This document shows, piece after piece, positions 1-47,042 of a stretch of DNA of 47,042 nt. Made by a program: the position numbers and the translations under genes. The notes beneath the pieces were generated by a model. That model was not told the DNA's origin. It ran no database searches and saw only the letters and a list, made by a program, of their open reading frames with translations. How positions within the stretch are numbered: the stretch's first letter is position 1; each line of letters starts with the position of its first letter. Origin of the DNA: Dehalococcoidia bacterium (GTDB lineage: Bacteria > Chloroflexota > Dehalococcoidia > UBA2979); NCBI GenBank assembly GCA_009692765.1, contig SHYQ01000004.1:1-47042 (forward strand), read 5' to 3'.

Positions 1-261
1 GACGCGTCGACGGGGCAGAACGGGCTGTCGCAGGCGAAGGCGTTCGCGGAGACGGCGCAGGTGACGAGCGTCATGCTCACCAAGCTCGACGGCAGCGCGA
101 AGGGCGGCATCGTCTTCGCGATCGCGCGCGACTGCGGCCTGCCGGTGCGCTTCGTCGGCACCGGCCAGCAGGGCGGCGACCTCGCACCGTTCGACCCGCA
201 CGGCTTCGTCGCGGCGCTGCTCGGCGACCCCGCCGTCGAGCATGCCGGCGCCGAGGCGTAG
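1..261 (+). CDS. ftsY: FtsY, signal recognition particle receptor (C-terminal end, partial)
   Basis: The reading frame is open from base 1 and ends at TAG 259-261, giving the last 86 residues of an SRP-type GTPase. It begins with DASTGQNGLSQAKAF and continues with TKLDGSAKGG, the conserved G4/closing-loop region of FtsY and Ffh, followed by PVRFVGTGQQGGDLAPFDP. The order DAxTGQN...TKLDGxAKGG...F(V/I)GxGE..DLxPFDxxxF is typical of FtsY, and Ffh would carry a methionine-rich M domain after this point, which is absent. FtsY docks ribosome-SRP complexes at the membrane. The usual E of VGxGE is Q here, and the tail is short. The 5' part lies outside the window. The next gene starts 12 bp downstream. 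Confidence 0.93.
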   Translation, partial: DASTGQNGLSQAKAFAETAQVTSVMLTKLDGSAKGGIVFAIARDCGLPVRFVGTGQQGGDLAPFDPHGFVAALLGDPAVEHAGAEA

Positions 262-273
262 CAGCCCCGCGCG

Positions 274-2610
274 ATGCTCGACGACGTGCTCCTCGACAGC
301 GTGCTGGCGGCGGCGCGGTGGTACCTCGCGCTGATCGCGATCGGCGCGGCGGGGCTGCTGCCCGCGGCGCTGCTCTTCGACCGCCTCTCCTCGCGGGGCG
401 TGCTCTACGCGCGGCCGCTCGCGCTCGCGGTGATCGCGCTCGCCGCGTGGCTCGTCGGGTGGTCCGGCGTCGCGGCGTACGGCACGCCCGTCGTCGCCGG
501 CGCGCTCGCCGCGCTGCTCGCATGCAGCGCGGCGCTTGCGTGGCAGCGGCGCGACCTCGTCGAGGACGTGCGCGCGCGCTGGCGGTGGCTGCTGGCCGGC
601 GAGGCGCTGTGCCTCGCCGTCTTCGCCAGCGTCGCGACGGCGCGCGCGTTCGCGCCGGCGGCCGTCGGCACCGAGAAGCCGATGGACCTGATGCTGATCG
701 TGGCGGTCAACCGCGCGACGCAGCTGCCGCCGCCCGACCCGTGGCTCTCCGGCCACACCGTGTCGTACTACCACCTCGGCCACCTCGCCGCGGACGCGGT
801 CGGCCGCCTCGCGGGGGTGCCGCCCGAGATCGCGTTCAACCTCGTCACCGCCAGCGCTGGCGCGCTGGCGGCGCTCGCGGCGGCCGCCGTCGCGGTCGAC
901 ATCGTGGGCCTCGGCGCGGTCCGTCGCCGCGCGTCGCGGTGGGTCGCGGGCGGCGTCGCCGTCGCCGCGCTGCTGCTGGTGACGCCGCTCGTCGGCGTGG
1001 TGAACCTGCTCGCCGCCAACGGACTCGGCCGTGCGCTGTGGCGCGGCCTCGGCGTCGAGGGCGTCCCGGTCGTCATCGGCGCCGTCGCCGGCGTGCCGCG
1101 TTCGTTCTGGTGGTGGTGGCCGTCCTCGCGCGTGCTGCCCGGCGCGATCAACGAGTTCCCGGCGTTCACGCTGCTGCTCGGCGATCCGCACGCGCACCTG
1201 CTCGCGCTGCCGCTCGACCTCGTCGCGCTCGCGCTCGCGCTCGCGGTGTTCGAGGGCACGCGGCCGCTGACGTGGCGGCGCTGGACGATGGACCCGGCGC
1301 GGCTGGCGCTGACGGCGGCGCTGTTCGCCGCGATCTGCCTGACGAACGCGTGGGACGTGGTGGTCTTCGGCGCGGTGTGGGCCGGTGCCGGGATCGTCGC
1401 GTTCCGGCGCGCGGGGTGGCCGTGGCCGCTCGCTATCAGCGGCGTCGCGCGCTGGGCCGCCGTGCCGGCCGCGCTCGCGCTCGCGTTCGCCGCCCCCTTC
1501 CTGACGAGCATCGACCCGCCGGCCCTCGGTGTCGCGCCCGTGATCGGCGAGCACTCGGACCCCACGCGCTGGCTGCTGGTGTGGGCGCCGCCGCTGCTGC
1601 CCGCGCTGATCGCGCTCGCGCTGCTCTGGCCCTCGCTGGGGCCGCGCCTGACGCGCGGAGGCCTCGCGCGCGCGCTGCTCGTCGCGGCGCTGCCGGTCGA
1701 GGCGTGGGCGATCGCGCTGCTCGCGCGCGGGGAGGGCGGCGAGCTGCTCGCGCGCGGGACCGGGTGGATCGTGATCGCCGGGCTCGTGGCGCTGCTCGGC
1801 GTCGCCGGGGCCGCCGCCGCGGACGCCGACCGCCCGCACCGCGCGGGCGGGCGGGACGCCGCCCTCGCCGCCGCGTGCGCGCTGCTCGTCGCCGTCGTCG
1901 CGCTCGTCGGACTGACCGAGCTCGTGCGCGTCGCCGACGCCTTCCCCGGGCGGCTGAACACCGTGTTCAAGTTCTGGTTCGACGGCTGGGCGATGCTCGC
2001 CGTGGCGGCGGGCGCGCTCGCCGGGCTCGCCGCCGACCGCGTCGAGCTGCCCGCGACCACGAGCACGGCGCGGCTGGCCGCGTGGGGCTTCGGCGGCGGC
2101 CTCGCTGTCGCGCTGCTGGCCGCGACCGCGCTGTACGTGCCGGCGATGGCGATCAGCCGCGCCGGAGAGGGCCTCGGCGGCGGCCTCGATGCGCTGGCCT
2201 ACCTCGACGAGGCCGACCCCGGCCTCGCGGGGGCGATCGCGTGGTCGCGCGTACACCTCGATCCGCGCGAGGATGTAGCGGTGCAGGCGATCGTCGAGAG
2301 CTACCACGGAGGCGACGTGCTCGCGGCGGCCTCCGGCGTGCCGACGCTGCTCGGCTGGCCGAACCACCAGCGCCAGTGGCGCGGCGCCGTCCCCGAGGCG
2401 GAGCGGCGCGCCGCCGTCGACGCGATCTACACGGGCGGCGCGAGCGAGGCCACGCGTGCCGTGGCGCAGCGCTTCGGCGTGACGCACGTCTACCTCGGCC
2501 GCGAGGAGCGTACGCGCTACGGCGCGGACGTGGCGACGCGCTTCGCCGGCTGGCCCGTCGCGTTCGCCGCGGGCGGCGCGGCCGGATCGCAGCTGGTGCG
2601 CGTCCCGTGA
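274..2610 (+). CDS. DUF2298 / Chlor_Arch_YYY multi-pass membrane protein
   Basis: 778 residues, mostly hydrophobic, with more than ten predicted membrane segments. The family signature EKPMDLMLIVAVNRA followed by PPPDPWLSGHTVSYYHLGH matches the Chlor_Arch_YYY (TIGR03662/DUF2298) family, known mainly from Chloroflexota and archaea. Later conserved parts include NEFPAFTLLLGDPHAHLLALP and FPGRLNTVFKFWFDGW. The fold is thought to be related to GT-C glycosyltransferases or flippase-associated proteins, but no reaction is established. The stop TGA (2608-2610) overlaps the GTG start of the next gene, so the two are probably translationally coupled. This pairing with a TIGR03663 protein is a known neighbourhood. 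The start at 274 is 12 bp after ftsY. Confidence 0.88.
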   Translation: MLDDVLLDSVLAAARWYLALIAIGAAGLLPAALLFDRLSSRGVLYARPLALAVIALAAWLVGWSGVAAYGTPVVAGALAALLACSAALAWQRRDLVEDVRARWRWLLAGEALCLAVFASVATARAFAPAAVGTEKPMDLMLIVAVNRATQLPPPDPWLSGHTVSYYHLGHLAADAVGRLAGVPPEIAFNLVTASAGALAALAAAAVAVDIVGLGAVRRRASRWVAGGVAVAALLLVTPLVGVVNLLAANGLGRALWRGLGVEGVPVVIGAVAGVPRSFWWWWPSSRVLPGAINEFPAFTLLLGDPHAHLLALPLDLVALALALAVFEGTRPLTWRRWTMDPARLALTAALFAAICLTNAWDVVVFGAVWAGAGIVAFRRAGWPWPLAISGVARWAAVPAALALAFAAPFLTSIDPPALGVAPVIGEHSDPTRWLLVWAPPLLPALIALALLWPSLGPRLTRGGLARALLVAALPVEAWAIALLARGEGGELLARGTGWIVIAGLVALLGVAGAAAADADRPHRAGGRDAALAAACALLVAVVALVGLTELVRVADAFPGRLNTVFKFWFDGWAMLAVAAGALAGLAADRVELPATTSTARLAAWGFGGGLAVALLAATALYVPAMAISRAGEGLGGGLDALAYLDEADPGLAGAIAWSRVHLDPREDVAVQAIVESYHGGDVLAAASGVPTLLGWPNHQRQWRGAVPEAERRAAVDAIYTGGASEATRAVAQRFGVTHVYLGREERTRYGADVATRFAGWPVAFAAGGAAGSQLVRVP

Positions 2611-4586
2611 TCGCACGCGGGCGCGCCGCCCTCGGACGCATCGACGGCGTGACGTGGTGCGTGATCGCGATCACGCTCGTCGCGCTGTGGACGCGCACCG
2701 CCGACCTCGGCGCGCGCGCCTACCACCACGACGAGTCGCAGCACGCGACGTTCTCGTACTACTACGCCTCCGGCAGCGGCTACCGGCACGACCCGCTGCT
2801 GCACGGGCCGCTGCAATTCCACGCGATCGCGCTCGTCTTCAGGCTCCTCGGCGACACGGACGTTACGGCGCGCCTCCCGGCCGCGCTGGCCGGCGCCGCG
2901 CTCGTCGCCGCGCCGCTGCTGCTGCGCCGCTGGCTGGGCGGCGGCGGGACGATCGCGGCGGCGGCGCTGATCACGGTCTCGCCGTCGCTGCTGTACTTCT
3001 CCCGCTTCGCCCGCGAGGACGCGCTGGTGGCGCTGCCGACGCTGCTCGCCTTCGTCGCCGTGTGGCGCTACCGCGAGGACCCGCGGCTGCGCTGGCTCCT
3101 GCTGCTCTCCGCGAGCCTCGCGCTGTCGTTCGCGACGAAGGAGAGCGCGTACCTCACGGCGGCGGTGCTGCTGCTCTACCTCGACGCGGCGGTCGCGCAC
3201 CGGCTGTTCTGGTGGCGCGCCGCGAGCGCAGGCGCCGCGCGCGCGGGCGGAATGCGCCGGCCGTCGATGCGCGCGCAGCTCGTGGGCGCGGCCTGGCTGC
3301 TCCCGACGGCGTGGGTGTTCGCCGCGCTGTGGGGGCCGCTCGCGCGCGTCCGCGCCCGGCTGCGCCTCCAGGGAGAGGGCCTCGACGTCCGCCCCGTCGA
3401 GGCCGATCTGCTGCTCGTTACGGGCACCCTCGTCGCGCCGCTGCTCGCGGCGTTCGCGCGCGTGCCGCTGGCGCCGTTGCTGGTGGCGCCCGACCAGCGC
3501 CTCGTGCTCACGACGAGCGTGATCGCACTGCTGCTCTCGACCGTGGTGGCGATCGGCACCGAGTGGCGCGCGCGCTGGTGGCTGGCTTGCGCCGGGGTGT
3601 TCCTCGCGATCGCGCTGCCGCTGTTCACGAGCCTCGGGGCGAATCCGGCGGGCGTCGCTGGCCTCTTCTGGCACTCGCTCGACTACTGGCTCGGCCAGCA
3701 GGGGGTACGCCGCGGCAACGGCGACGTGAGCTTCTACTACGTGATGATGCTGCCGCTGTACGAGCACCTCGTGCTGATCCCCGGGCTGCTCGGCGGCGCG
3801 TGGCTGACGCTGCGCCGCCGCGACGCCTTCGCGGCGTTCCTGCTGTGGTGGTTCCTCGGCACGTTCATCGCGCTGTCGATCGCCGGCGAGAAGATGCCGT
3901 GGCTGACGATGCACATGGCGCTGCCCCTCGCGCTGCTCGCGGCCTATGCGCTCGATCGCCTCGCGCGGCCGGCGCTGGCGCGCGCGCTGCGCGGCGAGGG
4001 CTCCCCGCGCGCGTGGGCCGCCGACGGCACGTGCGTGGCCGTCGCCGGCCTCGCCGTCGCGCTGACGCTGTACACGAACTACGGCCTGAACATCGACCAC
4101 CCGGACACGCCCGTCGAGCCGCTGATCTACGTGCAGACCGCGCCCGACGTGCCGATCCTGGCCCGGGCGATCGCCGCGACGATCGCGCGAGGCGAGGCGC
4201 AGCGCGTGCTCGTCGACGACGCGAACCTCGGCCTGACGTGGCCGTGGGCGTGGTACGCGCGCCACCTGCCCCTCGGGTACGCGGGCCCCGGCGATGTCGT
4301 CGAGGGCCGCTTCGCCGACGGCTCGATCGTGATCACGCTGGCGGGGACCGTGCCCGCGGGCTCGCCGGTCTTCCAGCGGATGCGCGACCCGGTGGTGTAC
4401 CACCACCGCTGGTGGTTCCCCGAGGAGGGCTACCGCGCGACCACGCCGGCGTCGCTGTGGGAGGGGCTGCGCTCCGGCTCGCTGCCGCGGCGCTGGCTGC
4501 GCTTCGTGATCGCGCACATCGACCGCAGCGCGGTGGCGTCCCTCGACGGCGCGGTGCTGTACCCGCGCGCCCCGGCCCCGCCGTAG
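2607..4586 (+). CDS. TIGR03663 family / Agl23-like membrane protein (GT-C fold)
   Basis: 659 residues from the GTG at 2607, which sits in a GTGA overlap with the preceding stop. The frame stays open far upstream, but that part is antisense-like shadow of the previous gene. Near the N terminus is YHHDESQHATFSYYYASGSG, the acidic His-Asp-Glu motif of this family and of GT39/PMT-like enzymes, followed by YRHDPLLHGP. Multiple membrane spans follow, and the C-terminal part contains AGEKMPWLTMHMALPLALL. Members are described as flippase-activity-associated proteins and are probably involved in building or moving lipid-linked sugars. Known: pairing with DUF2298 proteins in Chloroflexota. Inferred: a joint envelope-glycan role with its neighbours. 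Confidence 0.87.
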   Translation: MIARGRAALGRIDGVTWCVIAITLVALWTRTADLGARAYHHDESQHATFSYYYASGSGYRHDPLLHGPLQFHAIALVFRLLGDTDVTARLPAALAGAALVAAPLLLRRWLGGGGTIAAAALITVSPSLLYFSRFAREDALVALPTLLAFVAVWRYREDPRLRWLLLLSASLALSFATKESAYLTAAVLLLYLDAAVAHRLFWWRAASAGAARAGGMRRPSMRAQLVGAAWLLPTAWVFAALWGPLARVRARLRLQGEGLDVRPVEADLLLVTGTLVAPLLAAFARVPLAPLLVAPDQRLVLTTSVIALLLSTVVAIGTEWRARWWLACAGVFLAIALPLFTSLGANPAGVAGLFWHSLDYWLGQQGVRRGNGDVSFYYVMMLPLYEHLVLIPGLLGGAWLTLRRRDAFAAFLLWWFLGTFIALSIAGEKMPWLTMHMALPLALLAAYALDRLARPALARALRGEGSPRAWAADGTCVAVAGLAVALTLYTNYGLNIDHPDTPVEPLIYVQTAPDVPILARAIAATIARGEAQRVLVDDANLGLTWPWAWYARHLPLGYAGPGDVVEGRFADGSIVITLAGTVPAGSPVFQRMRDPVVYHHRWWFPEEGYRATTPASLWEGLRSGSLPRRWLRFVIAHIDRSAVASLDGAVLYPRAPAPP

Positions 4587-4612
4587 CGCCGACGGGATGC
4601 GTCGCGAGGGGG

Positions 4613-4946
4613 GAGCCCACCCCCCGGTCCCCTCCCACTGCGCGGGAGGGGAAGAAGAAGGAGCAGTGCATGCGAGGGGGCTGCGCCCCTCGCGCTCCCG
4701 GCGGAGGCGTGCGCAGCAGGCGCGCGCCGGAACGGGGACGAAGAGAACGCGGACCGCTGATTCAGGACCCTCGCCAACGTCAGTGGGAGCGGGGAGGGCG
4801 AGGGCGCACCACGCGTCGGTGGGCGGTGCGGGCAGGGGCGCACCCTGGACGGGCGTCCGAGGGAGCAGGGGCCCATGGGGGCGCAGCCCCCATAAACAAG
4901 AACCCCCTTCCCGCGTCGGGAAGGGGGCAGGGGGATGGGCCGCCCC
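4613..4946. repeat. Composite palindromic repeat cluster R1
   Basis: This fills most of the 472-bp gap 4587-5058. The left arm CCCCTCCC (4629-4636) pairs with GGGAGGGG (4644-4651). The conserved module GCGAGGGG (4672-4679) pairs with CCCCTCGC (4686-4693). A variant ATGGGGG/CCCCCAT hairpin lies at about 4874-4892. The right arm CCCCCTTCCCG (4903-4913) pairs with CGGGAAGGGGG (4917-4927) and is followed by CAGGGGGATGGGCCGCCCC. The G-rich right arm (4918-4939) fits a G-quadruplex motif. Long open frames through it look like repeat-driven artefacts. It is one of three copies in a co-directional gap, downstream of the Agl23-like gene. No gene is seen in this gap. Confidence 0.85.
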
Positions 4947-5058
4947 GCGCACACCTCGACGCCGCGCGCCGTGCTTCGAGGTGACGCGCGCGGCGCGATG
5001 CCCGAGACTGGCTCGACGGGGCGCACGAGGATCGCAGCGGACGGGCGAGGGGCTGCCG

Positions 5059-6045
5059 ATGGGACGCTGGCGGCTCGCGCTCGGGACGGCGGTCAGCGCC
5101 GCGTGCCTCGCGCTGCTACTCGCCCGCGTCGACCTCCCGGCCGTCCTCGAGGCCGCGCGCGCGGCGCGGCCGGCGTGGCTGCTCGTCGCGACGCCGCTGT
5201 TCGCCGCGTCGATCTGGACGCGCGCGATGCGCTGGCGCGCGATCCTGCGGCCGATCGCGCCGATCTCGCGCGGCGACGCCGCCGCGCTCGTGCTGATCGG
5301 CTACGCGGCGAACAACCTTCTCCCGGCGCGCACCGGCGAGGTCGTGCGCGCGGTGCTGCTGCAGCGCCGCCACGGCGCCTCCGCGGTCGCCGGCATCGGC
5401 ACGATCGTCCTGGAGCGCGTGCTCGACGGGCTCGTGCTGGCGCTGATGCTCGCCGGTACGCTCGCGCTCGCCGGCGGCTCGACGGTGCTGCGCGCGCTGG
5501 CGGGCATCGCGGGGGCGGGCTTCCTCGGCGTCGCGCTGGCGCTGGTGCTGCTCGCGACGCGGCCCGCGCTCGCGTGGCGCGTCATCGACGTCGCCCTGCG
5601 GCTCGCGCCCGCCGCGCTCGCGGCGCGCGTGCGCGCCCTCGTCGAGCGCTTCCTCGAGGGCCTGACGCTGCTGCGCGGCGCGCGCGCCTGGGGCTTCGTC
5701 GTGGCGGCCTCGGTGGGCGCGTGGGTGCTCGAGGCCGCGGCGTACTGGGCGATCGGCGAGGCGTTCGCGCTGCCGCTGGCGCCGGCGCTCTACCTGGGCG
5801 TGTCCGCCGCCGCGAACCTCGCGATCGCCGCGCCGAGCACCTCGGGCGGCATCGGGCCGTACGAGTTCTTCGCGCGCGAGGTGGTCGTGCACTTCGGCGC
5901 GGGCGTCGCGGCGGGGACGGCGTACGCGCTGGCGCTGCACGCGTTCGTGCTGCTGCCCGTGACGGTCGCGGGCATCGCGCTGCTGTGGCGGCGTCACCTC
6001 GGCCTCGCGACGCTGGCGACGGCGCGCGTGATGGCTCCCCGATGA
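5059..6045 (+). CDS. LPG synthase TM-like / UPF0104 flippase-like membrane protein
   Basis: 328 residues. I chose ATG 5059, because upstream of it the frame runs through repeat R1. It has eight or so membrane helices and the family signature GYAANNLLPARTGEVVRAVLL near residue 75, with PSTSGGIGPYEFF near 260, as in the lysylphosphatidylglycerol synthase TM region / TIGR00374 family. No C-terminal transferase domain is present, so it is the stand-alone membrane form often found in glycolipid or cell-envelope loci. Its stop overlaps the next start in an ATGA (6042-6045). The context with Agl23-like and FAD proteins suggests lipid-linked intermediate transport; this is inference. Confidence 0.85.
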   Translation: MGRWRLALGTAVSAACLALLLARVDLPAVLEAARAARPAWLLVATPLFAASIWTRAMRWRAILRPIAPISRGDAAALVLIGYAANNLLPARTGEVVRAVLLQRRHGASAVAGIGTIVLERVLDGLVLALMLAGTLALAGGSTVLRALAGIAGAGFLGVALALVLLATRPALAWRVIDVALRLAPAALAARVRALVERFLEGLTLLRGARAWGFVVAASVGAWVLEAAAYWAIGEAFALPLAPALYLGVSAAANLAIAAPSTSGGIGPYEFFAREVVVHFGAGVAAGTAYALALHAFVLLPVTVAGIALLWRRHLGLATLATARVMAPR

Positions 6046-7481
6046 AGGTCATCATCATCGGGGCGGGCGTGGGCGGCCTTGCCGCCGCGCACGAGCTCGC
6101 CAAGCGCGGCCACGCCGTCGCCGTCGTCGAGGCCGGCCCGATCGCTGGCGGCCAAGTGCGCACGTTCAACCCTGCTGGCAACCCGGCGGGCGTGGGCCCC
6201 TCCGGCGAACAGCAGGAGGCCCGCCTCGAGGCGTTTTATCACCACCTCTTCCGCTCGGACACCGACATCGTGGCGTTGATCGACGAACTGGGGCTCGGCG
6301 CCGACCTCGCGTGGATCGACTCGAACGTCGGGCTCGCCGTGGGCGGCAAGAACTACCCGTTCATCGGCGCGCTCGACCTGCTGCGCTTCGACCGCGTGTC
6401 GTGGCTGACGCGCCTGCGCCTCGGCCTCACCGCGCTGTGGCTGCGCCGCTTCGAGGACTGGCCGCGCTACGAGGGCACGCGCGCCGCCGAGTGGATCCGC
6501 CGCTGGGTGGGCCGCGAGGGCTACGACGCGGTGTGGGGGCCGCTGCTGCGCGCGAAGTTCGGCGAGCACGCGGAGGACGTCGCGCTCGTGTGGTTCTGGG
6601 GCAAGATCCACCTGCGCTTCGCGTCGCGTTCCGCCGGCGAGCGGGGCGCGGGCGGCGGCGGCCCGCTCGGCTTCGTGCGGAGCCTGCTCGCGAAGGAGCA
6701 GCTCGGCTACCTGCGCGGCTCGTTCGGACGGCTGACCGACGCCCTCGTCGCGGCGATCGCGGCGCGCGGCGGCACGCTCACGCTCGGCGCGCCCGTCGAG
6801 CGCGTGATCGTCGAGGACGGCCGCGCCGTGGGCGTGCGCCTCGGCGGCGCGCACGCGGGCGAGGAGCTGCGCGCCGACGCCGTGCTCGCGACGGTGCCCT
6901 CGGGCCTGCTCGCGCGCATCGCGCCGGAGATCGCGCAGCGCGACCCGCGCTACGGCGAGATGCTGGCCGCGGTGCAGTACCAGTGGGCGACGGTGCTCGT
7001 GCTCGCCCTCGACCGCCCGCTGTCGTCGATCTACTGGCTGACGATGACGGACGCGGACTGCCCGTTCGTCGTCGCGGTGGAGCAGACGAACTTCATGAGC
7101 GCGTCCGACTACGGCGGGCGGCACATCGTCTACCTGTCGAACTACGTCGACCCCGGCGACCCGATCATCGACGAGACGGAGGCCCAGGTGCTCGACCGCT
7201 ACGAGCGCTATCTGCGGCGGATCAACCCCGCCTTCGACCGCGCGTGGATCCTCGAGTCGTGGTGGTTCAAGGACCGCGCCGGCCAGCCGATCGTGCACTG
7301 GCGCTACCACGAGACGATCCCGCCGCACCGCACCCCGATCGCGGGCCTCTACCTCGCGAACACCGCGCAGGTGTACCCGGAGGACCGCGGCCAGAACTAC
7401 TCGATCCGCATGGGCGTCCGCGTCGCGCGCCTGCTCGAGGCGGACGCGGCGGCGGGGGCAGCGACCGAGCGCCAGGCGTGA
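6042..7481 (+). CDS. FAD-dependent amine-oxidase-like oxidoreductase (COG1232-like)
   Basis: 479 residues from ATG 6042, overlapping the preceding stop by 4 bp. The N terminus MKVIIIGAGVGGLAAAHELA plus an acidic residue at the end of beta-2 (VVEAG) is a classic Rossmann FAD-binding site. The body (EAFYHHLFRSDTDIVALIDEL, PLLRAKFGEHAEDVALVWFW) matches protoporphyrinogen-oxidase/UDP-galactopyranose-mutase-like flavoproteins found with glycosyltransferases in Chloroflexota and Actinobacteria. The C terminus GLYLANTAQVYPEDRGQNYS is the second FAD contact typical of the family. The substrate is unknown. Its stop shares GTGA (7478-7481) with the GNAT gene, so it is part of the same operon. Confidence 0.85.
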   Translation: MKVIIIGAGVGGLAAAHELAKRGHAVAVVEAGPIAGGQVRTFNPAGNPAGVGPSGEQQEARLEAFYHHLFRSDTDIVALIDELGLGADLAWIDSNVGLAVGGKNYPFIGALDLLRFDRVSWLTRLRLGLTALWLRRFEDWPRYEGTRAAEWIRRWVGREGYDAVWGPLLRAKFGEHAEDVALVWFWGKIHLRFASRSAGERGAGGGGPLGFVRSLLAKEQLGYLRGSFGRLTDALVAAIAARGGTLTLGAPVERVIVEDGRAVGVRLGGAHAGEELRADAVLATVPSGLLARIAPEIAQRDPRYGEMLAAVQYQWATVLVLALDRPLSSIYWLTMTDADCPFVVAVEQTNFMSASDYGGRHIVYLSNYVDPGDPIIDETEAQVLDRYERYLRRINPAFDRAWILESWWFKDRAGQPIVHWRYHETIPPHRTPIAGLYLANTAQVYPEDRGQNYSIRMGVRVARLLEADAAAGAATERQA

Positions 7482-8027
7482 GCGCGCAACCGTCGGTGGA
7501 GTTGCGGACGGCGCGGCTGCTCCTCCGTCCGTTCCGCGCGGGCGATGCTCCCGATGTGTTCGCCTACGCAAGCGACCCCGAGGTCGCCTTCTTCGCGAAC
7601 GACGCTCCCCCCCTGACGATCGAGGGTGCGCGGAAGTTCGTCGAGCGCGCACTGGCGACACCATGGTCCGAGCGCCAGCGGTTCGCGATCACGGTGGACA
7701 ACGCCGTCATCGGCGCGGTCGATCTTCAACCGGACTGGCCGAACGCCTCGGCGAACGTGGGTTACGAGGTGGCGCGGACGCACTGGGGCCAGGGCATCGC
7801 GACAGAGGCGACCGAGGCCGTCGTCCGCTACGGCTTCGAGGTGCTCGGGCTCGCTAAGATTCACGCCCGCGCCGATCCGAGGAACGCAGCCTCGATGCGG
7901 GTGCTGGAGAAGATCGGCATGTCGCGCGAGGGGCTGCTCAGGAGCCACCTCGTCCGGCGCGGCGAGCGCGTGGATCAGAGTGTTGTACGGCATCCCGCGC
8001 AGCGAGTGGGAGGCCCGCACAAGGTAG
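7478..8027 (+). pseudogene. GNAT acetyltransferase (RimJ-like) with a C-terminal frameshift
   Basis: From GTG 7478 the frame encodes an acetyltransferase of the Acetyltransf_3 type: VELRTARLLLRPFRAGDAPD, then VARTHWGQGIATEATEAVVR (acetyl-CoA loop), then NAASMRVLEKIGMSREG. At GERVDQ (7976-7978) the frame goes wrong. Skipping one base, A7979, restores VLYGIPRSEWEARTR and a stop at 8025-8027, exactly the ending expected for this family. Without the skip the frame runs past 8122 into nuoE. The 550-bp length is one more than a multiple of three. This is a single-base insertion, recoding or a sequence error. Only the last 15 or so residues are affected, so the product might still fold. It is the last gene of the + run from 274. 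Confidence 0.75.
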
Positions 8028-8050
8028 GACACCGTCGGCTACGCCGCGCC

Positions 8051-8079
8051 TTGAGCGCCCTCCGAGGCGCCCCTATAGT
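8051..8079 (+). promoter_or_regulatory. Probable sigma70-type promoter of nuoEF
   Basis: TTGAGC (8051-8056) and TATAGT (8074-8079) are separated by exactly 17 bp. Transcription would start near 8086, about 36 bp before the nuoE ATG. It lies in the 94-bp gap after the frameshifted GNAT gene. Confidence 0.6.
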
Positions 8080-8121
8080 GGCCGGAGCGCCACACACGCC
8101 CGCAGCAGCGAGGGGCCGCCG

Positions 8122-8712
8122 ATGCCGCTGGAGACCGAAGCGAAGGCCCAGGTGCGCGCGCTGCTCGCCGACCTGCGGCCGGGGCACGGCGACCTGCTCG
8201 CCGCGCTCCACCGCGTCCAGCACGAGTTCGGCTACCTCTCCGGCGACGCCATCGAGGTGACCGCGCAGCAGCTCGGACTCTTCCCCGCCCACGTCTACGG
8301 CGTAATCACCTACTACGCGGAGTTCCGCCTCGAGCCGCCCGCGCGCGTCGACATCCGCTGGTGCTCCGGGCCCGCCTGCCGCGCGCGCAACGGCGGCGGC
8401 ATCCGCGACGCCATCCTCGCCACGCTCGGGTGCGCGATGGACGGGATGACCGCGGACGGGCGCGCGGGGGTGCGCCTCGGGCAGTGCAACGGCACCTGCG
8501 AGCTCGCGCCGCAGGTGTGGGTGGAGGAGCGCGCGACGCACACCAACGCGATCGTCGGCGGCCTCACCGCCGCGCGCGCGGTGCGCCTCGCGCGCGCGCT
8601 GCGCGACGGCGCGACGGCGGCCGCGGTGCTCGCCGACAGCACCATCACCGGAGGGGCGATCGTCGGCGACGCACTGCCGGACACCGTGACGGCCGGGGCG
8701 ACGCATGCCTAG
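8122..8712 (+). CDS. nuoE: NuoE-like [2Fe-2S] diaphorase subunit
   Basis: 196 residues. The N-terminal helical part (LRPGHGDLLAALHRVQHEFG) and thioredoxin-like [2Fe-2S] domain are those of the 24-kDa subunit of complex I and of NAD-linked hydrogenases or formate dehydrogenases. The four ligands are present: C81-x4-C86 (CSGPAC) and C122-x3-C126 (CNGTC). The pattern HVYGVITYYAEFRLEP is conserved. A roughly 40-residue Ala-rich tail follows the usual domain end. The gene overlaps nuoF by 8 bp. Because no NuoG or other Nuo subunit follows, the pair may be the diaphorase unit of a soluble NAD-dependent hydrogenase, formate dehydrogenase or bifurcating enzyme rather than complex I itself. Confidence 0.88.
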   Translation: MPLETEAKAQVRALLADLRPGHGDLLAALHRVQHEFGYLSGDAIEVTAQQLGLFPAHVYGVITYYAEFRLEPPARVDIRWCSGPACRARNGGGIRDAILATLGCAMDGMTADGRAGVRLGQCNGTCELAPQVWVEERATHTNAIVGGLTAARAVRLARALRDGATAAAVLADSTITGGAIVGDALPDTVTAGATHA

Positions 8713-10621
8713 CCCGCTCGAGTTGTACGAGGCGCTGCGCGCGCCGGCCGCGGCGGCGTACGCCGCGTGGCGCAAGCCCGTGCGCCCGCGCATCGACGTC
8801 GCGCTGGACACCTCGTCGCTCGCCAACGGCGCGGCGAAGACGCGCGCCGCGATCGCGGACGCCGTGCGCGCGCGCAACGCCGCGGTCGACCTCGGACGGG
8901 TGCACGGCTACGGCATGCAGTGGTGCCAGCCGCTGGTGACCGTGACCTTCCCCGACGGCGCCTCCGTGATCTACGGCCCCGTGGCCCCCGCCGACGCGCA
9001 GACGATCGTCGACATCGCAACGGGCGCGCTCCCCGCGCGCCACCGGCTCGCCCTCGGCACGGTGGCGGGCGCGGTGGCGGGCGTGCCGAGCATGCGCGAC
9101 CACCCCTTCTTCGCGCTCGAGCCGCGCGAGCGGCGCGTGTTGGCGAGCATCGGGCTGACCGACCCGGAGTCGCTCGACCACGCGATCGCAAACGGCGCGT
9201 ACCACGCCGCCGCGCGCATGCTCGACCGCCACCAGACGCCCGCGCAGGTGCGCCAGGCGCTCGTCGATGCCGGCGTCGGCGGCCGCGGCGGCGGCAACTT
9301 CCCCGCCGGCACGAAGTGGAACTTCCTCGCCACCACGCCCGGCGAGGAGCACTACGTGATCTGCAACGCCGACGAGGGCGACCCGGGCGCGTGGGTGAAC
9401 CGCGTGATCATGGAGGGCGATCCCCACCTGCTGATCGAGGGGCTGCTGATCGCCGCCTACGCCACGGGCTCGCGCGGCGGCTTCATCTACATCCGCGACG
9501 AGTATCCGCTGGCGATCACGCGCATCGAGCAGGCCGTGCGCGACGCCGAGGCCGCCGGCCTGCTGAGCTCCGGTGGATCGGGCGAGGGCATCCTCGGCAC
9601 CGCGCTGCGCCTCGAGCTGCGCGTGATCCGCGGCGCGGGGTCGTACGTCTGCGGCGAGGAGACGGGGCTGATCGCCTCGATTGCCGACGACCGCGGCATG
9701 CCGCGCGTGAAGCCGCCGTTCCCGGCGACCTCGGGCGTCTTCTTCAAGCCCTCGAACGTGAACAACGTGGAGACCTACGCCAACGCGCCGCTGGTGCTGC
9801 GGCACGACGCGCCGTGGTACCACCGCTACGGCACGGAGCGCATGCGCGGCACGCGGCTGTTCTCCTTCTCGGGGGACATCGTGCGCGTCGGCTTCATGGA
9901 GGTGCCGTTCGGCGTGCCGCTGGCGGGCGCGCTCGAGGCGTGCGGAGGGATCGTGCCCGGGCACGCGCTGAAGGCGGTGCAGTCGGGCGGCCCGCTCGGC
10001 TCGATGCTCTCCGCGGAGCTGCTGCCGCAGCTGGACATGGAGAACGCGCCGTTCACCGCGCTGGACGCGCTGCTCGGCGGCGGCGGCATCGTCTTCCTCT
10101 CGGACGCCGTGTGCACGATCCACATGGGTGAGATGTTCGCCGAGTTCGTCGAGGACGAGTCGTGCGGCCGCTGCACCACGTGCCTGCGCGGCAACCAGCG
10201 CATGACCGAGATCTACCGCCGCACGATCGCCGGCGGCGGCCGCCGCGAGGACCGCCACAACCTCGAGCTGATCGACCGCACGCTGCAGTTCTCGAACTGC
10301 ATCCACGGCCAGTTCAGCCCGAAGATCATGCGCAACACGCTGCGCTTCTTCCCCCAGGAGTACGAGCGCCACGCGCTGGGCCACGCCTGCGACGCGCTGA
10401 CGTGCGCCGGGCTGATCCGCTTCCGCGTCACCGACCAGCGCGACCCCGCCCTCGCCGAGGCGCAGGCAATCTGCCCGGTGGGCGCGATCACCGGCGCCCC
10501 CGGCGCGCGCGCCGTGGACGACGCGACGTGCATCCGCTGCGGCGCGTGCACGGACGTGGCGCCGCGCGGCATGGCGCGCGAGGCGGCCCCCGCCGCGCCG
10601 CGCGTGATCGCGCTGGCGTAG
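8705..10621 (+). CDS. nuoF: NuoF-like NADH-binding FMN/[4Fe-4S] subunit with C-terminal ferredoxin-like domain
   Basis: 638 residues, longer than plain NuoF. An N-terminal segment of about 170 residues precedes the core. NADH/FMN site: GRGGGNFPAGTKW, then CNADEGDPGAW and GAGSYVCGEETGL. An SLBB region follows. The N3-type cluster is ESCGRCTTC near residue 486 plus the distant Cys in FSNCIHG. After about residue 561 is a ferredoxin-like tail, CDALTCAGLI...ICPVGAI...CIRCGACTDVAP. Only one of the two usual [4Fe-4S] clusters can be formed there: CxxCxxC of the second motif plus the CP of the first; the ligands of the other are all absent. Known: such tails occur in HydB/HoxF-type diaphorases. Inferred: electrons pass from NADH to an unseen partner. 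Confidence 0.9.
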   Translation: MPSPLELYEALRAPAAAAYAAWRKPVRPRIDVALDTSSLANGAAKTRAAIADAVRARNAAVDLGRVHGYGMQWCQPLVTVTFPDGASVIYGPVAPADAQTIVDIATGALPARHRLALGTVAGAVAGVPSMRDHPFFALEPRERRVLASIGLTDPESLDHAIANGAYHAAARMLDRHQTPAQVRQALVDAGVGGRGGGNFPAGTKWNFLATTPGEEHYVICNADEGDPGAWVNRVIMEGDPHLLIEGLLIAAYATGSRGGFIYIRDEYPLAITRIEQAVRDAEAAGLLSSGGSGEGILGTALRLELRVIRGAGSYVCGEETGLIASIADDRGMPRVKPPFPATSGVFFKPSNVNNVETYANAPLVLRHDAPWYHRYGTERMRGTRLFSFSGDIVRVGFMEVPFGVPLAGALEACGGIVPGHALKAVQSGGPLGSMLSAELLPQLDMENAPFTALDALLGGGGIVFLSDAVCTIHMGEMFAEFVEDESCGRCTTCLRGNQRMTEIYRRTIAGGGRREDRHNLELIDRTLQFSNCIHGQFSPKIMRNTLRFFPQEYERHALGHACDALTCAGLIRFRVTDQRDPALAEAQAICPVGAITGAPGARAVDDATCIRCGACTDVAPRGMAREAAPAAPRVIALA

Positions 10622-10626
10622 CGCCG

Positions 10627-10809
10627 ATGCTCGACGGGCGCTGGCGCTGGACGCGGGTGTGGGTGCTGTTCGCGCTGGCGAGCGTGCTGGCGTTGACGGC
10701 GTGCGCGACGGGCGCGGCCCCGTGCGCGATCACGCGCCCGCTCTCCGTCGTCACGACGCTGCTCGCCGCCGGCATCTCGCTCTTCGACGGCTCGCCCTCG
10801 GCGTACTGA
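10627..10809 (+). CDS. Small putative lipoprotein
   Basis: 60 residues from ATG 10627, 5 bp after nuoF. MLDGRWRWTRVWVLFALASVLALTAC is a lipoprotein-type signal with a lipobox (LTAC), followed by a short, mildly hydrophobic tail ending DGSPSAY. No known domain is recognised. Position suggests co-transcription with nuoEF, but no functional link is visible. It could be a fortuitous ORF; the clear n-, h- and c-regions and lipobox argue for a real gene. Confidence 0.5.
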   Translation: MLDGRWRWTRVWVLFALASVLALTACATGAAPCAITRPLSVVTTLLAAGISLFDGSPSAY

Positions 10810-10840
10810 CGAGCGCGACGCGCGCACCCGGGCGTAGCGA

Positions 10841-11320
10841 TCGAGGACTGATGGGCGCGGCTCATCCCCCTGCCCCCTTCCCGGCGCGGGAAGGGGGTTC
10901 CGAAAGCAGAAACAGAAAGAGGTGCGAGGGGGCTGCGCCCCTCGCGCTCCCGGCGGAGGCGTGCGCGGCAGGCGCACGCCGGAGCGGGGGACGCGACCCC
11001 GGCCCGTTCAGAACCCCCTCCCCGCAGGGGGAGCGGGCAGGGTGAGGCGCGCCTGCCGCGCGCCGTTCCACCGGGAGCGCGAGGGGCGAGCTTCGACGAC
11101 TGCCCGGCCGTGCGACACAGGCGCACACCGGAGCGGGGGACGCGACCCTGGCCCGTTCAGAACCCTCTCCCCGCAGGGGGAGCGGGCAGGGTGAGGCGCG
11201 CCTGCCGCGCGCCGTTCCGCCGGGAGCGCGAGGGGCGCAGCCCCCTCGCAACCAACTCTCCTCATCTTGAACCCCTCCCGCGCCGGGAGGGGGCAGGGGG
11301 CGGGCCGCCCCCGTCAGTCC
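10841..11320. repeat. Composite palindromic repeat cluster R2 with an internal 117-bp direct duplication
   Basis: This fills the 540-bp gap between the convergent lipoprotein and CHAP genes. The outer ends are inverted: GGACTGATGGGCGCGGC (10845-10861) against the reverse complement of 11304-11320, two mismatches in 17. Left hairpin: CCCCCTTCCC (10873-10882)/GGGAAGGGGG (10888-10897). Right hairpin: CCCCTCCCG (11272-11280)/CGGGAGGGG (11284-11292). Inside, 10972-11088 and 11121-11237 are direct repeats of 117 bp with four mismatches. The GCGAGGGG module occurs once forward (about 10924) and once inverted (about 11229-11250). No gene is seen here. Confidence 0.85.
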
Positions 11321-11349
11321 GCGGACGCGCGGCGCCTCGGACGCCCCGC

Positions 11350-11988
11350 TCAGCCCTCGAGGTCGGCGCGCTCGGAGTAGACGAAGCCGAGCAGGCGGTA
11401 GCGGCCCTTGCGCAGCGCCACCTCGTCCCACGGCATCAGGCGGGTGGCGACGATGCCCCAGCCGGTGGTGCGCCAACGCGGCTGGCCGGGGCAGGCGTCG
11501 CCGGCGTTCATCTCGCTCACCACCAGGCCGTCGTCGGTGACCGCCTCGACCCAGGCGCAGTGGCCGTTGAAGGCGCGCGGGCTGGAGACGCCGTCCCAGT
11601 CGTCCCACACCACGATCGTCGAGACGCGCGCGCCCTCGAGGTCGGCGCGCACGCGCCAGCCGGCGGCAGCGGCGTTCCAGAACCAGGTGCGCGCGCCACC
11701 GGACCAGTTCACGCCGGGCTCGGGCGCCACCGTGTCGAAGCGGCGCGCGGCGTACGTGGTGCACTGGCCGCCGCTGCCCTCGCGCACGCTGGCGAAGCCC
11801 TTGTACGGGCGCGCGTCGCGGCCCTCCATGTCGCACGCGCCCGCCGCCCCGGCCACGTGCTCGCCGCGCCCGCGGCCGAGCGGCGCCAGCAGCAGCGCGC
11901 CCGCCGCGGCGCCCGCCAGCGCGCCGGCGAGCCGGCCGAGGAAGGCACGGCGGGAGGCGGGCGCGGGGAGGGCGGGGGCGGTGGACAT
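11350..11988 (-). CDS. Tat-exported CHAP-domain hydrolase
   Basis: 212 residues. The N terminus contains ASRRAFLGRLAGALAG, a twin-arginine signal, and cleavage is likely near residue 50. The mature part has the CHAP (Cys, His-dependent amidohydrolase/peptidase) pattern: GQCTTYAARRFD with C76 as nucleophile, and GHCAWVEAV with H143, followed by the usual xVSEMNAG. CHAP enzymes cut peptidoglycan peptide bonds. The domain ends near FVYSERADLEG and no wall-binding module is present. The ATG is preceded by TAGGCT 8 bp away, which suggests a leaderless or very short-leader transcript. It is divergent from mutS and convergent with nuoEF across repeat R2. Confidence 0.75.
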   Translation of the reverse strand: MSTAPALPAPASRRAFLGRLAGALAGAAAGALLLAPLGRGRGEHVAGAAGACDMEGRDARPYKGFASVREGSGGQCTTYAARRFDTVAPEPGVNWSGGARTWFWNAAAAGWRVRADLEGARVSTIVVWDDWDGVSSPRAFNGHCAWVEAVTDDGLVVSEMNAGDACPGQPRWRTTGWGIVATRLMPWDEVALRKGRYRLLGFVYSERADLEG

Positions 11989-11996
11989 GAAGCGAG

Positions 11997-12002
11997 AGCC
12001 TA
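11997..12002 (-). promoter_or_regulatory. -10 element (TAGGCT) close to the CHAP gene start
   Basis: On the - strand, TAGGCT (12002 to 11997) is followed by 8 bp and then the CHAP ATG. A start point at the usual distance from the -10 would give almost no 5' leader. A similar arrangement is seen at 28196-28201 and 32797-32802. Confidence 0.4.
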
Positions 12003-12098
12003 CCGGGCCGGCGGCCCGCTGTCACCCCCGGTCGCCGGGCACCATCGCCGGCGGCCGGGGCGCGTGCGGCCCGTCCGGCGGGCCCGTCCGCGGGGGCC

Positions 12099-12127
12099 TT
12101 CCGAGGGGAGCGGCGGGCGCGTAGACT
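12099..12127 (+). promoter_or_regulatory. Possible mutS promoter
   Basis: TTCCGA (12099-12104) and TAGACT (12122-12127) are spaced by 17 bp, with the mutS GTG at 12177 about 50 bp downstream. The -35 match is weak. The element lies in a divergent gap that is free of the palindromic repeats. Confidence 0.4.
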
Positions 12128-12176
12128 GAGCGGGTCGGGCCACCCCGCGTCTCCCCGCGGAAGCGCAGCACCCACC

Positions 12177-14951
12177 GTGGCCACGTCTCCGCGCTCCAGC
12201 ACCGGCGGCTCCGCGCGCTCTGGCGCCCACACGCCCGCGCGGCAGCAGTACCTCGATCTCAAGGCGCAGCACCCCGACGCGCTCCTGCTGATCCGCATGG
12301 GCGACTTCTACGAGACCTTCGACGCCGACGCCGAGACGGCGGCGCGCGTGCTCGGCATCGTGCTGACCTCGCGGCCGATGGGCGGCGCCGCGGGTGGGGC
12401 GGAGGCGCGCGTGCCGCTCGCGGGGATCCCCCACCACCAGCTGGAGCGCTACCTCGACCAGCTGGTGGCGGCGGGGCTGCGCGTCGCGATCGCCGACCAG
12501 ACCAGCGTGCCGCCGTCGAAGGGGGGCGCGCCGGGGCTCGTGGAGCGGCGGATCACGCGCGTCGTGACGCCGGGGACGGTGGACCGCGGGGCGCTGCTCA
12601 CCGAGCGCGGCAACAACTGGCTCGTCGCGATCGCCCCCGTCGGCGCCCCCGCGGGCGAGGCCCCCGGGGAGGGCGCGCGCTGGGGGCTCGCCGCGTGCGA
12701 CGTCACCACCGGGGAGCTGGAGCTCTCGCTGGCCGCCACGGAGGCGCTGGCGGGCGAGTGGGCGCGCCTCGCGCCGCGCGAGGTGCTGCTGGCCGAGGGC
12801 ACGCCGGCGACGGTGCTCGCCGCCGCGCTGGGGGCGCTGCCCGACGGGGCGCTGCGCACGGAGCGGCCGGCGCGCGAGTTCCGGCCCGACCGCGCGACGG
12901 CGGCGCTGGCGGAGCGGCTCGGCGTCGCCAGCCTCGAGGGGTACGGGCTCGAGGCCTTCGCGGCCGCCGTGGGCGCGGCGGGCGCGATCGTGGCGTACCT
13001 CGCGGCGACGTGGCCGCAGGCGCTGGCGCACCTGCGCGCGCCGCGCGCGGTGCGCGCCGCGGACGTCGTCTACCTGGACCCGCAGACGCGGCGGAACCTG
13101 GAGCTCTTCGCCCCTTCAGCGGGCGGAGGCGCACCGGGCGGAGGCGCGGCCGGCGCGGGCTCGCTGGTGGAGACGCTGGACCGCACGCTGACGGCGATGG
13201 GGGCGCGGCTGCTGCGCGCGCGCCTGGGGCGGCCGCTGCGCGCGGCGGCAGCGGCCGACGCGCTGCTGGACGAGGTGGCGGCGTTCGTGGACGCGCCGCT
13301 GCCGCGCAGCGCGCTGCGCGGGGCGCTGCGCGGCCTGCCGGACTTCGAGCGGCTGCTGGGGCGCGTGCGCGCCGGCAGCGCGGGGGCGCGCCAGCTGGTG
13401 CAGCTGCGGCGCGGGCTGGAGGCGCTGCCGGCGCTGCGCGCGCGCGCCGTGGAGGCCGGCGCCGCCGCCGCGGCGATGGCGCGCGGGCTCGCCGGGGGCG
13501 GCGAGGCGGCGGCGGCGATCGCGGCGGCGCTGGACGACGACCCGCCGGCGGAGGTCGGCGAGGGCGCGACGGTGCGCGACGGCTTCGACGCGGAGGTCGA
13601 CCGGCTGCGCGCGCTGGCCAGCGGCGCGCGCGACGCGCTCGCCGCGCTGGAGACCGCGGAGCGCGCGCGCAGCGGCATCGCCACGCTACGCGTCGGCTAC
13701 CACCGCGTCTTCGGCTACTACCTCGAGTGCGGGCGCGGGCAGGCGGAGCGCGCGCCGGCGGACTACGAGCCGCGCCAGACGCTGGCGAACGCGCAGCGCT
13801 TCCGCTTCGCGGCGCTGGCCGCGCTGGAGACGGAGATCCTCGGCGCGAAGGAGGCGCTGCTCGAGGCGGAGCGCGGCGTGCTCGACCGCGCGCGGGCGCA
13901 GGCGGCGGCGGCGGGCGCCGAGATCGAGCGCGCGGCGGCGGCGGTGGCGCGGCTGGACGTAGCGGCCGCGCTGGCCGAGGCCGCCGCGGACGGCGGCTAC
14001 GTGCGCCCGGAACTGGCCGAGGGCGGCGCGATCGTGATCGAGGGTGGCCGCCACCCGGTGGTGGAGCGCGGCCTGCCGCGCGGCGCCTTCGTGCCGAACG
14101 ACGTGTCGCTTGGCGGCGGGGCGGGCGGCGGGATGGGCGGCGGGGCCGACATCATCGTGCTCACGGGGCCGAACATGGGCGGGAAGTCCACCTACCTGCG
14201 GCAGACGGCGCTGATCGTGCTGATGGCGCAGTGCGGCGTCTACGTGCCCGCGACGCGCGCCCGGGTGGCAATGGTCGACCGCATCTTCTCGCGGGTGGGG
14301 GCGCAGGACGACATCGCGTCGGGGCGCTCGACGTTCATGGTGGAGATGCTCGAGACCGCGACCATCTTACATAACGCGACAGAGCGGTCGCTGGTGATCC
14401 TGGACGAGGTCGGGCGAGGCACCGCCACCTACGACGGGCTGGCGATCGCGCGCGCCGTGCTCGAGCACCTCCACCACCGGCCCGGCGGGACGCCGAAGAC
14501 GCTGTTCGCGACGCACTACCACGAGCTGACGGCGCTCTCCGGCACGCTGCCGCGCGTGGCCAACCGCGCCGTCGCGGTGCGCGAGGAGGAGCAGGAGATC
14601 GTGCTGCTGCACCGCGTCGTCGAGGGCGGCGCGGACCGCTCGTACGGCGTGCACGTGGCGGCGCTGGCGGGGCTGCCGCGCCCCGTGGTAGCGCGCGCGC
14701 GCGAGTTGCTCGCCGACCTCGAGGCAGCACCGCTCGCTGGAGCGTCCGCCGCGCCGTCCACGGGGGGGCGCGGCGCAGCGCGCGCGGTGGCGGCGGGCGC
14801 GCAACTGGCGCTGGTGGCGGCGGCGGCGGACGAGGCGCTGCTGCGCGAGCTGGCAGCGCTCGACGCCGACGCGCTGACGCCGCTCGCGGCGCTCCAGCGG
14901 CTCTACGAGCTGCGCGCGGCGGCGCGCCGCCGGCTGGGCGTCGAGGGATGA
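12177..14951 (+). CDS. mutS: DNA mismatch repair protein MutS
   Basis: 924 residues from GTG 12177. The N-terminal mismatch-binding domain has RMGDFYETFDADAETAARVL, containing the Phe-x-Glu reader motif, and PLAGIPHHQLERYL. The ATPase has Walker A TGPNMGGKS (about 663-671), the ST(K)YLRQ follow-on, DDIASGRSTFMVEM, Walker B LVILDEVGRGTATYDG, and FATHYHEL. The C terminus ends PLAALQRLYELRAAARR, as in full-length MutS. It recognises mismatches and recruits MutL, whose gene lies 1.9 kb downstream beyond an opposite-strand protease. Slightly longer than typical because of Ala/Gly-rich inserts. Complete and probably functional. Confidence 0.96.
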   Translation: MATSPRSSTGGSARSGAHTPARQQYLDLKAQHPDALLLIRMGDFYETFDADAETAARVLGIVLTSRPMGGAAGGAEARVPLAGIPHHQLERYLDQLVAAGLRVAIADQTSVPPSKGGAPGLVERRITRVVTPGTVDRGALLTERGNNWLVAIAPVGAPAGEAPGEGARWGLAACDVTTGELELSLAATEALAGEWARLAPREVLLAEGTPATVLAAALGALPDGALRTERPAREFRPDRATAALAERLGVASLEGYGLEAFAAAVGAAGAIVAYLAATWPQALAHLRAPRAVRAADVVYLDPQTRRNLELFAPSAGGGAPGGGAAGAGSLVETLDRTLTAMGARLLRARLGRPLRAAAAADALLDEVAAFVDAPLPRSALRGALRGLPDFERLLGRVRAGSAGARQLVQLRRGLEALPALRARAVEAGAAAAAMARGLAGGGEAAAAIAAALDDDPPAEVGEGATVRDGFDAEVDRLRALASGARDALAALETAERARSGIATLRVGYHRVFGYYLECGRGQAERAPADYEPRQTLANAQRFRFAALAALETEILGAKEALLEAERGVLDRARAQAAAAGAEIERAAAAVARLDVAAALAEAAADGGYVRPELAEGGAIVIEGGRHPVVERGLPRGAFVPNDVSLGGGAGGGMGGGADIIVLTGPNMGGKSTYLRQTALIVLMAQCGVYVPATRARVAMVDRIFSRVGAQDDIASGRSTFMVEMLETATILHNATERSLVILDEVGRGTATYDGLAIARAVLEHLHHRPGGTPKTLFATHYHELTALSGTLPRVANRAVAVREEEQEIVLLHRVVEGGADRSYGVHVAALAGLPRPVVARARELLADLEAAPLAGASAAPSTGGRGAARAVAAGAQLALVAAAADEALLRELAALDADALTPLAALQRLYELRAAARRRLGVEG

Positions 14952-15014
14952 GTGCGCGTCGAGGGATGGGTGGGCGGGGCGGGGTGAGCGCGCCTCGCGG
15001 GGCCGGTCGCCTCC

Positions 15015-15169
15015 ACTCCCGCGTGCGCCTGCCGCGCACGCCTCCGCCGGGAGCGCCTCCGCCGGAAGAGCGAGGCGCGCAGCCCACTCGCATCACCTGC
15101 TGCTGTCGGAACCCCCTCCCGCGCAGGGAGGGGGCAGGGGGTGGGCCGCGCCCCGCGTGCCTCGACGCC
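15015..15169. repeat. Composite palindromic repeat cluster R3 (short form)
   Basis: This lies in the 245-bp convergent gap between mutS and the subtilase. It contains the inverted form of the conserved module (CCTCCGCCGGGAGCG near 15041-15055, then CGAGGCGCGCAGCCC) and one right-type arm: CCCCCTCCC (15112-15120) and GGGAGGGGG (15126-15134) followed by CAGGGGGTGGGCCGCG. The left C-rich arm seen in other copies is missing or decayed. The outer end CTCGACGCC (15161-15169) matches the ends of R1 and R6. Confidence 0.75.
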
Positions 15170-15196
15170 ACGCGCGCGTCGCGCGAGGCGCGCGGC

Positions 15197-16627
15197 TCAG
15201 CGCGGGGCGGGGCCGGGCGGGGCGCCGGCGTCCCCGGCGCGCGTCGCGCCGGGGACGCCGGCGCGATAGAGCGGCGCCTCGAGCGCCGCGCCGATGTCGA
15301 GCAGGCCGGGGTCGCCGGGGAGCGCGCCGGGCTGGCGGCTGTTCAGCAGCAGCATGCGCAGCAGCGGCGCGGCGGCCTCCGGGAAGCGCGCGCGCAGCAG
15401 CGCGGCGGCGCCCGCGACGATCGGCGTGGCGAAGGAGGAGCCGCTGGCGGAGGCGTAGGGGCCGTCCGTGCAGATCCAGCCGTGCGTGCCGCAGAACTCG
15501 CGCGGCACCGCGCTGAGCACGTTGACCCCCGGCGCCATGACGTCGACGGCGCCGAAGTTCGTGAAGGCGGCGAGTGCGCGGTAGTCGATGCCCGTCGGGC
15601 CGACGCGTCCGCTGGCGGCGACCGAGATTACGCCGGGGTAGGCGGCGGGATAGGTGATGCCGGGGCGGCCGTCGTTGCCGGCGGAGGCGACGACGAGCGC
15701 GCCGCGCGCCTGCGCCTCCAAGATCACCTCGCGCAGCACGAGCGAGTCGTTGGTGGTGCCGAAGGAGACGTTGATCACGTGCGCGCCCATGCGCGCGGCG
15801 TAGCGGATGCCGGCGGCGGCGTCAGCGATGCGGCCGGTGGCAGTGCAGTCGAGCACCTTGACGGAGAGCAGCCGCGCCTGCCAGGCGACCCCCGTCATGC
15901 CGGTGGCGTTGTCGCCGGCGGCGGCGGCGAGGCCCGCGACGAAGCTGCCGTGGCCGTCGTCGTCCCAGGCGCGCGCGTTGGGCGGCGGCACGTCGTAGCC
16001 GCAGTCGGGGTCGGCGGTCGCCAGCGTGACGAAGTTGCACCCGGCGAAGTCGGCGACGCAGCCGTTGCCGTCGTCGTCGCGGCCGGACAGCGGCTGCTCG
16101 CGCGGGTTGCGGTAGATGCGCTCGCGCAGGTCGGGGTGATCGAAGCCGATGCCGGTGTCGATGATCGCGATGAGCACGCCCACCCCGCCGGTGGAGATCT
16201 CCCACGCCGCCGGCGCGCGGATCACCTCGAGGTAGCCGGACTGCCGCGCGTACATCGGGTCGTCGGGGAGGCGGGCGGCGCGCACGATGGCGTCCGGCTC
16301 GACGCCGCGCGCGAGCCCGCTGGCGGCGAGGCGCGCCGCCAGCGCGGTGGCGTCGCCGCCGCGCGGGACGCGCACGCGCACGGCGGCTTCGCCGGCGCCC
16401 GGGCGCAGCGCGTCGAAGCCGGCGGCGGCGAGCCGTGCGTGCGCCGCGGCGACGTCGAGGCCGCGCGCCGGCGAGACGAGCACGACGTCGGTGTCCGCCG
16501 GGACCGGGAACAGCTCGACGCGGCGCGCGGCGGCGTCCGCGGAGCGCGCGGCCGGCGCAGCGTTGTGCGGCGCGAGCACGGCGAGCACCGTGGCTCCGCG
16601 GGGCGCGGGGTCGTGCGGCGCGAGCAC
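15197..16627 (-). CDS. S8 family subtilisin-like serine protease, probably secreted
   Basis: 476 residues from the first canonical start (GTG, 16627). The catalytic triad is visible: D157 in AIIDTGIGFDHPDL, H226 in DDDGHGSFVAG, S398 in SGSSFATP; the oxyanion Asn is in VVASAGNDG. Residues 36-117 resemble an inhibitor-like prodomain. Several Cys pairs in and near the catalytic domain suggest disulfides and export. In the same frame directly upstream (about 16628-16675) is a clear signal-peptide-like stretch, LLRLSALVALAAVAVLA, but no ATG, GTG or TTG precedes it before the stop at 16748-16750. Either a non-canonical start is used, or one base is wrong or shifted. The gene sits between mutS and mutL on the other strand; no functional link is implied. 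Confidence 0.88.
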   Translation of the reverse strand: MLAPHDPAPRGATVLAVLAPHNAAPAARSADAAARRVELFPVPADTDVVLVSPARGLDVAAAHARLAAAGFDALRPGAGEAAVRVRVPRGGDATALAARLAASGLARGVEPDAIVRAARLPDDPMYARQSGYLEVIRAPAAWEISTGGVGVLIAIIDTGIGFDHPDLRERIYRNPREQPLSGRDDDGNGCVADFAGCNFVTLATADPDCGYDVPPPNARAWDDDGHGSFVAGLAAAAGDNATGMTGVAWQARLLSVKVLDCTATGRIADAAAGIRYAARMGAHVINVSFGTTNDSLVLREVILEAQARGALVVASAGNDGRPGITYPAAYPGVISVAASGRVGPTGIDYRALAAFTNFGAVDVMAPGVNVLSAVPREFCGTHGWICTDGPYASASGSSFATPIVAGAAALLRARFPEAAAPLLRMLLLNSRQPGALPGDPGLLDIGAALEAPLYRAGVPGATRAGDAGAPPGPAPR

Positions 16628-16815
16628 GGCGACGGCGGCCAGCGCGACGAGCGCGGACAGGCGGAGCAGACGCGGCGGCGCGTGGCGCTGGGTAGCGATC
16701 GTGTCCCGCCCGTCTGGGGAGGCCGTGGTGAAAGGCTCGCGCTCATGCTAGCCAGCGGCCGATCGGCGGGCAACCGCGCGGGCCGAGTCCGCCGCGCCCC
16801 GGTGCGGGGGACGCG

Positions 16816-18624
16816 ATGACCGCGCCCGCGCCGCCGCGCCGCCCGCAGCCGCGCGCGCGCATCGCCGTGCTGCCGCCGGAGGTGGCGGCGCGCATCGCCG
16901 CGGGCGAGGTGATCGAGCGCCCGGCGAGCGTGGTGAAGGAGCTCGTCGAGAATGCCATCGACGCCGGCGCGGCGCACGTCGCAGTGGAGATCGTCGGCGG
17001 CGGCGGCGACCGCATCCGCGTCAGCGACGACGGCTGCGGCATCCCGCCGGAACAGGTGGCGGACGCCTTCGAGCGCCACGCGACCTCGAAGCTGCGCAGC
17101 GAGCACGACCTCTTCGCGGTGCGCACGCTCGGCTTCCGCGGCGAGGCACTCGCCGCGATCGCCGCGGCGGCGGAGGTCGACCTCGTGTCGCGGCCGGCGG
17201 GGCAGGACGCCGCCGCAGCGGCGCACCTGCGCGACGGCCGCCTCGAGCGCGTCGGGAGCGCCGCGGCCGCCCCCGGCACCAGCGTCGAGGTGCGCGAGCT
17301 GTTCGCGGCGCTGCCGGCGCGGCGGCGCTTCCTACGTCCGCCGCGCGCGGAGGCGCGCGCGGTCGTCGAGCTGATCGCCGCGCTCGCGCTGGCGCACCCG
17401 GAGGTCGCGTTCCGGCTGGTGAGCGACGGGCGCGTCGCGCTCGCGTCGCCTGGCACGGGCGACCCGCGCGACGCCGTCGCGGCGGTGCACGGCGTGGAGG
17501 TCGCGCGCGCGCTGGTGCCGGCCGGCGCGCGCCGCCAGGAGGCGGACGGCGCGGCCGTGGACGTGACGGCGCTGGTCGGGCCTCCGTCGCTGCACCGCGG
17601 CAGCCGCGGCGCGATCCACCTCGTCGCGAACGGGCGCACGATCGGCTCGCGCTCGATCGCCTACGCGATCGAGCAGGCGTACGCCGGGCTGATCCCGGCC
17701 GGCCGCCACCCCGTCGCGATCGTGCGTATCGACGTCCCGCCGGAGCAGATCGACGTGAACGTGCACCCCACGAAGGCGGAGGTGCGCTTCCGCCACGAAC
17801 GCCTCGTCTACGCCGCAGTCGCCGAGGCCGTGCGCGGCGCGCTGACGGACGCGCCGATCGCCTTCGCGCCGCTGACGGCGGGCGCGTGGCCCGCGCGTGG
17901 CGCGAGGGAGGCGCCCTCCGAGCACGCGGAGGATGACGGCGCGGCGGGCGCGGCCGGGCGCGCGGTGATCGCAGGCGCGCGGCCCGCGCCGATCTTCGCG
18001 CCACCGCTGACGATGGCGGCTGGGGCAGCGCAGGCGGGGCTGGCGATCGAGGCGCGCACGCCGGCGCTGCGGCCGCTCGGGCAGATCGACCGCACCTACC
18101 TGGTCGCCGAGAGCGCGGATGGGTTGTACCTCGTCGACCAGCACGCGGCGCACGAGCGCGTGCTGTACGAGCAGGCGCTGGCGGCACGCGCGGCGGGGAG
18201 GCCCGCATCGCAGCCGCTGCTCGCGGCGCTGGCCGTGCCGCTGTCGGCGTCGCAGGCCGCGCTCGCGGCGGCGGAGGCGGAGGCCCTCGCGGCGATCGGG
18301 TGGGAGGTCGCGCCGACCGACGGCGCGGCGGTGCTGCTGCGCGCGGTGCCGGCGGCGCTCGCCGGGCGCGACGCCGCCGCCGCGCTGCGCGACTACCTCG
18401 ACCGGCTCGACGCGGAGGAGCGCCTCACCGGCCCGGACCGCGCCGCCGCGACGCTCGCCTGCCGCGCGGCGGTGATGGCGGGCGACCCGCTCGACGGCGA
18501 GCAGCAGCGCGCGCTGCTGCGGGCGCTCGAGGCCTGCGCGACGCCGCACACCTGCCCCCACGGCCGCCCGACGATGCTGCACCTCAGCCGCGCCGCCCTC
18601 GAGCGCTCCTTCGGCCGGCGGTAG
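16816..18624 (+). CDS. mutL: DNA mismatch repair protein MutL (endonuclease type)
   Basis: 602 residues. The N-terminal GHKL ATPase has IAAGEVIERPASVVKELVEN, DDGCGIP, RHATSKL and TLGFRGEALAAI. A variable linker follows near residues 340-410. The C-terminal domain has DQHAAHERVLYE at 441-452, the DQHA-x2-E-x4-E metal site of endonuclease-active MutL, together with ACRAAVMAG and CPHGRP (about 580). Organisms with this form generally lack MutH and nick the new strand with MutL itself. Its 3' end faces the convergent pterin-binding gene across the 63-bp-TIR repeat R4. Confidence 0.95.
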   Translation: MTAPAPPRRPQPRARIAVLPPEVAARIAAGEVIERPASVVKELVENAIDAGAAHVAVEIVGGGGDRIRVSDDGCGIPPEQVADAFERHATSKLRSEHDLFAVRTLGFRGEALAAIAAAAEVDLVSRPAGQDAAAAAHLRDGRLERVGSAAAAPGTSVEVRELFAALPARRRFLRPPRAEARAVVELIAALALAHPEVAFRLVSDGRVALASPGTGDPRDAVAAVHGVEVARALVPAGARRQEADGAAVDVTALVGPPSLHRGSRGAIHLVANGRTIGSRSIAYAIEQAYAGLIPAGRHPVAIVRIDVPPEQIDVNVHPTKAEVRFRHERLVYAAVAEAVRGALTDAPIAFAPLTAGAWPARGAREAPSEHAEDDGAAGAAGRAVIAGARPAPIFAPPLTMAAGAAQAGLAIEARTPALRPLGQIDRTYLVAESADGLYLVDQHAAHERVLYEQALAARAAGRPASQPLLAALAVPLSASQAALAAAEAEALAAIGWEVAPTDGAAVLLRAVPAALAGRDAAAALRDYLDRLDAEERLTGPDRAAATLACRAAVMAGDPLDGEQQRALLRALEACATPHTCPHGRPTMLHLSRAALERSFGRR

Positions 18625-18660
18625 CAGCGCGCGCGAGGGCGTCGCGGCGGGTGCTGCGTG

Positions 18661-18977
18661 GCGATCGCGTTGCTTGCGCGGGGCGGCCCACCCCCTGCCC
18701 CCTCCCGGCGCGGGAGGGGGTTCTGAAACAGCAGGGGATTTCTCCCATCCCCCCGGCCCCCTTCCCTCCGGGAAGGGGGAGTTCGCCTCGACGCTTCGCG
18801 CGAGGGATTGGAGGGAGGCGCCCGCCCGTCTTCGCTCCGGCGTGCGCCTACCGCGCGCGCCTCCGCCGGGAGCGCGAGGGGCGCAGCCCCCTCGCACCAA
18901 CGTTCCTCATTCTGGAACCCCCTCCCGCGCCGGGAGGGGGCAGGGGGTGGGCCGCCCCGCGCAAGCAACGCGATCGC
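18661..18977. repeat. Palindromic element R4 with 63-bp perfect terminal inverted repeats
   Basis: 18661-18723 and 18915-18977 are exact reverse complements over 63 bp, enclosing 191 bp; the match continues outward for a few more bases with mismatches. Each arm itself holds a hairpin (CCCTCCC/GGGAGGG type) and the CGGCCCACCCCCTGCCCCC string. Between them are a second hairpin, CCCCCTTCCC (18757-18766)/GGGAAGGGGG (18770-18779), and the inverted conserved module ending CGCAGCCCCCTCGC (about 18881-18894). The whole 317-bp element fills most of the convergent gap 18625-19033 between mutL and the pterin-binding gene. There is no ORF that could be a transposase. It is MITE-like in shape; no target duplication is evident. 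Confidence 0.9.
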
Positions 18978-19033
18978 CGCGCATCACCGCGAGGGCGCCG
19001 CCCGCACGGTCATCGACGCCTGCGCGGTGCGCG

Positions 19034-19939
19034 CTACCCCAGCGGCACGAAGATCGCGCGCGCGGCTTCCATCAGCGTGAGCGGGGGCTTCGGCGTGGGG
19101 GCGTCGCGCGCGACGGCGTCCGCCAGCTCGAGCAGCCAGCGTTCCTCGGCGGTGGCGGGGGGGAGCGCGTGGCCGGCCACGCGCACGGCGCGCACCACGG
19201 CGGGCTCCTCGACGGGGAGCAGCAGCGCCGTGGCGCCCGCGCCCGTCGCCGCGGCGGCGTAGACGACGCGCAGCGCGGCGGCCAGGGCCGCCGGCGCCGC
19301 TGCGCCGGCGTTGCCCACCGCCGCGAGGCGCTCGACGTTCGGCACGGCGCGCAGCAGGCGCAGCACCGCCAGCGAGCGGCGGCAGCCGTCGGGGTCGATG
19401 AGCGCCGGGTAAGTCAGCGCGTCGAGGTAGAGCGGCTCGTTGAGGCCGGCCTCGCGCGCGCGGATCGCCCCCGCGACGGCGGCGTCCACGACCGCCTGCG
19501 CGCTGGCGGCCGCCTCGCCGCCACCGTCCACGAGACGCGGCGAGACGACCAGCGCGGCGCGCGCGCGCACGACCGCGCGCAGCAGCCCCGCGACCGCATC
19601 GTCGTCGACGCTGCCGGGCGGGCCGCCGACCGGCAGCGCGTTCGCCGCGAGCGGGCGCGGCACGCCCTCGCGCTCGCACAGCTCGAAGGCGAGCGCGATC
19701 GTCGCGGGGGAGGCGGTATCGAGGAACAACGGCCGCCCGTACGTCGCCGGCCGGATCGCCTCGGCGATCCACGCGAGATCGATCGCCGCGCCGCCGACGC
19801 CGGCGTTGAGGTCGAGCGCGTCCGCGCCGGCGGCGAGCTGCGTCTCGGCGCGCGCGATGATCGGCGCGGCGTCGCGCGCGCGCAGCGCCGCCGCGAGCGG
19901 CTCGCGGTGGAACTCGAGCGACTGTCCGATCAGCAGCAC
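19034..19939 (-). CDS. Pterin-binding methyltransferase-like protein (MetH/AcsE/DHPS superfamily)
   Basis: 301 residues if the GTG at 19939 is the start; the frame continues upstream only through repeat R5. The opening VLLIGQSLEFHREPLAAALRARDAAPII and GADALDLNAGVGG follow the layout of methyltetrahydrofolate-binding TIM barrels (IIGERIN...GADxLDVNxG). The first motif is unusual: the G-E-x-I-N stretch is GQSLEF here. Later strands include RPLFLDTASPATIALAFEL and NALPVGG, where AcsE-type proteins keep Asp and Asn contacts. Possible roles are a corrinoid methyltransferase or a B12-dependent methionine synthase module. No corrinoid protein is adjacent. Function is uncertain; the fold is fairly sure. 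Confidence 0.65.
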   Translation of the reverse strand: MLLIGQSLEFHREPLAAALRARDAAPIIARAETQLAAGADALDLNAGVGGAAIDLAWIAEAIRPATYGRPLFLDTASPATIALAFELCEREGVPRPLAANALPVGGPPGSVDDDAVAGLLRAVVRARAALVVSPRLVDGGGEAAASAQAVVDAAVAGAIRAREAGLNEPLYLDALTYPALIDPDGCRRSLAVLRLLRAVPNVERLAAVGNAGAAAPAALAAALRVVYAAAATGAGATALLLPVEEPAVVRAVRVAGHALPPATAEERWLLELADAVARDAPTPKPPLTLMEAARAIFVPLG

Positions 19940-20027
19940 GAGGGTACGGTAGCCAGCGCACGCCCCCGGGGCGAGCGTGCGCTTGGCCTCGAGGCAGCGC
20001 GCCCGTGCGGTGTGCCCGTGGGGAGGA

Positions 20028-20660
20028 GACCCACCCCCCGGCCCCCTCCCGCTCCAGCGGGAGGGGGAGAGGAAGAAGCATGAGGATGCGAGGGGGCTGC
20101 GCCCCTCGCGCTCCCGGTGGAACGGCGCGCGGCGGGCGCGGCTCGGAGCAGAGGGGGCGGCGCGCTCCCACATCAGAACCTCTCGCCGCCCCGGCGGAGA
20201 GGGGCAGGGGCAAGGCTCCCTTCCCGGCGCGGGAAGAGGGTTCTGCCAGAGCAGAGGGTGATGCGAGGGGGCTGCGCCCCTCGCGCTCCCGGCGGAACGG
20301 CGCGCGGCGGGCGCGCCTCGGAGCAGAAGGGGCGGCGCGCTCCCGCGTCAGAACCCCTCGCCGCCCCGGCGGAGAGGGGCAGGGGCAAGGCCCCCTTCCC
20401 GGCGCGGGAAGGGGGCCAGCAGGGAAGGTGGCTTCCACCCATCCCCCCGGCCCCCTTCCCGCGCGGGAAGGGGGAGCTGGCGAGAGCGTTGCGCGCCTCG
20501 CCCCAGACCCGCAGGCGAAGCCTCCCGCTCGCGATCCGGCGTGTGCCTACCGCGCACGCCTCCGCCGGGAGCGCGAGGGGCGCAGCCCCCTCGCATCTCC
20601 CTCCGTTTCCGACCCCCCTCTCCCGCTCCGCGGGAGAGGGGACGGGGGTAAGGGTCCCGC
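20028..20660. repeat. Composite palindromic repeat cluster R5 with 153-bp tandem duplication
   Basis: This fills the 755-bp gap 19940-20694 between two - strand genes. Left hairpin: CCCCCTCCCGC (20042-20052)/GCGGGAGGGGG (20057-20067). Direct repeats: 20088-20240 and 20263-20415, 153 bp, about eight mismatches, each starting with the GCGAGGGG module and ending with a CGGCGCGGGAAG-type hairpin. A further CCCCCTTCCC hairpin lies near 20454-20473. The inverted module is near 20567-20596, and the right hairpin is CCCCTCTCCCGC (20615-20626)/GCGGGAGAGGGG (20630-20641). A reverse-complement copy of the 153-bp unit is in R6 (about 23264-23420). No gene is seen here. Confidence 0.85.
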
Positions 20661-20694
20661 TCCCTCCCCCCGCCGCGAGCGAGTGGCCGCGCCG

Positions 20695-21927
20695 CTACGC
20701 CTCGACGGCGCGCGCCTGGCCGCGGTAGCGCTCCGGCACGCCCTGCGCCACGGCGCGCTCGACGAGCTCCGCGACGCGGTCGACCTCGCCCTCGGTGTTG
20801 TAGACGTGCAGCGAGAGGCGCACCGAGCCCATCTCGCGCACCGACCGCGCGATCACCCCGCCGTCGCCCTGGAGGTAGTCGACGAGGTGGGCGGGGTCGA
20901 CGCCCTCCACCGCGAACAGGAAGAGGCCGCTGCGTGTCGCCTCGCCGGCTGCGCCGCTCACGCGCACGCCGCGCAGCGGCGCGAAGCGCGCCTCGGCGTA
21001 GCGGCTGAGCGCGCGCACGCGGTCCCACACGGCGGCCGGGCCCGACGCGAGGTACTGCTCGACGGCGGCCAGCGTCCCCGCCATCAGGGGCGTCGAGGTC
21101 GTGGTGAGCTCGAACTTCGTCACCTTCTCGCGCTCGGCCTCGAAGTGGCCGGCGAAGTCCCACGACGCGGCGGCGTGCCCGCTCACCTTCACGGGGTCGA
21201 GGTCGGCGATGCGGTCGCGGCGCACGTAGAGCATGCCGAGGCCGTCGGGCCCGCACAGCCACTTGTGCGACGGCACCGCGTAGGCGTCGATGCCCAGCGC
21301 GTGCGCGTCGATCGGCAGGTGCCCCGCGGTCTGCGCGCCGTCGACGACCACGGTCGCGCCGCGCGCGTGCGCCAGCCGCGTGATCTCGGCCAGCGGCAGC
21401 AGGCCGCCCGTGGAGTAGGAGATGCCCGAGAGGATCACGAGCGATGCGGCGGGCGAGAGCGCCTCGTCGAACCGCTCGAGGATCGCGCCCGGCCCGTCGT
21501 CCACCGCGATCGGGACGATCGCGACCTCGGTGCCGTACTTCCGGCGCGTCCAGTAGGCGGGGACCATGCCGCTGCTGTGCTCCACGCTGGTCGTCACCAC
21601 GCGGTCGCCCGGTTTGAGCGCGACGCCGTTCACCGCGATGTTGACGCCCTCGGTGGTATTGCCGGTGATCGCGATCTCGTCGGCGTCCGCGCCGAGCATC
21701 CGGGCGGACGCCTCGCGCAGCCGCGCGACGATCGCGGTCTTGTCCTCGTTCGCCACCTTCGCCACCGGCCCGTACGTGGCCTCGAGGTCGATGCGGCGCT
21801 TCATCGCCTCGACGACCGGGAGCGAGAGCGGGCCGGACCAGCCGGCGTTGAGGTAGGTGAAGCGCCGCGTCACCGGCGTGATCTCGCGCAGGTGCGCCCA
21901 GCGTGCCGCGTGTGGATCCTCGGCCAT
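20695..21927 (-). CDS. Class V aminotransferase (cysteine desulfurase/isopenicillin epimerase-like)
   Basis: 410 residues from ATG 21927; ATG 21939 and 21960 are in-frame alternatives, but a -10-like TATAGG abuts 21960, favouring the later starts. PLP-binding pattern: TGNTTEGVNIAVNG, ATVVVDGAQTAGHLPID with D196, and YAVPSHKWLCGPDGLGML with K222 as the Schiff-base lysine. TTTSTPLMAGTLAA is also conserved. The closest known types are EgtE-like C-S lyases, isopenicillin-N epimerase-like enzymes and selenocysteine-lyase/desulfurase-like enzymes. There is no Cys in the position of a dedicated SufS/IscS active loop, so a desulfurase role is doubtful. It is divergent from a methyltransferase gene; whether they share a pathway is not visible. 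Confidence 0.85.
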   Translation of the reverse strand: MAEDPHAARWAHLREITPVTRRFTYLNAGWSGPLSLPVVEAMKRRIDLEATYGPVAKVANEDKTAIVARLREASARMLGADADEIAITGNTTEGVNIAVNGVALKPGDRVVTTSVEHSSGMVPAYWTRRKYGTEVAIVPIAVDDGPGAILERFDEALSPAASLVILSGISYSTGGLLPLAEITRLAHARGATVVVDGAQTAGHLPIDAHALGIDAYAVPSHKWLCGPDGLGMLYVRRDRIADLDPVKVSGHAAASWDFAGHFEAEREKVTKFELTTTSTPLMAGTLAAVEQYLASGPAAVWDRVRALSRYAEARFAPLRGVRVSGAAGEATRSGLFLFAVEGVDPAHLVDYLQGDGGVIARSVREMGSVRLSLHVYNTEGEVDRVAELVERAVAQGVPERYRGQARAVEA

Positions 21928-21960
21928 CGGTCGCCCCATCGTCCTGCCCGGTCGCGCCAT

Positions 21961-21966
21961 CCTATA
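21961..21966 (-). promoter_or_regulatory. -10-like element (TATAGG) upstream of the aminotransferase
   Basis: On the - strand TATAGG ends directly before ATG 21960. If it is used, transcription starts inside 21950-21955, so translation from 21960 is unlikely and 21939 or 21927 is preferred. No convincing -35 is seen. Confidence 0.35.
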
Positions 21967-22003
21967 CCCGCCTCGATCACCGCAGGACGCCGGCGTGTCG
22001 CGC

Positions 22004-22024
22004 GTACGTCGCGGGACGTACACT
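22004..22024 (+). promoter_or_regulatory. Inverted repeat overlapping the methyltransferase -10 (operator candidate)
   Basis: GTACGTC (22004-22010), GCGG, GACGTAC (22015-22021) form a perfect 7-bp inverted repeat. A -10-like TACACT (22019-22024) overlaps its right half, and the methyltransferase ATG is 49 bp further on. It sits in the divergent gap, so a repressor binding here could affect both genes. Confidence 0.45.
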
Positions 22025-22072
22025 GTCTCGCGGACACCGCCCGCGACGACGGGCGGGCGCGGAGGGGGAGAC

Positions 22073-22894
22073 ATGGTCGAGCAGTCCGCGAGCCGCGGCA
22101 GCGGGTGGCAGCCCGCGCAGTACGCCCAGTTCCGCGACGAGCGCAGCCGCCCGTTCTACGACCTCGCCACGCTGGTGGAGCGCCATGACGTCGCAGCCGG
22201 GCCGGCGATGCGCGTCGCCGACCTCGGCTGCGGCACCGGCGAGCTCACCGCGTGGCTGCACGAGGAGCTCGGCGCGCGGGAGACGGTGGCGATCGACTCC
22301 TCCTCGGTGATGCTCGCCGAAAGCGCGCCGTACATGCGGCCGGGGATGCGCTTCGAGCAGGCCGACATCATGGAGGAGGCGGGGCGCTACCAGGGCGCGT
22401 TCGACCTCGTCTTCTCGAACGCAGCGCTGCAGTGGATCCTCGACCACGAGACGATGCTGCCGCGCGTCGCCTCGATGGTGCGGCCGGGCGGACAGTTCGC
22501 GATCCAGGTGCCCAACAACGGCGCGCACTTCAGCCACCAGGTGCACGCGACGATCGCGCGCGAGGAGCCGTACGCCAGCGCCCTCGGCGGTCTGGTGCGC
22601 GAGGACCCCGTCGAGTCGCCCGAGTGGTACGCGACGTTCCTGCACGACCGCCTCGGCTGCACCGAGCAGCGCGTCCGCCTCGAGGTCTACGCGCACCCGA
22701 TGCAGTCCACGCGCGGCATCGTCGAGTGGGTGAAGGGCTCCGTGCTCACGTGGTACCGCGAGCGCCTGTCGGCGGAGCTGTACGCGCGCTTCCTCGCGGA
22801 GTACGAGCGCCGCCTCGTCGAGCGCCTCGGCGACCGCTCGCCGTACTTCTACACGTTCAGCCGCATCCTCATGTGGGGCCGCGTGCCCGCGTAG
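22073..22894 (+). CDS. SAM-dependent methyltransferase, trans-aconitate methyltransferase-like
   Basis: 273 residues from ATG 22073, preceded by GGAGGGGGAGAC. Class I methyltransferase: motif I VADLGCGTGELTAWL, acidic end of beta-2 VAIDSSSVML, then FDLVFSNAALQWILDHETMLPR, as in the Tam family. QVPNNGAHFSHQ and the C-terminal TFSRILMWGRVPA also fit. Tam methylates trans-aconitate, a spontaneous inhibitor of aconitase; many relatives have other small acidic substrates. Length is right for the family. Its promoter region carries a perfect inverted repeat. The 3' end faces the convergent APH-like gene across repeat R6. Confidence 0.82.
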   Translation: MVEQSASRGSGWQPAQYAQFRDERSRPFYDLATLVERHDVAAGPAMRVADLGCGTGELTAWLHEELGARETVAIDSSSVMLAESAPYMRPGMRFEQADIMEEAGRYQGAFDLVFSNAALQWILDHETMLPRVASMVRPGGQFAIQVPNNGAHFSHQVHATIAREEPYASALGGLVREDPVESPEWYATFLHDRLGCTEQRVRLEVYAHPMQSTRGIVEWVKGSVLTWYRERLSAELYARFLAEYERRLVERLGDRSPYFYTFSRILMWGRVPA

Positions 22895-22954
22895 CGCGCG
22901 GCGTCGAGGTCGCGCGCGCGACGCGACGGAAGCGGATCCTTCGACGTCCCAGTC

Positions 22955-23498
22955 GGCGTCGAGGTGCTGCGTGGGGCGGCCCACCCCCTGCCCCCTCCCT
23001 CGCGGGAGGGGGTTCAGATTCCAGAAGGAAATTTCTCCCATCCCCCAACCCTCTTCCCTGGCGGGAAGGGGGCTCGGACCTCGGCGCTACGCGAGAGTGC
23101 TCGGACGAGGCAGCGCGAGGGGCGGGCGCGAGCGCCGAGCGGTGAGCCGTGCCGCAGCGCGGCCGCGCTTTCAGATCCCGCGAGGCGAAGCTCTCGCGGA
23201 TCCCCCTTCCCGGTGGGAAGGGGGCCGGGGGGATGGGCGATCTCAACTTCTGGTCTCGGAACCCCCTTCCCGCGCCGGGAAGGGGGCCTCACCCCTGTCC
23301 CTCTCCGCCGGGGCGACGAGGGGTTCTGACGCGGGAGCGCGCTGCCCCCTCTGCTCCGAGGCGCGCCCGCGGCGCGCCGTTCCGCCGGGAGCGCGAGGGG
23401 CGCAGCCACCTCGCATCACCCGCTGCTCTTGCAGAACCCCCTTCCCGCGTCGGGAAGGGGGCAGGGGGATGGGCCGCCCCACGCAGCACCTCGACGCC
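22955..23498. repeat. Composite palindromic repeat cluster R6 with 29-bp outer inverted ends
   Basis: This fills the 651-bp convergent gap 22895-23545. The outer ends 22955-22983 and 23470-23498 are exact reverse complements over 29 bp, and beyond them the arms continue as similar hairpins: CCCCCTCCC (22991-22999)/GGGAGGGGG (23004-23012) on the left and CCCCCTTCCCG (23437-23447)/CGGGAAGGGGG (23451-23461) on the right. Two further hairpins lie at 23202-23224 and 23262-23286, and a degraded one near 23050. About 23264-23420 is a reverse-complement copy of the 153-bp unit of R5. No gene is seen here. Confidence 0.88.
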
Positions 23499-23545
23499 GC
23501 GCGAGAGCTCGAGTGCTCCGCTTCCGCCGCCGCTCAGCGCGCCAA

Positions 23546-24532
23546 CTAGCGAGAGGGCAGGCCCGCGGCGGTGCGGATCACGCGGCGCAGGTCGCGCTGC
23601 GCGGCCTCGGCCGCCATCGCCGCGTCCACCGTCGCGAGGGCGGGCGCGTCGACGGCGCTGCCCGCGGCCGCCGCGGCGAGCGCGTCGACGGCGCGGCGCA
23701 CCGCGAGCGCGGTCATGACCGTCGGGATCATGCCGACCTCCGCCTCCGTGAGCGGCGGGTCGGCGTGCGCGACGTAGCCTGCCACCCAGCGGTGCACCCG
23801 CCAGCCATCGTCACGGTCGGCCTCGACGAGCAGGCTCGCGCCGATATCGGCGATGCGCGCGTCCGGCCGCGCGCCGTCGAAGTCGAGCAGCGCCGTCACG
23901 TCGTCGCCCTCGTAGAGCACGTGCGGCGCGGTGCAGCCGCCCCACGTCGCCACCTCAGGCAGATCGTCGTAGCCGAGGCGCACGAGCATGTCGGCGTTGC
24001 GGTCGCCCAGCGACGCCAGCTGCGCCGCGCGCGCCGCGTCCGCCGCGGCGACGCGCGCGATCAGCGCGTCGTACGAGGCGTGCCCGCGCGCCACCGCGAT
24101 CGCGTAGAGGTCGTCGAGGCGCGGGAAGGCCCCGCTCGCCTCCGGCCCGTCGGGGCCGCTCCACGAGGCGAGGTCGCGGTGCAGCAGCGCCAGCAGCGCG
24201 CCGCGCCGCTGCACGAAGATCGGACGGTCGGGCGGCTGCGCACCGGCGGGCGCGGGGAAGAGCGCCCACGGCGCGCCCTCGGCCTCCACCAGCGTCGCGC
24301 CGTCGGCCGCGCGCACCGGGACGAGCACCGGCCACGCGTCCTCGGCGAGGAACGCGAGCATCGCGTGCTGGTAGGCGATCGCCTCGGCGTCGAGCGCGGC
24401 GTAGCGGTGCAGCAGGTAGCCCGGCGCCGCGGCGACGCGCCACTCCGCCGCGCCGAGGTGGGGCGCGCGCTGTTGCAGCGCAGGCGCGACGTGCGCCTCC
24501 GCCAGTCCCCACGCCGCCAGCGCAGCCCGCAT
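23546..24532 (-). CDS. Aminoglycoside-phosphotransferase-fold protein lacking the catalytic loop
   Basis: 328 residues. Overall it looks like an APH/homoserine-kinase-II-type protein: hinge-like LVEAEGAPWALFPAP, LLALLHRDL, and HVLYEGDDVTALLDFDGARPDARIADI with the metal-binding DFD at 217-219. However, where active members have HGDxHxxN just before the V-L strand, this protein has W197-G-G-C-T-A-P-H204. The catalytic Asp and the metal-binding Asn are both absent. It may be a pseudokinase, a binding protein, or a decaying enzyme. Length is normal and the frame is intact, which argues against simple decay. Palindromic repeats lie on both sides (R6 and R7). Confidence 0.7.
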   Translation of the reverse strand: MRAALAAWGLAEAHVAPALQQRAPHLGAAEWRVAAAPGYLLHRYAALDAEAIAYQHAMLAFLAEDAWPVLVPVRAADGATLVEAEGAPWALFPAPAGAQPPDRPIFVQRRGALLALLHRDLASWSGPDGPEASGAFPRLDDLYAIAVARGHASYDALIARVAAADAARAAQLASLGDRNADMLVRLGYDDLPEVATWGGCTAPHVLYEGDDVTALLDFDGARPDARIADIGASLLVEADRDDGWRVHRWVAGYVAHADPPLTEAEVGMIPTVMTALAVRRAVDALAAAAAGSAVDAPALATVDAAMAAEAAQRDLRRVIRTAAGLPSR

Positions 24533-24619
24533 CGCGTCTCCCTCGCCGGCCCACGCCGCGGTTCGCCACTCGTGCGATCGAGGTTAGCGCGCCGCCGCAC
24601 GCGAGGCGAAAGCCGTCCG

Positions 24620-24748
24620 CTGCACTCCCCCTTCCCGCCGGGAAGGGGGCCGGGGGGATGGGAGGATACCCCTCTGTTCCTATACTCCCCTTCCCGCGAA
24701 GGGAAGGGGCAGGGGGATGGGCCGCGCCGCTCAGTCCTCGAACGCCGC
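24620..24748. repeat. Palindromic repeat cluster R7 (two hairpins)
   Basis: This is in the 254-bp co-directional gap 24533-24786. Hairpin 1: CCCCCTTCCC (24627-24636)/GGGAAGGGGG (24640-24649), followed by CCGGGGGGATGGG. Hairpin 2: CCCCTTCCC (24687-24695)/GGGAAGGGG (24701-24709), followed by CAGGGGGATGGGCCGCG and, inverted, the TCGAGGACTGA outer end shared with R2 and R8 (about 24730-24740). Only G-rich right-type arms are present; the GCGAGGGG module is missing. Confidence 0.8.
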
Positions 24749-24786
24749 ACCGCCATCGCGATCGTCCGGTCGAGCCGCGAGCGCGG

Positions 24787-27069
24787 CTACTTGAACGTGC
24801 GCAGGAAGTTCACCAGGTGCCACATCTGCTCGTCGGTCAACGCGCCCCGGAAGGCCGGCATCGCGCTGCCGGGGAAGCCGCCCGCGACCAAGCCGAAGAG
24901 CACCCCGTCCGTGTGCAGCGGGACGTGCGTGCGCAGTTCCGCCGGCGGCGGCACGAGGGCCCGCGCCGCGGGGCCGTCGCCCAGACCGGTCGGGCCGTGG
25001 CAGGTCACGCATTGCGCGGCGAACAGCTCGCGCCCGATGGCGATGGAGGCCTCGTCCGGCGCGATCGGGTTGACGTTGCCCACCACCGCCGGGGCCTCGG
25101 GCGGCTGGCCGGCGTCGATGTGCCCCACGCCGTAGACGACGAGGATGCCGGCGATCGCGAGCGACGCGCCGCCCCAGTCCGCCACTCGCCCTACGCGCGA
25201 GCGCGACCACCACGCCATCGACACGCCGAGCAGCAGCAGCGCGAGCGCCACCAGCTCCCACCCGAAGGCGAGCAGCGCCGCCTGCCGCGCGGGCACGCTG
25301 ACGGGCGGCCCGCCGGCCGCCGCCGAGGGCGCGACCGGGAAGCGGAACGCCGTGCGCGCGTCGAAGCCGTCCGGGCGGCTCACCGTCACCTCCACCTGCC
25401 AGGTGCCGCGCAGGCTCAGCGCCGCGCCCTCGGCGACGTAGCGGCCCGGCCCGCCCGGGAGCACCTCGAGGTCGATCGCGCCGAGGTCGGCCTCGGCGAA
25501 CTGCACGCGGACGCCGACGCCCGTGGCGTTCGTCAGCGGCGTGCCGTCCGCGCGCGCGAGGTCGACGCTGACGCGGTTGACGCCGACGCGGCCGGGGTCG
25601 ATCGCGGTGCGGATGCGCACGCCCTCGACCGTGCGCTCCGCGCTCGGCGCGCGGGCCAGCAAGGCCTCCGCGTGCTTCGCCGGCTGGAGGCTCGCGAGGA
25701 ACCCCGCCGCGAGCAGCGCGGCCGCGACGAGCGCCATCTCGGCGGCGACGGTGCGCGTGAGCACGCGCGCGGCGGTGCGCCTCGCGGCGCCGCTCGTCGA
25801 TCGGCCCCGCGTGGCGGGGGCGGCGTCGCGCAGCCGCGGGATCGCCCAGCGCAGGTTGACCGCGCCGAGCGCGACCAGCGCGGCGAAGATCGCCGCCTTC
25901 GCCAGCACGGCGAGGCCGTACGGCGTCGCGAGCGCGGAGACGCGCGCCACCGCGATCCACGCGGCATACGCGCCGGTCACCGCGATCGCGCCCGCGGCGA
26001 GGAACGCGATCGGCGAGAAGCGCGGCGCGACGGCGGCGAGCAGGCGGCGGCGCTGCTCGACGGGCAGGCGGCGCGCGCCGAGCGCGAGCGCCAGCAGCGC
26101 GGCGAGCCCACCCGTCCACACGCCCGCGGCGACGAGGTGCATCACCGCGTTCGCGACGCCGGGCAGCGCGAGCAGCCGATCAGCGGCGGCGTGGCTCGAC
26201 AGCGCGACCGTGACGAGCGCACCGCCGAGCGCAGCGCACGCGGCCGCGCCGGCGAGCGTGCCTCGACGCACGCGGGGCGCGAGCGCCAGCAGCGCGGCCG
26301 CGAGGACCGTGAGCGCGGCGCGCGCGGCCCACATGCGCCCCCACTGGCTCGTGCCCAGCACGCGCGCCATCGGCTCACCGATCGCCGCGAGCGGCGACAC
26401 GCCGTCCCGCAGCGACGCCTGGAGCACGAGGTGCGCCAGCGACGCGAGCACCAGCAGCGCGAGCGCGCCGAAGCGCAGCCGCGCGAGCGCGCGGCGTGCC
26501 GCGGCCAGCCCCGTGCGGACGTCATCACCCGCGGCGGCGCGCGCGGCCGGAGCGAGCACCGCGAACTCGAAGAGCAGCGTGCCGAAGGCGACGAGCAGTC
26601 CGGCGAGCGCGAGCCAGCGCGCGAACGGCTCCACCGGGGAGAGCAGCGCGGGGGGCCGCGTCGCGGAACTGGCCGGCGCGTCGGGCGGCCGCGCGCCGAC
26701 GTAGAACACGTACGTGCCGCTGAGCGGATGCCCGTCGACCGTGGAGACGTTCTTCCAGACGACAGTGTAGGTGCCGCTGGGCAGTTGCGGCAGCGTCACC
26801 GTCATGCGCTGCCGGTCGGCGAGGTCGACGGCGGCGTCGCCGCCGTCGACGCGCCGGCCGGCCGTGTCGAGCACCGTCAGCGCGGAGAGCGCGGGCGCCA
26901 GCGGCTCGGAGAAGTACGCCTCGACGCGCGGGGGCGCCTGCGCCGTCGCGCTGTCGGGCGCGGGCACCGCGCGCACGAGGTTCGCGTGCGCGTGCGCGAC
27001 GCCGGCCAGCGCCGGCGCGAGCAGCGCGACCGCGAGGGCCAGCACGAGCGGCACCACCCTGGGCGTCAC
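24787..27069 (-). CDS. CopC-CopD fusion with C-terminal YtkA-like region and c-type cytochrome domain
   Basis: 760 residues from GTG 27069. Signal peptide, then CopC (about 25-125) starting HAHANLVRAVPAPDS with the N-terminal His copper ligands and ending STVDGHPLSGTYVFYVG. The CopD membrane part (about 145-440) has about eight helices with LSSHAAADRLLALPGVANAVMHLVAAGVWTGGL-type His motifs. A periplasmic immunoglobulin-like region (about 460-570) follows, two more helices, and a cytochrome c domain with C687-V-T-C690-H691 and a probable Met ligand in GSAMPAFRG. CopC and CopD handle periplasmic copper and import; the fused cytochrome suggests a link to respiration or copper-oxidase assembly. 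Its start overlaps the upstream stop (GTGA), so it is coupled to the next gene. Confidence 0.85.
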   Translation of the reverse strand: MTPRVVPLVLALAVALLAPALAGVAHAHANLVRAVPAPDSATAQAPPRVEAYFSEPLAPALSALTVLDTAGRRVDGGDAAVDLADRQRMTVTLPQLPSGTYTVVWKNVSTVDGHPLSGTYVFYVGARPPDAPASSATRPPALLSPVEPFARWLALAGLLVAFGTLLFEFAVLAPAARAAAGDDVRTGLAAARRALARLRFGALALLVLASLAHLVLQASLRDGVSPLAAIGEPMARVLGTSQWGRMWAARAALTVLAAALLALAPRVRRGTLAGAAACAALGGALVTVALSSHAAADRLLALPGVANAVMHLVAAGVWTGGLAALLALALGARRLPVEQRRRLLAAVAPRFSPIAFLAAGAIAVTGAYAAWIAVARVSALATPYGLAVLAKAAIFAALVALGAVNLRWAIPRLRDAAPATRGRSTSGAARRTAARVLTRTVAAEMALVAAALLAAGFLASLQPAKHAEALLARAPSAERTVEGVRIRTAIDPGRVGVNRVSVDLARADGTPLTNATGVGVRVQFAEADLGAIDLEVLPGGPGRYVAEGAALSLRGTWQVEVTVSRPDGFDARTAFRFPVAPSAAAGGPPVSVPARQAALLAFGWELVALALLLLGVSMAWWSRSRVGRVADWGGASLAIAGILVVYGVGHIDAGQPPEAPAVVGNVNPIAPDEASIAIGRELFAAQCVTCHGPTGLGDGPAARALVPPPAELRTHVPLHTDGVLFGLVAGGFPGSAMPAFRGALTDEQMWHLVNFLRTFK

Positions 27070-27719
27070 CGCCGGCGCAGCGCGAGCAGGCCGAGGCCCG
27101 CGCCCGCCGCGCCGAGCGCGAGGCCAGCGAGCGCCAGCATCCGCGCGGTCGAGGCGGCGTCAGAGGCCGACTTCGCTGCTGCGCTCGCGGAGGCGGCCGC
27201 GTCAGCGGCACCCCTCGCCGCGCCCTGTATCTCGCGGGTGCTGGCCACGGCCTGCGGGAACTGGATCGCGGTGGCCGGTTCGATCAGCGCGAACGTGTTC
27301 GGGCTCGCCGTGAACGTCTGGTCGACGTTGACCGCGTCGAGCGTGCCGGTGAAGCGGAACTTGTAGACGCCCGTCGCCGTGGGCAGCAGGTCGGCGGTGT
27401 ACGCGCCGGGCGAGTTGAAGATCGTGCGGAGCGTGAACGCCTTCGTCGTGTTGCTCTCGACGTGCGTCACCTCGAGCCTCAGCGTCTGCTCGGCGCCCTC
27501 GACGGGCCTGCCGTCCTTCGTGATGCGCAGGTCGACGCCGTTCTTCTGGCTCTCGAGGGCGGGCTCGACGATCCAGCCGACGACGAACTGGTAGCCGCTC
27601 ACATCGCGGCGCTCGTGCGCCAGCGCGACTGCGGGCGTCCCGACCAAGACGGCGAGCGCGAGCAGCGCCGCGGCGGGGAGCGCACCGCGCGGGCGCATGC
27701 CAGAGCGAATCGGGGTCAC
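27066..27719 (-). CDS. Exported, membrane-anchored protein of the copper cluster
   Basis: 217 residues from GTG 27719, which has a strong ribosome site (GGAGGAG, 7 bp before); ATG 27698 is an alternative. Signal peptide ALLALAVLVGTPAVALAHERRD leaves a mature N terminus HERRDVSGYQFVVGW, then a beta-rich region (KAFTLRTIFNSPGAYTADLLPTATGVYKFRFTG cut into short strands) like FixH/YtkA-type periplasmic proteins, an Ala-rich coiled stretch, and a C-terminal helix with RRR that anchors it in the membrane. An N-terminal His after cleavage recalls copper-binding brace motifs. It lies directly upstream of, and overlaps, the CopC-CopD gene. Exact function unknown. Confidence 0.72.
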   Translation of the reverse strand: MTPIRSGMRPRGALPAAALLALAVLVGTPAVALAHERRDVSGYQFVVGWIVEPALESQKNGVDLRITKDGRPVEGAEQTLRLEVTHVESNTTKAFTLRTIFNSPGAYTADLLPTATGVYKFRFTGTLDAVNVDQTFTASPNTFALIEPATAIQFPQAVASTREIQGAARGAADAAASASAAAKSASDAASTARMLALAGLALGAAGAGLGLLALRRR

Positions 27720-27775
27720 GGGTATCTCCTCCACGCGGTGCGCATGATCGACGTGCCGCCCGCGGGCGGCCGCGG

Positions 27776-28189
27776 TCATGCGCGCGGCGGAGGAGCGGGC
27801 ACCGCCGCCACGATGCCGGGCGGCCGCGTGGGGAGCGCGGCGTCGACGACGATCGACGGCGCGCCGGCGATGGCGAGCGGCGCGGGCGTCGCGAGGGCGA
27901 GCGCGCCGGCGACGCCGGCGTCCGCCGCGGTGAAGACGACGTCCGTCGAGGCCTCGGCGGCGCCCGCATCGCGGGCAGCGGGGGCGTCGCCGGGGTGGCG
28001 GTGAGCAGGGACGGCGACCGCGAGCTCGCCGCCATCGCGGAAGACGTGGCCGTGGTCGGGGCGCCGACCCAGCAGCCCCGGGTCCACCACCAGGGCCAGC
28101 GTCGACGGCATCAGCGCGGCCGCCGCGAGCGCCGCCAGCAGCGCCGCCACCAGGCGCGAGGAGGGCTGTCGAGGCTGCGCAACGACCAT
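27776..28189 (-). CDS. Small exported protein of the copper cluster, unknown function
   Basis: 137 residues. The hydrophobic N terminus SSRLVAALLAALAAAALMPSTLA acts as a signal or anchor. Downstream are His-bearing segments, RRPDHGHVFRDGG and PAHRHPGDAP, and an Ala/Pro-rich tail. Small His-rich exported proteins often sit with copper genes, and this could bind metal, but no domain is recognised. A -10-like TAGAGT lies 6 bp upstream of the ATG, so the transcript of the three-gene - strand cluster may be leaderless. It is 56 bp upstream of the next gene. Confidence 0.55.
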   Translation of the reverse strand: MVVAQPRQPSSRLVAALLAALAAAALMPSTLALVVDPGLLGRRPDHGHVFRDGGELAVAVPAHRHPGDAPAARDAGAAEASTDVVFTAADAGVAGALALATPAPLAIAGAPSIVVDAALPTRPPGIVAAVPAPPPRA

Positions 28190-28195
28190 CGTCGA

Positions 28196-28201
28196 ACTCT
28201 A
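28196..28201 (-). promoter_or_regulatory. -10 element (TAGAGT) for a leaderless copper-cluster transcript
   Basis: On the - strand TAGAGT (28201 to 28196) is followed by only 6 bp before ATG 28189, so the start of transcription would fall at or next to the start codon. Confidence 0.45.
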
Positions 28202-28326
28202 GCCGCTGCCACCGGGGGTGGGTAGTGGTCGTTGGGCATCCGCCAGCGGGACGTTCGGCCCCCCGGCGAGTACGCTGGGCTGCCGCGCGGGATCGCCACG
28301 CGACACGTTGGAGAGGATACCGATCG

Positions 28327-29046
28327 ATGACGACCGACTGGCCGGCGCTCGCCACGCGCCTTGAGGCCGCGCTGGGGCTGCAAACGCCCCCCATCGCGAT
28401 CACGTTCGCCGCCGCCGCCCCCGCCGGCGTTGCGCCCTTCGCCGCGCCGATGCCCACGCCCGCCGACGACGGGCGGACGGGACGCGTCGCCGCGGGCTGC
28501 GTCTTCTGGATGCACGGCAGCGAACGCACCTTCGCCACGGTCGCGGAGGACCACGCGAACTGCTCGGTGGGCAGCATGACCCACGGCTTCAAGACGCTCG
28601 ATGAGGTCGCGGGCAACGGCGACGTCGCGGCGCTGCTGGAGGCGGGCTGGGTGACGCTGGATGTCGTGCCGCAGATCCCGGTGGTGCGCGAGCGCCCCGG
28701 CGCGGTGGTGTACGGCCCGCTGGCGCAGACCGCGGAGGACCCCGACGTGGTGATGCTGCGGATCAGCGGCCGCCAGCTGATGGTGCTGAGCGACGCCTAC
28801 CCGGGCCTGCGCATCGAGGGCAAGCCGCAGTGCCACATCATCGCGATCGCGAAGGAGCAAGGCGAGCTCGCGGCGTCGGTCGGCTGCCAGCTCAGCCGCG
28901 TGCGCACCGGCATGCCCAACGGCGAGATGACGTGCGCGATCCCCGCCGCCCGGCTCGCCGAGGTGGTCGACCGCGTCGAGCTTACGGGGGTCGCCGACAA
29001 CGCGGTCGCGCGCTACGCGGCGGCGGACATGCAGCGCTTCGCCTAG
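28327..29046 (+). CDS. DUF169 domain protein
   Basis: 239 residues from ATG 28327, preceded by GGAGAGGA. The start DWPALATRLEAALGLQTPPIAITF and the later GCVFWMHGSERTFATVAEDHANCSVG-type region (with Cys residues near the HANCSVG segment), VVYGPLAQTAEDPDVVM, and GCQLSRVRTGMPNGEM are typical of DUF169 proteins. These occur widely in anaerobic bacteria and archaea and often keep conserved cysteines; no reaction is established. Divergent from the copper cluster. Its 3' end faces CHRD across repeat R8. Confidence 0.8.
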   Translation: MTTDWPALATRLEAALGLQTPPIAITFAAAAPAGVAPFAAPMPTPADDGRTGRVAAGCVFWMHGSERTFATVAEDHANCSVGSMTHGFKTLDEVAGNGDVAALLEAGWVTLDVVPQIPVVRERPGAVVYGPLAQTAEDPDVVMLRISGRQLMVLSDAYPGLRIEGKPQCHIIAIAKEQGELAASVGCQLSRVRTGMPNGEMTCAIPAARLAEVVDRVELTGVADNAVARYAAADMQRFA

Positions 29047-29072
29047 CGATCCCGCGAAGCCGAGCGCGCGCC

Positions 29073-29390
29073 TCGAGGACTGAGCGGCGCCCGCGCCGGG
29101 CGCGTCGAGTTGGGCGCGGGGGCGGCCCTTCCCCCTGCCCCCTTCCCGGCGCCGGAAGGGGGGACTTCTTTCTTGTGGGGGCTGCGCCCCCACGGGCCCC
29201 GCGCCACGAAGCGAGCCGCCATCGGGTCGGTGCACCTGGAGCGATCCGAGGAGCCCATCGCCCCGCGCCCCTCCGAGGCGCGCCCACCGCGCGCCGTTCC
29301 GCCGGGAGCGCGAGGGGCGCAGCCACCTCGCATCATCCTCTCGCGCGCCGTACAGCAGCCGGACGTGCGCAGGGGGCCCGGAGGCCCCCT
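29073..29390. repeat. Composite palindromic repeat cluster R8
   Basis: This lies in the 370-bp convergent gap 29047-29416. The outer end is TCGAGGACTGA (29073-29083), shared with R2 and R7. The left arm is CCCTTCCCCCTGCCCCC leading to CCCCCTTCC (29138-29146)/GGAAGGGGG (29154-29162). A TGGGGG/CCCCCA hairpin lies near 29175-29191. An inverted conserved module (GTTCCGCCGGGAGCGCGAGG, then GCGCAGCC) lies near 29297-29325. A small GGGGGCC/GGCCCCC hairpin sits near 29373-29391. The G-rich right arm is absent. No gene is seen here. Confidence 0.78.
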
Positions 29391-29416
29391 GCGGTCGTGG
29401 CGTGCTCGGCGCGCCG

Positions 29417-30127
29417 CTAGCGGCGGCCCGCCTCGCGCGTGGCGGCGCGGCCACCCGCGACCACGGCGAACGCGAGCACCAGCAGCAGGCCCACCTCGAA
29501 CGGGCTCGTGCCCGCGCCCATGCCGACGAGGCCGGCGTTGCCGGTCTTCGACGGCGCGGGGGAAGCGGCCGGGGCCGCAGCCGGGGCCGCCGCAGCCGCC
29601 GCCGGAGCGGGCGCGGCGGCCGCGGCGGCGACCTGCGCGCGGATCTCGCCGCCTGCGTTCGCCGAGGTGTGCACGTTCACGTACAGCCCGCCGGCCTTCA
29701 GCGCCGTCACGAAGCCGGCGAAGTTGCCGGCAAGCGGGCCCGTGAGATCCGCCACCCGGGAGGTGCCCGATGCGTTCACCGAGGCCGTGGGCGCGCCGGT
29801 TGGCGCGGCGAACAGCGACAGCACCACCGGGGCGTTCACGCCAGCGGCGCCCGCGTGCAGGTGCGCCGCGGTGGCGCTGGTGATCGACGGGACGCTCAGC
29901 GTCCACGTCAGCGTGCCCGCGGCCTCGTCCAGAGTAGCCGTGAAGGCGCCGGTGGCCGTCGTCGTCACCGCCGGGACCTCGTTCGCGCCGGACGCCGTGG
30001 CCGACCAACGCGTGGTGGCGGCGGGCGTCTGCGCCGCCGCGATCGCGGGCAGCACGACGGCGACCGTCGCCGCCGCCAGCCCCGCGCCGACCCAGCGCCA
30101 TATGCTGCGAGTTGTCCTAGTCTTCAT
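29417..30127 (-). CDS. CHRD-domain exported protein with C-terminal membrane anchor
   Basis: 236 residues. Signal peptide ending AIAAAQ; then a CHRD domain (about 40-165) with SGANEVPAVTTTATGAF, AAHLHAGAAGVNAPVVLSLF and GGLYVNVHTSANAGGEIRAQ, the conserved N, H and GEIRGQ-like blocks. An Ala/Pro linker of about 35 residues follows, then a hydrophobic C-terminal segment VGLLLVLAFAVVAGG and a basic tail, which is a sortase-less wall or membrane anchor pattern. CHRD domains are found in chordin and in many bacterial surface proteins; the ligand is not known. Co-directional with the aldo/keto reductase gene 127 bp upstream. Confidence 0.83.
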   Translation of the reverse strand: MKTRTTRSIWRWVGAGLAAATVAVVLPAIAAAQTPAATTRWSATASGANEVPAVTTTATGAFTATLDEAAGTLTWTLSVPSITSATAAHLHAGAAGVNAPVVLSLFAAPTGAPTASVNASGTSRVADLTGPLAGNFAGFVTALKAGGLYVNVHTSANAGGEIRAQVAAAAAAPAPAAAAAAPAAAPAASPAPSKTGNAGLVGMGAGTSPFEVGLLLVLAFAVVAGGRAATREAGRR

Positions 30128-30196
30128 CGAGCGGTTTCCCCCTGATACTTCGAGTACTGATTGCCCCGTGCTTCGAACGCGGCCGATGGTAGCCCC

Positions 30197-30235
30197 TGCC
30201 CGCCAGCCTCTGCCCGCCAGCCTCTGCCCGCCAGC
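30197..30235. repeat. 14-bp tandem repeat, 2.8 copies
   Basis: TGCCCGCCAGCCTC occurs at 30197-30210 and 30211-30224, with a partial third copy TGCCCGCCAGC at 30225-30235. It lies in the 127-bp gap between the aldo/keto reductase stop and the CHRD gene, upstream of the CHRD start. Confidence 0.85.
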
Positions 30236-30254
30236 GCGGTCGCCGTCGCGTCGG

Positions 30255-31211
30255 TTAGCCCTGGTCGTCTGCCGCGGGGTTCCCCGCGGCGTCCAGGCGG
30301 CGCTTTGCCTCAGCGTAGACGTCCGCGGGCAGGGGGCCCTGCCGGAGCACGGCGATGTTGTCGTGCAGGTGCGCGATCTGGCTCGTGCCGACGATCGCCG
30401 TGTCCATGTCGGGGTGGCTCAGCGTGTAGCGCAGCGTGAACGCCATCCGCGTCGCGCCGTCCAGCAGCTCGTCCAGGCGGGCGCGCTCCCACGTCGAACG
30501 GGAGGCCTCCTCCGACACGGGCAGCGAGGTGACGGACCACTGCTTCTCCTCGGAGGTGATGCCGCGCGCGGCGCCGCCGCGGATCACGGTGCCCGCGCCG
30601 CCCCGGCGCGCCTGGCTGATGTCGGTTTCGTGGGCACGCTGCAAGAGCGAGTAGGGGATCTGGAAGGCGTCGAACACGCCGAGGTCGACCAGCGGGCGCA
30701 GATTGGCGCCGAACGCCGAGGCGCCGATAAAGCGCACCTTGCCGCTCGTCTTCAGCGCCCGCAACGCGTCGAGGCCGCCGTGCTCCGCGAGGTTGGCCTT
30801 CGACGGTGCGCCGTGGAACTGCACGAGGTCGAGGTAGTCGGTGCGCATGCGCCGCAGGCTCTGCTCCACGGCGGCGTTGATGTTCTCCGCGGTGTAGGCA
30901 TGCCCCGCACGGTCGTTCCCGCCCGCCGGGACGGTGACCGGACAGCCGGCCTTCGTCGCCAGGAAGTATTCCGACCGCCGGCCGGCCAGCCAGCGCCCGA
31001 TCATCTCCTCCGAGTTGCCGTAGTCCGGCGAGGTGTCGATGAAGTTGATCCCCGCGTCGAGGACCGCGTTGAGCAGCTCGCCCGCGAAGGTGTCCGTGAC
31101 GCGCCGCGCCTCCGGCCGCGCCCAGCGGATCTCGACGGCGCCGTAGCCGAGGCGCGTCACAGGCATGCCTGTCTGTCCGAGCTCGCGCGTCGGGAGGCCG
31201 GTGTCCACCAT
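30255..31211 (-). CDS. Aldo/keto reductase
   Basis: 318 residues from ATG 31211, with a good ribosome site (AAGGAG, 6 bp before). The usual AKR tetrad is present: D59 and Y64 in FIDTSPDYGNSEEMIG, K87 in LATKAG, H133 in LVQFHG. The C-terminal NADPH-binding part includes AIVGTSQIAHLHDNI. It follows the pattern of small aldehyde/ketone reductases related to galactose dehydrogenase-type AKRs. Substrate unknown. It is divergent from the MFS gene; the pair may be a detoxification and efflux unit, but nothing in the gap proves a shared regulator. Confidence 0.88.
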   Translation of the reverse strand: MVDTGLPTRELGQTGMPVTRLGYGAVEIRWARPEARRVTDTFAGELLNAVLDAGINFIDTSPDYGNSEEMIGRWLAGRRSEYFLATKAGCPVTVPAGGNDRAGHAYTAENINAAVEQSLRRMRTDYLDLVQFHGAPSKANLAEHGGLDALRALKTSGKVRFIGASAFGANLRPLVDLGVFDAFQIPYSLLQRAHETDISQARRGGAGTVIRGGAARGITSEEKQWSVTSLPVSEEASRSTWERARLDELLDGATRMAFTLRYTLSHPDMDTAIVGTSQIAHLHDNIAVLRQGPLPADVYAEAKRRLDAAGNPAADDQG

Positions 31212-31455
31212 TGCCGTCTCCTTCGTGCCGCCCGAGCGCCGCCGGCTCGCACGGGCGTGCGCTGGCGCGGGCGGGCGTGTCGGGCGAGGCCGCCCGGACG
31301 GCACAGTATCCCCTGGACGCCCGCGCGACAAACCGCGAGGCTGGCGCGATCGGGCGATGGTGCCCGCCCAGCGAGGCGCGTATCGTCACCCAGTCCCGGC
31401 CAGCCGATCCCTGCGAGACGATCCCCGCCGTCCGCGCGGAGCGAAGGGTGAGTCG

Positions 31456-32730
31456 ATGCCGAGCCGGATGGGGAGCCGCATGCCGTTCGCCGGTACGCTC
31501 GCCTCGCTCTCGGCGCAGCGCACCTTCGTGGCGCTGCTCGCGCTGATCATGGTCAACCAGATCGGTTTCGGGCTGATCACGCCCGTGCTGCCGGCTTACG
31601 CGAAGTCGTTCGGGCTCGGCGCGGGCGACATCGGGCTGGTGATCGGCGTGTACGGCTTCGCGCGCTTCGTGGCGAACGTCCCCGCCGGGCAGGTCGCGGA
31701 CCGCTACGGGCGGCGGCCGGTGCTGATCATCGGCACGGCGATCACCGCGGTGGCCTCCGCTCTGATCGCGACGGCAGGGGACCTGCCGCAGCTGCTGGTG
31801 TACCGGCTGCTGGCCGGCCTCGGCGCGGCGACGGTGCTCACCGGCGGGCAGATCATGGTGGGCGACATCGCCAGCCCGGAGAACCGCGGCCGCATGATGA
31901 GCACCTACCAGGGCATCTTCCTGGCGGGGGTCGGGCTCGGGCCGCTGCCCGGCGGGCTGCTCGCGGACCACTTCGGGCTGCGCGCCCCGTTCATCGCGTA
32001 CGCGGCGTTCTCCGCGCTGGCGTGCGTGTGCGCGCTGTTCCTGATCCGCGAGACGCGCCCATCGGCGAGCGAGGCGGCCACGGCGCGCGAGTCGGCCTCG
32101 GCGCAGACGGGCAGCCTGGGCGCGACCGCGACGAGCGCCGCGTTCCTGCTGATCGGCTTCGTGACGTTCTCGCAGTTCTTCGGGCGCACGGGCGCGATCT
32201 TCGCGATCGTGCCGCTGCTGGGCAGCGAGCGCTTCGCGCTGAGCGCCAGCGCGATCGGGTTCGCGCAGACGATCATCAACGTGCTGAACCTCTCGATGGT
32301 CTACTTCTCGGGGTCCCTCGCCGACCGCTTCGGACGCAAGATCGTGATCGGCCCGGCGAGCATCGTCGAGGGGCTCGCGATGTTCCTGTGGGCGTGGGGC
32401 CCGACGCCGCTCACGTACTTCGCCGCCGCCGCCGTGTGGGGCACGGGCGCGGGCCTGACGGGGCCGACCCCCGCGGCGTACGTCGCCGACCTCTCGCCGC
32501 CGGACGTGCGCGCGCGCATCTTCGGGATGTGGCGCTCCGTCTCCGACGGCGGCTACATCGTCGGTCCGGTGCTCCTCGGGTTCCTCGCGGGCCGGGTGGG
32601 GTTCAACCCGCCGCTGCTGCTGACGGGCACGATGGTGATCCTCTCGGGCGTGCTGTTCTGGGTGTTCGCGCCGGAGTTCCACACACCGACTGCGCGGCGC
32701 GCCCCCGCCGAGGCGCCCCGCCGCACGTAA
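31456..32730 (+). CDS. MFS transporter (drug/sugar efflux type)
   Basis: 424 residues from ATG 31456; the frame is open further upstream but without a better start. Twelve membrane helices are expected. Between helices 2 and 3 is GQVADRYGRRPVLIIG, the MFS motif A (GxxxDRxGRR), repeated in the second half as GSLADRFGRKIVIG. LAGVGLGPLPGGLLADHFG is the motif C region of antiporters. A short Ala/Ser-rich loop divides the halves near residue 200. This pattern fits a drug:H+ antiporter; the substrate is unknown. Confidence 0.88.
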   Translation: MPSRMGSRMPFAGTLASLSAQRTFVALLALIMVNQIGFGLITPVLPAYAKSFGLGAGDIGLVIGVYGFARFVANVPAGQVADRYGRRPVLIIGTAITAVASALIATAGDLPQLLVYRLLAGLGAATVLTGGQIMVGDIASPENRGRMMSTYQGIFLAGVGLGPLPGGLLADHFGLRAPFIAYAAFSALACVCALFLIRETRPSASEAATARESASAQTGSLGATATSAAFLLIGFVTFSQFFGRTGAIFAIVPLLGSERFALSASAIGFAQTIINVLNLSMVYFSGSLADRFGRKIVIGPASIVEGLAMFLWAWGPTPLTYFAAAAVWGTGAGLTGPTPAAYVADLSPPDVRARIFGMWRSVSDGGYIVGPVLLGFLAGRVGFNPPLLLTGTMVILSGVLFWVFAPEFHTPTARRAPAEAPRRT

Positions 32731-32796
32731 GGGCCGGCGGTCGCGACGGCCCCCCGTGCCTGGCGAGCCAGTGTCCGGGACGCGCCTCGACGGTGC

Positions 32797-32802
32797 TAGA
32801 TT
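32797..32802 (+). promoter_or_regulatory. -10 element (TAGATT) giving a probable leaderless start
   Basis: TAGATT (32797-32802) is followed by 7 bp and then GTG 32810. The start of transcription would fall at or beside the start codon. No clear -35 is seen. Confidence 0.45.
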
Positions 32803-32809
32803 GCGCCGC

Positions 32810-33082
32810 GTGAGCGACGACACCGCCGACCGTGCCGCCTCCGAGGGCGCCGTCCCCGCGCCGCTGGTGATGCTGGTGCGCGCGGTCTGCCTCAAATGCG
32901 GGGAGGAGCCGCGCGGCATCAACGGCCCAAACGGCGAGGACTGGCGCTTTCCCGCGCTCGTGCCCGCCTCGTGGCTGCACGACATCGGCGCGCGCCGGCC
33001 GCACTCGTTCCTGTGCGACGGCCAGGTCCAGCTCGAGAGCCAGCCGCACGCGGGCGATCCGCCGGAGCGGCCGCCGGCGTAG
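32810..33082 (+). CDS. Small protein with a Cys-x2-Cys motif, unknown function
   Basis: 90 residues from GTG 32810, chosen because a -10-like TAGATT sits just upstream; a longer version from 32756 is less likely. LVRAVCLKCGEEPRGINGPNGEDWRF contains CLKCG, half of a zinc-ribbon, and a third Cys is in SFLCDGQ. The rest is polar with no membrane segment. No family is recognised. It might bind a metal ion with a partner. The next gene, for GH10, starts 77 bp downstream and has its own -10. Confidence 0.5.
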   Translation: MSDDTADRAASEGAVPAPLVMLVRAVCLKCGEEPRGINGPNGEDWRFPALVPASWLHDIGARRPHSFLCDGQVQLESQPHAGDPPERPPA

Positions 33083-33127
33083 CGCCCAACGCCAGGCAAG
33101 CCCGCCCCACGATCGTTTCGCGTCGCG

Positions 33128-33133
33128 TACAAT
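33128..33133 (+). promoter_or_regulatory. -10 element (TACAAT) upstream of the GH10 gene
   Basis: TACAAT (33128-33133) lies 26 bp before ATG 33160, leaving a leader of about 20 bp with GGAGG before the start. No good -35 is seen at the expected distance. Confidence 0.45.
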
Positions 33134-33159
33134 CGGGCCGCGCTCGTCGGAGGCGCGAC

Positions 33160-34908
33160 ATGGCCGATCTCCGCTCCCGTGCGTGGCCGCTGTTGCTGAT
33201 CGTGGCGCTCGGCGTCGCCGCGTGCACGGCAGCGAAGCCGCCTCCGTTAGCCCCGCCCGCGCCCCCAGCGACCGCCCCCGCCGCCGCTCCCGTCGTGGGC
33301 GCGAGCAACCTCATCGACGCGACGAACCTGCTCGCGCCGGGGGCGGGCTGGGAATGCGTCAGCGGCGCGCGCGTCGCGGACGGCAAGGTCGTGATCGAGG
33401 CCGACCCGGCGCCGCAAGAGGCCACCGTCTTCATCAACGACTACCGCATCCGGCTCCAGCCGCGCGAGGATATCCGCCTGTCCCTGACGCTCGAAGCCGA
33501 CGCGCGGCCCGGCCTCGCCGGGATCAAGGTCTGGAACTCGCTTCCGCCGCCGCAGGAGGCGCACATCTGGTATCCGAACTCGCCGCAACTCGCGCTTGGC
33601 GTGAGCGGTGGCCGCGCCTACATGGCGCTCCACGACGGCAGCGGCCCGAAGCCGGTGTTTCAACAGTCCAGCAAGCCGCTGGCCCCCGGCCCGGTCGCGC
33701 TGGTGCTGCAACGCAGCGGCAACGCGCTGGTGCTGCGGGTCGGCGACTCCGAGGAGATGCGCACCACCGTCCTCGGTCCGTTCGCGAGTGGGCCGCTGCA
33801 CCTCGGCGCGAGCGTGCAGCCGGGCAGGACGCTGACGATGCACCGGCTCGAGGTCACCGAGGGCTCGCCGCCGCGGCCCGTCGAGGTCGTGCCCGCGCTC
33901 GCCGCGCGCGTATCGCGCGGCGCCGTGCCGGGGCTGCGCGACGCCCCGGGGGCGGGCGGGAAGATCGGCGTGTTCCTCACCGCCAACCACCTGCGCTGGA
34001 ACGAGCCCTACCGGGAGATCGGCGGTCGTGAGTTTGGCGTCTTCTCGGCCAATGACGGCATGCCCTGGCCGCAGTTGCGGCCGGCGCGCGATCGCTTCCA
34101 GTTTTGCAAGCTGGATCAGCTGGTCGGGTTCGCCGAAGCGAACGGGATGCGCGTACACGCCGGGCACCTCTCGTGGGACAGCCACAACCCGGCGTGGCTC
34201 ACCGAGGGCAAGTTCAGCCGCGACGAGCTCATCGCCATCCTGCGCGAGCACATCCAGACGGTGGTCGGTCGCTACCGCGGGCGCGTGCACGTGTGGAACG
34301 TCACGAACGAGGTCTTCGACTACAACGACAGCGGCCGCCTCCGCAGCGCGAACACGCTCTGGTCGCGTGGGATCGGCCCGGAGTACATCGATATGGCGTT
34401 CCGCTGGGCGCACGAGGCCGACCCGCAGGCGGTGCTGCTGCTGAACGAGCCGGATGCCGAGGGGCTGAACCCGAAGTCGAACGCCGTGTACGAGCTGGTG
34501 AAGGCGATGCGCGCGCGCGGTGTGCCGATCTCGGGTGTCGGCATGCAGATGCACTGGGGAGCGCGCCAGCGCGTCTCCGCCGTCTCGACGGCCGCCGATG
34601 TCGCCGCGAACATGAAGCGGCTGGGTGACCTCGGCCTCGAGGTGTACATCACCGAAATGGATGTGCCGATCCGCGAGCCGGTGACGCCGGAGAAACTCGC
34701 CGCGCAGGCGCAGACCTACCGCGAGATCGTGGGCGTATGCCTCGACGCGGCGAACTGCAAGGCGCTGATCGTGTGGGGCCTGTACGACGGCGACTCGTGG
34801 TTCCGGGAGCCCCGCTTCAGGGGCCTGGCGGCGCCCCTGCTCTTCGACGAGGCGTACCGGCCGAAGCCGGCCTATCGGGCGATCGCCGACCTCCTCAACG
34901 AGCGGTAG
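33160..34908 (+). CDS. GH10 family endo-1,4-beta-xylanase-like lipoprotein
   Basis: 582 residues from ATG 33160. The lipoprotein signal ends VALGVAAC; an Ala/Pro linker follows; residues about 50-250 form a beta-rich module resembling a concanavalin-like or carbohydrate-binding domain. The C-terminal GH10 barrel has VFLTANHLRWNEPYREIGG, RVHAGHLSWDSHNPAWL, WNVTNEVFDYN with E384 as acid/base, and VYITEMDVPI with E499 as nucleophile. GH10 enzymes cut beta-1,4-xylan. The catalytic residues are intact. The protein would be tethered outside the cytoplasmic membrane. No other polysaccharide gene is near, so the natural target is uncertain. Confidence 0.87.
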   Translation: MADLRSRAWPLLLIVALGVAACTAAKPPPLAPPAPPATAPAAAPVVGASNLIDATNLLAPGAGWECVSGARVADGKVVIEADPAPQEATVFINDYRIRLQPREDIRLSLTLEADARPGLAGIKVWNSLPPPQEAHIWYPNSPQLALGVSGGRAYMALHDGSGPKPVFQQSSKPLAPGPVALVLQRSGNALVLRVGDSEEMRTTVLGPFASGPLHLGASVQPGRTLTMHRLEVTEGSPPRPVEVVPALAARVSRGAVPGLRDAPGAGGKIGVFLTANHLRWNEPYREIGGREFGVFSANDGMPWPQLRPARDRFQFCKLDQLVGFAEANGMRVHAGHLSWDSHNPAWLTEGKFSRDELIAILREHIQTVVGRYRGRVHVWNVTNEVFDYNDSGRLRSANTLWSRGIGPEYIDMAFRWAHEADPQAVLLLNEPDAEGLNPKSNAVYELVKAMRARGVPISGVGMQMHWGARQRVSAVSTAADVAANMKRLGDLGLEVYITEMDVPIREPVTPEKLAAQAQTYREIVGVCLDAANCKALIVWGLYDGDSWFREPRFRGLAAPLLFDEAYRPKPAYRAIADLLNER

Positions 34909-34987
34909 CCACGCATCGCGCGGGGGCCGCCGCTTGCTCAGCATCAGTGACTGGCCGCGCGCCGCGCGCATGCCTCGCGCAGCGCGC

Positions 34988-34993
34988 TAGAGT
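34988..34993 (+). promoter_or_regulatory. -10 element (TAGAGT) upstream of the MmgE/PrpD gene
   Basis: TAGAGT (34988-34993) is followed by an 83-bp leader to ATG 35077. No -35 match is clear. A ribosome site GAGGGGGG lies just before the start. Confidence 0.35.
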
Positions 34994-35076
34994 ACCGAAG
35001 ACTTCGCGGGCGGTGAGCGACGGGGACGCCTCGCCGCCGGCGCCCGGCGACCACGCACAACGAGGGGGGGACGACG

Positions 35077-36492
35077 ATGGCCGATTCGATCAGCAGGCAG
35101 TTCGCGCGATGGGCGGCGCACCTCACGTACGAGGATCTGCCGCCCGCCGTCGTGGACAAGGTGAAGGCGCTCGTGCTGCAGCACCTCGTCGCCGCGACGA
35201 TGGGCGCGCCGATGCCGCGCGCGAAGGAGATCGTCGAGCTCGTGAAGCGCGAGGAGGGCAAGGCAGACGGCGCCACGATCATCGGCGACGGTGCGAAGGC
35301 GACGCGCAACGGCGCGACCATCGCGAACTGCGAGGTGCTGCACGTCTCCGGGCTGTACGACTCGTACCGCATGATCACGCACCCCGGCCCCGTCGTGATC
35401 GCGGTGGCGCTGACGAACGCCGAGCTCGAGCACAAGTCCGTGAAGGAGATGATCACCGCGCTCGCCGCCGGCTACGAGTTCGAGTGCCGCCTCGCCAACG
35501 ACTTCGTCCCGAGCACCTCGGCGCACGGGTACCGGCCCGCCCCGATCTTCTCGACGATGGGCGCGGTGATGGTGGCGGCGAAGCTAATGGGGCTGCACGA
35601 GGACGGCATCGTCGCCGCCATCGCGATCGCGACGAGCAGCGCCTCCGGCCTCAACGAGGCGGGGCGCGTCGGCGGTGGCGAGCAGGCGTTGCACGAGCCG
35701 AATGCGGCGAAGCAGGGCGTGTGGGCGGCGACGATGGCGCGCACCGGTCACGTGAAGGGCTCGGAGACCTCCATCGAGGGTGACGCGGGGTTCTACAACG
35801 CCTACGCCGGCAGCCGCAACGGGAAGCTGTCGTACAACTTCCAGGGGCCGATGCAGACGGACCTCGCGAAGATCACGGCCGGCCTCGGACAGCACTACGA
35901 GATGCTGACGGTGATGTTCCGTATGTACTCCACGGCGGGCTTCAACCAGCCGGTGATCGACCTGATCAAGGAGATGCGCGAGCAGCACCACATCGACCGG
36001 GCCAAGATCGACCGCGTCACGCTGTTCATGAACTACCTCGAGACGCTCTACCCGAGCCCGGAGTTCCCGCGCGTGCCCGACCCCTCGCAGGCGTACCCCG
36101 GCAGCACGCAGTACTTCGCCGCGCACGCCGCCGTGCACGGCGGCTACCCGGTGGTGGGCGGGCGGCGCTACGGCCCGCAGAGCGGCGAGCTGCTCGAGGA
36201 CCGTGCGGTGCTCGACTTCATGATGCATCACGTGCGCCTCGTCGGCGTGCACGACCAGCCGATGTTCTCGCCAGAGATCACGATCCGCATGCAGGACGGC
36301 ACGACCTACACCGGCGCGTACCCCTACCAGCGCATGGAGTGGAACTTCGACCAGATCGTCGAGCGGCTGCAGGAGTGCGTGCCGGGCATCCCCGGCGGCC
36401 AGGGCCAGCTCGACGCGCTCGTCGAGCTGATGCGCACCGCGGAGACGCTGCCCTCGACGGTGCGGATGCTCGAACTCACCGCCTCGAAGTAG
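35077..36492 (+). CDS. MmgE/PrpD family protein
   Basis: 471 residues from ATG 35077. Typical features of the MmgE/PrpD fold: ADSISRQFARWAAHLTYEDLPPAVVDKVK at the start, the GAKATRNGATIANCEVLHVSGLYDSYR stretch (which replaces the usual A.NG...H..D.DD), and HPGPVVIAVAL. The family includes 2-methylcitrate dehydratase, cis-aconitate decarboxylase and many relatives acting on small acids. No methylcitrate synthase or lyase gene is adjacent, so propionate catabolism cannot be claimed. The usual DD pair after the conserved H is not clearly kept, so catalysis may differ. Its 3' end faces the protease-fold gene across repeat R9. Confidence 0.82.
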   Translation: MADSISRQFARWAAHLTYEDLPPAVVDKVKALVLQHLVAATMGAPMPRAKEIVELVKREEGKADGATIIGDGAKATRNGATIANCEVLHVSGLYDSYRMITHPGPVVIAVALTNAELEHKSVKEMITALAAGYEFECRLANDFVPSTSAHGYRPAPIFSTMGAVMVAAKLMGLHEDGIVAAIAIATSSASGLNEAGRVGGGEQALHEPNAAKQGVWAATMARTGHVKGSETSIEGDAGFYNAYAGSRNGKLSYNFQGPMQTDLAKITAGLGQHYEMLTVMFRMYSTAGFNQPVIDLIKEMREQHHIDRAKIDRVTLFMNYLETLYPSPEFPRVPDPSQAYPGSTQYFAAHAAVHGGYPVVGGRRYGPQSGELLEDRAVLDFMMHHVRLVGVHDQPMFSPEITIRMQDGTTYTGAYPYQRMEWNFDQIVERLQECVPGIPGGQGQLDALVELMRTAETLPSTVRMLELTASK

Positions 36493-36554
36493 CGCGCGGC
36501 CTCGAGACGCGGGCGGGGGCGGCCTCGGCGTTGCATCGCGGCGGCGCGGGTCGC

Positions 36555-36730
36555 TCGACAAGCTGCGGGGGGCGGCCCACCCCCTGCCCCCTCCCTGCGG
36601 GGGGGGGGTGCAGGAATCGGAAGTGATGCGAGGGGGCTGCGCCCCTCGCGCTCCCGGCGGAGGCGTGCGCGGTAGGCGCGCGCCGCGGTGGCGCTCCACC
36701 CGGCCCCTCGCTTGCGAGGCAGGCGGAGGG
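36555..36730. repeat. Palindromic repeat cluster R9, last copy in the window
   Basis: This is in the 374-bp convergent gap 36493-36866. Left arm: GGGCGGCCCACCCCCTGCCC, then CCCCCTCCC near 36588-36596 whose partner has become a run of G (36599-36608), so the hairpin is damaged. The conserved module GCGAGGGG (36628-36635)/CCCCTCGC (36642-36649) and CGGCGGAGGCGTGCGCGG follow. No right arm is seen. Farther right, 36777-36802 holds a 7-bp inverted repeat (GGCCAGA/TCTGGCC) unrelated to the family. No gene is seen here. Confidence 0.78.
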
Positions 36731-36866
36731 CGGGGCGTGAGGGCGCGCCCACGACTCGGCCCCCCGCCGTCGACACGGCCAGAAGAGACATAACGTCTGG
36801 CCCCACCTCGACGCGAGCAGGAGCGGCGCAGCCCGCAAACCGGCCGAAGGCCGCGAAGGCCGCGCG

Positions 36867-38261
36867 TTAGCGGGCGATGACGGTGACCTCGAGGGCGGGC
36901 GGCAGGCCCGCGGGGAACGCCCGCAGCACCGCGGCGTTTGCGGGGGCGTCCCTGGGCAGGGACGCGCCCACGACATAGAGGCGCCACGCGCCGCCGGAGT
37001 CCTGGAGCCACGCCGCGGCGCCGCCGGCATCCGCGATCGCCGCGTCGAGGTCCGCGAACGAGCCGCCGTTGAAGGTGGCCGCCGCTGTGCGCCCGGCGGC
37101 GAACACCGGCGACGTCACGAAGGTGCCCCGCGCGTTCTGTTCGAGGGGTCGCGTCACGACCTCCCCGGCGCCCGCCGGAGCCTCGGCGGACAGGGACTCC
37201 GCAACGCCGCTGACCACGCCCTCCGACACGGCCCCCGGGCCCACCCCCAGCGCGACGAAGCGGTAGTACAGGGTGCGGGTCGGGACGATGGCGAACGCGC
37301 CCACGCCGGCGTCGTCCGTCGTTCCCGCCGCGATGGTCGTCCAGCGCATGCGATCCGCGGAGCTCTGCAGCACGATCGGCGCCTCGCGCGCCGCGCTCCC
37401 CGTAGAGGTGACGAGGACCGAGCGCCCGCGTGCGGTGGTGAACGCAGTGTGCACGGGCGCGTCGGTCTGCGGCGCCTGCCGGGTCGCGGCGTCCCGGTAG
37501 AAGTCGAGCATCCTCGTATCGGCGCGCACGCCCACCTCGACGGCGCCGCTGCGCAGCGTCACGCCCGCGGTCACGATGCCGACCGCGCGGTGGCCGCTGG
37601 CGGTCGACTCGAAGATCGGCGCGCCGCCGCGCACCGTGCCCCAGTCGTACACGAGCAGCGAGGGGTCGGAGCCGAGCAGCGGCCGCGGCCTGGCCATCCG
37701 CCACTGCGTCCCCCACGTGACGTTCGAGGCGTACCCCGCCGTCTCGAAGCGCCCCAACTCCAGCCGCTGGTCCGACTCGCGGCTGAGCTCGAAGTGCCCC
37801 ACGGCGGCCCCCAGCACCTCCGTGGGCAAGGTGATGGCGGCGTAGTCGAAGCTGGGGTTGCCCGTCGCGATGTATTCCGGGGCGGCGGCAAAGACGGTCG
37901 ACACCTGGCGCGCGAACGGGGCGGTCACTCCGTGGACGCCGGGCGTGACCGCGATCGCTCTGGCCCAGCCGCCATCCTCGGCGCTGTAGACGCAGTGCGC
38001 GGCGGTCGCCACCGTCCGCGGCCCGACGAGGAACCCGGTGCAGGTGCCGCGCAGCCGAGGGAACGCGACATCGAGGAGCACCACCATCTGGTAAGGCGTG
38101 GCGATCTCGTCCGCCGCGCCGGCGGCCGGACGCTGCTCCGCCAGGAGCGGGGCGGCGAGGGCCGCGAGCAGCAGCGCGGCCGCCAGGGCGAGGCGTCGCG
38201 CCGTCCTCGACGGGGGGAAGGGGTGACAGCGGTCAGCCCGGCCGCGATCGCGGGCGCGCAA
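36867..38261 (-). CDS. Exported trypsin/V8-like serine-protease-fold protein with the catalytic Ser replaced
   Basis: About 464 residues if TTG 38261 is the start; no ATG or GTG is in frame near the signal peptide (RRLALAAALLLAALAAPLLA). Protease fold: CTGFLVGPRTVATAAHCVY with H89, NPSFDYAAITL with D139. The segment where active V8-like enzymes have GNSGSPVF reads T-V-R-G-G-A-P-I-F here, so the nucleophile position (212) is Gly. A C-terminal beta-rich part of about 220 residues of unknown family follows, ending PALEVTVIAR. It may bind rather than cut, or be a decayed enzyme with an intact frame. It is convergent with PrpD across repeat R9. Confidence 0.65.
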   Translation of the reverse strand: MRARDRGRADRCHPFPPSRTARRLALAAALLLAALAAPLLAEQRPAAGAADEIATPYQMVVLLDVAFPRLRGTCTGFLVGPRTVATAAHCVYSAEDGGWARAIAVTPGVHGVTAPFARQVSTVFAAAPEYIATGNPSFDYAAITLPTEVLGAAVGHFELSRESDQRLELGRFETAGYASNVTWGTQWRMARPRPLLGSDPSLLVYDWGTVRGGAPIFESTASGHRAVGIVTAGVTLRSGAVEVGVRADTRMLDFYRDAATRQAPQTDAPVHTAFTTARGRSVLVTSTGSAAREAPIVLQSSADRMRWTTIAAGTTDDAGVGAFAIVPTRTLYYRFVALGVGPGAVSEGVVSGVAESLSAEAPAGAGEVVTRPLEQNARGTFVTSPVFAAGRTAAATFNGGSFADLDAAIADAGGAAAWLQDSGGAWRLYVVGASLPRDAPANAAVLRAFPAGLPPALEVTVIAR

Positions 38262-38274
38262 GGCATCGTCGTGC

Positions 38275-38400
38275 CGCGCTGGCGGCGCGCGAGGAGAACC
38301 GCGGCCGCCCCGGTGACCCCGAGCAGCCTCACGTCGCCGCCGCCGAACCCGCCACGCGCCGCCAGCGCCAGCGCGATGCCGACGGCGGCCTCGTCCCTTA
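38275..38400 (-). pseudogene. Remnant resembling a prepilin peptidase C-terminal half
   Basis: On the - strand the frame reads DEAAVGIALALAARGG, then FGGGDVRLLGVTGAAAVLLA, then RRQRGTTMPCAPAIAAG. GGGDVRLLG recalls the second catalytic motif (G-x-G-D-x-(K/R)-L) of type IV prepilin peptidases, and TTMPCAPAIAAG recalls the IPFGPFLALG end. The roughly 30-residue helix and loop normally between them are missing, and there is no start or signal before it. It lies directly upstream of the protease-fold gene. The call is tentative. Confidence 0.35.
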
Positions 38401-38459
38401 CAGCGGCAGCGCGGAGGGGCGTTCGCGTACCCTCGACGGACGCGGACGACGGACGCGGA

Positions 38460-38483
38460 AGAGCCCGCCTTGCGGCGGGCTCT
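38460..38483 (-). terminator. Stem-loop after the ABC binding protein gene
   Basis: AGAGCCCGCC (38460-38469), loop TTGC, GGCGGGCTCT (38474-38483): a perfect 10-bp stem 51 bp after the stop of the - strand binding protein gene. On the - strand it is followed by TTCCGCG, so there is little of a U tract. It is unlike the CCCCCTTCCC repeat family. Confidence 0.6.
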
Positions 38484-38533
38484 GCGCTCTGCGGCTCGTT
38501 GCGCGGTTCGCCGGGCGCTTCGGAGGGCGGCGG

Positions 38534-40366
38534 CTAGAGGCCCTTGCCGTCCGCGAACCAGTACTCCGGAAGCAGGTACATGTTTGCCGCCGTACCGAAC
38601 GGCACGGTCGTGGTCCACGGTTTGAAGACCTGCGGCCCGCGCAGACCCTTCCACACGAGGTCGATACCTTCCATGCCGGGGCCGACCGGAATCACGATCA
38701 TCTGCTCGGTCGAGTAGCGCTGCATGTCGTGCACCGCCGCGACGCGCTCCTCGAAGTTCGTGATGCCCTTGGCCTTCACGATCTTCGCATCGAGCTCCGG
38801 GAACTTGTCCCCCACCTGAGACTGCCCGCCGGTGCTGCTCAGGAATCCGCTGTAGTAGTTCACCGGATCGATGTTCGCCCCGCCCGGCGGGAACTGCACC
38901 GCCGGCTTGCCGTCGCGCAGGTCGTACTTTGCCTTCGCTGTGAAGTACTTCGGAATGTAGTCGGTCGCGTAGTCGACCGAGATGGAGTTCATCTTCATGC
39001 CCGCGTCGCGCATCATCGACTGCAGCACCTCGACCCGGGTGGGCCAGTCCTGTCCGTAGTAGACGCCGGCGTAGACGTTGCCAAACTCCAGCGGCTTCTG
39101 CGCGTTGTACCCCGCGGCGTCGAGGAGCTTCTTCGCCTCGGCGATGTTGTGCTGCACGTACGCCGACGACGGACCGAACTTGGCGGTGTCCTTCGGGTCG
39201 AGCCAGTACGCCCCGTACCCACCTGCGATCGGAGCGTTCCAGCGCACGGTGAGCTTCACGCCCATCGCGTCGAACTGCTTCTTGTTGTAGACGACCTCCG
39301 CCAACTGGTCGCGGTTGATCGCCATCGACAGGGCGTGGCGGACGCGGATATCGTTCCACGGTTGGTTCGGCAGCCACGACATGCCCAGCAGCGGGCTGCG
39401 CACGTCGGGATTGCCGATGGCGATCTCCGTGTCCTTCAGGTCCTTCGAGAACTGCGGGATGTTCGGCAGCGCCACGGAGGCCCACTGCAGGTTCTTCGCG
39501 CGGAACTGCGTCTCCGTCTGCGCCTGGTCCGGGATGACCTTGATCTGGAGGTCCGCCCAAGGCCGCCCACCGTCGGACAGGTGCCAGTTGGGGTTGCGCT
39601 TGTAGTTCAGTTCGACCGATGGCTTGTACGAGTCGAAGAGGTACGGGCCGCTGCCGCGCTGCTCCTTCTGGAAGTCGATCTTGCCGCTCAGGCCCTCCAC
39701 AGGCATCACCCAGAGGCTGCCGCAGAGCAACGCCAGCACGGTGCTGTCGGAGACCGCCATCTTCACCTGCACGGTGCTCTTGTCGATCGCCGTGATCTTA
39801 TCGATGGGAGCCAGCTTGTTGACCGCGTTGACGAGGTTCGCGCGGTCGTACGACTCCTTGGCGAAGCGGTTGTACGACGTCACGACATCCTCGGCCGTCA
39901 CCTGGCGGCCGTTCAGCGGCTCCTTCTGGTCAAACTTCGCCGCCGGGTTCAGTTTGATGTTCAGCGTGAGCGGGTCCACCTGCTCCCACGACTGAGCGAG
40001 GTCGCCGATGATCTTCCCGCTCGCCGGCCTGTTCACGCCCGGCTCGAGCGTGAACAGCTTGCTGTAGGCGTTGACGGCGGCCCAAGTCCCGCCCGTCGCG
40101 AACGCCAGACGATACGGGTCGAGGCTGTCCGGATCCTTTGGCTGGGGGTACCGCAGCACGCCACCCGGCTTCGGCTTGTCGTCCGCGGGCGCCGCCGGAG
40201 CGACCGCCACGGCGGGCCGGCCAGCGTCCGCGGCGGGCTTCTTGCTGCTCGAGGAGCAGCCGACGAGGGCGGCCCCGGCGACGCCGGCGAACCCTGCGCC
40301 GGCCGCGGTCAGCGCGCGCCGCCGCGTCATGGATGCGTACAACGGGTTCCTCTGCGATGGTTCCAC
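38534..40366 (-). CDS. ABC transporter substrate-binding protein, family 5 (peptide/nickel type)
   Basis: 610 residues from GTG 40366, chosen for its strong ribosome site (GGAGGAG, 7 bp before). A twin-arginine lipoprotein signal is present: MTRRRALTAAGAGFAGVAG, then lipobox ALVGC followed by SSSSKK. The mature part is SBP_bac_5: GGVLRYPQPKDPDSLDPYRL, ITAIDKSTVQVKM, RGSGPYLFDSY, NDIRVRHALSMAINRDQLAE. Family members bind oligopeptides, opines, sugars or metal chelates. No permease or ATPase gene is adjacent, so this may be an orphan binding protein. It is paralogous in layout to the protein at 45110-46804. Confidence 0.9.
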   Translation of the reverse strand: MEPSQRNPLYASMTRRRALTAAGAGFAGVAGAALVGCSSSSKKPAADAGRPAVAVAPAAPADDKPKPGGVLRYPQPKDPDSLDPYRLAFATGGTWAAVNAYSKLFTLEPGVNRPASGKIIGDLAQSWEQVDPLTLNIKLNPAAKFDQKEPLNGRQVTAEDVVTSYNRFAKESYDRANLVNAVNKLAPIDKITAIDKSTVQVKMAVSDSTVLALLCGSLWVMPVEGLSGKIDFQKEQRGSGPYLFDSYKPSVELNYKRNPNWHLSDGGRPWADLQIKVIPDQAQTETQFRAKNLQWASVALPNIPQFSKDLKDTEIAIGNPDVRSPLLGMSWLPNQPWNDIRVRHALSMAINRDQLAEVVYNKKQFDAMGVKLTVRWNAPIAGGYGAYWLDPKDTAKFGPSSAYVQHNIAEAKKLLDAAGYNAQKPLEFGNVYAGVYYGQDWPTRVEVLQSMMRDAGMKMNSISVDYATDYIPKYFTAKAKYDLRDGKPAVQFPPGGANIDPVNYYSGFLSSTGGQSQVGDKFPELDAKIVKAKGITNFEERVAAVHDMQRYSTEQMIVIPVGPGMEGIDLVWKGLRGPQVFKPWTTTVPFGTAANMYLLPEYWFADGKGL

Positions 40367-40529
40367 GAAGGCACTCCTCCACTCACGCCCGCACCCCGGA
40401 CGGGGCCGCGAGCAGCGACAGGGCGTCAGCATAACAGCCGTCATGGGCACGGCGCCCCGGCGCTCGAGGATGCATCACGCGGACGCGACGGCCGCCGGCC
40501 GGCGGCGCCGCGGCCCGATGCCCCGCTCG

Positions 40530-40577
40530 GGGAGAACCCGCATCAGGGAGAACCCGCGTCCGGGGGAACCCCGAGGC
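40530..40577. repeat. 16-bp tandem repeat, three copies
   Basis: GGGAGAACCCGCATCA (40530-40545), GGGAGAACCCGCGTCC (40546-40561) and GGGGGAACCCCGAGGC (40562-40577). The first two differ at two positions and the third is more diverged. They lie 23 bp upstream of the truncated receptor-like gene, in the divergent gap after the binding protein gene. They could be protein-binding sites; no function is shown. Confidence 0.7.
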
Positions 40578-40600
40578 GCGAATCTGACGGGGCTCCGACC

Positions 40601-40987
40601 ATGACGGGGAAGCACTCGTCGCGCCTGCGCCTGCGTGCGCCATCGGAGGTCTCATTGCGTCTCACCATTCGCCTGAAGCTGCTCGGTGGATTCGCGGCTG
40701 TCGTCGCGCTGGCGCTCGTGATCAGCGGCGTGAGCTGGCTCGAGGCGTCCGCGCAGGAGGCGCGCACGAGCGACCTCATCGAGCGGCGGTTCGCCGCCCG
40801 TACCGTCGCGGCGGCGAACCCGCTGTGGGTGCGCTCCGCGGACGACGATGGCGCCTGCTACCCGCCCGCCGCGGGGGCCGATTGCCGTGCGGTCACGTCC
40901 GCGATCATCCCGTTGAAGTGCGCCTCGACCTCACGCTCGAAATCAGCTTGCATCCCGTACACGTCTGTGAACTCGGCAAACGCCTAG
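40601..40987 (+). pseudogene. Truncated N terminus of a chemoreceptor or sensor-kinase-like protein
   Basis: ATG 40601 opens a 128-residue frame. RLTIRLKLLGGFAAVVALALVISGVSWLEASA is the positively charged tail, membrane helix and start of a four-helix-bundle sensor domain as in methyl-accepting chemotaxis proteins and HAMP kinases; ARTSDLIERRFAAR continues the helix. After about 40838 the similarity ends in a Cys-rich stretch. No second helix, HAMP or signalling domain follows, and the DNA from 40859 is better read on the other strand. It is likely a broken gene; a short membrane protein is less likely. Confidence 0.5.
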
Positions 40988-41475
40988 CGCCCCCCGTTGC
41001 CGAGGTGGTTCACCCCCGGCACCCTGTCTACAGATCGGCATGACTACACGCTCGCGTGAAAAGGGATGCATGCCGTTCCGGGTTGTGCTGTTGCTGTAAA
41101 GGTTGCCCACTGAGTCCAGAGCGTGCCGCTCCGGGCTGTTCAGAAGGCGACGGTGCGGATCGGATGGTGTTAGGAATGCACTGCGATCGCCTCTGGATAC
41201 AGGCCGCGGCGTGCGCTTCCTCGAATGACGGGCCGTAGGCGAGTTCGCTGGTGTCGCGCACCGGCCGCCTGTCGATGGTCGCGACTCGTTCGCCAGGAAG
41301 CGGCACGAGTGCGTCCGATGAACACGAGCCAACGCACGCGCTCCGACGCGGCTTCCGCTGCGCGGGCTACCACCATGCCGCCGGCGTTTCGCGCGACCCA
41401 TTCGCGGAGATATCGAAGAGGCGCCCCGGAAGGGACGTCTCGCTCGTTGTGCGGCGCGCTCGAACAGGCGGCGCC
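40859..41475 (-). pseudogene. Decayed coding remnants, including an alpha/beta hydrolase
   Basis: This covers the 488-bp gap 40988-41475 and a little before it. On the - strand, about 41475-41316 reads PLRYLREWVARNAGGMVVAR then AAEAASERVRWLVFI; a one-base shift near 41315 then gives DALVPLPGERVATIDRRPVR and DTSELAYGPSFEEA. This order matches alpha/beta hydrolases (GHSxGGMVVxxAAE..PERVR.LVYLDA..P.PGE), with the nucleophile elbow lost (A-R-N-A-G-G). Lower down, 40985-40859 reads AFAEFTDVYGMQADFE then REVEAHFNGMIADVTARQS and ends in TAG, preceded by an in-frame TAG: a second, unidentified C-terminal fragment. No intact gene is seen. Confidence 0.5.
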
Positions 41476-42051
41476 TCAGCCGAGGCAGACCACGCCGGTT
41501 TCGGGCGTGAACGAAAACTCGACGCCCGGGTTCTTCTTCCCCTCGGTCTCCCCGATGCGGACGATCCGCGCTTCGACACGCCGGTCGGGGCCGATATCGA
41601 TCAACCCGACCGTGCCCAGGCGCGTCGACCGGTGGTGCGACAGCGTCGGGCTGCCCGGGTTCATCTGGAGCACACCGCTGCGGTAGTCCAGACGCTCGAT
41701 GTGCGAGTCGCCCGAGACCATGATATCGAGGGCCTCGTCCTTGTAGTACATCCGCCGCAGTACATCGATCGGGCGGTCCTCTGGCTCGATCGCGTGCGTG
41801 ATCCCGATGCGCAACCCCTCGACATCGACGAACTGAACCGCCTTCATGCGCCGATCGTTCCAGCCGACGTCGTGGTTGCCGCGCGCGGCGATCACGGGCG
41901 CGATCTCCTGAAGCGCATCGAGAATCCCTGGCGCGTGGATATCCCCGCCATGCAGGATGAGGTCGACTCCCTTGAAAGCCGCATGGAGCTCGTCCCAGAT
42001 CGTCTGTCGGTCATTCGGTTGATGCGTATCCGACAGAACTCCAATGAGCAT
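41476..42051 (-). CDS. Metallophosphoesterase, YfcE/MJ0936-like
   Basis: 191 residues from ATG 42051 with GGAAGG about 8 bp before. The dinuclear-metal motifs are all there in order: MLIGVLSDTHQP (SDTH), LILHGGDIH, ARGNHDVGWN, MVSGDSHIERLDY, then QMNPGSPTLSHHRS. Length is usual for YfcE-like phosphodiesterases, which cut small phosphodiesters in vitro; the natural substrate is often unknown. Complete and probably active. It is convergent with the remnant zone and divergent from the epimerase-like gene. Confidence 0.88.
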   Translation of the reverse strand: MLIGVLSDTHQPNDRQTIWDELHAAFKGVDLILHGGDIHAPGILDALQEIAPVIAARGNHDVGWNDRRMKAVQFVDVEGLRIGITHAIEPEDRPIDVLRRMYYKDEALDIMVSGDSHIERLDYRSGVLQMNPGSPTLSHHRSTRLGTVGLIDIGPDRRVEARIVRIGETEGKKNPGVEFSFTPETGVVCLG

Positions 42052-42141
42052 TGGCTGGCCTTCCGTTTCTACTGTGCATGCATACGGCGCGGGCCGTCTC
42101 GCGGGCGCCCGCTCGTCGTGTAGCGGCGCGCGACCCGAGTG

Positions 42142-42489
42142 TAGTATCGCTCACGACCGCAGGCAGGGCGAGAGCGCCGCTGCCTTCCGCCGGGCCGCGC
42201 CACGACAGGCCCTGCACCGGCAGGGCAGTCGCTGGAAGGAGGATGCGTGAACCGCATCGGTTTTGGAACTCACTACGCTGCGGGTGGCAGCCCCCAGGGC
42301 GGGTTCACCTCGTCCCACCGTTCGCGCCCGCCTCGTCGTTGGCAGCGCGGTGAGCAGCCGTTGCACCTGACCCTCGAAGGCGCGTCTGCCTCCGCTCGGC
42401 GGGCAGGGCGCGGTACCGGGGGACTTGCCGCACGCTGGTACAGTCACGCCGTCTCCAACAAGAGGGGGATTGTCACATGGATGCTCTAG
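42142..42489 (+). other. Gap region with a -10-like site and a small ORF of doubtful status
   Basis: The 425-bp divergent gap 42052-42476 contains TAGTAT (42142-42147) and, 95 bp on, AAGGAGG followed after 4 bp by GTG 42247, a strong ribosome site. The GTG opens an 80-residue frame (start NRIGFGTHYAAGGSPQGGF) that overlaps the next gene by 13 bp. Its later part is Arg/Ser/Ala-rich and has no known domain. It may be a leader ORF of the epimerase-like gene, a remnant, or chance. None of the palindromic repeats are here. Confidence 0.25.
42439..42444 (+). promoter_or_regulatory. -10 element (TACAGT) upstream of the epimerase-like gene
   Basis: TACAGT (42439-42444) is 32 bp before ATG 42477, with the ribosome site GAGGGGG in between. 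No -35 at the usual distance is seen. Confidence 0.4.
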
Positions 42490-43631
42490 TACTCGGCGGC
42501 ACCGGTCCTACCGGTCCATTGATCGTGAACGGCCTGCTGGAGCGGGGCTATAACGTCACCATCATGCATGGGGGCTTCCACCACGTGATGTTCGCCGGGC
42601 CGGTGGAAGATCTGCACGGCGACGTCCACTTCAAGGAGACCCTGGAGGAGACGCTCGGCAACCGCACTTGGGATCTCATGATCGCCATGTACGGTCGGCT
42701 GAGGCTGACCGCGGACGCAGCCGTCGGCAGGACCGACCGCTTCATCGGTGTCGGAGGTGGGGGCGGCAAGGCGCCGGCCAACGACGCGAGCTGGGGCCCG
42801 CTCGGACGTCAGTTCGCGCCGCCCGCCGACGAGCGACTCTACTTCGGTGCTTCCGGCGGTTTCGGGGATGGCATTGCCCGCGCCACCCAGCACGTCCTCG
42901 ATCATCACAACGCCGGTCACTACAGCGCCTCATACATCGGCTACGCGCCGGGGTACGGACCGCGGCAGCCGGGACCGGAGGACTGGAGCGTCGTGCGGCG
43001 CATCCTGGACGGCCGGAAGCAGTTCATCATTGCGGACGGCGGCATCAAACTCCACAACCGGATCTACGTCGAGAACGCCGCGCACGCCCTGCTGCTGGCG
43101 GTGGACAAGCCGAAGGAGGCCGACGGCAACTTCTTCTCCGTCGGTGAGCTCCCGCGCTACACGATGCGTCAGCGCATCGAGTTGATCGCGAAGACGATGG
43201 GAGCGGAGCTCGAACTCGTCGACATGCCCTATCCGCTCGCCTCGCTCGCGCCGGCCTGCAACTACTTCTGGCAGAGCGGGCCCGGACATGCGGCGCGCGA
43301 CGACTCGAAGATCCGCGAAGTGCTCGGCTTCAAGGAGATCGTGGACCCGGCTGAGGCCCAGATCCGCACGACGAACTGGCTCCTGGAGAACAAGAAGGAG
43401 TTTCGCGAAGAGTGGGAAATGCAGATGGCCGACACGTGGGACTACGCGGGGGAGGATGAACTCATCCGGCGCTGGAAGAAAGCGTACGAGGACGTAGCGA
43501 GCGTCAAGATCGAGCCGCTGCTCCGCGTACACCGCTACCGCCACCCAAAGGCGCCGAACGAGCCCTGGCAGCGGCCGGAACCCGAGGCCGTAGAACGCTT
43601 CGCGGGCCGTCGGGAGATCGACTACTACTAA
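42477..43631 (+). CDS. NAD(P)-dependent epimerase/dehydratase-like protein (extended/atypical SDR)
   Basis: 384 residues from ATG 42477. DALVLGGTGPTGPLIVNGLLERGY is a Rossmann cofactor site of GxxGxxG type. The middle part, HYSASYIGYAPGYGPRQPGP, and NRIYVENAAHALLLAVD are found in extended SDRs (epimerases, dehydratases). The catalytic Tyr-x3-Lys is not evident, so chemistry may differ from classical epimerases. The C-terminal 90 residues (NWLLENKKEFREEWEMQMAD and on) are a long helical extension seen in some uncharacterised relatives. Transcription probably ends at the strong stem-loop at 43675-43714. Confidence 0.78.
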   Translation: MDALVLGGTGPTGPLIVNGLLERGYNVTIMHGGFHHVMFAGPVEDLHGDVHFKETLEETLGNRTWDLMIAMYGRLRLTADAAVGRTDRFIGVGGGGGKAPANDASWGPLGRQFAPPADERLYFGASGGFGDGIARATQHVLDHHNAGHYSASYIGYAPGYGPRQPGPEDWSVVRRILDGRKQFIIADGGIKLHNRIYVENAAHALLLAVDKPKEADGNFFSVGELPRYTMRQRIELIAKTMGAELELVDMPYPLASLAPACNYFWQSGPGHAARDDSKIREVLGFKEIVDPAEAQIRTTNWLLENKKEFREEWEMQMADTWDYAGEDELIRRWKKAYEDVASVKIEPLLRVHRYRHPKAPNEPWQRPEPEAVERFAGRREIDYY

Positions 43632-43674
43632 TCGTACTGATCGCGAGCCTCGACACGCGCCGAGGTTCAGGACG

Positions 43675-43714
43675 CACCCTCACGAGCACAGGCCGTCCCT
43701 GTCTCGTGAGGGTG
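43675..43714 (+). terminator. Stem-loop terminator after the epimerase-like gene
   Basis: CACCCTCACGAG (43675-43686) pairs perfectly with CTCGTGAGGGTG (43703-43714); inside, ACAGG (43688-43692) pairs with CCTGT (43698-43702). TTGT follows. It starts 44 bp after the stop of the epimerase-like gene. Confidence 0.75.
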
Positions 43715-43821
43715 TTGTCAGTGCGGCCTCGGAGCGTCCAACGCTCGAACCTCATGCGCCGCAGGCTGGTCGTGCGCACGATCCCCCGGCCGGGGCCATG
43801 GGGAGACTCAGCACCGACGGA

Positions 43822-43849
43822 TTGACTTGCGGACAGGCCTCTCTATTCT
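43822..43849 (+). promoter_or_regulatory. Promoter of the alpha/beta hydrolase gene
   Basis: TTGACT (43822-43827) and TATTCT (43844-43849) are 16 bp apart, and the hydrolase ATG is 50 bp further on. This is one of the two best sigma70-type matches in the window. Confidence 0.6.
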
Positions 43850-43899
43850 GACGCGGGACTCGGTCCGGGTGGGCTGGCCCGGAGTCGAAGAGTGCCGTC

Positions 43900-44817
43900 A
43901 TGTACCTCAACCAGTTCGCGTCCGACCTCAAGCCCCTCGACCTCACGCAGGGTGAGGAGTTCGAGAACCTCCTCGCCAGCGCGCGAGACCTCGGCATCGG
44001 GGCCGACCCGCGCGTCACGTGCGTCTCGCGGCATCGGGTCGTTAACGGGGTGCGCTTGCACTTCCTCGAGTGGGGCGACCCGGCGGCTCCGCCGATCCTG
44101 CTCGTCCACGGCGGCGGCCAGACGGCTCACTCATGGGATCTCGTCAGCCTCGCCCTGGCCTCGCGTTTCCACGTCGTCGCGATGGACATGCGCGGGCATG
44201 GCGACAGCGAATGGCCCCGCGACGGGGAGATGGCGACGCGCGCGATCGGCGAGGACATCGCGGCGCTGGCCGCCGACCTGGAGCTCGACCGCCCGGTGAT
44301 CGCCGGTCACTCGCTCGGCGGCCTCGGGACGATGTTCGCGCTGGTCGCCGATCCGCAGCTCGCCCGGCGCGCCGCATTCGTCGACACCTCGCCGCAGATG
44401 GAACCGAACGAGCAAGAGCGCCCACGCGTGGCGCGCGAAGAGGTCACCTTCGACTCGGTCGATGACTTCGTCGACGAGGTGGTGAAGCGCGAAACCGGCC
44501 GATCGCGGGAGCACGTCCGGCGCACCGCTCGTTACAACATTATGCAGCGCACGGACGGCAAGTGGGTGCAGAAGCCGTTCCGCAGTCGGACGCAAGCGCC
44601 GGTGCGCGCGCCGCTCGCGCAGGTGCGCCAGCTCGAGTTGCCGGTGCTGCTGCTCCACGGCGCGGAGAGCACGAACCTCTCGGCCGACCGTGCGGAGCGC
44701 TTCGCTGCCGCCATGCCCGACTGCCAGATCGTGCACGTGCCGGACTGCGGCCACAACGTGCACTCGCAGAACACGCCGGGATTCCTCGCCGCGTTCGTAC
44801 CCTTCGTGACCGCCTAG
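43900..44817 (+). CDS. Alpha/beta hydrolase
   Basis: 305 residues from ATG 43900. An N-terminal lead of about 45 residues precedes the fold: RLHFLEWGDPAAPPILLVHGGGQTAHSW (oxyanion HGGG), VVAMDMRGHGDSEWP, VIAGHSLGGLGTMFAL with the nucleophile Ser in GHSLGG, a helical cap domain, LPVLLLHGAESTNLS near the acid residue, and VPDCGHNVHSQNTPGF with the catalytic His. This is the epoxide-hydrolase/haloalkane-dehalogenase/C-C hydrolase type fold; the substrate is unknown. The triad is complete. It is a stand-alone gene with its own promoter. Confidence 0.88.
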   Translation: MYLNQFASDLKPLDLTQGEEFENLLASARDLGIGADPRVTCVSRHRVVNGVRLHFLEWGDPAAPPILLVHGGGQTAHSWDLVSLALASRFHVVAMDMRGHGDSEWPRDGEMATRAIGEDIAALAADLELDRPVIAGHSLGGLGTMFALVADPQLARRAAFVDTSPQMEPNEQERPRVAREEVTFDSVDDFVDEVVKRETGRSREHVRRTARYNIMQRTDGKWVQKPFRSRTQAPVRAPLAQVRQLELPVLLLHGAESTNLSADRAERFAAAMPDCQIVHVPDCGHNVHSQNTPGFLAAFVPFVTA

Positions 44818-44835
44818 AGACACCGCCAGCGGGCG

Positions 44836-44856
44836 GCCCCCCTCGAAGGCGGGGGC
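44836..44856 (+). terminator. Weak stem-loop after the hydrolase gene
   Basis: GCCCCC (44836-44841) and GGGGGC (44851-44856) could pair around a 9-base loop, 18 bp after the stop. There is no T run. It is weaker than the stem-loop at 43675-43714. Confidence 0.3.
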
Positions 44857-45045
44857 GACCGGGCCTACCGCTACGCGACCCCGGCCCGGGCGCCGGCCGC
44901 GACGGCGGCCGGATCGTCTTCGAGGGCACACTTCGCGACCGCGCCGCCGTACGCTCCACCCTCGCCGGCGAGCACCTCGCGGCCTGCGGTACTGATCCCC
45001 AGATACCGGAGTCCTATCCGAAGACGACAAGGGATCCACAGATGT

Positions 45046-45062
45046 GATATTCATGCGATATT
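45046..45062 (+). promoter_or_regulatory. GATATT direct repeat upstream of the second binding protein gene
   Basis: GATATT occurs at 45046-45051 and 45057-45062, one helical turn apart (11 bp), 47 bp before ATG 45110. Both could serve as weak -10 elements, or the pair could be an activator site. It stands out as the most AT-rich stretch of this gap. Confidence 0.35.
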
Positions 45063-45109
45063 GGTGAGAGCGCGGCCTCCAAAGCGTCGCGAACAAGGAG
45101 GGAACGGAC

Positions 45110-46804
45110 ATGACGGACACCAGCTATTGGACGCAGCTACGATCCCGTGCCGTCACTCGGCGCTCGGTGCTGCGCGGCACCATGGCCGGCGGCGTGGGGC
45201 TGGCGGGCGCGGCGCTGATCGGATGCGGCAGCGGCGGGGGCAAGCCCGCCGCGCCAGCGGGCGGCAGTTCCGCGGCAGTGGCGCAGAACACGGCTGAGAA
45301 GCCGGTCGTCAGCGACTCCGTCATCGCCATCCAGACGCGTGACGCGACGAGCCTCGACCCCGGGGCCTCGACCGTCTACACCATCGCCGAGCGGGTGGGG
45401 CTGGTCTACCCGCGGCTGTTCGCCTCGGTGCTGGAGAACAACACCGACCAGAACTCGAACAAGCTCGCGCTGTCCTACATCACTCAGGCGTGGGAGGCGG
45501 CGGGCGGGGGCACGCAGCTCACCTTCAAGATCAAGCAGGGCGTGAAGTACCACAACATCGCCCCGCTGAGCGGCCGCGAGTTCACGTCCGAGGACGTGAA
45601 GTTCGCCATCAACCGGTACGCCACGGACCCGAAGAGCCTGTTCAAGGCCTCCTTCAGCGACATCTCAGCAATCGAGACGCCGGACAAGTACACCGTGGTG
45701 ATGAAGCTGAAGGCGCCGTCGCGGTACATCCTTGCCGCCCTGGCTTCGGAGACGGCGCTGATTACGCCCCCGGAGACGGCGGACAAGTACAAGGAAGTGG
45801 CGATCGGCCCGGGCCCGTTCATCCACGAGGAGACTCGACAGGGTGAGAGCGGCACGTTCAAGAAGAACCCGGACTTCATCGACGCCGCGAAGATCTACTA
45901 CAACCGCTTCCTCTTCAAGGTGATCACGGACGCCGCTGTCCGCAACGCGGCCATGAAGTCCGGCCAGGCGGACTTCATCGTCGGCGGCGGCGGGCTCTCG
46001 GCGACGGACATGAAGACCGTCGAGGGCCCGACGATCAAGTCGTACGCGGCGATCGAGCAGAGCGGTTCGGTGGTCAGCTGGAACGGGAAGAACCCGAAGT
46101 GGAAGGACTACCGCACCCGGGTGGCCATGTCGAAGGCGTTCGACCGCCAGGCGCAGATCGACCAGACGCTGCAGAAGTCCGGAAAGTGGCAGGGCCCCGT
46201 GCCGGTCGACTTCGGCAGGTACGCCATGACGCAGGAGGAGGCCAAGGCGCACAACACCAACAAGTACGACCCGGCCGAGGCGAAGAAGCTGTGGGAAGCG
46301 GCCGGCAACCCGGTGGGCTTGCCCGTCGAGTACTACTTCAGCTCGAACGGCACGCTGGACGGCGTGCAGACGGAGCTGATCGCGAAGCAGTGGGAGACCA
46401 ACCTCGGCATCAAGATCACCCTCAAGACCGAGGACTACGCCGTCTTCCTGCCGAAGAAGAACACGGGCGGCTACCTAGACATGTCGACCAATGGGTACGG
46501 CCTGCCGAACTGGATGGACCACCTCTTCTTCGCGTACCTGCCGGGCGGCGCCCGTAACGGGTCGCTCTTCGATAACGCGGAGGTGACCGCGATGCTGAAT
46601 GACCTGAGGGGGACGCTGGACGACAAGCAGGCGGCGGAGAAGTCGCGCAAGATCCAGATGTTTATCCTGGATAAGCACCTGCCGATCGCCTACCGCCCCA
46701 ACGGGTATAGCTTCGGCATCTACAGTCCCAAGTTGCGCAACTTCTACCCGGGCAACCACCCGGTCGGCGTCGAGTGGATGCTCGGCTCCTGGAAGGTGAA
46801 GTAG
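45110..46804 (+). CDS. ABC transporter substrate-binding protein, family 5, Tat lipoprotein
   Basis: 564 residues from ATG 45110, with an excellent ribosome site (AAGGAGGG). The signal is AVTRRSVLRGTMAGGVGLAG with twin Arg, then lipobox ALIGC. SBP_bac_5 features: SVIAIQTRDATSLDPGASTV, TFKIKQGVKYHNIAPLSGRE, FTSEDVKFAINRYATDPKS, GPGPFIHEETRQGESGTF, DYRTRVAMSKAFDRQAQID. It resembles the - strand paralogue at 38534-40366 in signal type and domain, but the two are clearly diverged. The likely permease start at 47036 suggests that this is the first gene of a complete oligopeptide/nickel-type ABC operon. Confidence 0.92.
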   Translation: MTDTSYWTQLRSRAVTRRSVLRGTMAGGVGLAGAALIGCGSGGGKPAAPAGGSSAAVAQNTAEKPVVSDSVIAIQTRDATSLDPGASTVYTIAERVGLVYPRLFASVLENNTDQNSNKLALSYITQAWEAAGGGTQLTFKIKQGVKYHNIAPLSGREFTSEDVKFAINRYATDPKSLFKASFSDISAIETPDKYTVVMKLKAPSRYILAALASETALITPPETADKYKEVAIGPGPFIHEETRQGESGTFKKNPDFIDAAKIYYNRFLFKVITDAAVRNAAMKSGQADFIVGGGGLSATDMKTVEGPTIKSYAAIEQSGSVVSWNGKNPKWKDYRTRVAMSKAFDRQAQIDQTLQKSGKWQGPVPVDFGRYAMTQEEAKAHNTNKYDPAEAKKLWEAAGNPVGLPVEYYFSSNGTLDGVQTELIAKQWETNLGIKITLKTEDYAVFLPKKNTGGYLDMSTNGYGLPNWMDHLFFAYLPGGARNGSLFDNAEVTAMLNDLRGTLDDKQAAEKSRKIQMFILDKHLPIAYRPNGYSFGIYSPKLRNFYPGNHPVGVEWMLGSWKVK

Positions 46805-46893
46805 CCGCTCGCGCCCGGTGACGGCCCGGTGAGGGATCGCCTTCGGCTCGCGGAGTAGCCGAGACTGCCGGGCAGGGATATCTTGCGGACGCT

Positions 46894-46926
46894 CCGGCCG
46901 TGTTGCGCGCAAGCGCAGACGGCCGG
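46894..46926 (+). promoter_or_regulatory. Nested inverted repeat between binding protein and next gene
   Basis: CCGGCCGT (46894-46901) pairs with ACGGCCGG (46919-46926); inside is the perfect palindrome TTGCGCGCAA (46903-46912). It is 90 bp after the binding protein stop. It may be a partial terminator that lowers expression of the following membrane genes, as is common after binding protein genes, or a regulator site. Confidence 0.4.
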
Positions 46927-47035
46927 GGCGGATGCCGCCATGTTGATGCACACGACGGCGGCTGGCGTGATCACCACTCGCGCCGAGCACCACGCGGGCC
47001 GGGCAACATGACGACACCCGAGAGGGGACCCCGCG

Positions 47036-47042
47036 ATGTTGA
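47036..47042 (+). CDS. Start of the next gene, probably an ABC permease (partial)
   Basis: ATG 47036 followed by TTG is preceded by GAGAGGGG at a proper distance. Only two codons are inside the window. The permease guess rests solely on the usual gene order after a family-5 binding protein. Confidence 0.3.

Follow-up and report, generated by a model that had tools for sequence, protein, structure and literature searches.

What is the long inverted repeat that lies in the gap behind mutL in this window, by which we mean the whole 47,042-nt stretch of DNA analysed? The preliminary description had reported perfect inverted arms here and proposed either a non-autonomous mobile element or a structural element of its own kind. 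The arms are present at that place, with an exact span one base longer on each side than reported: they measure 64 nt each (18660-18723 and 18915-18978) and have 191 nt between them. Allowing two mismatches extends them to 74 nt at 97% identity (18650-18723 and 18915-18988). Among exact inverted repeats with a spacing of up to 1 kb, this is the longest in 307 kb of the genome; the second-longest, of 40 nt, belongs to the same repeat family. The folding energy of the element lies 15 SD (RNA) and 19 SD (DNA) below dinucleotide shuffles. The upstream gene (16816-18624) had been correctly assigned as mutL, the naming being backed by MutL_C and DNA_mis_repair domains. On its 5' side follow a subtilase gene on the opposite strand and then mutS. 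The order of these three genes (12177-18624) is conserved in G001, G002 and G003, and a peptidase gene is thereby kept between two mismatch-repair genes, mutS and mutL, in genus mates. The convergent neighbour of mutL (19034-20173), which has no Pfam match at E 1e-5, stays beside mutL in G001 and G002 (47% identical).

The element is a full-length copy of a modular interspersed repeat and not a lone object. A search of its own draft genome (1.26 Mb in 67 contigs, 76% complete) returned 134 matches. Allowing up to three mismatches, a 29-mer from the core of module C has 94 sites in the genome, 49 on the forward and 45 on the reverse strand; 45 of the 94 are exact. The reversed control pattern has 0 sites. 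A structural element standing alone is not supported: roughly a hundred related copies exist. Mapping with profiles revealed a fixed module order, P> - B> - spacer - C> - P<, in which module P is the arm, B adjoins one arm and C adjoins the other, with C and P mostly 9-17 nt apart. The mutL-gap copy comprises the following features.

18632 to 18645, forward strand: candidate left flanking direct repeat, a 13/14 match with 18988-19001; a lead only
18650 to 18659, no strand: outer extension of the left arm, with 2 mismatches against 18979-18988
18660 to 18723, forward strand: left arm of the exact 64-nt inverted repeat, module P forward
18665 to 18674, forward strand: left terminus TCGCGTTGCT, at the site of the family terminus TCGAGGTGCT; private to the mutL-gap copy
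18698 to 18720, no strand: hairpin CCCCCTCCCGGCGCGGGAGGGGG within the left arm
18735 to 18796, forward strand: module B, CCCATCCCCCCGGCCCCCTTCCCTCCGGGAAGGGGGAG hairpin
18836 to 18899, forward strand: module C, the most conserved core of the family
18874 to 18895, forward strand: GCGAGGGG/CCCCTCGC hairpin of module C; paired changes preserve the stem in genus mates
18915 to 18978, reverse strand: right arm of the exact 64-nt inverted repeat, module P reversed
18918 to 18940, no strand: hairpin CCCCCTCCCGCGCCGGGAGGGGG within the right arm
18964 to 18973, reverse strand: right terminus, the same private variant as on the left
18979 to 18988, no strand: outer extension of the right arm
18988 to 19001, forward strand: candidate right flanking direct repeat; a lead only

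Across the family, each arm terminates in a sequence of the TCGAGG type; next come TGCT or ACTGA and, after these, GGGGCGGCCCA. The sequence outside the terminus cannot be aligned between copies, and the same terminus and design are found in genus mates. Copies with both ends are mostly 252-317 bp long, with two composite ones of 467 and 518 bp; they are too short to hold a transposase gene. Clusters that have a single end (C>P<) or are mosaics are also numerous. Scored against the family profile, P modules do better in two-ended copies than in one-ended ones (42.3 vs 36.1 bits, p = 0.016), a difference that would follow if mobility belonged to the two-ended form; the scores of module C show no such difference.

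Ten clusters of the family lie within the window. Besides the mutL-gap copy they include the following, none with an assigned strand.

4670 to 4951: module pair C and P in a tandem gap of 472 bp; two genus mates have gaps of 97 and -1 bp here
10849 to 11315: family cluster in a convergent gap
15021 to 15156: family cluster between the convergent mutS and subtilase genes; three genus mates have 9-42 bp there
20085 to 20597: family cluster in a tandem gap of 755 bp; the gap is 3 bp in G002
22968 to 23485: two-ended family cluster in a convergent gap
24623 to 24733: family cluster in a tandem gap
29119 to 29335: family cluster in a convergent gap
36564 to 36684: C-P unit in a convergent gap

Some of these clusters contain repeats of their own. 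Two 156-nt direct copies of family modules (20085-20240 and 20260-20415) lie in the same intergenic gap and are 95% identical, and a 201-nt stretch at 23262-23462 is an inverted relative of the same copies at 94%; together they represent a local duplication within the family. A further direct duplication, of 129 nt at 95% (10960-11088 and 11109-11237), lies inside another family cluster. One gap of 640 bp (7482-8121), in which no modules were detected, is 123 bp long in G001.

The 3' gap of mutL is 409 bp long in the window genome. In G001, of the same genus, the mutL stop overlaps the end of the convergent neighbour (a gap of -4 bp); in the genus mate G005 the gap is about 30-40 bp and free of the element; and in G017, of the same family, it is about 0. 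At least two genus mates and one genome of the same family therefore have an empty gap, the outcome that the preliminary description had proposed looking for. That description had named, as a refutation, the presence of the element at this place in every relative, which is not what we found. The genus mate G002 has a gap of 261 bp with a P>C< copy, in which C stands beside the left arm instead of the right, and this suggests a separate insertion. At three more syntenic gaps that bear elements in the window genome (245, 472 and 755 bp), genus mates that keep the gene pair have element-free gaps of -1 to 97 bp. Gaps without elements are mostly of the same size across genus mates. This pattern of presence and absence points to insertional spread and is the main evidence for mobility, in a comparison between different species (MutL about 75% identical) that leaves exact junctions unreadable. 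About 100 bp of the mutL gap lie outside the element, and insertion alone does not account for them.

The repeat is found chiefly in the taxonomic family to which the window belongs: each of the five genus mates searched has it, as do several other genomes of that family. Of 245 genomes drawn from across the class, just 12 matched at E <= 1e-6, seven of them within that family; the remaining matches, outside it, are mostly short stretches. Neither viral contigs (exact 26-mer) nor plasmids (blastn) matched the element. For MutL itself, the closest named relatives come from draft genomes of Chloroflexi and Dehalococcoidia, at about 43-47% identity, which makes an uncultured lineage within or close to Dehalococcoidia the most likely host.

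We conclude, with a probability of roughly 0.8, that the element is a complete member of a family of modular, non-autonomous mobile repeats, MITE/BIME-like and about 250-320 bp in length. The earlier suggestion of a non-autonomous mobile element is supported by its many copies, by the shared terminus that acts as a boundary, and by its absence from the orthologous gap in relatives. Its terminal inverted repeats (module P) with a TCGAGG-type terminus, each with a GC-rich hairpin, enclose an asymmetric core, with B beside one P and C beside the other. The unit spreads by insertion, as the presence and absence in relatives shows, presumably mobilised in trans by a putative enzyme recognising the P ends. 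As the placement of the sampled clusters shows, copies persist mainly 3' of stop codons and above all between convergent genes, where they probably do least harm; over time they would decay to one-ended or nested fragments. At mutL, a copy may have been inserted into a gap of nearly zero length, and its arms would either be of recent origin or have been copied from one another by way of the hairpin. A side effect at the RNA level is conceivable, with a long 3' stem blocking read-through or 3' exonucleases.

The genomic placement of the family was assessed in 307 kb of contigs, with genes called by a purpose-written codon-usage gene finder. None of the 67 clusters has its midpoint in a gene, in a sample of which 82% is coding. 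The clusters account for 4.2% of the sequence sampled and for 23% of the non-coding DNA in it, densities that are approximate, as the contigs were not a random sample and were picked partly for length and for the presence of copies. Convergent gene pairs are occupied in 31 of 52 cases, tandem pairs in 24 of 181 and divergent pairs in 7 of 51. The excess in convergent gaps is strong relative to both divergent (Fisher p = 1.6e-6) and tandem gaps (p = 8.7e-11). Within tandem gaps, clusters lie at a median of 65 bp from the upstream stop but of 148 bp from the downstream start.

Such a bias is what a functional RNA structure at gene 3' ends might display, and instead of a parasite the element could be a bidirectional terminator or an mRNA-stabilising stem that selection maintains in convergent gaps. 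The very stable fold agrees with this, as does the C hairpin, in which two base pairs differ on both sides from one species to another and yet still pair (8 cells vs 3.8 in shuffles). The covariation fits a hairpin that matters; it involves few changes and reads alike for an RNA and for a DNA role, as hairpins needed as DNA would yield the same signal. Against the RNA role, no U-tailed terminator (a GC stem with a T run) was found in 18400-19300, and module C has no significant strand preference in tandem gaps (gene strand 8, opposite strand 14). A search for promoter-like sites at the element found none. Rfam gave no match to a known structured RNA at the gathering threshold anywhere in the window. 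The orthologous gaps in relatives do without the element, and the same convergent bias of the BOX, RUP and SPRITE repeats and of IS elements of Streptococcus pneumoniae has been read as tolerance (PMC3049150). We therefore consider a selected RNA function unlikely as the explanation of the element. The best reading of its placement is that it is tolerated, and perhaps used, at gene 3' ends.

The enzyme that would mobilise the repeat was sought among five transposase families. Y1_Tnp, DDE_Tnp_1, rve, TnpB-type (Cas12f1-like_TNB) and Transposase_mut were all absent from its own 76% complete draft genome, so the Y1/RAYT or DDE partner that had been suggested was not found there. No transposase of these five families was found beside the elements. 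Around the transposases fetched from relatives, out to 1.5 kb, modules P, B and C could not be placed with confidence; a weak C match (E 0.011) lies near one of them, in L264. Over ten two-ended copies there was no consistent signal of a target-site duplication, which a palindromic TCGA could hide. The flanking direct repeat of the mutL-gap copy (13/14, shuffle p = 0.008) serves as a lead only.

A repeat independent of any transposase is an explanation that we regard as quite improbable. A hairpin-ended DNA module would here be spread, and its arms kept identical, by host replication or repair (fold-back copying, arm-to-arm conversion) with no dedicated recombinase in the lineage, and would by now provide a 3'-end structure for most convergent gene pairs.

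Very little probability attaches to a REPIN or BIME proper, that is, a doublet of inverted REPs moved by a RAYT (Y1 transposase). The inverted pair of hairpin modules, the high copy number, the extragenic location and the better conservation of two-ended copies all resemble such elements. Y1_Tnp is, however, missing also from the draft genomes of five genus mates, in a search whose control was positive in five reference genomes. In addition, arms of 50-64 nt and a core of 191 nt exceed REPs of 20-40 bp, and the termini are of the TCGAGG type, not GTAG or CGTC.

The identity of the two arms raises a separate question. The preliminary description had taken it to imply recent formation or continuing correction. 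In other copies the two arms are usually 68-86% alike, and over nine copies arms resemble each other within a copy about as much as between copies (0.795 vs 0.780, permutation p = 0.10), so a general homogenisation across the family is not significant. The mutL-gap copy is an outlier in the within-copy comparison, with an arm likeness of 0.955. In place of the TCGAGG terminus of other copies, its two arms have GATCGCGTTGCTTGCG, a string that was not found elsewhere in the sequence examined. Because the arms share this private terminus, the simplest inference is that they formed recently or that one served as the template for the other, as template switching at the hairpin could bring about. 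Recent formation or correction is thus plausible for the mutL-gap copy, but does not extend to the other copies.

The shared private terminus and the slightly extended flank might also be taken to mean that the whole object is a lone palindrome, created at the mutL locus by template switching during replication (an inverted duplication) and with no link to mobility. This reading is mostly refuted, and we give it scant credence: the arms and the core alike consist of sequence typical of the family, arranged in its usual order, and template switching accounts for the identity of the arms, not for the presence of the element. It survives as an addition to the mobile-repeat reading, for arm homogenisation. 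An assembly artefact of a metagenome bin, conceivable in so incomplete a draft, is scarcely credible, since the flanking genes are unique and keep their order in relatives, and separately assembled relatives carry elements of the same design.

A miniature repeat of high copy number in an uncultured Dehalococcoidia-like lineage of Chloroflexota thus takes up about a quarter of the sampled non-coding DNA and sits in most of the sampled convergent gene gaps. It matters for annotation, for strain typing and for the reading of 3' ends in these genomes. Its mobilising agent is the point of general interest, because none of the usual enzymes tested was found. A literature search on such repeats in Chloroflexi and Dehalococcoidia, outside which most subscription papers fell, returned nothing relevant.

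Among known systems, ERIC (IRU) sequences are extragenic imperfect palindromes of 100-300 bp. The mutL-gap family is likewise extragenic, imperfectly palindromic and of the same size class, but belongs to another phylum and has a modular P-B-C build; this comparison is by description only. The BOX, RUP and SPRITE repeats of S. pneumoniae are also short, multi-copy, intergenic and enriched between convergent genes; BOX is modular, and BOX and RUP fold with their terminal inverted repeats paired (PMC3049150). They come from another phylum with no known sequence relation, P, B and C are not boxA, B and C, and BOX has a proposed IS partner, whereas none was found for the mutL-gap family. In REPINs and BIMEs, two inverted palindromic modules form the better-conserved unit and one-ended copies look like remnants (PMC3116915). 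An inverted hairpin pair is the conserved unit here too (P> ... P<, with better P scores in two-ended copies), but the arms and core are longer, the termini lack the GTAG or CGTC tag (PMC3733652) and the draft genomes yielded no RAYT. Because the terminal tag and the RAYT were both looked for and not found, we do not class the family as a REPIN. With bacterial MITEs it shares terminal inverted repeats, the lack of a transposase gene, a length of 250-320 bp, many copies and empty sites in relatives; it is not classed as a proven MITE because neither a consistent target duplication nor a parent insertion sequence was found. The element represents a family that is new but of a familiar kind, namely modular, non-autonomous repeats that are MITE/BIME-like.
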